Positions 1-39,404 of a stretch of 39,404 nucleotides of DNA are shown here, piece by piece (position 1 is the first letter of the stretch; each line of letters starts with the position of its first letter). The notes beneath the pieces are model-generated. The model ran no database searches, was not told the DNA's origin, and was given only the letters and a program-made list of their open reading frames with translations. The DNA comes from Thermodesulfovibrio sp. (GTDB lineage: Bacteria > Nitrospirota > Thermodesulfovibrionia > Thermodesulfovibrionales > UBA6898), in NCBI GenBank assembly GCA_013824615.1, contig PNOC01000032.1, forward strand, positions 1 to 39,404, read 5' to 3'. The position numbers and the translations under genes are program-made.

Positions 1-954
1 GAACTCTTCAGTATCCCGGTAGTGACGACCTTCATGGGCAAGGGCGGGATTACGGCAGAAAGCCTTTGCTGCATCGGTACTCTCGGACTGAACCGGGACC
101 GGCAGATCACCGATGTTTTTGCAAAGGCGGACCTTATCATATCCCTCGGCTACGGCCTTGTTGAATACGCTCCCAAAAACTGGAACCCCGGCCGCGACAA
201 GAAAATCATTCATATAGACTTTGCCACGAGTGAAGTAGACCTCCACTATGTTCCGGAAATCGAGATCATCTCGGACATCCGGGAGACTCTGGAACTGCTG
301 GAGGGAATGATCAGCACAAACAAAAACAGCGATGACATGATAGCCCTGAGGGATGACTTTGTGGGCGCCTTTGAAAGAGAGGGGACCGCAGCATCTGTTT
401 TGCCACAGCCTCCACAGATTATCTATGGAATACGAAAGGTCCTGGCCGATGGGGATATCCTCGCGGTTGACGTCGGCTCCTGCAAGCTATGGGCTGCAAA
501 GTTTTACCCGGTCTACCAGAACAATACCTTTATCATTTCTAATGGTTTTGCCTCGATGGGCTGTTCGCTTCCGTCAGCAATCGTGGCCAAGCTCATCTAT
601 CCTGAAAAAAATGTGGTCGCCCTTGCCGGAGACGGCGGCTTCATGATGAATCTGCATGACCTTGAGACTGCCTGCAGGCTGAAACTCAATATTGTTGTGG
701 TACTCTTCAATGACAACGGATTCAACCTCATCAAGTGGAAATCAGAAAGGAAGTTCGGAACTTCCTATGGTGTCAGCTTTTCGAATCCGGACTTCGTCGC
801 GCTCGCTGACAGTTTCGGAGCTGTGGGCATCAGACTGAAATCCCCGGACACGTTTCAGGCAGTGCTGAAGGATGCCCTGACCAAAACTGTCCCGGTAATC
901 ATTGAGGTCCCGATTGATTACAGCAATAATGATATGATCTACAGCCTGTTGTAA
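1..954 (+). CDS. Acetolactate-synthase-like thiamine-diphosphate enzyme, 3' part
   Basis: The reading frame is open from the first base, so the 5' part of the gene lies outside the window and the GTG at 22 is not the true start. What remains is the end of the PYR domain, the central domain and the C-terminal ThDP-binding domain of the acetolactate synthase (IlvB/AlsS) superfamily. The cofactor motif GDGGFMMN followed by FNDNGFN is clear around bases 635-730, and the protein ends in the usual VPVI.EVPIDYS segment. The family joins pyruvate-derived hydroxyethyl-ThDP to a second keto acid. I cannot tell anabolic AHAS, catabolic AlsS or another ThDP decarboxylase apart without the N-terminus. No ilvN-like regulatory subunit follows; the next gene is convergent. 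Confidence 0.8.
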   Translation, partial: ELFSIPVVTTFMGKGGITAESLCCIGTLGLNRDRQITDVFAKADLIISLGYGLVEYAPKNWNPGRDKKIIHIDFATSEVDLHYVPEIEIISDIRETLELLEGMISTNKNSDDMIALRDDFVGAFEREGTAASVLPQPPQIIYGIRKVLADGDILAVDVGSCKLWAAKFYPVYQNNTFIISNGFASMGCSLPSAIVAKLIYPEKNVVALAGDGGFMMNLHDLETACRLKLNIVVVLFNDNGFNLIKWKSERKFGTSYGVSFSNPDFVALADSFGAVGIRLKSPDTFQAVLKDALTKTVPVIIEVPIDYSNNDMIYSLL

Positions 955-968
955 TGCAGGGATGGAAA

Positions 969-1694
969 TCAAAACTCCCCCCTCAATCTGCTATTCGAAT
1001 CGGCAAGCTCCTGAAAACGCATCGCCATCTTTGGCCCTTTGGCCTCTTCCTCATGCTTGAAGAAAACAAAGGCCATCCTCCATTTCTGCGCAAGGATTCT
1101 TGACAGCCACTGTGAAAGGTCAGCATCCGTATAATCTGACCGGCGGAGGCGCAGGTAGCCCCATGACGCAGTACTGATTATCTCCCCTGCCGGGTTCTCA
1201 TCAGTATCCGCATTGCAGAGACTGCATTCCCTTTTCTGAAGAAGGTCCAGGATATCGCTGTCGAGCCAAGACGGGTTGCGGAACTCAAATGCAGCGGATA
1301 TCGTGACGGGTATCAGGTCGACAAAGGCCTCCAGCAGTGCCGGGTCCGCATGAAAACTCTCGGGGAACTGAAAAAGGACCGGCCCCAGCTTTTTTCCCAG
1401 AACCGGCAGGGTTCCGAAAAGATACCGGGCCTCTTCGCCCACATGCCTCAGCCGCCTGAAATGGGTTATTACCTGGGGTGCCTTCAGCGCAAAGACAAAG
1501 CCGGCAGGGACCTGCTCTGCCCAGGAATCCAGGACTTCCGCCGTCGGCATATGATAAAAGGTGTTATTGATCTCTACCGAGCCGAGGCGTTCCGAATAAA
1601 AGCGAAGCATCTCCTTGGGCGAAATCTTTTCAGGATAGAATATCCCTTTCCATTCCTTATACCCGTATCCGCTTGTGCCCGTATAGATTCTCAT
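969..1694 (-). CDS. DUF72 (YecE-like) protein
   Basis: This 241-residue protein begins MRIYTGTSGYGYKEW, the typical start of DUF72/YecE family proteins, and keeps the family blocks EINNTFYHMP, FALKAPQ..TH, GPVLFQFP, EFRNPSW and FVFFKHEEE. The fold is TIM-barrel-like and the function is not established. A longer in-frame ORF extends upstream across the Ku gene, but family homology begins only at the ATG at 1694, so that start is chosen. The stop lies 15 bases from the convergent ThDP enzyme. It is divergent from the end-joining operon, with 162 bp between the starts, which may mean shared regulation. Confidence 0.88.
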   Translation of the reverse strand: MRIYTGTSGYGYKEWKGIFYPEKISPKEMLRFYSERLGSVEINNTFYHMPTAEVLDSWAEQVPAGFVFALKAPQVITHFRRLRHVGEEARYLFGTLPVLGKKLGPVLFQFPESFHADPALLEAFVDLIPVTISAAFEFRNPSWLDSDILDLLQKRECSLCNADTDENPAGEIISTASWGYLRLRRSDYTDADLSQWLSRILAQKWRMAFVFFKHEEEAKGPKMAMRFQELADSNSRLRGEF

Positions 1695-1764
1695 ATCTTG
1701 TGGTCCATGTATATGATCCATGCTAACATGCACGAAAGTGACTGTCAATGCTGTTACCCAATGC

Positions 1765-1794
1765 TTGACAACAAGCCATCTTTTGCGATACTTT
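1765..1794 (+). promoter_or_regulatory. Possible sigma70-type promoter for the end-joining operon
   Basis: TTGACA (1765-1770) is a perfect -35 match. It is followed after 18 bases by TACTTT (1789-1794), a mediocre -10. The site lies about 60 bases upstream of the first Ku start in the divergent intergenic region. This is by eye only. Confidence 0.4.
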
Positions 1795-1856
1795 TTATAG
1801 GAAAGACGGAGAAGTCGGGCATGGTCTTGCGGCAAGGAAACTGCGGAGGATTTTCG

Positions 1857-2627
1857 ATGGCTGGGAAGGCAATTTGGAAAGGATTCATCAATTTCGGGGA
1901 TGTCAATCTGCCCGTAAAACTGCATACCGCAATCAGGGAAGAGAGGATACAGTTCCACCTCCTCCATAGACGGGATCGTGTCAAGCTGCGCCAGCAGATG
2001 ATCTGCGCCTATGAAGATGAGCCCGTGCCGGTCGAAGCACAGGTAAAGGGGTTTGAAGTGGAGGATGGGAAATATGTCATCGTCGATCCGGCAGAACTCG
2101 AGCAGGCCGATCCTGAAAGCAGCCGACTGGTCGAAGTTCATGAATTCGTCAAGACAGGGCAGATCGATACCATCTTTCTTGAACGTGTTTACTGCCTGGA
2201 ACCGGACATCAATATAAAAGGATATAACACTCTCGTAAGAGCCCTGAAGGAAATGGACGTTGCAGGCATCTGCACCTGGGCCATGAGAAAGAGATCCTAT
2301 CTGGGGGCCCTGCAGGCAAGCGGAAAGATCCTTCGACTGACAACGTTGAGACATGCCGACGAAGTCATTGCAGCAAAATCCCTTGAACTGGAGAAGATCC
2401 CCCTTTCTGAAAAAGAACTGAAGATAGGGGCTGAGCTGATCAATCAGTTAACTGTGCCTTTTCAGCCGCATAAATTCGAAAACGAACATCAAAAAAAGCT
2501 GCAGATGCTTATTGATAAGAAAGCCAGAGGAGAAAAGGTCGCGGTCCTTCGCCCCAGGCAGCTGAAACCTACGGCATCAGACAAGCTCCTTCAGGCCCTT
2601 GAGGCGAGTCTCAAGAGGGTTGCCTGA
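1857..2627 (+). CDS. ku: Ku protein, first paralogue
   Basis: The product is a 256-residue prokaryotic Ku, the homodimeric ring that binds broken DNA ends and recruits LigD in non-homologous end joining. It starts MAGKAIWKGFINFGDVNLPVKL, the normal beginning of bacterial Ku, and has the length of a core Ku with a short basic C-terminal tail (about residues 225-256). The ATG at 1857 is preceded by GCGGAGG at a good distance. An open frame reaches back to 1350 but has no Ku homology and lies antisense to DUF72. A second ku gene follows 61 bases later, then both LigD genes, so this is a dedicated repair operon. Confidence 0.93.
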   Translation: MAGKAIWKGFINFGDVNLPVKLHTAIREERIQFHLLHRRDRVKLRQQMICAYEDEPVPVEAQVKGFEVEDGKYVIVDPAELEQADPESSRLVEVHEFVKTGQIDTIFLERVYCLEPDINIKGYNTLVRALKEMDVAGICTWAMRKRSYLGALQASGKILRLTTLRHADEVIAAKSLELEKIPLSEKELKIGAELINQLTVPFQPHKFENEHQKKLQMLIDKKARGEKVAVLRPRQLKPTASDKLLQALEASLKRVA

Positions 2628-2688
2628 ATTGAAATCACGCCCTCCTGCCCGGACCCCGTCGAAGTTGCCCCCGCCAGGCAGAAATGCA

Positions 2689-3474
2689 ATGACTGAGCAG
2701 GGCATATGGAACGGAACGATCAGCTTCAGTCTGGTGGCTATTCCTGTCCACCTGGTCAAGGCCGTCGATAGTGGACGCGTCTCCTTCCGCATGCTTCACG
2801 GCAAGGATTACTCTCCCCTCCATAGAAGAATGTTCTGCCCGAAAGAAGAAAAGGCGGTCCCTAATGATGAGATCATAAGGGGATACGAAATCGCACCCGA
2901 TAAATACATACTAATAACGGACGAAGAACTGGCGTCCGTGTCGCCTGAACGCAGCCGCACCATCGAGATCATCGAGTTTATTGATATGAAGGAGGTGGAT
3001 CCGATTTATTTCGACCACCCCTATTATCTCATACCTTCGAAGGGGGGCGAGAAGGCTTACCGGCTGCTGACCGAGGTGATGCGCCGGACCAATAAGGCCG
3101 GCATCGCAAAATTCGTGCTGGGGGAGCGTGAGTATCTCGTGGCGGTCTACAGCACCAGGGGAACACTGGCCCTTATCACACTTCACTACAGCGAAGAAAT
3201 ACTCCCCGATGAAGACATCTCACCGAAAGAGGACCTGGTCGATGCCGGGGAAAAAAACCGTCTGGAAATAAACATCAGGAAGATGATGGCGGACTTTAAC
3301 CCCGAAAAATATACGGATCGGCGAAGGAAAAAGATCATGGACATCCTCAGAAAGAAGATCAAACAAACAGCCCCGGTAGAGACTCCCCACGCTGAGGGCG
3401 AAGAGGCAGAAGGCCCGGCCGACCTGCTGGCAGCGCTCAAGGAGAGCATGCTCAAGGTCAAAAAGAACCGGTGA
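2689..3474 (+). CDS. ku: Ku protein, second paralogue
   Basis: This 261-residue Ku starts MTEQGIWNGTISFSLVAIPVHLVKAV and shares the fold but only moderate similarity with the upstream Ku, so the pair looks like an old paralogue pair rather than a recent duplication. The C-terminal tail (about residues 215-261) is lysine-rich with an acidic patch. The start at 2689 fits where Ku homology begins; the site before it is weak, and a TTG at 2629 just after the first ku is an alternative that would add a proline-rich leader. Its stop overlaps the next start (GTGA at 3471), implying translational coupling to the LigD polymerase. The two Ku proteins could form a heterodimer, but the sequence does not show this. 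Confidence 0.92.
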   Translation: MTEQGIWNGTISFSLVAIPVHLVKAVDSGRVSFRMLHGKDYSPLHRRMFCPKEEKAVPNDEIIRGYEIAPDKYILITDEELASVSPERSRTIEIIEFIDMKEVDPIYFDHPYYLIPSKGGEKAYRLLTEVMRRTNKAGIAKFVLGEREYLVAVYSTRGTLALITLHYSEEILPDEDISPKEDLVDAGEKNRLEINIRKMMADFNPEKYTDRRRKKIMDILRKKIKQTAPVETPHAEGEEAEGPADLLAALKESMLKVKKNR

Positions 3475-4376
3475 GCAGAAAAGCCGTCGGGATCGCAGGG
3501 AGAAGACTCGCATTATCGAACCTCGAAAAAGACCTTTATCCCTCCCATGGATTCACGAAGGCCCATATCCTGGATTACTATCAACGGGTCGCACGGTTCA
3601 TCCTGCCCCATCTCAAAGACCGGGCATTAACCTTCAAGAGATATCCCGAAGGTGTGGATAAGGACTTTTTTTTTGAAAAACGCTGTCCTTCTCATCGCCC
3701 GTCCTGGGTCCCTACAGCCGAGGTCGGCAGGGATGACGCAGAGAAGATGACCGTATGTCTGGTCAACGACCTGGAAACACTGATCTGGACGCAGAACCTT
3801 GCCTCTGTTGAACTCCATGTTCCTCTGGCCAGGGCAGGCTCCCCTGAGACACCCGATTCCATGGTCTTCGATCTGGATCCCGGTCATCCGGCTGATATTC
3901 TGGATTGCACCAGGGTCGCACTGATTCTGCGGGACCTGCTCTCGGAGCTGCGGCTTGCGAGCTGCGTAAAGACCTCCGGGAAAAAGGGGCTCCACGTATA
4001 TGTCCCCCTGAACCGCGAAGAGACGACCTTTGAAGACACCAAAAAGTTTTCGAAGGCCGTCGCAGTGATCATGCAGAAAAATTATCCGGAGCTGGTGACC
4101 GCAAAGATGGCGAAGGAATTCCGGAAGGCAAGGGTCTTTATCAACTGGTCTCAAAACGACTCCTCAAAGACGATGGTCTGCATCTATTCCCTGCGGGCCC
4201 GTGAAAAACCGGTCGTCTCCTTCCCTCTTTCATGGAAAGAACTTGAGAATTCAGCCGGAGCGGGCGATCCTGAAAGGCTGCAGGTAATGCCTGCAGAGGC
4301 CATAAGCAGGGCTGAAAAACAGGGGGACCTTTTTCAGGAACTGCTCACGAAAAAACAGAGGCTTCCTTATCTATGA
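3471..4376 (+). CDS. ligD: LigD-type primase-polymerase (stand-alone POL domain)
   Basis: The 301-residue protein is a complete LigD polymerase domain of the archaeo-eukaryotic primase superfamily. It adds nucleotides, often ribonucleotides, to broken ends during end joining. The N-terminal block LSNLEKDLYP, the catalytic metal-binding motif MVFDLDPG (around bases 3860-3885) and the block SGKKGLHVYVPL are all present. The third motif region, INWSQNDSSKTMV, is also recognisable. The start is GTG at 3471, overlapping the stop of the second ku. In many bacteria POL is fused to the ligase; here it is a separate gene followed after 4 bases by the phosphoesterase-ligase gene. Confidence 0.93.
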   Translation: MSRKAVGIAGRRLALSNLEKDLYPSHGFTKAHILDYYQRVARFILPHLKDRALTFKRYPEGVDKDFFFEKRCPSHRPSWVPTAEVGRDDAEKMTVCLVNDLETLIWTQNLASVELHVPLARAGSPETPDSMVFDLDPGHPADILDCTRVALILRDLLSELRLASCVKTSGKKGLHVYVPLNREETTFEDTKKFSKAVAVIMQKNYPELVTAKMAKEFRKARVFINWSQNDSSKTMVCIYSLRAREKPVVSFPLSWKELENSAGAGDPERLQVMPAEAISRAEKQGDLFQELLTKKQRLPYL

Positions 4377-4380
4377 CAAT

Positions 4381-5970
4381 ATGGGACTGAAGGATTACAA
4401 GTCCAAACGTGAATTTGGAAAAACTCCCGAACCGGAACCGGAGACCCGGCCTGGCGGGGAGCGTCTCATTTTTGTTGTCCACAAGCATGCGGCCCGGGCC
4501 CTTCACTATGACCTCAGGCTCGAACTCGGAGGGGTCCTCAAAAGCTGGGCTGTGCCGAAGGGGCCGTCGCTTGATCCTTCCCTGAAAAGACTGGCTGTGA
4601 TGGTTGAAGACCACCCCTTTGAGTACAAAGATTTTGAAGGCGTCATCCCGGAGGGCAATTACGGCGCAGGAAGCGTCATCATCTGGGACAGGGGCTTCTA
4701 TCACCATGTATCTGCAACAGCCAGAAAAGAAAGCGAAAAACTCCTTCGGGACGGATTAAAAAAGGGGGATATGAAGTTTGTCCTGGAGGGCGAAAAACTT
4801 CAGGGTGAATTCGCGCTGGTGAAGGTGCGAAAGGACGAAAAGTCATGGCTGCTTCTGAAGAAGAAGGACCAGTATGCAGTCAACGCAGACATCCTCAGCA
4901 AGAAGCGTTCCGTCGTCTCCGGTATGACCCTCGAGGAGATTTCCCAGGCCGGCCCGGAGAAATCTTCAGTTCAGAAGATAACCCGGATTCGTCAACGTGA
5001 AGCGATTGAAAAGAATGACCTCAGTGATGCACCGCTCAAGCCGATGCCCCACGGCATAAGACCGATGCTCGCGACCCTCGTCAAAGAACCGTTTAATCAT
5101 CCTGATTGGATCTTTGAGGTGAAGTGGGACGGCTACCGCGCTGTTGCCGAAATCCGGGATGGCGACGTCTCTCTTTATTCCAGAAACAGGGTCCTGCTGA
5201 ACCGGAAATTTCTCCCTGTTGCAAAGGCCCTGCAGAAATTCAGTTTCGATGCTGTTCTGGACGGCGAAATCGTTGTCGTGGATGCTCAGGGACGTCCTGA
5301 TTTCCAGATGCTTCAGGATTACCCAAAAGCCGGAAGCGGTCACCTGCTCTACTATGTCTTTGACCTCCTTTACTTCCGCGGACATGACCTGACACGCCTG
5401 CCGCTTCTCAGGAGGAAGGAAATCCTGGCAGATATTCTCCCCCCCGCGCCGGAGCTGAAGTTCAGCGATCACGTAACAAAAGAGGGCATCCTTTTTTTCA
5501 ATGCCGTCAGGGGAAAGGGGCTTGAGGGGATCATGGCAAAAGATTCCAAAAGTGCATACCGGATTGGCCGAAGGAGCCGGCAGTGGCTGAAGATAAAGAC
5601 GCATCTTACGCAGGAGGGCGTGATAGCAGGATTCACGGAACCCAGAGGGAGCAGAAAATATTTTGGCACCCTCGTCCTGGGTGTGTATGAAAAAGACGAG
5701 CTTGTTTTTATTGGTCATTCGGGAGGCGGCTTTCCGGTGAAGACCCTAAGGGAAATCCGCGCAAAACTCGAGCCTCTGATCCAAACAAAATGCCCCTTTG
5801 AAGTTGTTCCTGAGACCAATTCCCCGGTCACCTGGCTGAAGCCGAAGCTGGTCTGTGAAGTCATTTTCCACGGGTGGACCGATGAGGGCATTATGAGGCA
5901 ACCGGTTTTTTTGCGGCTCCGTGAGGATAAGGACGCCCGCGAGGTGGTACGGGAAAACCTGCCGTCATAG
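4381..5970 (+). CDS. ligD: LigD-type 3'-phosphoesterase and ATP-dependent DNA ligase
   Basis: This 529-residue protein joins two LigD domains. Residues about 1-150 are the 3'-phosphoesterase: the segment VVHKHAARALHYDLRLEL carries the H..H.D.R metal and phosphate ligands known from Pseudomonas LigD, and VEDHPFEY carries the later histidine. Residues about 225-529 are the ligase, with nucleotidyl-acceptor lysine in EVKWDGYRA, then DGEIVVVD, EGIMAK and QWLKIK, and an OB fold at the C-terminus. It would trim 3' ends and seal breaks with ATP. There is no POL domain here; it is supplied by the gene just upstream. The ATG at 4381 begins the family-typical LKDYKSKREFGKTPEP. Confidence 0.94.
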   Translation: MGLKDYKSKREFGKTPEPEPETRPGGERLIFVVHKHAARALHYDLRLELGGVLKSWAVPKGPSLDPSLKRLAVMVEDHPFEYKDFEGVIPEGNYGAGSVIIWDRGFYHHVSATARKESEKLLRDGLKKGDMKFVLEGEKLQGEFALVKVRKDEKSWLLLKKKDQYAVNADILSKKRSVVSGMTLEEISQAGPEKSSVQKITRIRQREAIEKNDLSDAPLKPMPHGIRPMLATLVKEPFNHPDWIFEVKWDGYRAVAEIRDGDVSLYSRNRVLLNRKFLPVAKALQKFSFDAVLDGEIVVVDAQGRPDFQMLQDYPKAGSGHLLYYVFDLLYFRGHDLTRLPLLRRKEILADILPPAPELKFSDHVTKEGILFFNAVRGKGLEGIMAKDSKSAYRIGRRSRQWLKIKTHLTQEGVIAGFTEPRGSRKYFGTLVLGVYEKDELVFIGHSGGGFPVKTLREIRAKLEPLIQTKCPFEVVPETNSPVTWLKPKLVCEVIFHGWTDEGIMRQPVFLRLREDKDAREVVRENLPS

Positions 5971-6041
5971 CAGAAGGGCATCGATATCCGGCTGAACTGG
6001 CTGGTCGTAAGGCTTGAGATGCCTAGTTGCCATCGGAGTTC

Positions 6042-6070
6042 TTACACATGCATTGCGTTCCTGCTACAAT
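6042..6070 (+). promoter_or_regulatory. Possible promoter of the OYE-family gene
   Basis: TACAAT at 6065-6070 is a good -10 element. A weak -35 (TTACAC at 6042-6047) lies 17 bases upstream. It sits 34 bases before the ATG of the oxidoreductase. Confidence 0.4.
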
Positions 6071-6103
6071 GAAGCAGGAAAGAATTCTTCAGGAGGTTGA
6101 CAC

Positions 6104-7216
6104 ATGAAAAGACTGTTCGAAACAACAACAATCAATGGCATGACACTCACGAACAGGTTTATCCGCTCTGCGACCTGGGAGGGCATGTGCGAAGCAGACG
6201 GGCGACCGACAACAAAGCTGGCGGCCTGCTACCGCGATCTCGCGGCTGGCGGCATCGGCCTGATCATCACCGGTTATACGTATGTCAGGCCTGACGGCAA
6301 GCAGATGCCCGGGAAGATGGGGATTCATACGGACGCCTTTGCTGCGGAGATGCAGACACTTACCCGGGCCGTCCATGACGAGGGCGGCAAGATATGCATG
6401 CAGCTGGTACATGCGGGAGGTCAGACAACGGCAAAGACAGCGGGCAGGCGCCCTCTCGCCCCGTCCGCAATAAAGGTCGGGCAATTCCCTGAAGAACCTG
6501 AAGCCATGAGCAGACAGGACATCGACGAAATTATCGCTGCCTTCGGCAACGGCGCCCGGCGGGCGAAGGAATATGGGTTCGACGCTGTCCAGCTCCATGC
6601 AGCCCACGGGTACCTCATTAACCAGTTTCTCTCTCCCCTGACCAACCAGCGGACTGATGGGTACGGCGGCCCCATAGAAAACCGTTGCCGCTTTCTTCTC
6701 GAAGTATACCGCCGTGTCCGTTCGGAGGTGGGACCTGACTTCCCGGTCTTTGCCAAACTAAACGGCTCGGATAACCTTGAGGGTGGACTCGATATACGCG
6801 ACGGCGTCTATGCGGCACATCTGCTGGAGAAGGAAAAGATCGATGCCATAGAAGTGAGCGGCGGCACCTCCGCCTCCGGAGAAAGAGGCCCCGTAAGGAC
6901 CAAGGTCGATAACCCCGGGAAGGAGGCCTACAACCTTGTGCTTTGCCGGGAGATCAAAAAAGTGGTCACCTGCCCCATCATGGCTGTGGGTGGCTTCAGG
7001 TCGCCGGAAGTTATCAACACGGCTGCAATGGAAGATGGGATGGACTACATTTCAATGTCACGCCCTTTCATAAGGGAGCCGCACCTTGTCAACCGCTGGC
7101 GGGAAGGTGACCTCTCCACTGCGCGCTGCATCTCCTGCAATGGCTGCTTCAAGCCGGGACTCAGGGAAGGTGGTATCTACTGTGTCGTTGAGAAAAAGGA
7201 TCACCATAGAGTATAA
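6104..7216 (+). CDS. NADH:flavin oxidoreductase, Old Yellow Enzyme family
   Basis: This 370-residue FMN-dependent TIM-barrel enzyme begins MKRLFETTTINGMTLTNRFIRSAT. It carries the family signature HAAHGYLINQFLSPLTNQRTD with the substrate-binding H..H-type pair, the FMN-phosphate segments (GGFRSPEV, SMSRPFI), and a C-terminal CISCNGC cysteine cluster. That cluster resembles the Fe-S ligands of the longer 2,4-dienoyl-CoA reductase relatives, but the protein stops soon after it and lacks their second flavin/NAD domains. It would reduce an activated alkene or related substrate; the true substrate is unknown. AGGAGG sits 8 bases before the ATG. It appears to be a single-gene unit. Confidence 0.9.
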   Translation: MKRLFETTTINGMTLTNRFIRSATWEGMCEADGRPTTKLAACYRDLAAGGIGLIITGYTYVRPDGKQMPGKMGIHTDAFAAEMQTLTRAVHDEGGKICMQLVHAGGQTTAKTAGRRPLAPSAIKVGQFPEEPEAMSRQDIDEIIAAFGNGARRAKEYGFDAVQLHAAHGYLINQFLSPLTNQRTDGYGGPIENRCRFLLEVYRRVRSEVGPDFPVFAKLNGSDNLEGGLDIRDGVYAAHLLEKEKIDAIEVSGGTSASGERGPVRTKVDNPGKEAYNLVLCREIKKVVTCPIMAVGGFRSPEVINTAAMEDGMDYISMSRPFIREPHLVNRWREGDLSTARCISCNGCFKPGLREGGIYCVVEKKDHHRV

Positions 7217-7264
7217 CAATTTCTCTTTGTGCATCACCTGCACCTAGTATGCTAACATTCAATT

Positions 7265-7627
7265 ATGAATAAAATAATGGTCATTTTACTGTTGTGTTTC
7301 CCCGCCCTTGCTTACGGAAATCCTGTGATCACGTTCGAGAAGGAGACCCACAATTTCGGTCATGTGGAATATGGTGAGTCGCCGGAGTACTCATTCGACT
7401 TCACCAATACCGGAACTGAGGAACTTGTCATCCAAAAAATCTCACCCAACTGAGGCTGCACTGCGGTGATGGCTGGGTCCAGCCATGTGAAGCCAGGCAA
7501 AAGCGGGTCGATAAAAGTCAGAGTCGACTTCGGCTCCTTAATAGGGCGGATCGTTAAGCTTGTTGACGTCTTTTCCAATGATCCCGAAAGGCCGAAGGTA
7601 ACGTTAACTCTTGTGGGTAACAACTAA
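7265..7627 (+). CDS. Secreted DUF1573 protein, probable selenoprotein (in-frame UGA at 7451)
   Basis: The frame from ATG 7265 hits TGA at 7451-7453, but the same frame then continues for 57 codons to TAA 7625-7627. The two halves join as one DUF1573 domain of 120 residues including residue 63. Residues 1-18 are a signal peptide (hydrophobic, ending ALAYG). The domain reads THNFGHVEYGE, FDFTNTGTEELVI, then ISPN-UGA-GCT, VKPGKSGSIKVRVDF and FSNDPERPKVTLTLVGNN. Family members normally have CGCT at this point, so UGA replaces the first cysteine and gives a U-G-C pair. A stem-loop with a GGUC apical loop follows. I therefore read UGA as selenocysteine in an exported redox or metal-binding protein. 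A nonsense-mutated pseudogene is the alternative. No selA, selB, selC or selD lies in the window. Confidence 0.75.
7454..7494 (+). promoter_or_regulatory. Candidate bacterial SECIS element
   Basis: Directly after the UGA, bases 7469-7475 (ATGGCTG) pair perfectly with 7480-7486 (CAGCCAT), leaving the four-base loop GGTC at 7476-7479. Below it GGCT (7454-7457) can pair with AGCC (7491-7494) and CAC (7459-7461) with GTG (7487-7489). The gap between UGA and loop is 22 nt. The Escherichia coli fdhF element also shows GGUC at its apex, 18 nt after its UGA. The bulged U of the E. coli element is not obvious here. Confidence 0.7.
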
Positions 7628-7838
7628 CAGCAAGAAATATATTATATAGAGAACTGTCTAATCCTGTTTCAGCGCCACATCATAGATCATGTCCCGGAGA
7701 TGTTTGTTCCAGGAAGCAATTAAACCTCCAGAGTTCATCCCGAGAGTGAGGGCGCTGAGTCAGGGTACTGAGTCAGGCGGGGCCGGAATGACAAATACAG
7801 AGCTCTCATCATGAAGGCAGGAAAGAGAGGTAAGAACG
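7628..7838. other. Intergenic region with a short tandem repeat
   Basis: I see no gene here. CTGAGTCAGG occurs twice in near tandem (7755-7780), followed by CCGGAATGACA, which matches one end of the GTCATTCC-type repeats seen elsewhere in the window. AGAGGTAAG before 7839 is the ribosome binding site of the LutC-like gene. Confidence 0.5.
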
Positions 7839-8390
7839 ATGTTCGAGACATTCAAGGCAAAAGCTGAAGCAGTGTCCGGCGAAGTCCACCGCTTTTCGAC
7901 AAAGGATGGCGCGGTGCGTTTTATCCTCGACCTTCTCACAATAGAAGGGATATCGGACACCCCGAAATTCTATGCGCTCTGGGCCGAATGTCCGTTTCTC
8001 GACGGTCTGGACAGGAGGGCCTTGAGTGAGAAAATACCGGGGCTGAAGTTTGAGGTCACAAGAACTCTGGCAGCAGATTCAAAAATCGGCATCAGTCAGA
8101 TGGACTGGGCGCTGGCAGACACCGGCTCGCTGGTGCAGGATGCTACGGCGATAGATAAGCGCCTGGTCTCAATGCTGCCTGAAATACATGTCGCCCTGCT
8201 CGAGACAGCAAAGCTTCTTCCGGACATGGCATCGGTGCTGACCAGAATAAGCCCAAAGGAAGCGTCATATCTATCCATGATAACAGGACCGAGCCGTACT
8301 GCTGATATCGAGAGGGTCCTGACCATCGGCGTCCATGGACCGGTGAGGGTTGTGATCGTATGCGTCGATGATATGGAAGGCACGGGATGA
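7839..8390 (+). CDS. lutC: LUD-domain lactate utilisation protein (LutC/LldG-like)
   Basis: The 183-residue protein is a single LUD domain, the family of LutC/LldG, a subunit of the LutABC/LldEFG L-lactate dehydrogenase complex that oxidises lactate to pyruvate without a flavin LldD. Diagnostic blocks are ISQMDWALADTGSLV, LPEIHVALL and SMITGPSRTADIE. It is slightly shorter than typical LutC (about 200-240 residues). Its stop overlaps the ATG of the next gene (ATGA at 8387), so the two are translationally coupled. The two-gene order resembles the lldG/lldEF pair of Desulfovibrio. Confidence 0.9.
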   Translation: MFETFKAKAEAVSGEVHRFSTKDGAVRFILDLLTIEGISDTPKFYALWAECPFLDGLDRRALSEKIPGLKFEVTRTLAADSKIGISQMDWALADTGSLVQDATAIDKRLVSMLPEIHVALLETAKLLPDMASVLTRISPKEASYLSMITGPSRTADIERVLTIGVHGPVRVVIVCVDDMEGTG

Positions 8391-10528
8391 GTAAACTCTT
8401 TAAGCAGGATGTAAACAATGCCCTTGAAAACGCGAACCTCGCGGGTGCGCTGACACGGTTTTCCGAGGCCTATGTCGTGAGCCGCGCAAAGGCATATGAA
8501 GGCATAGACTTTGAGGCCTTACGGACCCGTATATCTGAGATAAAAGGGTATGCAGCCGGACACTTCGGCGAACTGGCCGAAGAATTTACAGAAAATGCCG
8601 AGGCAAAAGGGGCAAAGGTCTTCAGGGCAAACAGCCCGGAGAAGGTGAGGGACTACATCCTGGCCCTTGCGAGCGAGTACGGCGTAAAGCGCGTTGTGAA
8701 GTCCAAGTCCATGGCTTCCGAGGAGATCCACCTCAACGCCCATCTTGAGAAGAACGGCATATCCGTAAGAGAGACTGACCTCGGAGAATGGATTATTCAG
8801 CTCTCAGGCCAGAAGCCTTCTCATATGGTGATGCCGGCGATCCACCTGACAAAGGAAGAGGTGGCAGACATATTCAGCAAAGAAACCGGCATAGGCAATG
8901 AGCAGCAGAGCAGCGAGATACCGCGCCTTGTGAAGCTGGCCCGCGATAACATGCGGTCCAAATTCCTTGAGGCCGACATGGGCATCTCAGGGGCCAACAT
9001 GGCTGTTGCCGAGACAGGCACGATCGTGATGGTGACAAACGAAGGCAACGGCCGCATGGTGACCACACTCCCGAAGATCCATGTTGCACTCATAGGCATT
9101 GAGAAGCTCATCCCGAAATTTGCGGACATTGCACCCATCCTCACGGCCCTGCCCAGGAGCGCCACAGGCCAGCTCCTGACCAGCTACGTCACCATGATCA
9201 CCGGTCCGGTGCCGAACACTGACGGCTCTATGAAGGATCTTCATATCATACTCATGGACAACAGACGGACTGAAATGGCAGGGGACCCGAAATTCAAACA
9301 GGCGCTCCAGTGCATCCGCTGCGCCTCCTGTCTTAATGTCTGCCCGGTCTTCCGTCTTGTCGGCGGCCATGTATTCGGCCATGTCTATACCGGCGGAATC
9401 GGGACTATCCTTACCGCATGGTTCAGCGAGATGAAGAAGTCGGAGGAGATTCAGGGCCTCTGCATCCAGTGCGGCAGGTGCAGAGAAATCTGCCCGGCAA
9501 AGATCGATATTCCCGGTCTCATTGTGGAGATCAGACGAAACCTCGTCAAAGGGGAAGGACAATCCCTGGCCCAGAAGACGATCTATGCTGTCGTGAATAA
9601 CCGGAAGCTCTTCCATGGCATGCTCAGGACAGCCGCCATTGCCCAAAAACCTTTTGCAAAGGAGGGTTTTATACGCCATCTTCCGTCATTTCTTTCGGAT
9701 ATGACTGAATTCAGAAGTCTCCCTGCCATCGCAGCAGTCCCCTTCAGGGACAGGGTGAAGACTATCAGGCAGCCTGCGACAAAAGAGAAGGCTGCCTTCT
9801 TTGCAGGATGTCTCATCGACTTTGCGTACCCTGAGATCGGCGAGGCCGTTATAAAAGTATTGAACAAGGCAGGGATTGGGGTAATTTTCCCTGATGACCA
9901 GACCTGCTGCGGCGCGCCCGCTCATTACAGCGGAGCCTTTGACGTTGCGGCACAGAACGCGGTCGACAATATCAGAGCCCTTGCGCGTGATGACGTGAAG
10001 TATGTTGTCTCGGCATGCCCCACCTGCACGGCCTTCCTGAAATTTGAGTTCATCAGCGACCTTGAAAACCTGAGTATGAATCAGCATCTTGCTGCGGCGC
10101 AGACTCTCTCTGAAAAGACCATGGATTTCTCGTCTTTTATAAAAAGATTGGTCGATGAGGGGAGGCTCACCCTGCACGAAGGCGCCGAGGCCGGGAAGAT
10201 TACGTACCATGATTCCTGCCACCTCAAGAGGACCCTTAAGGTTACCCGTGTGCCCAGGGAACTTCTCAGGCAATGCGGCCATGAAATTTCCGAGATGTTC
10301 GAGTCAGACATCTGCTGCGGCATGGGAGGCTCATACAGTCTTAAGAACCCGGAGATATCATCTCATATCCTGAAGCGGAAGCTTGAAAATATTAAAAAAA
10401 CAGGAGTTTCATGCGTTGCCATGGACTGTCCTGCCTGTGTCCTGCAGATCAGAGGAGGCTTTGACAAGGAAGGCAGCGGGATCAGGGTGAAGCATACGGC
10501 AGAGTTATTGGCCGATACCCTGAAATAG
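8387..10528 (+). CDS. Fused LldF-LldE (LutB-LutA) Fe-S lactate oxidation protein
   Basis: This 713-residue protein fuses the two Fe-S subunits of the lactate oxidation complex. Residues about 60-300 form a LUD domain (MGISGANMAVAETGTIVMVTNEGN, YVTMITGP). Next come two 4Fe-4S motifs, CIRCASCLNVCPVF and CIQCGRCREICPAKIDIP. The last 250 residues are an LldE/LutA region with two CCG cysteine-rich modules: TCCGAPAHYS, ACPTCTAF, DSCHLKR, ICCGMGGSYS, DCPACVLQI. In Bacillus these are separate lutA and lutB; fused versions are known in sulfate reducers. Electrons would pass to quinone or a membrane partner. No lactate permease is adjacent. Confidence 0.92.
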   Translation: MSKLFKQDVNNALENANLAGALTRFSEAYVVSRAKAYEGIDFEALRTRISEIKGYAAGHFGELAEEFTENAEAKGAKVFRANSPEKVRDYILALASEYGVKRVVKSKSMASEEIHLNAHLEKNGISVRETDLGEWIIQLSGQKPSHMVMPAIHLTKEEVADIFSKETGIGNEQQSSEIPRLVKLARDNMRSKFLEADMGISGANMAVAETGTIVMVTNEGNGRMVTTLPKIHVALIGIEKLIPKFADIAPILTALPRSATGQLLTSYVTMITGPVPNTDGSMKDLHIILMDNRRTEMAGDPKFKQALQCIRCASCLNVCPVFRLVGGHVFGHVYTGGIGTILTAWFSEMKKSEEIQGLCIQCGRCREICPAKIDIPGLIVEIRRNLVKGEGQSLAQKTIYAVVNNRKLFHGMLRTAAIAQKPFAKEGFIRHLPSFLSDMTEFRSLPAIAAVPFRDRVKTIRQPATKEKAAFFAGCLIDFAYPEIGEAVIKVLNKAGIGVIFPDDQTCCGAPAHYSGAFDVAAQNAVDNIRALARDDVKYVVSACPTCTAFLKFEFISDLENLSMNQHLAAAQTLSEKTMDFSSFIKRLVDEGRLTLHEGAEAGKITYHDSCHLKRTLKVTRVPRELLRQCGHEISEMFESDICCGMGGSYSLKNPEISSHILKRKLENIKKTGVSCVAMDCPACVLQIRGGFDKEGSGIRVKHTAELLADTLK

Positions 10529-10602
10529 CGCTTGGGGGTAAAACCTGTACAAAACAAAAAAGGCTTGCCCGAAAATATAGCGATATATTTCAGCATTACA
10601 AC

Positions 10603-11106
10603 CTATTTTGACGGTATTACCACGTCATCATCTTCATATATTCCCTGTTCCGCTTTCTGATGACATGCCTTGCAGTTGCCACTTGACCTTATGGTGGGTC
10701 TCTTGAAAATATCCGGATTAATTTTTCTATGCTTCTTCTGTATATACTGCAGATCTGTAACTCTTACAGGGGTAGTGCTGCTTGGGATGGACCTAACGAT
10801 TTTTCTTGACCTCTCAGCCGAACTGTTTTCAGCACTCTCCCGAACCAAGTAGGCTTTAATCTGCTCTTTGGAAGCTTTATCGAGCTTCAGGTCTCCTCCC
10901 GAATGCGCTCCCTCAATAATCTTTGTCCAGGAACGCTGGGGCAGTAATCCTGGCTGATACGCAAAATGACAACTGCCACATGACTTCTTGTATAGCTCAT
11001 TTGTAACAGGGGCGATGCCTTTATGTTCCTTTTCTTTGTGGTCATCTGCTCCCGCATAAGAGCAAAATGATGCTACCAGAACCAATACCAAGGCTATACT
11101 TCTCAT
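10603..11106 (-). CDS. DHC-type dihaem cytochrome c
   Basis: The 167-residue precursor has a signal peptide (residues 1-20, ending AGA-DD) and two haem c motifs, CGSCH at 43-47 and CKACH at 145-149. The first site is followed by FAYQPGLLP, characteristic of the DHC dihaem cytochrome family (partner of the haem protein SHP in Rhodobacter), and the tail AEQGIYEDDDVVIPSK also fits. It should be a periplasmic electron carrier. GGAGGTG precedes the ATG by about 5 bases. No SHP-like or cytochrome b561-like partner gene is adjacent; it is convergent with the lactate operon. Confidence 0.9.
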   Translation of the reverse strand: MRSIALVLVLVASFCSYAGADDHKEKEHKGIAPVTNELYKKSCGSCHFAYQPGLLPQRSWTKIIEGAHSGGDLKLDKASKEQIKAYLVRESAENSSAERSRKIVRSIPSSTTPVRVTDLQYIQKKHRKINPDIFKRPTIRSSGNCKACHQKAEQGIYEDDDVVIPSK

Positions 11107-11276
11107 CGCACACCTCCAAATAATTAGGTTAATGGTTTAATGAATCTCATCACCAGCCCGATTAAATTCCGATAAATTATATCCTTTGTTATTTTACAGC
11201 TCTATCAACTACAGCTAATTATACCAAAGGATTCTCGGTTATAATTCCTTATATCTAATCATTCTTAGGGGGCATC

Positions 11277-11387
11277 ATGGCAATCGAAGCAAAAATTGAA
11301 GGCAATAAACTTATCTTTATTGGGAGGAGGGGAAATATTATTTTTTTGGTACTGCTGTGTAGCGGGTACGAAGGAAGCTGTGGTTAG
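11277..11387 (+). CDS. Short ORF, possible truncated remnant
   Basis: ATG 11277, preceded by AGGGGG, opens a 36-codon frame beginning MAIEAKIEGNKL and ending in a hydrophobic stretch and TAG. The first 13 residues look like the start of a normal small soluble protein, after which composition changes, so this may be a gene cut off by rearrangement. I do not recognise a family. A TATAAT at 11240-11245 could be its -10. It ends at the edge of the HU remnant on the other strand. Confidence 0.3.
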   Translation: MAIEAKIEGNKLIFIGRRGNIIFLVLLCSGYEGSCG

Positions 11388-11632
11388 GCTTTGGTTTCTT
11401 GCAGGATGATTGCATGCGAAATATTACTGCATTTTCTTTTTGGATTTCTCGCCTGTCTTGCCTTCCAGGTCTTGACACGGAAGTTGCCAAAGCCCCTTAT
11501 CTCAACCTTATCGCCTTTAAGGAGAGCCTGTTTCATGCTCTCCAATACAGTATCTACAATGATCTCGGTCTGAGTTCTTATAAGGGATTCAGCCTTTTCA
11601 GCAAGTTTACCTATCAGTACCGATATTGTTAC
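11384..11632 (-). pseudogene. Decayed HU/IHF-family DNA-binding protein
   Basis: The translated frame carries a clear HU/IHF core: IGKLAEKAE, IIVDTVLESMKQALLKGDKVEIRGFGNFRV, then KARQARNP, the DNA-binding arm tip. Both ends are damaged. Homology starts at codon 11632-11630, which is GTA, where a start codon is expected, six bases after AAAGGA. After RNP the frame gives an unrelated tail instead of the usual arm and final helix; a one-base shift near 11430 gives ENAVIFRM, slightly more HU-like. The upstream end coincides with the stop of the ubiquitin-like gene. An open frame continues up to 11716 inside that gene, so a longer translated product cannot be excluded. Confidence 0.55.
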
Positions 11633-12045
11633 GACTGTTCCTTTAATAGAACACGTTTCTTCAAATAACGAACTGACCCAATACCCGCTATCACCATGAA
11701 AAAAATCATCCCCCATTCATTCAGGGTAGGCACACTCTGAGGGGATGCTGCAACAGCATTTACGACAAGATGAAGCGTGGATTCCTTCTGTATATTATAA
11801 TCTGACAGTGTGCGACCATCCTCAAGTGTTTTTCCTGCAAATATTAAGGTTTGCTGGGCAACAGGTATTCCCTCTTTATCCTGAATTTTTGCCTTTACAT
11901 TTTCTATTGAATCACTTGGTTCAACGTCCAGTGTAATGGTCTTGCCTGCTACTGTTTTGACAAATATCTGCATGGCATCCGCATTAGATACGCCAAGCAA
12001 AAGGATGCAGCTTAATCCGATTATTGTGATTGTTAATCTATTCAT
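11629..12045 (-). CDS. Exported ubiquitin with IPTL-CTERM-like tail
   Basis: The 138-residue product has three parts. Residues 1-24 are a signal peptide ending SNADA. Residues 25-94 are ubiquitin: by hand alignment 62 of the first 70 positions equal human ubiquitin, with all seven lysines (6, 11, 27, 29, 33, 48, 63) and Ile44, His68 and Val70 kept. Differences include L8V, T9A, R42T and Q49T. The LRLRGG tail is absent, replaced by [10 protein letters not shown]. Residues 105-127 are VPTLNEWG plus a hydrophobic segment, then LKKR, matching the IPTL-CTERM surface-sorting pattern. It therefore cannot be conjugated by the normal C-terminal route and is probably surface anchored. GGAGG precedes the ATG. 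The origin is plausibly lateral transfer from a eukaryote. Confidence 0.9.
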
Positions 12046-12393
12046 TATTTCTCCTCCGAACTACAGGGCTTTATAAAAGTGTTTTTGTATTATCTGACTA
12101 TCTAGTGTCAAAAACAAGAGGGAATTGTCGTTAAATTTTAACAACAGGACCATGACCCAGTAATATTCCTCTATTAAAGTATAAGTGTAGGTTGAACAGG
12201 TTTTTCTGACTCTCCTTCGGTTTTGCCCTCAGACCGTTCTATTGAGATTGAACAGGAGTTTGGCTGTGCAGTGGATGAGGGTCATTTCCTCTATTAAACA
12301 AAAACCGTGAACAGCTTAAAGTCTGTTCACGGTTTGTTCACGGTCTTTTTGAGACTTTCATGAAGCTAACTACTTGATTTAACACCAATATTT
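12046..12393. other. Intergenic region with 13-base direct repeats and a micro-ORF
   Basis: TTCCTCTATTAAA occurs at 12166-12178 and again at 12286-12298, and TTGAACAGG also occurs twice between them. On the minus strand the second copy reads as GAGGAA before ATG 12285, opening an 18-codon frame to TGA at 12229 that starts MTLIHCTAKLL. This looks like a leftover 5' end of a gene, but I cannot name the family securely. No intact gene is seen. Confidence 0.35.
12299..12335 (-). terminator. Rho-independent terminator after tRNA-Leu
   Basis: AAACCGTGAACAG (12302-12314) and CTGTTCACGGTTT (12323-12335) form a perfect 13-bp stem with an 8-base loop. On the minus strand the stem is followed by TTTTTG, so it would end transcripts coming from the tRNA-Leu gene. 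Confidence 0.8.
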
Positions 12394-12480
12394 TGGTGCC
12401 GAAGGGGGGACTCGAACCCCCACAGCGTTTCCACCGCTAGAACCTGAATCTAGTGCGTCTGCCAATTCCGCCACTTCGGC
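12394..12480 (-). tRNA. tRNA-Leu (anticodon CAG)
   Basis: Read on the minus strand this is an 87-base class II tRNA with acceptor stem GCCGAAG/CTTCGGC, D-arm, anticodon stem CTAGA/TCTAG, loop TTCAGGT (anticodon CAG at 12446-12444), a long variable arm, GGTTCGAGTCC in the T-arm and an encoded CCA end. Confidence 0.95.
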
Positions 12481-12501
12481 AAGTCTAAAACGTTCTCAAT
12501 A

Positions 12502-12530
12502 AAAAAATCCTGCACGAAACAGGATTTTTT
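12502..12530 (-). terminator. Rho-independent terminator after the DsbC-like gene
   Basis: AAAAAATCCTG (12502-12512) pairs with CAGGATTTTTT (12520-12530) around a 7-base loop. On the minus strand the stem is followed by a T run and lies 23 bases past the DsbC-like stop; the flanking A and T runs could let it act in both directions. Confidence 0.8.
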
Positions 12531-12553
12531 ATTGCTGCAAAACAAACTACAAA

Positions 12554-13327
12554 TTATTTTTTATCAACAGCTTCGATGATCTTATCTGCGTCAACAGCAC
12601 CCGGAATCTGCTTTCCATCAGGGAAGATGATATTCGGCGTCCCGCTGATGCCCAGTTTTTCAGCAAGCTTTATGTTTTCATCAATAGCCTTGGTATCACA
12701 CTTCGGATCAGCTATCTTCTTCTTTGCAAAAGCATCCTCAAGCAGTGACACAGAATTCTCGCACATAATCGTCTTCGATTTCCTGCCGGCATCCTGGTGC
12801 ATCGGCAGGGGGAAGAGCATGACATAGAAGGCTATGTCCTTTCTCTTCGTAAGCACTATTTTCATCTGTTCATGCAGTTTCCCGCAGTAGGGACAGTCAG
12901 GGTCAGAGAAGACGATCACCTTGTTCTTGGCATTCTTGTCTCCCATGACCAGTGCATTGCCAAGGGGAATGGATGATACATCAATCTTGTTAATCTTTTC
13001 GTAACTTACCTGCGTAAAATTTGTTTTGGTCTTTATCCCGAATATGTTGCCGGCAATCAGGTTTTTCTTTGAATAGTCGATATACATGATGCCTTTTTTG
13101 TTTCCGGACTCCATGGCCACTTCCCATAGGCCGCTGACAGGACCGTCCTTGACTTCAAGAATCTTTATATCCGGAACAATCTCCTTCAGGACATCTTTTG
13201 CCTGATCGGCATTCAGGGTATGACATTTCGTGCAAGCCTGCTCGCTTTTTGCGTAGGCGGAGGCATTCTGATACCCGGCGGTTATTGCTAATCCTATTGT
13301 CAGAGCTGATATAAGTAATTTTTTCAT
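12554..13327 (-). CDS. dsbC: DsbC/DsbG-like thiol-disulfide isomerase with N-terminal CxxCH
   Basis: The 257-residue periplasmic protein has a signal peptide (1-24) and a DsbC-type thioredoxin domain with active site CPYC at 145-148 in VFSDPDCPYCGKLH. It also has the DsbC-type second cysteine pair (in IMCENS and DPKCD) and the cis-proline loop SGTPNIIF. The linker region VSSIPLGNALVMG is typical. Unusually, residues 32-36 read CTKCH, a haem c-type motif close to the mature N-terminus where DsbC has its dimerisation domain. It could bind haem, a metal, or form a second redox pair. The role would be shuffling disulfides, perhaps during cytochrome c maturation. It stands alone, with its own terminator. 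Confidence 0.88.
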   Translation of the reverse strand: MKKLLISALTIGLAITAGYQNASAYAKSEQACTKCHTLNADQAKDVLKEIVPDIKILEVKDGPVSGLWEVAMESGNKKGIMYIDYSKKNLIAGNIFGIKTKTNFTQVSYEKINKIDVSSIPLGNALVMGDKNAKNKVIVFSDPDCPYCGKLHEQMKIVLTKRKDIAFYVMLFPLPMHQDAGRKSKTIMCENSVSLLEDAFAKKKIADPKCDTKAIDENIKLAEKLGISGTPNIIFPDGKQIPGAVDADKIIEAVDKK

Positions 13328-13418
13328 AGTGTGATTTTACCATCATTAATCATAAAAAGTAAAGAAACCGGGCATGTCTGCCAGCCCTCACGGATATTTA
13401 GTGCCGGACATTTCGTGA

Positions 13419-13448
13419 TTGAATCATTTTTTCGTCATCTGATATAAT
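13419..13448 (+). promoter_or_regulatory. Sigma70-type promoter of the MoeB/ThiF-like gene
   Basis: TTGAAT (13419-13424), an 18-base spacer and a perfect TATAAT (13443-13448) lie 28 bases upstream of ATG 13477. Confidence 0.6.
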
Positions 13449-13476
13449 TCAGTTATTTTTCAACGAGGCATAACTT

Positions 13477-14217
13477 ATGGAATTTACCCAGGAAGAGCTT
13501 AACCGGTACAACCGGCAGATGATGATGGAGGGCTGGGGGCTTGAGACCCAGGAGAAAATTAAGAACTCAACGGTCTTCATCGCGGGTGCCGGAGGCCTGG
13601 GCTCGCCGGTTTCGATTTATCTTGCCGTGGCTGGAGTCGGCAATATCAGGATCTGCGACTTTGACGCCCCCGACTGGTCAAACCTTAACCGGCAGATACT
13701 CCATAACCATAACAGAATCGGCATAAACAAGGCAGTTTCTGCAGAGCAGACACTCTCGGAGCTTAATCCTCATATTAACATTGAAGCTATTACTGACAAG
13801 ATTGTGGCAGAGAACGTCGATGAGCTGGTGGGGAATGCCGATCTGATACTTGACTGCATGGATAATTTCCCCACCCGGTATCTCCTGAATGAATGCGCCA
13901 TCAGAAAAAATATTCCCCTGGTCCACGGCAGCATCTGGGGACTCGACGGGAGGCTCACCCTTATCAAATCTCCTGAAACGCCTTGTCTGAGATGCTTTTT
14001 CCCTGAATCACCACCGAAAGAGGTCTTTCCGGTGCTCGGGGCAACCCCCGGGGTCATCGGGACGCTTCAGGCTATGGAGGCCCTCAAATATCTCTCCGGT
14101 ATCGGCAAGGGATTGAAGGGCAAACTTCTGGTATGGTCAGGGAATGATATGAGCTTCAGGACTTTCAAAGGATTCAGAGATCCGGATTGCCCGGCCTGCG
14201 GCTCACAGCGGTCGTAA
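13477..14217 (+). CDS. HesA/MoeB/ThiF family adenylyltransferase
   Basis: The 246-residue protein is an E1-like enzyme that adenylates the C-terminal glycine of a small sulfur-carrier protein such as MoaD or ThiS. It begins with the family block YNRQMMMEGWG, then shows the nucleotide loop AGAGGLGSP, the DFDAPDWSNLNRQ segment with catalytic arginine and aspartate, LDCMDNFPTRYLLN, and two CxxC zinc pairs, CLRC and CPAC. There is no rhodanese domain. Which carrier it serves is unclear because no moaD, thiS or thiamine gene is adjacent. The nearby ubiquitin lacks a terminal GG, so it is not an obvious substrate. Confidence 0.9.
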   Translation: MEFTQEELNRYNRQMMMEGWGLETQEKIKNSTVFIAGAGGLGSPVSIYLAVAGVGNIRICDFDAPDWSNLNRQILHNHNRIGINKAVSAEQTLSELNPHINIEAITDKIVAENVDELVGNADLILDCMDNFPTRYLLNECAIRKNIPLVHGSIWGLDGRLTLIKSPETPCLRCFFPESPPKEVFPVLGATPGVIGTLQAMEALKYLSGIGKGLKGKLLVWSGNDMSFRTFKGFRDPDCPACGSQRS

Positions 14218-14272
14218 TTCCACATCTACCACCCGGCGGGGCTTCTGATTTTCAGAACAGAGCATTGCCTCG

Positions 14273-14308
14273 GAAAAACGTCCCTTGTTGACTCAGGCAA
14301 GACGGGAC
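14273..14308 (-). terminator. Likely terminator of tRNA-Phe
   Basis: On the minus strand GTCCC (14308-14304) pairs with GGGAC (14284-14280). The stem is extended by TTG/CAA with two mismatches and followed by GTTTTTCC. It begins 11 bases beyond the tRNA 3' end. Confidence 0.5.
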
Positions 14309-14318
14309 AAGGAAAAAA

Positions 14319-14394
14319 TGGTGGGCAGTCGCAGAATCGAACTGCGGACACGAGGCTTTTCAGGCCTCTGCTCTACCGACTGAGCTAACTGCCC
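14319..14394 (-). tRNA. tRNA-Phe (anticodon GAA)
   Basis: The minus strand gives a 76-base tRNA with acceptor stem GGGCAGT/ACTGCCC, D-arm GCTCAGTCGGTAGAGC, anticodon stem GAGGC/GCCTC with loop CTGAAAA (anticodon GAA), T-arm GCAGTTCGATTCTGC and an encoded CCA. Confidence 0.95.
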
Positions 14395-14437
14395 CCGGAT
14401 AGTAATGATACCTGTTAACTTTTTTGATTGTCAACCA

Positions 14438-15985
14438 ATGTTTGATACTATAAAAGAAAAATTAATTTTTTATGCTCCGGCAGCTGCCTCGGGTATCCTC
14501 CTTACCCTGGCGTTTCCGGCGTATGATTTCTATCTGCTCGCCTGGGCAGGCTTTATTCCGCTTCTCCTTTCCTTGTGGGGAAGAACTCAGAATGAGGCCT
14601 TCAGGACCGGCTTTGTATTCGGGGTAACCTTTTTTTTCAGCACACTCTTCTGGATCTACAATTCGATCCATGTATTCGGCGGGATACCCTTTGCCGCAAG
14701 CCTTGCCATTGTCTTTCTCCTCTGCCTCTTTCTGGGCCTCTACCCTGCATTGTTCGCGTACCTTTTCCTTGCCATTATCAGAAAAACGAAGCTGCCGGCA
14801 CTATTGGCAGCTCCGGTGGTATGGGTCACCCTGGAATTTCTGAGGTCCTATGCACTGACCGGGTTTCCCTGGGCAAGTATCGGATACAGCCAGTACCGCT
14901 TTCTGTCTGTCATTCAGGTCGCTGACATTACCGGCATATACGGCATATCCTTTCTGGTTCTGGCCGTCAACGGAGCAGTAGTTGATTTCGTGCTGATAAA
15001 GCGGAAACTCCGCGAGATGCCGCTCTATCCGGTGGGCTATGCAACCGTCGGACTGCTGGCTCTTGGCCTGGCACTTATTGCATCACTCGGATATGGGACA
15101 TGGCGGCTCGGACAGACCAGGGAGCATGGCAGTTTTTCCGTCAGCATTGTACAGGGGAACATAGAGCAGGATAAAAAATGGGAGCCTGCCTTCCAGAAGG
15201 AGGTCCTGGACATCTATTTTGACCTCTCAAAAAAAGCGGCGGAAGCTTCTCCTCAGCTGATTATCTGGCCTGAAACTGCCATACCCTTTCTCTTTAACTA
15301 TGACGCGGCCAACACCGAAAAACTGACTGCCATGCAGCAATCCCTCAAGGCATACCTGCTGTTCGGATCGGTCATGCTCAGGGAGCGCACAAAGGAAAAG
15401 GCCTTGCTTACCAACTCGGCACTTCTGCTCGATCCGTCCGGAAAGCTGGTGTATAAGTACGACAAGATACATCTCGTCCCGTTCGGGGAATACGTCCCGC
15501 TGCAGAGGATGCTTTTTTTCATCGACAAGCTGGTGACGGGCATCGGAGATTATGTCCCGGGGGAGTCATATGTAAAGGCCGGAACCGATTTCGGCGGGTT
15601 CGGCACCATGATATGCTATGAAATTATTTTCCCGGGGCTCGTGAGAAAGTTCTTTACCAAAGGCGGTGATTTCATGGTGACCATGACAAACGACGCCTGG
15701 TTTGGCAGAACTGCAGGCCCGTATCAACATTTTGCCATGGCGGTCTTCAGGGCCATCGAAAACAGAAAACCGGTAGTCCGGGCAGCAAACACCGGAGTAT
15801 CAGGGCTTATTGACAGCAGCGGCAGAATAACAGCTTCAACCCCGGTTTTCACCCGTCAGATACTGCCCGGAGTGGTAAAAATGGACAATACCCTGACGTT
15901 TTATACAAAATATGGCGATATTTTTTCTTATCTTTGTCTCGTTGTTTTTGTCATTATTGTGCTGAACGTAAAAATATGGAGGTAA
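14438..15985 (+). CDS. lnt: Apolipoprotein N-acyltransferase
   Basis: Lnt adds the third acyl chain to the N-terminal cysteine of lipoproteins in the inner membrane. Several membrane segments fill roughly the first 200 residues, followed by a periplasmic nitrilase-like domain. The catalytic triad is visible: Glu279 in WPETAIP, Lys343 in YDKIHLVPFGEYVP, and Cys393 in MICYEIIFPG, numbering from ATG 14438; these fall near E267, K335 and C387 of E. coli. A final membrane segment (about 492-510) ends the protein. ATG 14405 is in frame and would add 11 residues; neither start has a strong ribosome site. It leads a row with prfB and trpD. Confidence 0.93.
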   Translation: MFDTIKEKLIFYAPAAASGILLTLAFPAYDFYLLAWAGFIPLLLSLWGRTQNEAFRTGFVFGVTFFFSTLFWIYNSIHVFGGIPFAASLAIVFLLCLFLGLYPALFAYLFLAIIRKTKLPALLAAPVVWVTLEFLRSYALTGFPWASIGYSQYRFLSVIQVADITGIYGISFLVLAVNGAVVDFVLIKRKLREMPLYPVGYATVGLLALGLALIASLGYGTWRLGQTREHGSFSVSIVQGNIEQDKKWEPAFQKEVLDIYFDLSKKAAEASPQLIIWPETAIPFLFNYDAANTEKLTAMQQSLKAYLLFGSVMLRERTKEKALLTNSALLLDPSGKLVYKYDKIHLVPFGEYVPLQRMLFFIDKLVTGIGDYVPGESYVKAGTDFGGFGTMICYEIIFPGLVRKFFTKGGDFMVTMTNDAWFGRTAGPYQHFAMAVFRAIENRKPVVRAANTGVSGLIDSSGRITASTPVFTRQILPGVVKMDNTLTFYTKYGDIFSYLCLVVFVIIVLNVKIWR

Positions 15986-15991
15986 TTCATT

Positions 15992-17114
15992 ATGGTTATG
16001 CAGGAAGAATTAAAAGAGGAAATCGGCCTATTGAAGGCAAAAACAGAAGCCCTCAGAGGTTATCTTTGATGTAGACAGAAAAAAAGAGGCGCTTGCCAAA
16101 ATAGAGCAGGACCTGACGCAGCAGGAGGTCTGGTCCTCCCCCGAAAAGTCTAAGGTGCTTTTACAGGAAAAGTCGCGGCTTGAAGTTGCGGTCAATACGT
16201 TTGCCGCTCTGTTCAACAAGCTCAGCTATATTGAAGAATCAGTAGCCATTCTCGATGAGGAGGGAGGGGAGCTTTTCTACCGGGAGTTGAAGAATGACGT
16301 AGTGGCTCTCAGGAAAGACCTGGAGGACCTGGAACTGCAGAACCTGCTCTCCGGAGAACTTGACAGGAACAATGCCATAGTCACCATCCACCCTGGTGCA
16401 GGCGGCACCGAGAGTCAGGACTGGGCCCAGATGCTCATGCGCATGTACCTGCGCTGGGCCGAAATCAGGGGTTACGCAGTGCAGATAGTCGATCTCCAGC
16501 CTGGTGACGAGGCCGGCATCAAGGGAGCTACCATAACCTTCAGCGGAGAGTATGCTTACGGGTATCTGGCCGCAGAAGCCGGGGTGCACCGTCTGGTCAG
16601 GATATCTCCCTATGACGCGAACAAGCGGAGGCATACCTCCTTTGCCGCGGTGATTGTCTACCCCGAGATCGATGAAGATATCAACATAGAAGTAAGGGAC
16701 GAAGACCTGAGAATCGACACCTACCGGGCGTCGGGCGCAGGAGGTCAACATGTGAACAAGACCTCCTCCGCAGTCAGGCTGACACATCTTCCGAGCGGTA
16801 TCATCGTCGCCTGCCAGAATGAGCGTTCGCAGCATAAAAACAAGGCAGTTGCTATGAAAATCCTCAAGGCGCGGCTCTATGACCTTGAAGTGAAGGCAAA
16901 AGAAAAGAGGCTCGACGACATAGCCGGAGACAAAAAAGGCATTGCCTGGGGCAGCCAGATCCGCTCCTATGTACTGCAGCCTTACCGGCTTGTCAAGGAC
17001 CACCGGACCGGGGCTGAGGTCGGCGATGTGGATTCAGTGCTTGACGGAGGCATCGATATGTTCATTAAAGAATTCCTGAAGTTCAGGACACGGAACCAGA
17101 AGGAGGGGGCATGA
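15992..17114 (+). CDS. prfB: Peptide chain release factor 2, with programmed +1 frameshift
   Basis: RF2 ends translation at UAA and UGA. Frame one runs from ATG 15992 (after GGAGG) for 25 codons to RGYL and the in-frame TGA at 16067-16069. Moving one base forward at CTT-TGA continues as DVDRKKEALAK to the stop at 17114, giving 373 residues. The slippery CTTTGA and the upstream AGAGG Shine-Dalgarno-like sequence match the classic autoregulatory site. GGQ falls at residues 250-252 as in E. coli. The stop-recognition tripeptide at 205-207 reads SPY instead of SPF. The stop overlaps the trpD start (ATGA). Confidence 0.96.
16059..16070 (+). promoter_or_regulatory. Programmed +1 frameshift site of prfB
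   Basis: The bases GGTTATCTTTGAT contain the slip codon CTT followed by TGA (16067-16069). An AGAGG internal Shine-Dalgarno-like motif lies just upstream. Low RF2 lets ribosomes slip to the +1 frame (GAT at 16068), so RF2 controls its own synthesis. Confidence 0.93.
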
Positions 17115-18121
17115 TTAAGGAAGCGATAAATCTGGTGGTAAGCGGCATAAATCTGTCAGAACCGGAGATGGCCGGATGCATGCAGGAGATCATGGAAGGC
17201 CGGGCAACCGAGGCCCAGATCGGCTCTCTGCTGACCGCACTTCGGATAAAGGGAGAGACGGTTGAAGAGATTACCGGAGCTGCCAGGATCATGCGTGACA
17301 AGGCCGCCAGGATTAATGCCCCTGAAGGGGTCCTGGATACCTGCGGCACCGGGGGAGATACGTCTCATACCTTCAATATTTCAACAACAACTGCCCTGGT
17401 GGTTGCCGCCGCAGGGGTTCCGGTTGCCAAGCACGGCAACCGTGCGGTTTCAAGCAGGTCAGGGAGTGCTGATGTGCTTGAGGCCCTTGGGATAAAGATT
17501 GATCTTGAGCCTGCAAAGGTAGAGAAATGCCTCTTCGAGACAGGGTTCGGCTTTATGTTCGCCCCGCTCTTCCATCCGGCCATGAAGTATGCTGTCGGGC
17601 CGAGACGCGAGCTCGGCATCAGGACGATCTTTAATATCCTGGGACCTTTGACTAACCCGGCCGGAGCACAGCGTCAGGTCCTCGGAGTTTTTTCGAGCAG
17701 GCTTACAGAGACACTGGCACAGGTGCTGGGGAACCTCGGGGCAGTGGATGCGCTGGTAGTTCACGGAGAGGATGGGCTTGATGAGATAACAATATCGACC
17801 GGGACAAAGGCGTCACGGTTTTCAGAGGGAAAGATCGAGAGTATGTATATGTCTCCCGAAGACTTCGGGCTGCAACGGGGCACAATGCAGGATATGATCG
17901 GCGGAGACAAAGACGAGAATGCAGTGCTTACCGTCCGGATTCTGCAGGGCGAAACGGGACCGAAACGGGACGTCGTGCTGATGAATGCAGCCGCCGCGCT
18001 TATGGTGGCAGGCAGGACACAGGACCTCAGGATAGCATACGAAATAGCCCGCGAGGCGATCGACTCCGGCGCAGCAGCAAGAAAACTTGAGGAAATAAGA
18101 AAGGTTTCAAATTCATTGTAG
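17111..18121 (+). CDS. trpD: Anthranilate phosphoribosyltransferase
   Basis: The 336-residue enzyme transfers phosphoribose from PRPP to anthranilate, the second step of tryptophan synthesis. Signatures are DTCGTGGDTSHTFNIST (PRPP and magnesium site), KHGNRAVSSRSGSADVLEALG, HPAMKYAVGPRRELGIRTIFNILGPLTNPA and VHGEDGLDEITIS. Length is standard. It overlaps the prfB stop by four bases, so the genes are probably co-translated, but no other trp gene is in the window, so trpD is detached from a trp operon. Confidence 0.96.
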   Translation: MIKEAINLVVSGINLSEPEMAGCMQEIMEGRATEAQIGSLLTALRIKGETVEEITGAARIMRDKAARINAPEGVLDTCGTGGDTSHTFNISTTTALVVAAAGVPVAKHGNRAVSSRSGSADVLEALGIKIDLEPAKVEKCLFETGFGFMFAPLFHPAMKYAVGPRRELGIRTIFNILGPLTNPAGAQRQVLGVFSSRLTETLAQVLGNLGAVDALVVHGEDGLDEITISTGTKASRFSEGKIESMYMSPEDFGLQRGTMQDMIGGDKDENAVLTVRILQGETGPKRDVVLMNAAAALMVAGRTQDLRIAYEIAREAIDSGAAARKLEEIRKVSNSL

Positions 18122-18220
18122 CGCGAAATTGTCATTTCCGCTGTCGAGAATCTTTTCTACGGCAGCCAGTGTAGTGCATCATAAATCTCTTTACATATTA
18201 AGCGTTGTGAAAAACATTTG

Positions 18221-18306
18221 CGTCATACCCGCGGAGGCGGGTATCCATGGAGGTTACAACTACTTGAAAAGTTTGGATTGCCGATTAAGAACTTCTGGAA
18301 TGACAG
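18221..18306. repeat. Palindromic intergenic repeat element
   Basis: ATACCCGC (18225-18232) and GCGGGTAT (18237-18244) form a perfect 8-bp hairpin preceded by CGTC. The far end is CTGGAATGACAG (18295-18306), the inverted form of a CTGTCATTCCAG end. Together they look like an 85-bp GTCATTCC-type repeat found between genes in many bacteria. The right end supplies the last codons and stop of the siroheme gene on the minus strand. Confidence 0.55.
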
Positions 18307-18947
18307 CCTTGAAAAAGACTTTTTACGAGTTTATCAAGTTTACCCTGCACCGTTTTTTTCACTTCCTGAATCCCTTTTGCCCTGAGCATCTGCAGCATCT
18401 TTTCAGATGCCAGGCCCTTTAAGAACTTTTCTCTTGCGGATTGTTCCGTTATTTCGGCAAGCGCCCTGATTCTGATGCCATTTATAAATTTAAGATACAC
18501 GCCGATCTCAGGGCCGTAAAGTTTTTCGAGCTCTTTCCTGATCGTCTTCGCCAGAGCGGGGCTCGCCCCGCTCGTCGAGATCGCCAGCGTAAAGGCCCCT
18601 CTCTGTATTACCGAAGGTGCGATGAAGTTGCATAACGGGGGGACATCAACAACATTGACCAGGCCTTCGGCATCTTTTGATACCCGGCTGTTGATTTCGG
18701 TTGAATCGGTTGCGGCGATCACCACAAAGGCCCCCTGGATATCTTTTTTCCGGTAGAGACGGGAGACGTGCTGTATGGACTTGCGGTCTCTCAGCTGCAT
18801 CAGCCGGCTGGTGAGATCGGGACTGACAACCGTCACAGAGGCCCCCGCTTTTATAAGGGCCAGAGCCTTGCGCTCGGCGATCTTCCCGCCTCCGACAATC
18901 ACCACCTTCTTGTCCTGCAGATTAAGGAAAACAGGGTAGTACTTCAT
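18285..18947 (-). CDS. Precorrin-2 dehydrogenase / sirohydrochlorin ferrochelatase family protein
   Basis: The 220-residue protein belongs to the Met8p/CysG-N family, which oxidises precorrin-2 with NAD and may insert iron to make siroheme. It starts MKYYPVFLNLQDKKVVIVGGGKIAERKA, with the NAD-binding GGGKIAERK loop, then AATDSTEIN, VNVVDVPPLCNFIAPS and FTLAISTSGASPALAK. The C-terminal region (about 150-220) is the helical part found in bacterial SirC. The last residues (GCHSRSS) are encoded by an intergenic repeat that has overrun the end of the gene. Haem d1 or cobalamin routes could also use this activity. Confidence 0.9.
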   Translation of the reverse strand: MKYYPVFLNLQDKKVVIVGGGKIAERKALALIKAGASVTVVSPDLTSRLMQLRDRKSIQHVSRLYRKKDIQGAFVVIAATDSTEINSRVSKDAEGLVNVVDVPPLCNFIAPSVIQRGAFTLAISTSGASPALAKTIRKELEKLYGPEIGVYLKFINGIRIRALAEITEQSAREKFLKGLASEKMLQMLRAKGIQEVKKTVQGKLDKLVKSLFQGCHSRSS

Positions 18948-18968
18948 GGCATCATCAGGAAGACCGGG

Positions 18969-19733
18969 CTACTTTTTATCAGATGTCAGGGAGGCAAGCT
19001 CCTTCTTCGCATCTGCAGCTTCAGGTAATGTGGGGAAGGTATCAACAAGCTTTTTTAGAGTTTCAGAAGCCTTGTCCCTCAGGCCGGATTTCTTATAGGC
19101 CTTGCCGAGATTGAGCAGGACTTTTTCAGGCTTCTTGTAGTCAGGATAGGCCTTGAGCAGGCCCTCAAAGCGGTCGATAGCAGCCCCGTAGGTGCCTTTG
19201 TTCATATAGAAGACACCGACCATCAGCTCATAATCCGCCATCGTATTGCGGCACTTCTCAACCCTGAGGTCAATGAGATCCCGGTAAGGGTTTCGCGGAA
19301 AATCGTTTTTGAGCTTCTCAAACTCGGCCAGGGCCTTTGCTGCCCCGCCATATCCGCGCTCCGGACTCTCAATCTGGTTGAAGTAGACCATGGCAATCTG
19401 ATATTGTGCATAGGCTGCATGGCGGTGGTCGGGATACATCTCAAGAAATTTCCGGTATTCAGCAACCGCCAGTTCCGGCTCATCTTCCCTTACATGGGAA
19501 TCGGCTATTCTGAGTTGCGCCAGCGGTGCGAATTTCTTGGTCAGGTCCCTGTTCTTGATCTCGAGAAGGGCAGCACGCGCCTCAGGATATTCTTTATCGT
19601 CGATAAGCTTATTGGCGCGAGTAAAAGACCTCTCTGCATCGAATTCCTCAACAGGTTTTACTACGGATTTTGATGAACAGGCGGAGATGATGCAGGCGAG
19701 AGCGATTACGGCTGAGAGTATATGTTTTTTCAT
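18969..19733 (-). CDS. bamD: BamD-like outer membrane assembly lipoprotein
   Basis: The 254-residue protein has a lipoprotein signal with lipobox IISAC (acylated Cys at about 19) followed by SSKS. Five TPR-like repeats include DDKEYPEARAALLEI, ELAVAEYRKFLEMYPDH, KALAEFEKLKNDFPRNPYRD, YGAAIDRFEGLLKAYPDY and DKASETLKKLVDTFPT. This is the pattern of BamD/YfiO, a partner of BamA in outer-membrane protein insertion. Length agrees. It lies 21 bases upstream of the siroheme gene on the same strand, with no obvious functional link. Confidence 0.87.
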   Translation of the reverse strand: MKKHILSAVIALACIISACSSKSVVKPVEEFDAERSFTRANKLIDDKEYPEARAALLEIKNRDLTKKFAPLAQLRIADSHVREDEPELAVAEYRKFLEMYPDHRHAAYAQYQIAMVYFNQIESPERGYGGAAKALAEFEKLKNDFPRNPYRDLIDLRVEKCRNTMADYELMVGVFYMNKGTYGAAIDRFEGLLKAYPDYKKPEKVLLNLGKAYKKSGLRDKASETLKKLVDTFPTLPEAADAKKELASLTSDKK

Positions 19734-19765
19734 GATAATATTAAAACGCGGACTCTCTGCTCAAG

Positions 19766-21583
19766 TCAAGTCTTCACCGTATCTGCCGCGGGCGGGGGGA
19801 GCGTCCCGTCACCAAATCCGGTGACCCGGTTCCTGCCGTGATGTTTTGAGGCGTAGAGCATTTCATCCGCTTTCTTTATGAGCATTTCATCCGTGTCCGC
19901 ATCCGGAGGGAAGGTGGCATACCCCAGACTTACCGTCACTCTCTGCTGTTCTCCGCCTCCTAAATCAAGGACATAACCGGCAATGCTGGTTCTGAGTCTT
20001 TCAGCAACAATGCGCGCCTGGGAGCCTGAGGTCTCCGGCAGTATGACAGCAAACTCTTCGCCTCCGTACCGTGCTTCGAAATCAGTAGTACGTATGTTGT
20101 TCTGGATGAGCGCGGAAACCGCCCTGAGAACTGTATCACCAGCCTGATGGCCATAGGTATCGTTAAAATTTTTGAAATGGTCGATATCCAGCATCAGCAG
20201 GGAAATATCCCGGCTGTACCGCCTGCTCCGCTCAATCTCTTCATGGAGTTTTTCCCTGAAGACACGGTGGTTATGAAGTCCGGTCAGACCGTCCGTCGTT
20301 GCGTAACGAATGATCTCCTGCTGCATCGTGATGGCCTGGAACGCCTGAAAGGAAAAGTTGAAGAGCATATCCTCATCACTCTGGGTAAACCCTCCGTCCT
20401 TATTAATAATGACAACCAGCCCAAGGACTCCCTTATCGATCGAAGAGAGAGGAATGGCAATAAGATTCCGGATATCCACATGCATCATGGGAGTTTCCGT
20501 AAGCGGTGTATTGACCCTCAGAGGAGTCAGCGTCCTGACAACATTAATAAAAACCCCTTTAAGCATGGACCGGCCGCATTCCATACCTGTATGCTCTTCA
20601 AAGGTATTAATGAAGAATTTAAGTTCCGGATCAAGGGGGTCTCGCGGTTCCATGATAAAGATGGCACTGTACCCGGCCCTCATCAGATCGCGCGTCCTTC
20701 CCAGGAATATCCGGAGAACGACCTCGAGTTCGGCCCCTGAGGCTATGAATCCCATAAGTTCACTCAGAATCGTCTGCTCCCTGACAAGCGCCTGTTCCTT
20801 GTTGACCGCGTCTTCGAGTTTTTCGAGCTTATCCTGCATCGCAGCTGCCATCACATTAACGCTGGTGGAAAGACTTCCGAGCTCGTCATCAGAGGTCAGG
20901 AAGATTCTTTTTTTGATATCGCCGCCGGCTATGGCATTGCTGATCTCCTCTATTTCCCCTAATGGTCTCACGACAGACCGGGAAACGATAATCCGAGCCA
21001 CAATCAGGAGACCGGAAAGGCCCGCTGCTAAAATAATTAGAAACGTCAGCGCCCTCGATTTTGACTGTCTCGCCCGCTCGGAAAGCCTTGTCACCTTCTC
21101 CAGGTCTTCCTTCCAGTGCTCATTTATTCCTGCCAGCGTTTTCTCAATGTAGTCTACTCTTAACTGGCGGTAGGCAGCTTTATGCTCCTCAGTAATCCTG
21201 CCCTCAGCCCTGATCAGTTCCTCCAACAGCCCGGTAAACTGCGGCAATTTAATCAGGGCGATCTGCACCAGCTCTTTTTCTTCGTCATCGAGTTTTACGG
21301 TAGAGGACATTCTCAGGGCCTGTTCATATCCCGCCAGGTCCTTCATAACCGCATTACTATAGCCCTTGCTTTCGGCAAGCTCAAGGTAGTGCTCGGTGCT
21401 GTGCTCAAGATCAATCAGGGTCTGCTTCAGATGTGTGAGATAATCAAATTCTTTCGAAATATCAAACAGCCTGGAGGTTTCAGTACTGATAGTGCTGATT
21501 GTCCTGTAGGAAATAAGAAACGCTGCGATAAATACCGCCGCAACAATAAAGGTATATATGTCAAACTTACGGGATATTTTCAT
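19766..21583 (-). CDS. Membrane-bound diguanylate cyclase with HAMP, GAF-like and GGDEF domains
   Basis: The 605-residue protein probably makes cyclic di-GMP. The order is membrane segment 1 (about 8-27), an extracytoplasmic helical sensor region (30-178), membrane segment 2 (about 178-200) and a HAMP linker (200-255). A coiled-coil follows, then a GAF-like domain (265-415) and a GGDEF domain (430-590). The active-site motif is GGEEF in RYGGEEFAVILPE, and an RTTD sequence five residues before it matches the inhibitory I-site, so product feedback is likely. The sensor resembles four-helix-bundle ligand domains of chemoreceptors. The gene is divergent from the radical SAM gene. Its signal is unknown. 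Confidence 0.92.
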   Translation of the reverse strand: MKISRKFDIYTFIVAAVFIAAFLISYRTISTISTETSRLFDISKEFDYLTHLKQTLIDLEHSTEHYLELAESKGYSNAVMKDLAGYEQALRMSSTVKLDDEEKELVQIALIKLPQFTGLLEELIRAEGRITEEHKAAYRQLRVDYIEKTLAGINEHWKEDLEKVTRLSERARQSKSRALTFLIILAAGLSGLLIVARIIVSRSVVRPLGEIEEISNAIAGGDIKKRIFLTSDDELGSLSTSVNVMAAAMQDKLEKLEDAVNKEQALVREQTILSELMGFIASGAELEVVLRIFLGRTRDLMRAGYSAIFIMEPRDPLDPELKFFINTFEEHTGMECGRSMLKGVFINVVRTLTPLRVNTPLTETPMMHVDIRNLIAIPLSSIDKGVLGLVVIINKDGGFTQSDEDMLFNFSFQAFQAITMQQEIIRYATTDGLTGLHNHRVFREKLHEEIERSRRYSRDISLLMLDIDHFKNFNDTYGHQAGDTVLRAVSALIQNNIRTTDFEARYGGEEFAVILPETSGSQARIVAERLRTSIAGYVLDLGGGEQQRVTVSLGYATFPPDADTDEMLIKKADEMLYASKHHGRNRVTGFGDGTLPPPAADTVKT

Positions 21584-21755
21584 ACATTAACTTTCAGAAA
21601 ACCTTTCAAGGGTAAATCTTTGTACGCCAGGGTCAGGGTGACCCGGATTCAGCCTGCATAACGTAGACTATACCATATTATATCCGGTTTGCTGCATTCC
21701 TGCCCAGAGCAGCACCCTGCTTGCCAAAGAGTCAGGGAGGGTGTTATCTTAACGC

Positions 21756-24290
21756 GTGAATCTATTATTGTTCCAGCGGCCGTCCCGGTATATAAATAAC
21801 GAAATAAACGCCATACATAAATCTGCTGATTTGCGGGTAGCACTGGCATTTCCGGACGTCTATGAAGTCGGCATGTCTCACCTGGGACTCAGGATCCTCT
21901 ACAGCATCATCAATGAGATCCCCTATGCCGCGGCTGAACGCGTTTTTGCTCCCTGGGGCGACCTTGACGATGCGATGAAGGCCCAGGGGGAGTTGCTTGC
22001 CTCCCTGGAGTCGGGACGGCCGCTTAAGGACTTTGATGTTGTCGGCTTCAGCCTTCAGTATGAGCTTGCCTATACCACCGTCCTGAGCATGCTGGACCGG
22101 GGCGGGATCCCTCTGAGAACCGCAGACCGGCTGAATAATCCCAAAACGCCCCTGGTGATCGCCGGTGGCCCATCGACACTTAATCCTTATCCTATGTCCC
22201 CATTTATAGATGCCTTCCTGATCGGTGACGGTGAAGACGCGGTAAAGGAAATTCTCCACTGTTTTAACCAGTGGAAAAAAAATGGAAGTACCGACAGGTA
22301 TGTCCTGCTGAAGGCACTTGCAGAGATTGAAGGTGTTCTGGTTCCGGTGCTCGGCAGGGACAGGACCGTAAAGCGCAGGGTGATCCAGTCGCTTGAAGAC
22401 GCACCATACCCGGTGACCCCGGTCCTGCCGTATACGAGTATTGTCCATGACCGAGTGAATATCGAGATCGCCCGGGGATGCTCCATGGGCTGCAGGTTCT
22501 GCCAGGCAGGCATGGCCTACCGTCCGGTGCGCGAACGGTCGGTGAAGAAGGTCCTTGATCTGGCGGAACAGTCACTCCGGAATACAGGATATGACGACAT
22601 ATCGTTCACCTCCCTCAGTTCAGGAGACTATTCATGCCTGCTTGAGCTCATGCAGGAGTTCAATCGACGGCTCAGTCATAAAAGGGTTGCGATGTCCCTG
22701 CCCTCGCTCAGGGTCGGCTCGGTAAACGCCCCTATGTTGCGTGAACTGAAGGCGGTCAGAAAGACCGGGTTTACCATAGCACCAGAGGCTGGAACAGACC
22801 GGCTCAGGGCGGTCATCAATAAAGATTTCACTGCCGAAACATACAGCCACGCGCTTGAGACCCTGTTTAAGGCAGGGTGGTCAAGCCTGAAGCTCTATTT
22901 CATGACCGGACTGCCGACCGAAACGGATGAGGATATTGCTGCAATCCCGGAGATGGCCCTGCAGGCGATCAGGACCTCGAAAAAGATAACCGGAAGACAT
23001 GCGACGATCAGTGCCGGCGTTTCGTCCTTTATTCCCAAACCTCATACCCCGTTCCAGTGGTTCGGACAGAATGATATTGCAATGATGAAGGAGAAAAACG
23101 ATTTTCTCAGACGCGCCTTTCTGAAAAAAGGCATCAAGTTCAAGGGGCACAATGAAAACATGTCGCTGCTGGAAGCCGTCTTTGCCCGGGGAGACGAATC
23201 CCTTGCCCTCCTGATCGAAAAAGCATGGTCCCTCGGCTGTCGGCTCGACGCCTGGACAGAGTGCTTTAATTTCGAAAAATGGACAGAAGCTGCTGAACTG
23301 TCCGGCATTGATATGCCCAGCTTCGCCGGCAGGGCATACCGGATTGACGATTCCCTTCCCTGGGACACTATCCGTACCGGTGTCACGAAAGAGTTCCTCT
23401 GGAAAGAATACCAGCACGCTCTTTCAGGCACCTTTACCCAGGATTGCAGAAAGCAGTGCCATAACTGCGGGTTATCATGCGGCCAGAACACTGCCGAAAC
23501 AGCATCGACGGCATCACCTCTGCCCACGACGGCATCACAGCGGCAAAGTACGGTGCCTGAGCAGACAATCCGCTACCGGATCAGTTTTACAAAGACCGAC
23601 AAGGCCCGTTTCCTTTCGCACCTTGAGCTGACGACTGCAATTATCCGGGCCTTGAAGCGGGCTGAGTTCCCTCTTAAGTATTCGAGCGGATTCCACCCGG
23701 CACCGAAGCTCTCCTTCGGACCTGCGCTTGGTGTCGGCATAGCCGGGCTGAACGAATATCTGGACCTTGAGCTCGAACTGCCCTTTCATATGCATTCGGG
23801 TATGTTTGCAAGGACCGAGGCAGCTGCCGGTCCCGGGGATATGCTGACTTTACTGAATCTGCATCTGCCGGCCGGAATCAGGGTCAAACAGATAATGCGG
23901 CTGTCAGGCAGGGAAAAATCGCTCAATAGTTTTATAATAAAATACGTGTATGAACTGCGGGGAGCTGACCTCTCAGCAGAAAGTTTCTATAGCCGGGACG
24001 AAATAATCGTCGAACGGAAAAAGGGGATGGTCAATATAAAAACTATGATCGAAACAGTGGAACAGCTTGATCCCAAAACCTTCAGGATAACGGTCAGGGA
24101 CTGCGGTGAAGACAAGGTACGGCTTGATGAGATAACCAGGGCGATATTCGACCTCCCGGCCGTTGACCTTGACATCACCAGAGTCGCCATGTATGGCATG
24201 TATGGAATTGACCGTGCGGCTGGTCCTGCCGCCGGAACTGATATAAAAGCTTGCAGGTGGATTGAGCCTCTGGAGATTGGTGCAGTATGA
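21756..24290 (+). CDS. Radical SAM protein (TIGR03960-type) fused to DUF2344
   Basis: This 844-residue protein joins two parts often encoded side by side. Residues about 1-200 form a B12-binding-like Rossmann domain (RVALAFPDVYEVGMSHLGLRIL, DVVGFSLQYELAYT, PLVIAGGPST). Residues about 230-560 are a radical SAM barrel with cluster motif CSMGCRFC. A further cysteine group (CRKQCHNCGLSCG) and a Ser/Thr/Pro/Gln-rich linker follow. The last 230 residues are DUF2344 (RISFTKTDKARFLSHLELTTAI, KYSSGFHPAPKLSFGPALGVG). The start must be at or after GTG 21756 because TAA lies at 21750. Its stop overlaps rng (ATGA), hinting at a role in RNA or ribosome modification. The function is unproven. Confidence 0.9.
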   Translation: MNLLLFQRPSRYINNEINAIHKSADLRVALAFPDVYEVGMSHLGLRILYSIINEIPYAAAERVFAPWGDLDDAMKAQGELLASLESGRPLKDFDVVGFSLQYELAYTTVLSMLDRGGIPLRTADRLNNPKTPLVIAGGPSTLNPYPMSPFIDAFLIGDGEDAVKEILHCFNQWKKNGSTDRYVLLKALAEIEGVLVPVLGRDRTVKRRVIQSLEDAPYPVTPVLPYTSIVHDRVNIEIARGCSMGCRFCQAGMAYRPVRERSVKKVLDLAEQSLRNTGYDDISFTSLSSGDYSCLLELMQEFNRRLSHKRVAMSLPSLRVGSVNAPMLRELKAVRKTGFTIAPEAGTDRLRAVINKDFTAETYSHALETLFKAGWSSLKLYFMTGLPTETDEDIAAIPEMALQAIRTSKKITGRHATISAGVSSFIPKPHTPFQWFGQNDIAMMKEKNDFLRRAFLKKGIKFKGHNENMSLLEAVFARGDESLALLIEKAWSLGCRLDAWTECFNFEKWTEAAELSGIDMPSFAGRAYRIDDSLPWDTIRTGVTKEFLWKEYQHALSGTFTQDCRKQCHNCGLSCGQNTAETASTASPLPTTASQRQSTVPEQTIRYRISFTKTDKARFLSHLELTTAIIRALKRAEFPLKYSSGFHPAPKLSFGPALGVGIAGLNEYLDLELELPFHMHSGMFARTEAAAGPGDMLTLLNLHLPAGIRVKQIMRLSGREKSLNSFIIKYVYELRGADLSAESFYSRDEIIVERKKGMVNIKTMIETVEQLDPKTFRITVRDCGEDKVRLDEITRAIFDLPAVDLDITRVAMYGMYGIDRAAGPAAGTDIKACRWIEPLEIGAV

Positions 24291-25792
24291 GCAGTGAAAT
24301 ACTGATAAATGTTACCCGGGAAGAGACCCGTGTCGGGCTGCTCGAAGGCGGTCAGGTAGTTGAGTTCTATGTGGAGCGGAAGCGCGACGCAAGTCTCGTC
24401 GGCAATATATTCAAAGGCAAAGTGGTAAAGATCCTCCCCGGCATGCAGTCTGCCTTTGTTGATATCGGCCTCGAAAAAGCGGCCTTTCTCTATGTTGCGG
24501 ATATCAAAGCAGATACCGACGAATATGCCCCCCTGTTTGAGGATGAGGAAAAGGAAAGCCCAATAGAACTTGTATCGCGCCGTGCCCGGTGTGAGGCGAC
24601 GATCGAAGACCTTATCCAGGAAGGCCAGGATCTGCTCGTCCAGGTCTCGAAAGACCCGATCGGCAGCAAAGGAGCCCGTGCCACCTCCTATATAACGCTC
24701 CCGGGGAGATATCTCGTCCTTATGCCGGACGTTGAACATGTCGGTATATCCCGCAGGATCTCTGACGAAGAGGAACGGGCCCGGCTCAGGCAGATTGTCG
24801 GTATGGTTAAACCTTCAGGCTACGGTCTGATTATCCGGACAGCGAGCGAGGATTCGACAGAAGAGGACATCAGGAAAGATCTGGAGTTTCTGCTGCTGCT
24901 CTGGAAAAATATCCAGGAAAGACGTGAAAAAGTGCCTGCCCGCGGACTGCTTTACAGTGACCTTGATCTCGTGTTTCGAAGTGTCCGCGACCTCATGAGC
25001 CATGACGTGGAGCGGCTGACCATAGATTCTGCAGAGGAATATGAACGGATCATCGCATTCGTCAAGACCTACTTCCCAAAGCTCCTCAGCAAAATAGAGT
25101 TATATGAAGAGGCCGAACCGATATTTGATGCCTTCGGTATTGAACTTGACATATCAAGAGCTGTCGGCAGAAAGGTCTGGCTGAAGTCCGGCGGCTATAT
25201 TGTTGTCGACCATACCGAGGCGATGACGGTCATTGATGTTAACACCGGGAAATTTGTCGGCAAAGAGGGCCTCGAAGACACGATACTCAAGACGAATCTT
25301 GAGGCTGTCAAGGAGATCGCCTACCAGATACGGCTGAGAAACCTCGGCGGAATCATTATCATCGACTTTATCGATATGGACAAACCGGAGAACCGGGACA
25401 AACTCTTTAACGCCTTTGTCGAAGCGATGAAAAAAGACCGCGCAAAAAATACCATCTTCCATATCTCCGAACTCGGCCTGATCCAGATGACCCGCAAGCG
25501 GGTGAGGGAAAGCCTCGGCCGCACCCTCAGCACCACCTGTCCGTACTGCGAAGGGAAGGGATTTGTGAAATCTCCCGAGACACTCTGCTACGAAATACTC
25601 CGGACAATCAAGAAGCTTGCACGCCACGGCAGTGAAAAAATCATTATCACCGCGCATCCACTGGTGGCCGAAATGCTCTCTGACGAAGAAATGCTCGGCA
25701 TTGAGGATGTTGAAAGCCAGTACGGGGTGAAGGTGATCGTGCGTGCCGACAACAAGATGCATCAGGAAAACTATGAGGTGAGCTCCTTGTGA
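24287..25792 (+). CDS. rng: Ribonuclease E/G family protein (RNase G)
   Basis: The 501-residue protein is a short RNase G-type member, an endonuclease acting in rRNA and mRNA processing. It has the S1 domain near the N-terminus (GNIFKGKVVKILPGMQSAFVDIGLEKAAFLYV). The catalytic DNase I-like region carries TVIDVNTGKFVG and IIIIDFIDMD, with the metal-binding aspartates, and is followed by the CPYCEGKG zinc-link. There is no long C-terminal scaffold region as in E. coli RNase E. It overlaps the radical SAM-DUF2344 gene upstream and larE downstream (GTGA at 25789), so three genes are coupled. Confidence 0.95.
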   Translation: MSSEILINVTREETRVGLLEGGQVVEFYVERKRDASLVGNIFKGKVVKILPGMQSAFVDIGLEKAAFLYVADIKADTDEYAPLFEDEEKESPIELVSRRARCEATIEDLIQEGQDLLVQVSKDPIGSKGARATSYITLPGRYLVLMPDVEHVGISRRISDEEERARLRQIVGMVKPSGYGLIIRTASEDSTEEDIRKDLEFLLLLWKNIQERREKVPARGLLYSDLDLVFRSVRDLMSHDVERLTIDSAEEYERIIAFVKTYFPKLLSKIELYEEAEPIFDAFGIELDISRAVGRKVWLKSGGYIVVDHTEAMTVIDVNTGKFVGKEGLEDTILKTNLEAVKEIAYQIRLRNLGGIIIIDFIDMDKPENRDKLFNAFVEAMKKDRAKNTIFHISELGLIQMTRKRVRESLGRTLSTTCPYCEGKGFVKSPETLCYEILRTIKKLARHGSEKIIITAHPLVAEMLSDEEMLGIEDVESQYGVKVIVRADNKMHQENYEVSSL

Positions 25793-26679
25793 GTGCTGAT
25801 GGCGAACCTGAACATGAACATGGCCTGGATCAGACTGCCCACAAGACGCCTGACCTGAGCTCTGACCCGGAACTCGACCAGAAATTCTCTGGCCTGCTTG
25901 CAGTCCTGAAGGAGGCCCGGACAGCTGCCCTGGCTTTTTCCGGCGGGGTGGACAGCACCTTTCTTCTGAAGGCCATGGACCTGGCAGGAATGCAGTTCAT
26001 TGCTGTTACTGCCGTCTCCCCAACTATGCCTGAGGCAGATTACCAGAAGGCCCTGTCTTTTGCTGAAGAGGCAGGAGTCAGGCATCTTGTTATCAGAACA
26101 GATGAGCTGGCCAATGAAAAATTCGTCCGAAATGCCCCGGACAGATGTTTCCACTGCAAGGATGAACTTTTTGGCAAAATGGAGAAGATCGCGGAAGAAC
26201 ATCGGCTGGCCTGGATATTTGACGGAACAAATGCAGATGACCTGTTCGACTACCGGCCGGGGCGAAAGGCTGCAAGTCTGCACAGGGTCAGAAGCCCTCT
26301 TGCAGAGTGCAACTTTATGAAACAGGATATCAGGGCCCTGTCGAAGAAACTCGGTCTGCATACCTGGGACCAGCCAGCCTCTCCCTGCCTGTCCTCCCGG
26401 TTTCCCTATGGCTGCAGAATTACTGCCGAAGCCTTGAAGCGGGTTGAGGCTGCAGAGCAGTTTCTTAAATCCCTCGGCCTCGGGCTGGTCAGGGTGCGTG
26501 ATCACGGAGATACGGCCCGCATCGAAGTACAGGGCGGCGATATGCAGCGTTTGACCGAGCCTGCCACCCGTCTGCTCGTGGCAGAACGGTTCCACGAGCT
26601 TGGTTATTTATTCATCTCTCTTGATCTGGAAGGATATAAAACAGGCAGCATGAACCGCGTTCTTGAACAGCAGCATTGA
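25789..26679 (+). CDS. larE: LarE-type ATP-dependent sulfur transferase
   Basis: LarE activates pyridinium dicarboxylate mononucleotide and delivers sulfur for the nickel-pincer cofactor of lactate racemase. The 296-residue protein has an acidic 30-residue extension, then the PP-loop SGGVDSTF (51-58) and FDGTNADD. It has three cysteines: Cys120 and Cys123 in DRCFHCKDE, and Cys200 in ASPCLSSRFPYG. Cys200 matches the sacrificial sulfur-donor position of Lactobacillus LarE. The CxxC plus Cys set suggests the Fe-S cluster type that donates sulfur catalytically. No larA, larB or larC is in the window, so its client could be another nickel-pincer enzyme. Confidence 0.9.
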   Translation: MSADGEPEHEHGLDQTAHKTPDLSSDPELDQKFSGLLAVLKEARTAALAFSGGVDSTFLLKAMDLAGMQFIAVTAVSPTMPEADYQKALSFAEEAGVRHLVIRTDELANEKFVRNAPDRCFHCKDELFGKMEKIAEEHRLAWIFDGTNADDLFDYRPGRKAASLHRVRSPLAECNFMKQDIRALSKKLGLHTWDQPASPCLSSRFPYGCRITAEALKRVEAAEQFLKSLGLGLVRVRDHGDTARIEVQGGDMQRLTEPATRLLVAERFHELGYLFISLDLEGYKTGSMNRVLEQQH

Positions 26680-26692
26680 CAGATCCCTTCCG

Positions 26693-27886
26693 ATGCATTC
26701 CATGAAATCAGCATATAGCAGCGACATTAACAAGTGCGTACGGTGCGGCAGCTGCAAGGCTCTCTGCCCCACCTATGCAGAAGACCCTGTCGAGATGAGA
26801 GGCGCCAGGGGAAGACTCACCCTGCTGCAGGGGCTTTTTGACGGGCGTACATCACCCTCAAAGCTGCTGAACCAGCATATAAACAGCTGCATACTCTGCG
26901 GCGCATGCAACCGGAGCTGTCCGCTCGGAATAGACCTGATGGAGGCCCTTTATCACGGAAGATCTGTCCTGAAAAAGAGCAACCGGATGGGAGCTGTCCT
27001 GCGGGCCCTCACAAAGTTGTCGATAGCCTGGCCTGATATGGCTTACAAGGCAGCGCGCATGGCTCAGAAATCGGTGCTGCCTGCCCTTGCACGTATGGGA
27101 GTCATGCCGGCTATTCCTGAACTTCCCGAATCTCCGCTAAGGGCTGCTGATCAGGTCTTTAAGACCCAGAGAAAGAAGCGGGGGAGAGTGGCGATCTTTA
27201 CCGGGTGCAGCGTTAACTATATCTACCCGCATTTCGGCGAGTCTTTAATTCATGTGCTGCACCGGCTTGACTACGAGGTCATACTCCCAAAAGGCGAGAC
27301 CTGCTGCGGAAGTCCGCTCAGAAGTCTCGGACTCGAGGATGAAGCAGTAGAGCAGGCGAAAAGGAACCACGGAGTATTCAGCAGGCTGAAGGTCGAAGCT
27401 ATTCTGAGTCTCTGCCCGACCTGTACCATGACGCTCAAGCACGAATATCCCAAAATGATCGGAAAAGGGCTCGACCGGGCAATGGACATATCGACCTTCT
27501 TCATCGACAAGCTCGACCATACTGATATGATACAGAAGAAGGCGTTCTTCCATAACCCCTGCCATCTGCAGTTCGGACTCGGGGTCAGCAAGGAACCGAA
27601 AGAGATCATCAAGCGGGCCGGGGTTGAACTCGTCGGGCCGGAACAATCTGCCTGCTGCGGGTTCGGCGGTCTCTTTTGTATGTCGAACAAGCAGCTGTCG
27701 GCGGACCTCCTTGAGAGCCGGGGAGAGACCATCGCCTCTTCAGGTGCGGATACCGTCATAACCTCCTGCCCCGGTTGTATCATGCAGCTGAGCAGGACGG
27801 TAACCGACAGACCGGTGATACATCTTATCGAGCTGATCGAGGACGCCTTTTATTTCAGAGGCGAGGAGCAGAAACTGCTGTTTTAG
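26693..27886 (+). CDS. GlcF-like Fe-S oxidoreductase subunit with CCG domains
   Basis: The 397-residue protein has two 4Fe-4S motifs near the N-terminus, CVRCGSCKALCPTY and CILCGACNRSCPLGIDL. Two CCG modules follow: TGCSVNYIYP with TCCGSPL and LCPTCTM, then NPCHLQ, SACCGFGG and SCPGCIMQL. This is the layout of glycolate oxidase subunit GlcF and of the Fe-S partners of D-lactate dehydrogenases. No GlcD-like flavoprotein is adjacent, so the partner is elsewhere. ATG 26693 or 26702 fits the first cysteine motif; the frame opens further upstream at a TTG inside larE. It follows larE by 13 bases, which together suggests 2-hydroxyacid oxidation. Confidence 0.87.
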   Translation: MHSMKSAYSSDINKCVRCGSCKALCPTYAEDPVEMRGARGRLTLLQGLFDGRTSPSKLLNQHINSCILCGACNRSCPLGIDLMEALYHGRSVLKKSNRMGAVLRALTKLSIAWPDMAYKAARMAQKSVLPALARMGVMPAIPELPESPLRAADQVFKTQRKKRGRVAIFTGCSVNYIYPHFGESLIHVLHRLDYEVILPKGETCCGSPLRSLGLEDEAVEQAKRNHGVFSRLKVEAILSLCPTCTMTLKHEYPKMIGKGLDRAMDISTFFIDKLDHTDMIQKKAFFHNPCHLQFGLGVSKEPKEIIKRAGVELVGPEQSACCGFGGLFCMSNKQLSADLLESRGETIASSGADTVITSCPGCIMQLSRTVTDRPVIHLIELIEDAFYFRGEEQKLLF

Positions 27887-27903
27887 GACAGGGAGGGGAA
27901 ACG

Positions 27904-30573
27904 ATGGCTGACAGACGTTATAAATACATACGCGAGGATTTTGGAGAACTGCCGGTAAAGCTCCATCACCTCACAATATACCTCAACTTCGCAGGGGATC
28001 AGGTGGAGGCTACCAATTGTCTCGAAATGACCGCTTTGCAGAATTTCCGCACGCTCCGGCTTGATGCCAATGGTCTCGACATTATCAGTGTTGCATGGTG
28101 TACAGGTCCGACAGACAAGGGGTCTCCGTTGAGTTATGAATATGTCCGCGATAATAACAGGCTCTTCGTCGACCTCGCAAGGGATATAAAGGCCGGGGAA
28201 AGGTTTTTTCTCAGGACATTCACGCACTGCTTCCCTTCCGATCACATACTTGAGGGGATCTATAAAGATACCACCCCGGCCGGGGCCCCCCAACAGTACA
28301 TATCACAGTGCCAGCAATGGGGATTTCAGCGGATCATGCCGATTTTCGACGACTGCCGCGCCAAATGCACCATGACCACCACCATTGAGGCTGACAGCGC
28401 TTATACTCATCTTATCAGCAACGGCAACATAGATCGGAGACTGAACCCGGACGGAAGGCCTGTGCATAAGGCTGGAGATGCAAAAAGGCAGGTCATCACG
28501 TATGAAAACCCCATCCCGATGGCCCCGTATCTCTTTTTGGTGGGGGCCGGCACATGGGAGACCCTTGAGGAGACGGTGACCTATGAGTCCGGACGGACAG
28601 TAACGCTTGAGTATCTGGTCCCTCCCGGCTGCAGAAATGACGCACGCATACCCATGGACATACTCAAGGAATCTCTGCTCTGGATAGAAAAAACCCAGGG
28701 ATACGCATATACCGGAGACACCTACCGCACGATCTGCATGAACAAATCCAATTTCGGCGGGATGGAGAATGTCGGCAACACAACGATCGTGACCGATGCC
28801 GCATTGATTACGCAGCATACCCTGGACCTGACGCTTCTCTACGCCCATGCGATTATTGTTCACGAATTCGAACACAACCAGTGCGGCAGCGAGACCACCA
28901 TGGACACGCCGTTTGATGTCTGGCTGAACGAGGCCTATACGGTTGATGTGGAAAGGCAGTTCGTCGCCAGCCTCTTCGACCCGTCTTTTATACGGTTGAA
29001 TCAGGTCGACGGAATACGCAACCCTCTCCTTGGGCCCCTTGCCATAGAAGACGCCGGTCATGCCGGACGGATCGTGCGGGAAGGCTTTAACGACCCCGAT
29101 GAACTCATAGACGGCGTTACGTATGTCAAGGCTGCTGAAGTAATCAGGATGCTGCGGCTGATTCTGGGGTCGGAGAAATTCCAGGCAGGCAAAGACCTCT
29201 ATTTTTCACGCTACCGGAACAACAATGCAGATACAGACCAGTTCTTTGCATGCTTTGAAGAGGTCTCGGGCATTTCCCTCGAGCAGTTCAAAAGAGAATG
29301 GCTGTACAGGATCGGATATCCGAAGGTATTTGCCACAACCGGTTATGACCATCATACAAAGCGCTACCACATCCACCTGAGACAGGAAGTCTCGGCGGGT
29401 CAAACTCCCTTTCACCTGCCTGTCGAACTCGCCCTGGTGGACAAAAACGGAAAAGATATCGAGGGGACTCACCAGGTCTTCCAGCTCAGGGAGGCTGAGG
29501 CTGAACTGACATTTGATGATATCCCCGCGGCTCCCGGCTTTGCCTCCATGAACCGTGATTATTCGTTTTACGGAACCTTCATCGACACAAATGCCGGCCC
29601 TGAGGCCAGGGCACTTCAGGCGCGCCTGGACCCCAACTTCTATAACAGGGTTGATGCCATAAGGCAGCTTACCGATAGAGAACGGATCAAGCTTCTTCAC
29701 GACCCCGAAGCTCAGATAGATTCTGCATGGCTGGACCTTTTCGGAGAGATCATTGCCGATGATGATCTTTCCTATTCCCTGAAATCATATTTTCTCCGTA
29801 TCGATGAACAGCCCATGGACCGCAATTACAGCAGATGGTACCAGGAGCTTGTGGTCGCAAAGGAAAGCCTGATGAAGGCAATAAACCGGCGCTGGCGGAG
29901 CCGGCTTAAAGAGCAATTTCACCGGCTGGATACGTATTCTTTCCAGGGTTCATCGGGCGGGCAAACCCAGAAAGACGGGATAGAAGACCGTATGCTTAAA
30001 AACACGCTCCTTGAACTGATCGCAATCGAAGATTCAGAAGAAAGCCATAAAATAGCTTTGGATCATTTTTATGCGGCTACCACCGCTACCGACCGGGTGG
30101 CCGCACTGCACGCCCTGAACCGGAGTTCGGCGGCATCGCGCCGCAGTGTACTCGAAGAGGCCTACTCGTCGTGGAATGCGGACCTCAGCGGCTATGCAAA
30201 TTATCTGCGGGTTGTTGCAGGCGGAACCTGTTCAGATGTCTTTGATATGATAGAGACAGAAAAGAATCGGCCGGGGTTCGATATCAAACAGCCTACATGG
30301 TCAAGGGCGCTCTTTCTGCCTATGGCAACCAACAATAAGATGGTATGGACCGATCAGGGCATCAGATGGATGACGGACACCGTGATAGAGCTTGCGCCCA
30401 TAAATGCGACAACGACGAGCAGGCTGTTAAACACCTTCCAGCATGTAAAGAATTTAAAACCTGCACTCAGGGAAAAGGTCACCGCGGCACTGGAGCTCAT
30501 CGTGCAAAATGTCTCTGAAGAATCAAGCCCCTCGGTATACGGTCAGGCCCATGGCTATCTGCAGAAGATATAA
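27904..30573 (+). CDS. pepN: M1 family metallo-aminopeptidase
   Basis: The 889-residue zinc peptidase removes N-terminal residues from peptides. Zinc ligands are His320 and His324 in HEFEHN and Glu343 in LNEAYT, the exact HExxH-18-E spacing of clan MA. The exopeptidase motif is GGMEN at 285-289, a variant of GAMEN. The N-terminal saddle domain (LHHLTIYLNFAGDQVEATNCLEM) and the long helical C-terminal region agree with PepN-type enzymes. GGGAGGGG lies just before ATG 27904; the open frame upstream overlaps the Fe-S gene in another frame and is not used. Location is cytoplasmic, since no signal is seen. Confidence 0.93.
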   Translation: MADRRYKYIREDFGELPVKLHHLTIYLNFAGDQVEATNCLEMTALQNFRTLRLDANGLDIISVAWCTGPTDKGSPLSYEYVRDNNRLFVDLARDIKAGERFFLRTFTHCFPSDHILEGIYKDTTPAGAPQQYISQCQQWGFQRIMPIFDDCRAKCTMTTTIEADSAYTHLISNGNIDRRLNPDGRPVHKAGDAKRQVITYENPIPMAPYLFLVGAGTWETLEETVTYESGRTVTLEYLVPPGCRNDARIPMDILKESLLWIEKTQGYAYTGDTYRTICMNKSNFGGMENVGNTTIVTDAALITQHTLDLTLLYAHAIIVHEFEHNQCGSETTMDTPFDVWLNEAYTVDVERQFVASLFDPSFIRLNQVDGIRNPLLGPLAIEDAGHAGRIVREGFNDPDELIDGVTYVKAAEVIRMLRLILGSEKFQAGKDLYFSRYRNNNADTDQFFACFEEVSGISLEQFKREWLYRIGYPKVFATTGYDHHTKRYHIHLRQEVSAGQTPFHLPVELALVDKNGKDIEGTHQVFQLREAEAELTFDDIPAAPGFASMNRDYSFYGTFIDTNAGPEARALQARLDPNFYNRVDAIRQLTDRERIKLLHDPEAQIDSAWLDLFGEIIADDDLSYSLKSYFLRIDEQPMDRNYSRWYQELVVAKESLMKAINRRWRSRLKEQFHRLDTYSFQGSSGGQTQKDGIEDRMLKNTLLELIAIEDSEESHKIALDHFYAATTATDRVAALHALNRSSAASRRSVLEEAYSSWNADLSGYANYLRVVAGGTCSDVFDMIETEKNRPGFDIKQPTWSRALFLPMATNNKMVWTDQGIRWMTDTVIELAPINATTTSRLLNTFQHVKNLKPALREKVTAALELIVQNVSEESSPSVYGQAHGYLQKI

Positions 30574-30629
30574 ATAATGCGGTACCTTTTTTGCCTGCAA
30601 CAGATGCCTTGCAATTGCATGAATGTAAC

Positions 30630-31583
30630 ATGATCCTTCCCTGGGACCAGACAAGCAAGCCGCTGATGCTCGCCCCAATGCAGGGGCTTACGAATTGTGC
30701 ACTTCGATCATTATTTGTCGAATGGGTGCGGCCTGACGTAGTATTTACTGAATTTGTAAGAGTCCGTCCCGGCTCGAAGCAGCCGATGTCTGCTGCAGAT
30801 CTGCGTGAAGTGACTTCAACACACCGGGAGGTACCGCTTGTGGTTCAGCTTGTCGGCAGCGACCAGAAGGCGCTGGTCGCTGCGGCGCAAATCGCTCAGG
30901 ATCAGGGCGCCAGGCACATCAATATCAATATGGGATGTCCTCGGGGGCGGATGACTTCAGGGGCAGGCGGGGGAGCTCTCCTGAAATATCCATCGTGCCT
31001 GCCGGAGCTACTCCACGCTGTCAGGGGCGTTGTGCACGGCAGTCTTTCCGTAAAGATGCGATCGGGTTACGACACGCCGGGACAAATATTCACGCTCCTG
31101 CCGATGTTTGAAGACGTCGGACTTGATTTTCTCATTCTGCACGCCCGCACCGTAAAAGAGAAATACGGGGGGCAGGCTGATCATACTGTTTCTGCAGAAG
31201 TTGTAAGGCAGACCACATTGCCGGTAATCGTCAACGGCGATATCAATTCTGCTGCACAGGGGAACGATGTTCTCACCAGCACGAACGCTGCCGGCCTGAT
31301 GCTTGGCCGGGGCGCAATCTGCTCGCCTCTCCTTTTCCAGCGGCTGCGCGGCAAAGGTAGTATAAAGCCAGGCCGGGAAGAACGTGCCGAAGAGTTGGCG
31401 TATTATTTGCGAGAGCTGGTCAGCCGTTACCAAAAGCTCTTCCACGGGAACACCCAGATACTGTATAAACTTAAAGAGGTCGTCTGTTTTATCCTGGATA
31501 CTGACTTTGCCCCTCAAATTAAGGCAATGAAGCGCAGCAAAACCATGGAAGAATTTCTGGGGCATCTGGATCAAATCGGGTGA
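30630..31583 (+). CDS. dus: tRNA-dihydrouridine synthase family protein
   Basis: The FMN enzyme reduces uridine to dihydrouridine in tRNA. Family blocks are PLMLAPMQGLTNCALRSLF, VVFTEFVRV, PLVVQLVGSD, the catalytic cysteine loop INMGCPRGRMTSGAGGGALL, SVKMRSGYD, LHARTVKEKYGGQAD, PVIVNGDINS and GLMLGRGA. From ATG 30630 it has 317 residues; a TTG at 30591 is in frame and would add 13. Subgroup is not clear, although the PRGRMTSGAGG loop departs from the common PA.KV.KKGAGS of DusB. It is 56 bases after the aminopeptidase and ends with its own terminator. Confidence 0.9.
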   Translation: MILPWDQTSKPLMLAPMQGLTNCALRSLFVEWVRPDVVFTEFVRVRPGSKQPMSAADLREVTSTHREVPLVVQLVGSDQKALVAAAQIAQDQGARHININMGCPRGRMTSGAGGGALLKYPSCLPELLHAVRGVVHGSLSVKMRSGYDTPGQIFTLLPMFEDVGLDFLILHARTVKEKYGGQADHTVSAEVVRQTTLPVIVNGDINSAAQGNDVLTSTNAAGLMLGRGAICSPLLFQRLRGKGSIKPGREERAEELAYYLRELVSRYQKLFHGNTQILYKLKEVVCFILDTDFAPQIKAMKRSKTMEEFLGHLDQIG

Positions 31584-31588
31584 TACTG

Positions 31589-31617
31589 AAAAAGGGCCGG
31601 TCATAGCCGGCCTTTTC
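31589..31617 (+). terminator. Rho-independent terminator after dus
   Basis: AAAAGGGCCGG (31590-31600) and CCGGCCTTTT (31607-31616) form a GC-rich stem with one bulged G and a TCATAG loop, ending in a T run a few bases beyond the dus stop. Confidence 0.75.
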
Positions 31618-31719
31618 CATTACACTGTCTGGCTGCCACCCGGAGACAGCCGGGAGGACAACTTCTCAACGCCTCCACCCTTTAGCAGGCTATTGAAAAA
31701 GTATTTTTCGGTATTCTTT

Positions 31720-31745
31720 CGTCATTCCCGTGCAGACGGGGCATT
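31720..31745. repeat. GTCATTCC-type palindromic repeat, half copy
   Basis: CGTCATTCCCGTGCAGACGG matches the left end of the element at 18221, with CCCGT/ACGGG pairing around GCAG. It lies immediately beside the topA stop codon. The partner end is not present. Confidence 0.5.
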
Positions 31746-31752
31746 TTCATAC

Positions 31753-34011
31753 TCATGCCTCGGTTGCTGCAGACTCTTCCTTCTTTTCCTCAGATTTGTA
31801 GGTGCACTCTTTGTTCAGGCAGACGTAGGTCACCCCGCCGCCCTTGGACCATTTTTCACCCAGAAACGCTGCTCCGCATTGCGGACACTGCTGAGCAACC
31901 GGTTTGCTCCAGGTTGCGAACTTGCAATTTGGATAATTACTGCAGCTCCAGAATGAGCGGCCGCGCTTGGAGCGACGTTCGACGATATCGCCGCCGTCAT
32001 CAGGACACTTCACTCCGGTTGCTATCGGCTTGGTTGTTTTGCAGTCAGGGTAGGCTGAGCAGGCATAGAACTTGCCAAAGCGGCCAGCCTTCAACAGCAT
32101 CGGGGCATTACATTTCGGGCATTTCTCATCAGTTTCAACCGGCTCAGCAGCCGGCTTATCACCATCGAGCGGCTTGGCATTTTTGCACTCGGGAAAGCCG
32201 GAGCAGGCCATGAATCGGCCATGCCGGCCCCAGCGGATAACCATGGGTTTGCCGCATTTCTCACAGACAGCCTCGGTTGGAATATCCTCAGGTTTGACCT
32301 TGCCTGGCACCGCCAGTGCCTCTGAAAGCTTGTCATGAAACGGCTTGTAAAAATCACCCACGACCTTCTCCCACTTTGTCTTGCCGTCTTCAATATGGTC
32401 AAGGTCTTCTTCCAGGCCGGCAGTGAACCCGATGTCCATAAGTTCGGCAAAGCGTTCCACCAGGAGGTCATTGACCACCACCCCGAGTTCAGTCGGAGCA
32501 AACTTGCCTTCGGTTTTCTGGACATACTTGCGATCCTGAATTGTCGACATGATCGCAGCGTATGTGCTTGGTCTGCCGATGCCCTTCTCTTCAAGTGCCT
32601 TGACGAGCGATGCCTCGGTATACCGCGGCGGTGGCTGCGTGAAGTGCTGCTTGGGCAGAAGGCTCAGAAGCTTTAGAATCTCCCCTTCCTTGAGCGACGG
32701 CAGGAGCGACTCATTCTCATCCAGCAGGTCATCCGTACCTTCGGTATAGAGGGTCATGAACCCCTGGAATTTGACGACGCTGCCGGTTGCCCTGAAGACA
32801 ATCTTGCCCCTGCTCTGCTCAGGTGAAATATCGAAGGTTGTCAGCTCAAGTTCTGCCGGTGCCATCTGGCTTGCGATAAAGCGGTTCCATATCAGCTTAT
32901 AAAGGGATAACTGCTCTTTGCTGAGATACTGCTTGATATGTTCAGGTCTGTTTGTCAGATAGGTCGGCCTGACCGCCTCATGTGCCTCCTGGGCAGAGGC
33001 CTTACTCTTATAAACCGGAGGTTTCTCCGGCAGAAATTCCTTGCCATAGGTTTCTTCGATAAACTCGCGGGCAGCCTTCTGCGCCTCAGCCGATATCCTG
33101 TTTGAATCAGTCCTCATGTAGGTAATGAGACCGACCGCCCCCTCTTCCCCCAGTTCGATTCCCTCATAAAGCTGCTGGGCAACCGCCATGGTTTTCTTTG
33201 CAGTGAAGCGCAGTTTCCTTGAGGCCTCCTGCTGCAGAGTACTTGTAATAAAAGGCGGGGACGGCATACGTTTTCTTTTCTTGCGGTCAATGCTGATAAG
33301 GACAAATTTACTGTCTTTGACCTGCTTGACAACAGCATCTGCAGTTTCAGAATTGCCTATCTCAACCTTCTGCTCATCATATTTGAACAGCTTGGACCAG
33401 AAGGAGGGTTTGTTTGAGCCTTCGAACTCGGCATTGATCGACCAGTATTCCTCCTGTTTGAAGGCCTCGACCTCACGCTCCCTGTCCACGACCAGCCGGA
33501 CAGCGACTGACTGGACCCTGCCTGCGCTCAAGCCCCTTCTGACCTTCCGCCAGAGCAGCGGGCTGAGCTCGTAGCCCACGAGCCTGTCGAGAATTCTCCT
33601 TGCCTGCTGGGCATCGACCTTGTTCATATCGATTTCCCCGGGGTTCTGGACAGCTTCGAGCACGGCCGCCTTCGTGATCTCATTAAACTTGATGCGGTAG
33701 ATACTCTTTTTCTTGTCCTTTACCTCAGCAGCAATATGCCAGGCTATCGCCTCCCCCTCGCGGTCCGGGTCAGGGGCGATAAAGACGGTGTCGGCCTCTT
33801 TGGCCGCTTTCTTCAGCTCCTTGATTATCTTCTCCTTGCCGGGGATGACAATGTATTTAGGGGCAAAGTCATGTTCTATATCAATGCCCATCTCCTTTGC
33901 AGGCAGGTCTTTTATATGTCCTACCGAGGCCTTGACCGTATAGTCCTTGCCCAGTATCTTGCTGATAGTCTTTGCCTTGGCTGGTGATTCAACTATTACC
34001 AGTGCTTTCAT
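31753..34011 (-). CDS. topA: DNA topoisomerase I
   Basis: The 752-residue type IA topoisomerase relaxes negative supercoils. The TOPRIM domain begins MKALVIVESPAKAKTISKIL and contains PDPDREGEAIAWH with the metal-binding acidic residues. The active-site tyrosine is Tyr298 in GLITYMRTDS. The tail (about 600-752) has four zinc-ribbon-like units. Three keep paired cysteines (CEKCG..CSGFPEC, CPKCN..CSAYPDC, CPQCG..CLNKEC), and the third in order has lost one of its first pair (KCPDDGG..CSNYPNC). It lies downstream of dprA and a small Smg-like gene, an order known in other bacteria. Confidence 0.96.
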   Translation of the reverse strand: MKALVIVESPAKAKTISKILGKDYTVKASVGHIKDLPAKEMGIDIEHDFAPKYIVIPGKEKIIKELKKAAKEADTVFIAPDPDREGEAIAWHIAAEVKDKKKSIYRIKFNEITKAAVLEAVQNPGEIDMNKVDAQQARRILDRLVGYELSPLLWRKVRRGLSAGRVQSVAVRLVVDREREVEAFKQEEYWSINAEFEGSNKPSFWSKLFKYDEQKVEIGNSETADAVVKQVKDSKFVLISIDRKKRKRMPSPPFITSTLQQEASRKLRFTAKKTMAVAQQLYEGIELGEEGAVGLITYMRTDSNRISAEAQKAAREFIEETYGKEFLPEKPPVYKSKASAQEAHEAVRPTYLTNRPEHIKQYLSKEQLSLYKLIWNRFIASQMAPAELELTTFDISPEQSRGKIVFRATGSVVKFQGFMTLYTEGTDDLLDENESLLPSLKEGEILKLLSLLPKQHFTQPPPRYTEASLVKALEEKGIGRPSTYAAIMSTIQDRKYVQKTEGKFAPTELGVVVNDLLVERFAELMDIGFTAGLEEDLDHIEDGKTKWEKVVGDFYKPFHDKLSEALAVPGKVKPEDIPTEAVCEKCGKPMVIRWGRHGRFMACSGFPECKNAKPLDGDKPAAEPVETDEKCPKCNAPMLLKAGRFGKFYACSAYPDCKTTKPIATGVKCPDDGGDIVERRSKRGRSFWSCSNYPNCKFATWSKPVAQQCPQCGAAFLGEKWSKGGGVTYVCLNKECTYKSEEKKEESAATEA

Positions 34012-34044
34012 TCATATCCTCCTTGGACAGAGCCTTGCTTCACA

Positions 34045-34329
34045 TCAGCTCCAGATGATCCTGCGTCCGCTGCCAAAAACAAACGAATAAATATCTTCTT
34101 TTTCCATATCGCTCTTCCGCATCAGTATATATACCAGCAGAGACTTGAGGACATCGAGTTCAATCTCGTCCATATTTCCTGAATTCTCAAGCACGGTCAG
34201 CTCATCAGAAATATCATAGATATCCGGCTCTTCATACCCGATTGTCTCAAATATATCATCTGAAAAAAATTCAGCGTCCTTGCTGTCTCTTGTCATCATT
34301 GTCAGCATTTTAATAAGTTTTTTTGTCAT
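34045..34329 (-). CDS. Small Smg/DUF494-like protein between dprA and topA
   Basis: The acidic 94-residue protein starts at ATG 34329, which has AGGTGAGA in front; a longer frame to 34377 overlaps dprA and is less likely. I do not see a firm family motif. Its place between dprA and topA is that of smg (DUF494) in proteobacteria, and the segment DEIELDVLKSLLVYILM resembles the C-terminal Smg block with an acidic residue, LKW.ILMVL. It is much shorter than Smg (about 157 residues), so it would be a shortened or diverged version. The ending is FVFGSGRRIIWS. Confidence 0.6.
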   Translation of the reverse strand: MTKKLIKMLTMMTRDSKDAEFFSDDIFETIGYEEPDIYDISDELTVLENSGNMDEIELDVLKSLLVYILMRKSDMEKEDIYSFVFGSGRRIIWS

Positions 34330-34336
34330 TCTCACC

Positions 34337-35422
34337 TCATGATAGATAAAATCGTTTGCCGCCGGATTGTCTGACAATACCTTTCAATTCGAGTGAAAGG
34401 AGCATGTCAAGTACGATATGCACCGGCAGCTGCACCTCCCGGGAAAGCTGGTCAATATGCTTTGGCTCCCCGGTCAGGCATTCGCAGAGCTTTTGTTCTT
34501 TTTCGGACAACTGGGCTGCCTGCCGTTGTTCCGCCCGAATAAAACCTTTCAGCACCGGGGCCAGCTCCTCAAGAATATCCTTTGTTTCCAGCACGGGTTT
34601 TGCCCCCTGCCTAATCAGCCTGTTTGTGCCTCCTGAATTTTCCGAGGTTATATTGCCTGGAACAGCAAACACCTCCCGGTTCTGCTCGAGGGCATAATTT
34701 GCAGTGATGAGCGAGCCGCTTGAGGCCGTTGCTTCAACAACAAGAACACCGAGAGACAGTCCACTAATGAGTCTGTTGCGTTTCGGAAAATTTTCCTTCA
34801 GCGGTAAGGTGCCAGGGGGAAACTCACTGATAATTGCACCTGCTTCCACTACCATTTCGGCCAGCTTCCTGTTTTCAGGAGGATACGTGACATCAGGCCC
34901 CGAGCCCAGTACAGCCAGAGTTCTGCCTCCTGAGGAGAGAGCACTCATATGGGCCAGGGTATCAATCCCCCGGGCCATTCCACTGACAATCGTGAGTCCG
35001 GATCTGGCCAGCTCTCCTGAAAACTTCCGGGCGACTGACTCACCGTAGCCGGTATGTTTCCGCGATCCAACCACGGCAACAGCATAGCGGTCTTCTGGTC
35101 TGTACTCACCCTGCATATATAAAACAACCGGGGCTGCATCAACTTCTCTCAGTACTGCAGGGTATCCAGAATCAGCATAGGCCGTTACCCTGATCTTATT
35201 TTTTTCACTCTCTCTCAGGTGCCGGTCAACCATATCCCAGCCCTTAAAGCTTTTTATGCGGCCGGCCTTTTCCTGTCCGAGGCCTTCCACGCAGCATAAT
35301 TCATTGCTCTGTGCTTTGAAGATGTCTGACGGGCAGCCAAACTCGGCGATAAGCCTTCTCGAAAGTATCGGGCCAATATCCGGTACCAGAGAGAGCCCTA
35401 CCCAGTATCTGAGTTCGGACAT
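34337..35422 (-). CDS. dprA: DNA processing protein DprA
   Basis: DprA binds incoming single-stranded DNA and loads RecA during natural transformation; it is also widespread in non-competent bacteria. The 361-residue protein has an N-terminal helix-hairpin-helix region (GPILSRRLIAEFG). It is followed by the Rossmann-like core with VVGSRKHTGYGE, IVSGMARGIDTLAH, LAVLGSGPDVTYPPEN, FPKRNRLISGLS and VVEATASSGSLITANYALEQNREVFAVPG. The C-terminal part is a winged-helix domain (about 300-361). The stop is 7 bases before the small Smg-like gene, consistent with one transcript through topA. Confidence 0.95.
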   Translation of the reverse strand: MSELRYWVGLSLVPDIGPILSRRLIAEFGCPSDIFKAQSNELCCVEGLGQEKAGRIKSFKGWDMVDRHLRESEKNKIRVTAYADSGYPAVLREVDAAPVVLYMQGEYRPEDRYAVAVVGSRKHTGYGESVARKFSGELARSGLTIVSGMARGIDTLAHMSALSSGGRTLAVLGSGPDVTYPPENRKLAEMVVEAGAIISEFPPGTLPLKENFPKRNRLISGLSLGVLVVEATASSGSLITANYALEQNREVFAVPGNITSENSGGTNRLIRQGAKPVLETKDILEELAPVLKGFIRAEQRQAAQLSEKEQKLCECLTGEPKHIDQLSREVQLPVHIVLDMLLSLELKGIVRQSGGKRFYLS

Positions 35423-35426
35423 CTCC

Positions 35427-36617
35427 TCACCTGAGGGTTTTGTTCGCCTTAAGCCTGAGGGCGTTCAGTTTTATGAACCCCTCGGCATCTTTCTGGTTAT
35501 AAACATCTTCAGCTTCGAAGGTGGCCAGCTTGGCATCATAAAGAGACCCGGGGGCCTTTCTCCCTGCAACAATACAGTTTCCTTTATAGAGCTTCAGCCG
35601 TGCCGTACCGGTCACCTGCTGCTGCGCGGAGTCTATCATGCCCTGAAGCGCAAGCCTCTCCGGCGCAAACCAGTAGCCATAGTAGACAAGTTCAGCATAT
35701 TTCGGCATAAGCGAATCGAGCAGATGTTTGACCTCGCGGTCGAGCGTGAGCGACTCGACTGCCTTTCTGGCTGCATGCAGAAGCGTGCCACCCGGGGTCT
35801 CGTAGACGCCGCGGGACTTGATGCCGACGTACCGGTTCTCAACGATATCTACTCTGCCGATGCCATGTCTGCCACCAATCTCATTCAGCTGCTGGAGCAG
35901 CTTTGCCGGAGACAATTTCTTGCCGTTGATGCTGACAGGGTCTCCGCAACTGAATGAAATTTCTATATATTCTGCCCGGTTAGGGGTTTTCTCCAGCGGC
36001 TGGATCATCGTATACATGTCAGGGGTCGGTTCTTTCCAGGGGTCCTCGAGTATTCCGCCCTCGTAACTGATATGAAACAGGTTCATATCAGTGCTATAAG
36101 GTTTTTTCTTTGTTGCGGTGACCGGTATCCCATGCTTCCGGGCATAGTTTATGAGCGACTCCCGTGAGTTGAAAGACCATTCACGCCAAGGCGCTATTAT
36201 CTTGATATCAGGCTTAAGTGCATAGCAGGTCAATTCAAAACGGATCTGGTCATTTCCCTTGCCGGTGGCTCCGTGGGCAACTGCATCAGCCCCTTCCCTC
36301 TGAGCAACTTCTATCTGCTTTTTGGCGATGAGCGGGCGCGCGATCGAGGTTCCGAGCAGATAGGTCCCTTCATAGACAGCATTAGCCCTCAGCATCGGAA
36401 AAATATATTCCCTGACAAACTCCTCACGAAGGTCCTGGACATAGGCCCTGGATGCGCCGGTCTGGAGAGCTTTCTTTTTTACTGCCGCAAGATCCTCCCC
36501 CTGCCCCAGGTCGGCACAATAGGCTATAACCTCCGCATGGTACGTCTCTTTCAGCCACTTTATCGCAATAGAGGTATCAAGACCCCCGGAATATGCCAGA
36601 ACAATTTTCTTGACCAT
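35427..36617 (-). CDS. argG: Argininosuccinate synthase
   Basis: ArgG joins citrulline and aspartate with ATP in arginine synthesis. The 396-residue protein begins [22 protein letters not shown] with the PP-loop SGGLDTS, and keeps [44 protein letters not shown] and SPEKTP-type regions typical of the family. AAAGGAGA touches an upstream ATG at 36623 with no spacing, but lies 6 bases from the ATG at 36617, so the latter is chosen. It ends 4 bases before dprA, so argG and the dprA group may be transcribed together. No argH is adjacent. Confidence 0.95.
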
Positions 36618-36646
36618 CGCCATTCTCCTTTTATTTGCCGGTTTAC

Positions 36647-36676
36647 GGTCATCCCAGGACGTGGGAAATGACGGCG
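36647..36676. repeat. Short GTCAT...ATGAC palindrome upstream of argG
   Basis: GTCATCCCAGGACGTGGG followed by AAATGACG is an imperfect palindrome with GTCAT and ATGAC ends, of the same style as the repeats at 18221 and 31720. It lies in the argG leader, so it could alternatively be an operator or a transcript hairpin. Confidence 0.35.
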
Positions 36677-36822
36677 AAACAGCCTATCATCTATATATAG
36701 CGCAATAAGTTTAAACCATAGCACAAAACATCTTTAAATGTAAATTTGCAAAACCGGAGGGAATCAATGGAGTTAAATCGCAATTTTTGAGTGCCGATCC
36801 TGATAAGAGGTATTTTCCTGCC

Positions 36823-36849
36823 GGCCGGAGGAAGGGTAAATCTCCGGCC
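36823..36849 (-). terminator. Stem-loop after mqnD
   Basis: GGCCGGAG (36823-36830) pairs perfectly with CTCCGGCC (36842-36849), loop of 11 bases, only 4 bases beyond the mqnD stop. The following minus-strand sequence is not a clear T run, so termination is uncertain. Confidence 0.35.
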
Positions 36850-36853
36850 GAGA

Positions 36854-37693
36854 TTATTCCATCAACTGCTTCGAGGTCTTGCTTATAAGTCCATTTTCTT
36901 CCGCCATCCTGAAAAACTCACGGACTGCCATCAGCCCGTCTTCACCGAGATCAAGCGAATAATTATTTACATAAAGTCCGATATGCTGTTCAATAACCGC
37001 CTCGTCCAGTTCCTGAGAATGCCGACTGATATAGGCCTTCGGTTCCTGAGGGTTTTCCTGTGCATACTGGATGCTGTGCCGGATGGCAAGCTCGATATTC
37101 CTTATGCATTCGGCACCCAGTGACCTCTTCGCAATAATGCCGCCGAGTGGAATCGGCAGCCCGGTCAGACCTTCCCACCATGAACCAAGGTCAAGGACCT
37201 TCTTCAGTCCGGCTGCCTGATACGTGAAGCGGCTTTCATGGATGATCAGGCCGGCATCCACCTCGCGATTTTTCACTGCAGAGAGGATGGCATGAAAAGG
37301 CATCACTTTGACGCGCTCCCCTAATGAAGGATCAAATAGCCTGAGGAGCAGGAATGCGGTGGTGAGTCCGCCGGGGATAGCTATCGTCTTTCCTCTGAGG
37401 TCCTCCATGCGGCACTCCTCCGGAGCTATGACAAGCGGACCGCAGCCGTTGCCCATCGCCCCCCCCGAACGGAGGAGGACATAGTCCTCGCGCAGATAGC
37501 CCAGTGCATGAAATGAGACCTTTGTTATGTCGAGTTTCGACCGGCGGGCCATCTGGTTCAGTGTTTCGACGTCTTCGAGGATCTCACGGAACCGGAGATT
37601 CCCGGTTTCGATTCTGGAATGAGTAAGTGCATAGAAAATAAAGGTATCATTCGGACACGGAGAATACCCGAGCGTCAGCAACTGCATCAGCAT
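36854..37693 (-). CDS. mqnD: 1,4-dihydroxy-6-naphthoate synthase (futalosine pathway)
   Basis: MqnD cleaves cyclic dehypoxanthine futalosine in the alternative menaquinone route. The 279-residue protein has a periplasmic-binding-protein-like fold and the opening signature TLGYSPCPNDTFIFYALTH. Then come DITKVSFHALGYL, LLRSGGAMGNGCGPLVIA, KTIAIPGGLTTAFLLLRL, IHESRFTYQ and LPIPLGGIIAKRSLG. MqnA is the closest relative, but the SPCPNDTF start and GNGCGPLV favour MqnD. The start ATG 37693 overlaps the mqnB stop in ATGCTGATG; ATG 37687 is a second option. The pair with mqnB makes the pathway assignment firm. Confidence 0.93.
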   Translation of the reverse strand: MLMQLLTLGYSPCPNDTFIFYALTHSRIETGNLRFREILEDVETLNQMARRSKLDITKVSFHALGYLREDYVLLRSGGAMGNGCGPLVIAPEECRMEDLRGKTIAIPGGLTTAFLLLRLFDPSLGERVKVMPFHAILSAVKNREVDAGLIIHESRFTYQAAGLKKVLDLGSWWEGLTGLPIPLGGIIAKRSLGAECIRNIELAIRHSIQYAQENPQEPKAYISRHSQELDEAVIEQHIGLYVNNYSLDLGEDGLMAVREFFRMAEENGLISKTSKQLME

Positions 37694-38475
37694 GCCTGTA
37701 TAAGAGATGATTTTGACAGTTTCTTAAGCAGTTCCATGACAACGTCCTGGCAATTTTCTGCAGCCCCGGCAATATTCCACGAGGCCCTGTTTCTTTCTTC
37801 AACAATATTACTTATGCCGCGGACCTCGATCAGGGAAATGCCATAGAGAGCACAGATATGGGCAACAGCAGCCCCTTCCATATTCTCGCAGATCACCCCA
37901 AACCGTTTTTCGATTTCTTCTGCCCTTTTGTTTGTTCCGGTACAGGCAGATACTGTCGCAAAAGGTCCTGTCCTGATGCTGGCCCCGATGTCCTGTTCCC
38001 AGCTTGCCAGCAGGTTTAGGCTTACAAACTTCTTTGTCTGACGGTTGATGAGGGGAAATTCATTGTAGTATCTGCGGCGTCCAGTCCGCACCAGGGGGAT
38101 ATCCGTGGTCTCAAGCGTCTGAAGGCCCTCTTTAAGCCAGACCCCTTCGTCAGCATAAATCTCTTTTGTGGCGATAGCAACATCTCCGACCGCAAGGCCT
38201 GAAGAAGGGTATGCCCCGCCAATGCCGAAATTGATGACGAGGGACGGGCTGTGGCAGTTGATAACAAGCGTGGTAGCATGGGCTGCATTCACCTTGCCCA
38301 TCCCGGAGGAAACATAGAGCAGTTCGCAGCCGAAGAGTCTTCCTGCGTAGAACCCCGGGCAACACGATGAGCGGCTGCGTTGCCCCGTCCCCCCGAGCGG
38401 TTTAAGCATCTTAATAAAGTGGCTGCCTTCAAGAGGGACCGCTGAAATTAATGCAATTGGCCTGTTTTTCTTCAT
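37687..38475 (-). CDS. mqnB: Futalosine hydrolase
   Basis: MqnB removes hypoxanthine from futalosine to give dehypoxanthine futalosine. The 262-residue protein is in the nucleoside phosphorylase/hydrolase family: IALISAVPLEGS at the start, SGMGKVNAAHATT, VINFGIGGAYPSSGLAVGDVAIA, and ICENMEGAAVAHICALYGI with the substrate glutamates, then VRGISNIVEERN. Association with mqnD separates it from MTA/SAH nucleosidase. The last codons overlap mqnD. mqnA, mqnC and mqnE are not in the window. Confidence 0.92.
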   Translation of the reverse strand: MKKNRPIALISAVPLEGSHFIKMLKPLGGTGQRSRSSCCPGFYAGRLFGCELLYVSSGMGKVNAAHATTLVINCHSPSLVINFGIGGAYPSSGLAVGDVAIATKEIYADEGVWLKEGLQTLETTDIPLVRTGRRRYYNEFPLINRQTKKFVSLNLLASWEQDIGASIRTGPFATVSACTGTNKRAEEIEKRFGVICENMEGAAVAHICALYGISLIEVRGISNIVEERNRASWNIAGAAENCQDVVMELLKKLSKSSLIQAC

Positions 38476-38566
38476 TCCTCACGCGATTAAGATGACAATG
38501 TGGTTAGCTGCTTTTTATGATAATATAACCATACAAATACAATAAAGCAGATAAGGGATAATAGTG

Positions 38567-39190
38567 ATGAAGATAGAAGATCTTGTGGTTGGCCCTCTTC
38601 AGGTGAACTGTTACATTGCATATGACGAAGAAAGCCTTGAGGCCATGATCGTAGACCCGGGCGATAATGCCGCCGGTATTCTTAAGATTCTGGACCGGCT
38701 GCGGTTGAAGCCGAGATATATCGTATGTACCCACGGTCATTTTGACCATATCGGCGCGGTTGCCGAAGTAAAGGCAAGTACGGGGGCGGAAGTTGTTCTG
38801 CACGGGGCAGATCTCCAGATTTACGAAGGTGCCCATGACCTGGCACAGCTTATGGGCTTTTCCCTTGAACGGCAGCCTGCTCCCGATATCATCGTCTCAG
38901 CGGGCGACAGACTGATGCTCGGGGAAACTGTGGTCACTATTATGCATACACCAGGACATAGCCCTGGCGGCATCTGCCTTTTGCAGGGAGATCTGCTTTT
39001 GAGCGGGGACACCATATTTGCCGGTTCTATCGGACGTACGGATTTTCCCGGAGGCAGCCTTCAGTCCATGAAGCAGTCTTTCCGGCGCATCATCGACCTT
39101 CCTCCCACAACCCAAATCTTTCCCGGTCACGGGCCGGGCTCAACGATTGCGGAAGAGCGGGAGATGAATTTCTTTATCCATGAATTGTGA
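38567..39190 (+). CDS. Metallo-beta-lactamase-fold hydrolase (glyoxalase II-like)
   Basis: The 207-residue protein has the MBL metal motif THGHFDHIG, the later metal ligands in HTPGHSPGG, LLSGDTIFAGSIGRTDFPGG and FPGHGPGSTI. It is the size and pattern of small YcbL/GloB-like hydrolases acting on thioesters such as hydroxyacyl-glutathione or similar. Substrate cannot be told from sequence. ATG 38567 is chosen over the GTG three bases upstream. It is divergent from mqnB and followed by the putative rRNA operon promoter. Confidence 0.9.
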   Translation: MKIEDLVVGPLQVNCYIAYDEESLEAMIVDPGDNAAGILKILDRLRLKPRYIVCTHGHFDHIGAVAEVKASTGAEVVLHGADLQIYEGAHDLAQLMGFSLERQPAPDIIVSAGDRLMLGETVVTIMHTPGHSPGGICLLQGDLLLSGDTIFAGSIGRTDFPGGSLQSMKQSFRRIIDLPPTTQIFPGHGPGSTIAEEREMNFFIHEL

Positions 39191-39202
39191 CGGGTTTTGT
39201 CC

Positions 39203-39277
39203 TTGACATAATTTTTTTGCGTGGTAAGCTGTAATTGTACAAAAGAGGTTGCTTTTTGTTTTTCCATGGTTTATAGT
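39203..39277 (+). promoter_or_regulatory. Tandem promoters, probably of an rRNA operon
   Basis: The first site has a perfect TTGACA (39203-39208) and a weak TAAGCT -10 (39225-39230), spacer 16. The second has TTGCTT (39249-39254), a 17-base spacer and TATAGT (39272-39277). Two promoters in series before a long leader is usual for rrn operons. Confidence 0.55.
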
Positions 39278-39364
39278 AAGTACTTGTCTGCAGGCCGGTG
39301 AGATGGTTTTAGCCGGTAACATTCTCTAGACCGTTTAAATCATGAAGTCCGGTTTAGGGAATAC

Positions 39365-39379
39365 TGTTCTTTGAAAACT
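39365..39379 (+). promoter_or_regulatory. boxA-like antitermination element in an rRNA leader
   Basis: TGTTCTTTGAAAACT closely resembles the boxA and leader sequence found just ahead of 16S rRNA genes. With the tandem promoters and no ORF from 39191 to the end, it suggests that 16S rRNA starts a short way beyond the right edge. Confidence 0.6.
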
Positions 39380-39404
39380 ATAGAGCAGGTCCGCGTTTAA
39401 TGTA

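What the first reader, a model, noticed from the sequence alone, without database searches (positions are those of the whole stretch)
11629..12045. Near-identical eukaryotic ubiquitin exported by a bacterium with an IPTL-CTERM anchor
Seen: signal peptide, 70 residues with about 62 matching human ubiquitin and all seven lysines kept, loss of the RLRGG tail, and a VPTLNEWG plus hydrophobic plus basic C-terminus. Known: Bacteroides fragilis carries a horizontally acquired exported ubiquitin lacking the normal terminal glycine; IPTL-CTERM is a predicted surface-sorting signal. The architecture here, ubiquitin displayed on a cell-surface anchor, is different. Inferred: it may act outside the cell as a decoy, adhesin or inhibitor towards eukaryotes or predators, or simply use the stable fold.
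Basis: partly seen in the sequence, partly recalled or inferred. Interest (0 to 1): 0.9.

Follow-up and report, generated by a model that had tools for sequence, protein, structure and literature searches.

The report
Bacterial surface-sorted ubiquitin protein
A bacterium carries a gene for an almost complete copy of ubiquitin, the protein tag of animal and plant cells, fitted with an export signal and a cell-surface sorting tail and stripped of the end needed for tagging, and it belongs to a scattered, little-studied group of exported ubiquitins found across many bacterial phyla.

Summary
The 138-aa ORF is a Sec signal peptide, 70 ubiquitin residues (62/70 identical to human, all seven lysines kept), a 10-residue linker and an IPTL-CTERM tail. 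The mature product is essentially ubiquitin alone. It cannot be conjugated: residues 71-76 are replaced and R42 and R72 are lost. The genome encodes the matching sorting enzyme (exosortase H, 93.4 bits, cut-off 86), at least four other IPTL proteins, and a second Ub-IPTL gene broken by a 96-bp element. That pair shows purifying selection on the ubiquitin part (dN 0.07, dS 1.1). Sixty relatives lack it; it sits in non-syntenic DNA beside tRNA-Leu. It is not unique. 381 loci in GTDB encode relatives; the best 80 span at least 14 phyla, and nearly all start with a signal-peptidase site exactly before ubiquitin Met1. Behind it come autotransporters, IPTL, SLH, T9SS and other C-termini. Exosortase H tracks the IPTL type (5/6 versus 2/41 genomes). 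The known relative is secreted BfUbb of Bacteroides fragilis, an antibacterial toxin. Most likely this is a non-conjugating ubiquitin displayed at the surface as a binding module. Its target is unknown.

The parts
11629..12045 (-). ORF of 138 aa: exported ubiquitin with IPTL-CTERM sorting tail
11974..12045 (-). Signal peptide, residues 1-24 ([24 protein letters not shown]), signal-peptidase-I-type site ADA before ubiquitin Met1
   Evidence: sequence and alignment with relatives; judged by eye, no signal-peptide predictor was run
11764..11973 (-). Ubiquitin domain, residues 25-94 (= ubiquitin 1-70)
11734..11763 (-). Linker [10 protein letters not shown] in place of ubiquitin LRLRGG
11632..11733 (-). 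IPTL-CTERM tail: VPTLNEWG motif, transmembrane helix, basic end
   Evidence: TIGR04174 20.9 bits; helix 110-137 in the model; 54 of 72 bases shared with the IPTL tail of another protein of the genome, locus L003
12051..12057 (-). Ribosome-binding site GGAGGAG; the GAGGAGAAATAATG context is shared with the second copy of the gene
12302..12335 (-). Terminator-like hairpin (13 pairs, then T run) between tRNA-Leu and the gene, suggesting a transcript of its own
   Evidence: consensus scan only
12394..12480 (-). tRNA-Leu(CAG): edge of the synteny with same-genus genomes; the ubiquitin gene lies on its 3' side

Best explanation
A horizontally acquired, exported, non-conjugating ubiquitin. Shown by sequence: signal peptide, intact ubiquitin fold with native Met1 directly after the cleavage site, loss of Gly-Gly and of the E1-contacting R42 and R72, IPTL-CTERM tail, and exosortase H in the same genome. 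Inferred: Sec exports it, signal peptidase I frees ubiquitin Met1, and exosortase H cuts at the IPTL motif and joins the product to the envelope, so that a nearly pure ubiquitin is shown at the cell surface or released from it. It then works by non-covalent binding through its conserved face, not as a tag. Whether the partner belongs to a competing bacterium (as for BfUbb) or to a eukaryotic grazer is undecided.
For: Domain and tail; fold. Exosortase H over cut-off in the genome, with the Cys, Arg and His stretches expected of exosortases, and at least four further IPTL proteins, one with a nearly identical tail. In genomes with other exported ubiquitins, exosortase H is found in 5 of 6 with an IPTL tail and 2 of 41 with another end (p = 8e-5); one of those 2 (L069) proved to have an IPTL end too. 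After both cuts nothing but ubiquitin and a short linker remains, so ubiquitin is the cargo. Purifying selection: own-genome copies dN 0.07 against dS 1.1 in ubiquitin, 0.25 against 1.2 in the signal peptide; elsewhere up to 41 of 67 silent codons changed with 2 aa changes. Across 79 relatives K6, K27, K29, K33, D58 and H68 are 99-100% kept, while D39, R42 and Q49 drift (68-71%).
Against: TIGR04174 is passed by only 0.4 bits. Exosortase H processing and the final location are predictions. No conserved partner gene lies beside it. The second copy in the genome is broken, so the function is not always kept. The conservation figures come from the relatives closest to the query and are inflated. 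No binding partner is known.
Confidence: 0.5

Rival explanations
1. A BfUbb-like antibacterial toxin: the tail only holds it until release, and free ubiquitin enters competing cells of related strains and blocks a target there.
For: BfUbb, the only exported bacterial ubiquitin found to have been tested, has its cleavage site at the same place, lacks the terminal glycine and kills B. fragilis strains as a synthetic 76-aa protein (PMC5705921). Patchy distribution among relatives here too.
Against: A sorting tail retains rather than releases; the mature part has no cysteine, whereas BfUbb ends in one (PMC3352274); no immunity-like neighbour recurs.
Confidence: 0.2
2. A stable-fold cap: ubiquitin serves only as a tough, quick-folding N-terminal block on exported proteins.
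For: Ubiquitin is the first mature domain ahead of some 36 unrelated C-terminal groups, as a general solubility block would be.
Against: In this protein there is nothing to cap. Exposed residues stay fixed where silent sites are heavily changed (L019/L024: 1 of 46 exposed sites changed, 41 of 67 silent codons).
Confidence: 0.15
3. A decoy or suicide inhibitor of the eukaryotic ubiquitin cascade in a grazer or host.
For: BfUbb inhibited ubiquitination in HeLa extract and bound human E1 in vitro (PMC3352274). The I44, H68 and V70 positions and all lysines are kept here.
Against: The C-terminal cysteine used by BfUbb, Gly-Gly, R42 and R72 are all absent. An anchored protein would have to reach a eukaryotic cytosol.
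Confidence: 0.08
4. A decaying or unexpressed acquired gene without present function.
For: The second copy is interrupted, the neighbouring IHF-like gene is truncated, no sigma-70-like promoter was found on its strand, and 60 relatives live without it.
Against: Intact frame, strong ribosome-binding site, native sorting tail, and purifying selection between the two copies.
Confidence: 0.06
5. Assembly chimera or eukaryotic contamination.
For: Eukaryote-like ubiquitins without signal peptide do occur in some metagenome bins (L073, L134, L140, L146).
Against: A bacterial signal peptide and sorting tail in one frame, a diverged copy on another contig, a tail matching other proteins of the genome, and isolates of other taxa with the same design.
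Confidence: 0.01

Closest known systems
BfUbb, secreted ubiquitin of Bacteroides fragilis (PMC3352274, PMC5705921)
   Same: Eukaryote-like ubiquitin, signal-peptidase-I signal peptide cut exactly before Met1, no terminal Gly-Gly, patchy acquisition
   Different: BfUbb is a free 76-aa secreted protein ending in cysteine, 63% identical to human. This one is 62/70 identical, has no cysteine in the mature part, and carries a membrane and sorting tail
IPTL-CTERM / exosortase H (XrtH) substrates (TIGR04174, TIGR04177)
   Same: N-terminal signal peptide, C-terminal VPTLNEWG-helix-basic tail, exosortase H in the genome, several substrates
   Different: The cargo is ubiquitin; no paper in the library searched joins the words ubiquitin and IPTL-CTERM
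Other exported ubiquitins in GTDB, e.g. Ub-autotransporters (L038, L045, L083), Ub-IPTL of Brevundimonas (L015, L020), free exported Ub of Dyella (L059, L077, L087), 'ubiquitin family protein' of Ruminococcus albus plasmid pRUMAL01
   Same: Signal peptide directly before ubiquitin Met1 in the GTDB loci, high identity to eukaryotic ubiquitin
   Different: Different C-terminal anchors or none; no experimental study of them was found in the library searched
Eukaryotic ubiquitin
   Same: Fold, seven lysines, I44 / H68 / V70 positions
   Different: No Gly-Gly, R42 and R72 lost, exported, not conjugatable

Membership tests
Ubiquitin domain family (PF00240) | Profile score over the curated cut-off | tested here: met
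   97.6 bits against 25.4
Ubiquitin domain family (PF00240) | Beta-grasp fold of ubiquitin | tested here: met
   Model pLDDT about 95; 0.5 A over 74 columns to ubiquitin 8htc_B
Functional (conjugating) ubiquitin | C-terminal Gly-Gly at 75-76 | tested here: not met
   VNAVAA in place of LRLRGG
Functional (conjugating) ubiquitin | E1-contact residues R42 and R72 | tested here: not met
   T42 and N72; the role of these residues is own knowledge
IPTL-CTERM sorted proteins | TIGR04174 score over the cut-off | tested here: met
   20.9 against 20.5 bits, a narrow pass
IPTL-CTERM sorted proteins | Motif, transmembrane helix and basic end at the extreme C-terminus | tested here: met
   VPTLNEWG 105-112, helix 110-137, RYLKKR
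IPTL-CTERM sorted proteins | Exosortase H in the same genome | tested here: met
   G000:C26:45306-45770, 93.4 bits against 86
IPTL-CTERM sorted proteins | Cleavage and surface attachment | not testable with these tools
   Needs wet-lab work
BfUbb-type secreted antibacterial ubiquitin | Signal peptidase site exactly before Met1 | tested here: met
   ADA/MQIF by inspection; BfUbb the same (PMC5705921)
BfUbb-type secreted antibacterial ubiquitin | C-terminal cysteine, no anchor | tested here: not met
   No cysteine in the mature part; IPTL tail present
BfUbb-type secreted antibacterial ubiquitin | Kills competing strains | not testable with these tools
   Needs growth-inhibition assay

The most novel reading that the evidence does not exclude
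Exported ubiquitin is a widespread, unrecognised surface module of bacteria and some archaea. One design (signal peptide joined exactly to ubiquitin Met1, so that native ubiquitin is the free outer tip) has been placed on whatever anchor the lineage owns: autotransporter, IPTL, SLH, T9SS and others. It is kept by selection as a binding surface, and in some Beta- and Gammaproteobacteria it travels with a SETD3/LSMT-like SET-domain methyltransferase that may modify its lysines.
Probability: 0.4. Interest if true: 0.9.

Novelty: new variant of a known kind. Interest (0 to 1): 0.72.

Why it matters
Ubiquitin is usually taught as eukaryotic. In 2017 B. fragilis was described as 'one of a few bacteria' with a eukaryote-like ubiquitin (PMC5705921). 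The searches here found 381 related loci in GTDB species genomes, and those inspected are mostly exported proteins with several different anchors, including this exosortase-sorted one. If the ubiquitin surface is what selection keeps, bacteria use ubiquitin outside the cell as a binding or antagonism module, and the question becomes testable in cultured isolates (Dyella, Brevundimonas, Neptunomonas, Marinobacterium).

Tried and rejected
Phages: no match. Plasmids: three matches, none covering most of the query. E2 search of the genome: no match, but nothing rang in the controls either, so uninformative. The MoeB-like E1 at 13477-14217 was considered as a ubiquitin-activating partner and rejected: it is conserved near DsbC in same-genus genomes that lack ubiquitin, and the ubiquitin has no Gly-Gly. 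Ubiquitin tree: 72 columns resolve almost nothing (no starred branch), and IPTL members do not cluster beyond shuffles (6 changes against 6.8), so neither one origin nor many is shown. Neighbour-gene search: the window's neighbours do not recur elsewhere, except a ThiF-fold gene near L069. SET-like relatives in viral contigs and on plasmids: none.

Full report
WHAT IS THERE. The ORF lies on the minus strand, 11629-12045, 138 aa: [24 protein letters not shown] / [70 protein letters not shown] / [10 protein letters not shown] / [34 protein letters not shown]. Pfam ubiquitin scores 97.6 bits and IPTL-CTERM 20.9 against a cut-off of 20.5. Against human ubiquitin 62 of 70 residues agree and all seven lysines are kept. 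D39, R42 and Q49 are changed and positions 71-76 are replaced. The AlphaFold2 model has the ubiquitin fold at high confidence followed by one long C-terminal helix, and its best PDB matches are ubiquitins. After removal of signal peptide and tail only ubiquitin and a short linker remain, so ubiquitin is the cargo, not an accessory.

GENOME CONTEXT. The genome (3.6 Mb, listed as 100% complete, 0.93% contamination, unnamed) carries a second Ub-IPTL gene on contig C2. It shares the start region (GAGGAGAAATAATGAATA) and a similar tail but is broken inside the ubiquitin part by a 96-bp element with inverted ends. Over 39 shared ubiquitin codons dN is 0.068 and dS 1.11; the signal peptide has dN 0.25 and dS 1.17. 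So the ubiquitin part was under purifying selection after the two copies parted. At least four further IPTL proteins score over the cut-off. One of them (L003) shares 54 of 72 bases of the tail, so the tail is of the genome's own style. An exosortase H gene is present (93.4 bits, cut-off 86). Sixty relatives (same genus to same order) lack the protein, and only 2 of 396 genomes of the phylum have any PF00240 match, the other being a bare ubiquitin on AT-rich DNA. In four same-genus genomes tRNA-Leu and DsbC are conserved, and MoeB, Lnt and PrfB in most where the fetched stretch reaches them; no match to the ubiquitin gene or its other neighbours beyond tRNA-Leu was seen in the stretches fetched, apart from a weak hit to another IHF-like gene. 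The gene thus lies in a variable stretch on the 3' side of a tRNA gene, a common landing place of acquired DNA (own knowledge).

RELATIVES. A scan of GTDB species genomes found 381 loci encoding a relative; the 80 best were kept. Of 79 examined, 76 have a signal-peptidase-like site immediately before ubiquitin Met1. One search peptide included the alanine before Met1, which biases this count. A family-profile search without that bias in the family of locus L022 (Akkermansiaceae) gave 16 of 195 genomes and 17 matches; 15 have the same design (signal peptide directly before, or within two residues of, the start of ubiquitin) and two look eukaryote-like, without signal peptide and with Gly-Gly. 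Behind ubiquitin the C-termini fall into 36 groups that blastp does not join: autotransporter barrels in 23 of 78, IPTL in 6 to 8, SLH in 4, T9SS tails in 2, and others. Taxa span at least 14 phyla including Methanothrix, and include cultured isolates. A draw of 398 genomes from the phylum of L033 (Pseudomonadota) found only the seed itself, so the trait is rare and scattered.

EXOSORTASE LINK. In 47 genomes with exported ubiquitin I looked for exosortase H: 5 of 6 with an IPTL-like tail (as classed by one motif pattern) and 2 of 41 with another end (one-sided Fisher p = 8e-5). L014 scores 82.7 bits, just under the cut-off of 86. One of the two exceptions, L069, proved on inspection to end in IPTLSQMG. 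The two Brevundimonas are not independent, several genomes are incomplete, and part of the search preceded the motif count.

SELECTION. Pairs of relatives with strongly diverged silent sites keep the ubiquitin nearly unchanged, e.g. L019/L024: 41 of 67 unchanged residues use another codon, with 2 aa changes. Exposed positions are kept as well as buried ones in several pairs, apart from 39, 42, 49 and a few others, which vary often. The split into exposed and buried is from general knowledge of the ubiquitin structure. This speaks for a selected surface with relaxed constraint near the conjugation face, but the sample is biased towards the query.

HOW IT MOST LIKELY WORKS. Export by Sec, cleavage before Met1, sorting by exosortase H, and display of a non-conjugating ubiquitin that binds something non-covalently. 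The first parts are supported by sequence and genome content; the binding role is inference. BfUbb shows that an exported ubiquitin can act as an antibacterial toxin (PMC5705921), and in vitro can block human E1 through a C-terminal cysteine (PMC3352274) that is absent here.

NOVELTY. The exported bacterial ubiquitin is a known kind (BfUbb). The exosortase-sorted form is a new variant. The breadth of the class appears undescribed in the open-access library searched; subscription papers were not searchable.

SIDE FINDING. Seven Ub loci with two anchor types (Ub-autotransporter-like ones and one Ub-IPTL, L074) sit next to a gene for a SETD3/LSMT-like SET-domain methyltransferase. Pfam and PDB sequence searches gave nothing useful, but the predicted model (pLDDT 82.7, made from only seven sequences) matches SETD3 at Z 12.2, 4.9 A over 274 residues, well above the unrelated rows. 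No such gene is in the window or in the stretches of its genome that were fetched; the rest of the genome was not searched for it.

Noticed in passing
L032:426-1433, L035:3774-4763, L038:3609-4595, L039:200-1186, L045:3750-4751, L074:3798-4790, L083:6252-7247: A SETD3/LSMT-like SET-domain methyltransferase gene lies next to exported ubiquitin genes with two different anchor types; fold match Z 12.2 to SETD3, no Pfam hit. It might methylate lysines of its ubiquitin neighbour.
   Followed up: partly
L133:9043-9138 (G000:C2 about 27 kb): A 96-bp element with inverted ends (GGTCAGRCTTGAYTATTGACA) interrupts the second Ub-IPTL gene of the genome and replaces the second part of its ubiquitin domain.
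   Followed up: partly
window 11384-11716, minus: IHF/HU-like ORF overlapping the end of the ubiquitin gene, matching only positions 3-64 of 90 of the profile; looks truncated.
   Followed up: partly
window 13477-14217, plus: MoeB/ThiF-type E1-like adenylyltransferase 1.4 kb from the ubiquitin gene; conserved in the genus without ubiquitin, so probably coincidence.
   Followed up: yes
L073:2847-3815; L134: Ubiquitin without signal peptide in bacterial bins: four tandem copies in a Nitrospinota bin and a bare copy on very AT-rich DNA; probably eukaryotic or viral DNA in the bins.
   Followed up: no
L116, L117, L118: Three IMG/VR contigs listed as viral carry a Brevundimonas-like Ub-IPTL gene; either mis-called bacterial DNA or a prophage edge.
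   Followed up: no
L157:2971-3711 (Ruminococcus albus plasmid pRUMAL01): An annotated 'ubiquitin family protein' on a mobilizable plasmid, near a phosphatidylinositol phospholipase C and a dockerin protein.
   Followed up: no
window 10500-13500: GC falls to 40-44% against 51-57% on most of either side, but the dip includes the conserved DsbC gene, so it is not a clean island border.
   Followed up: no
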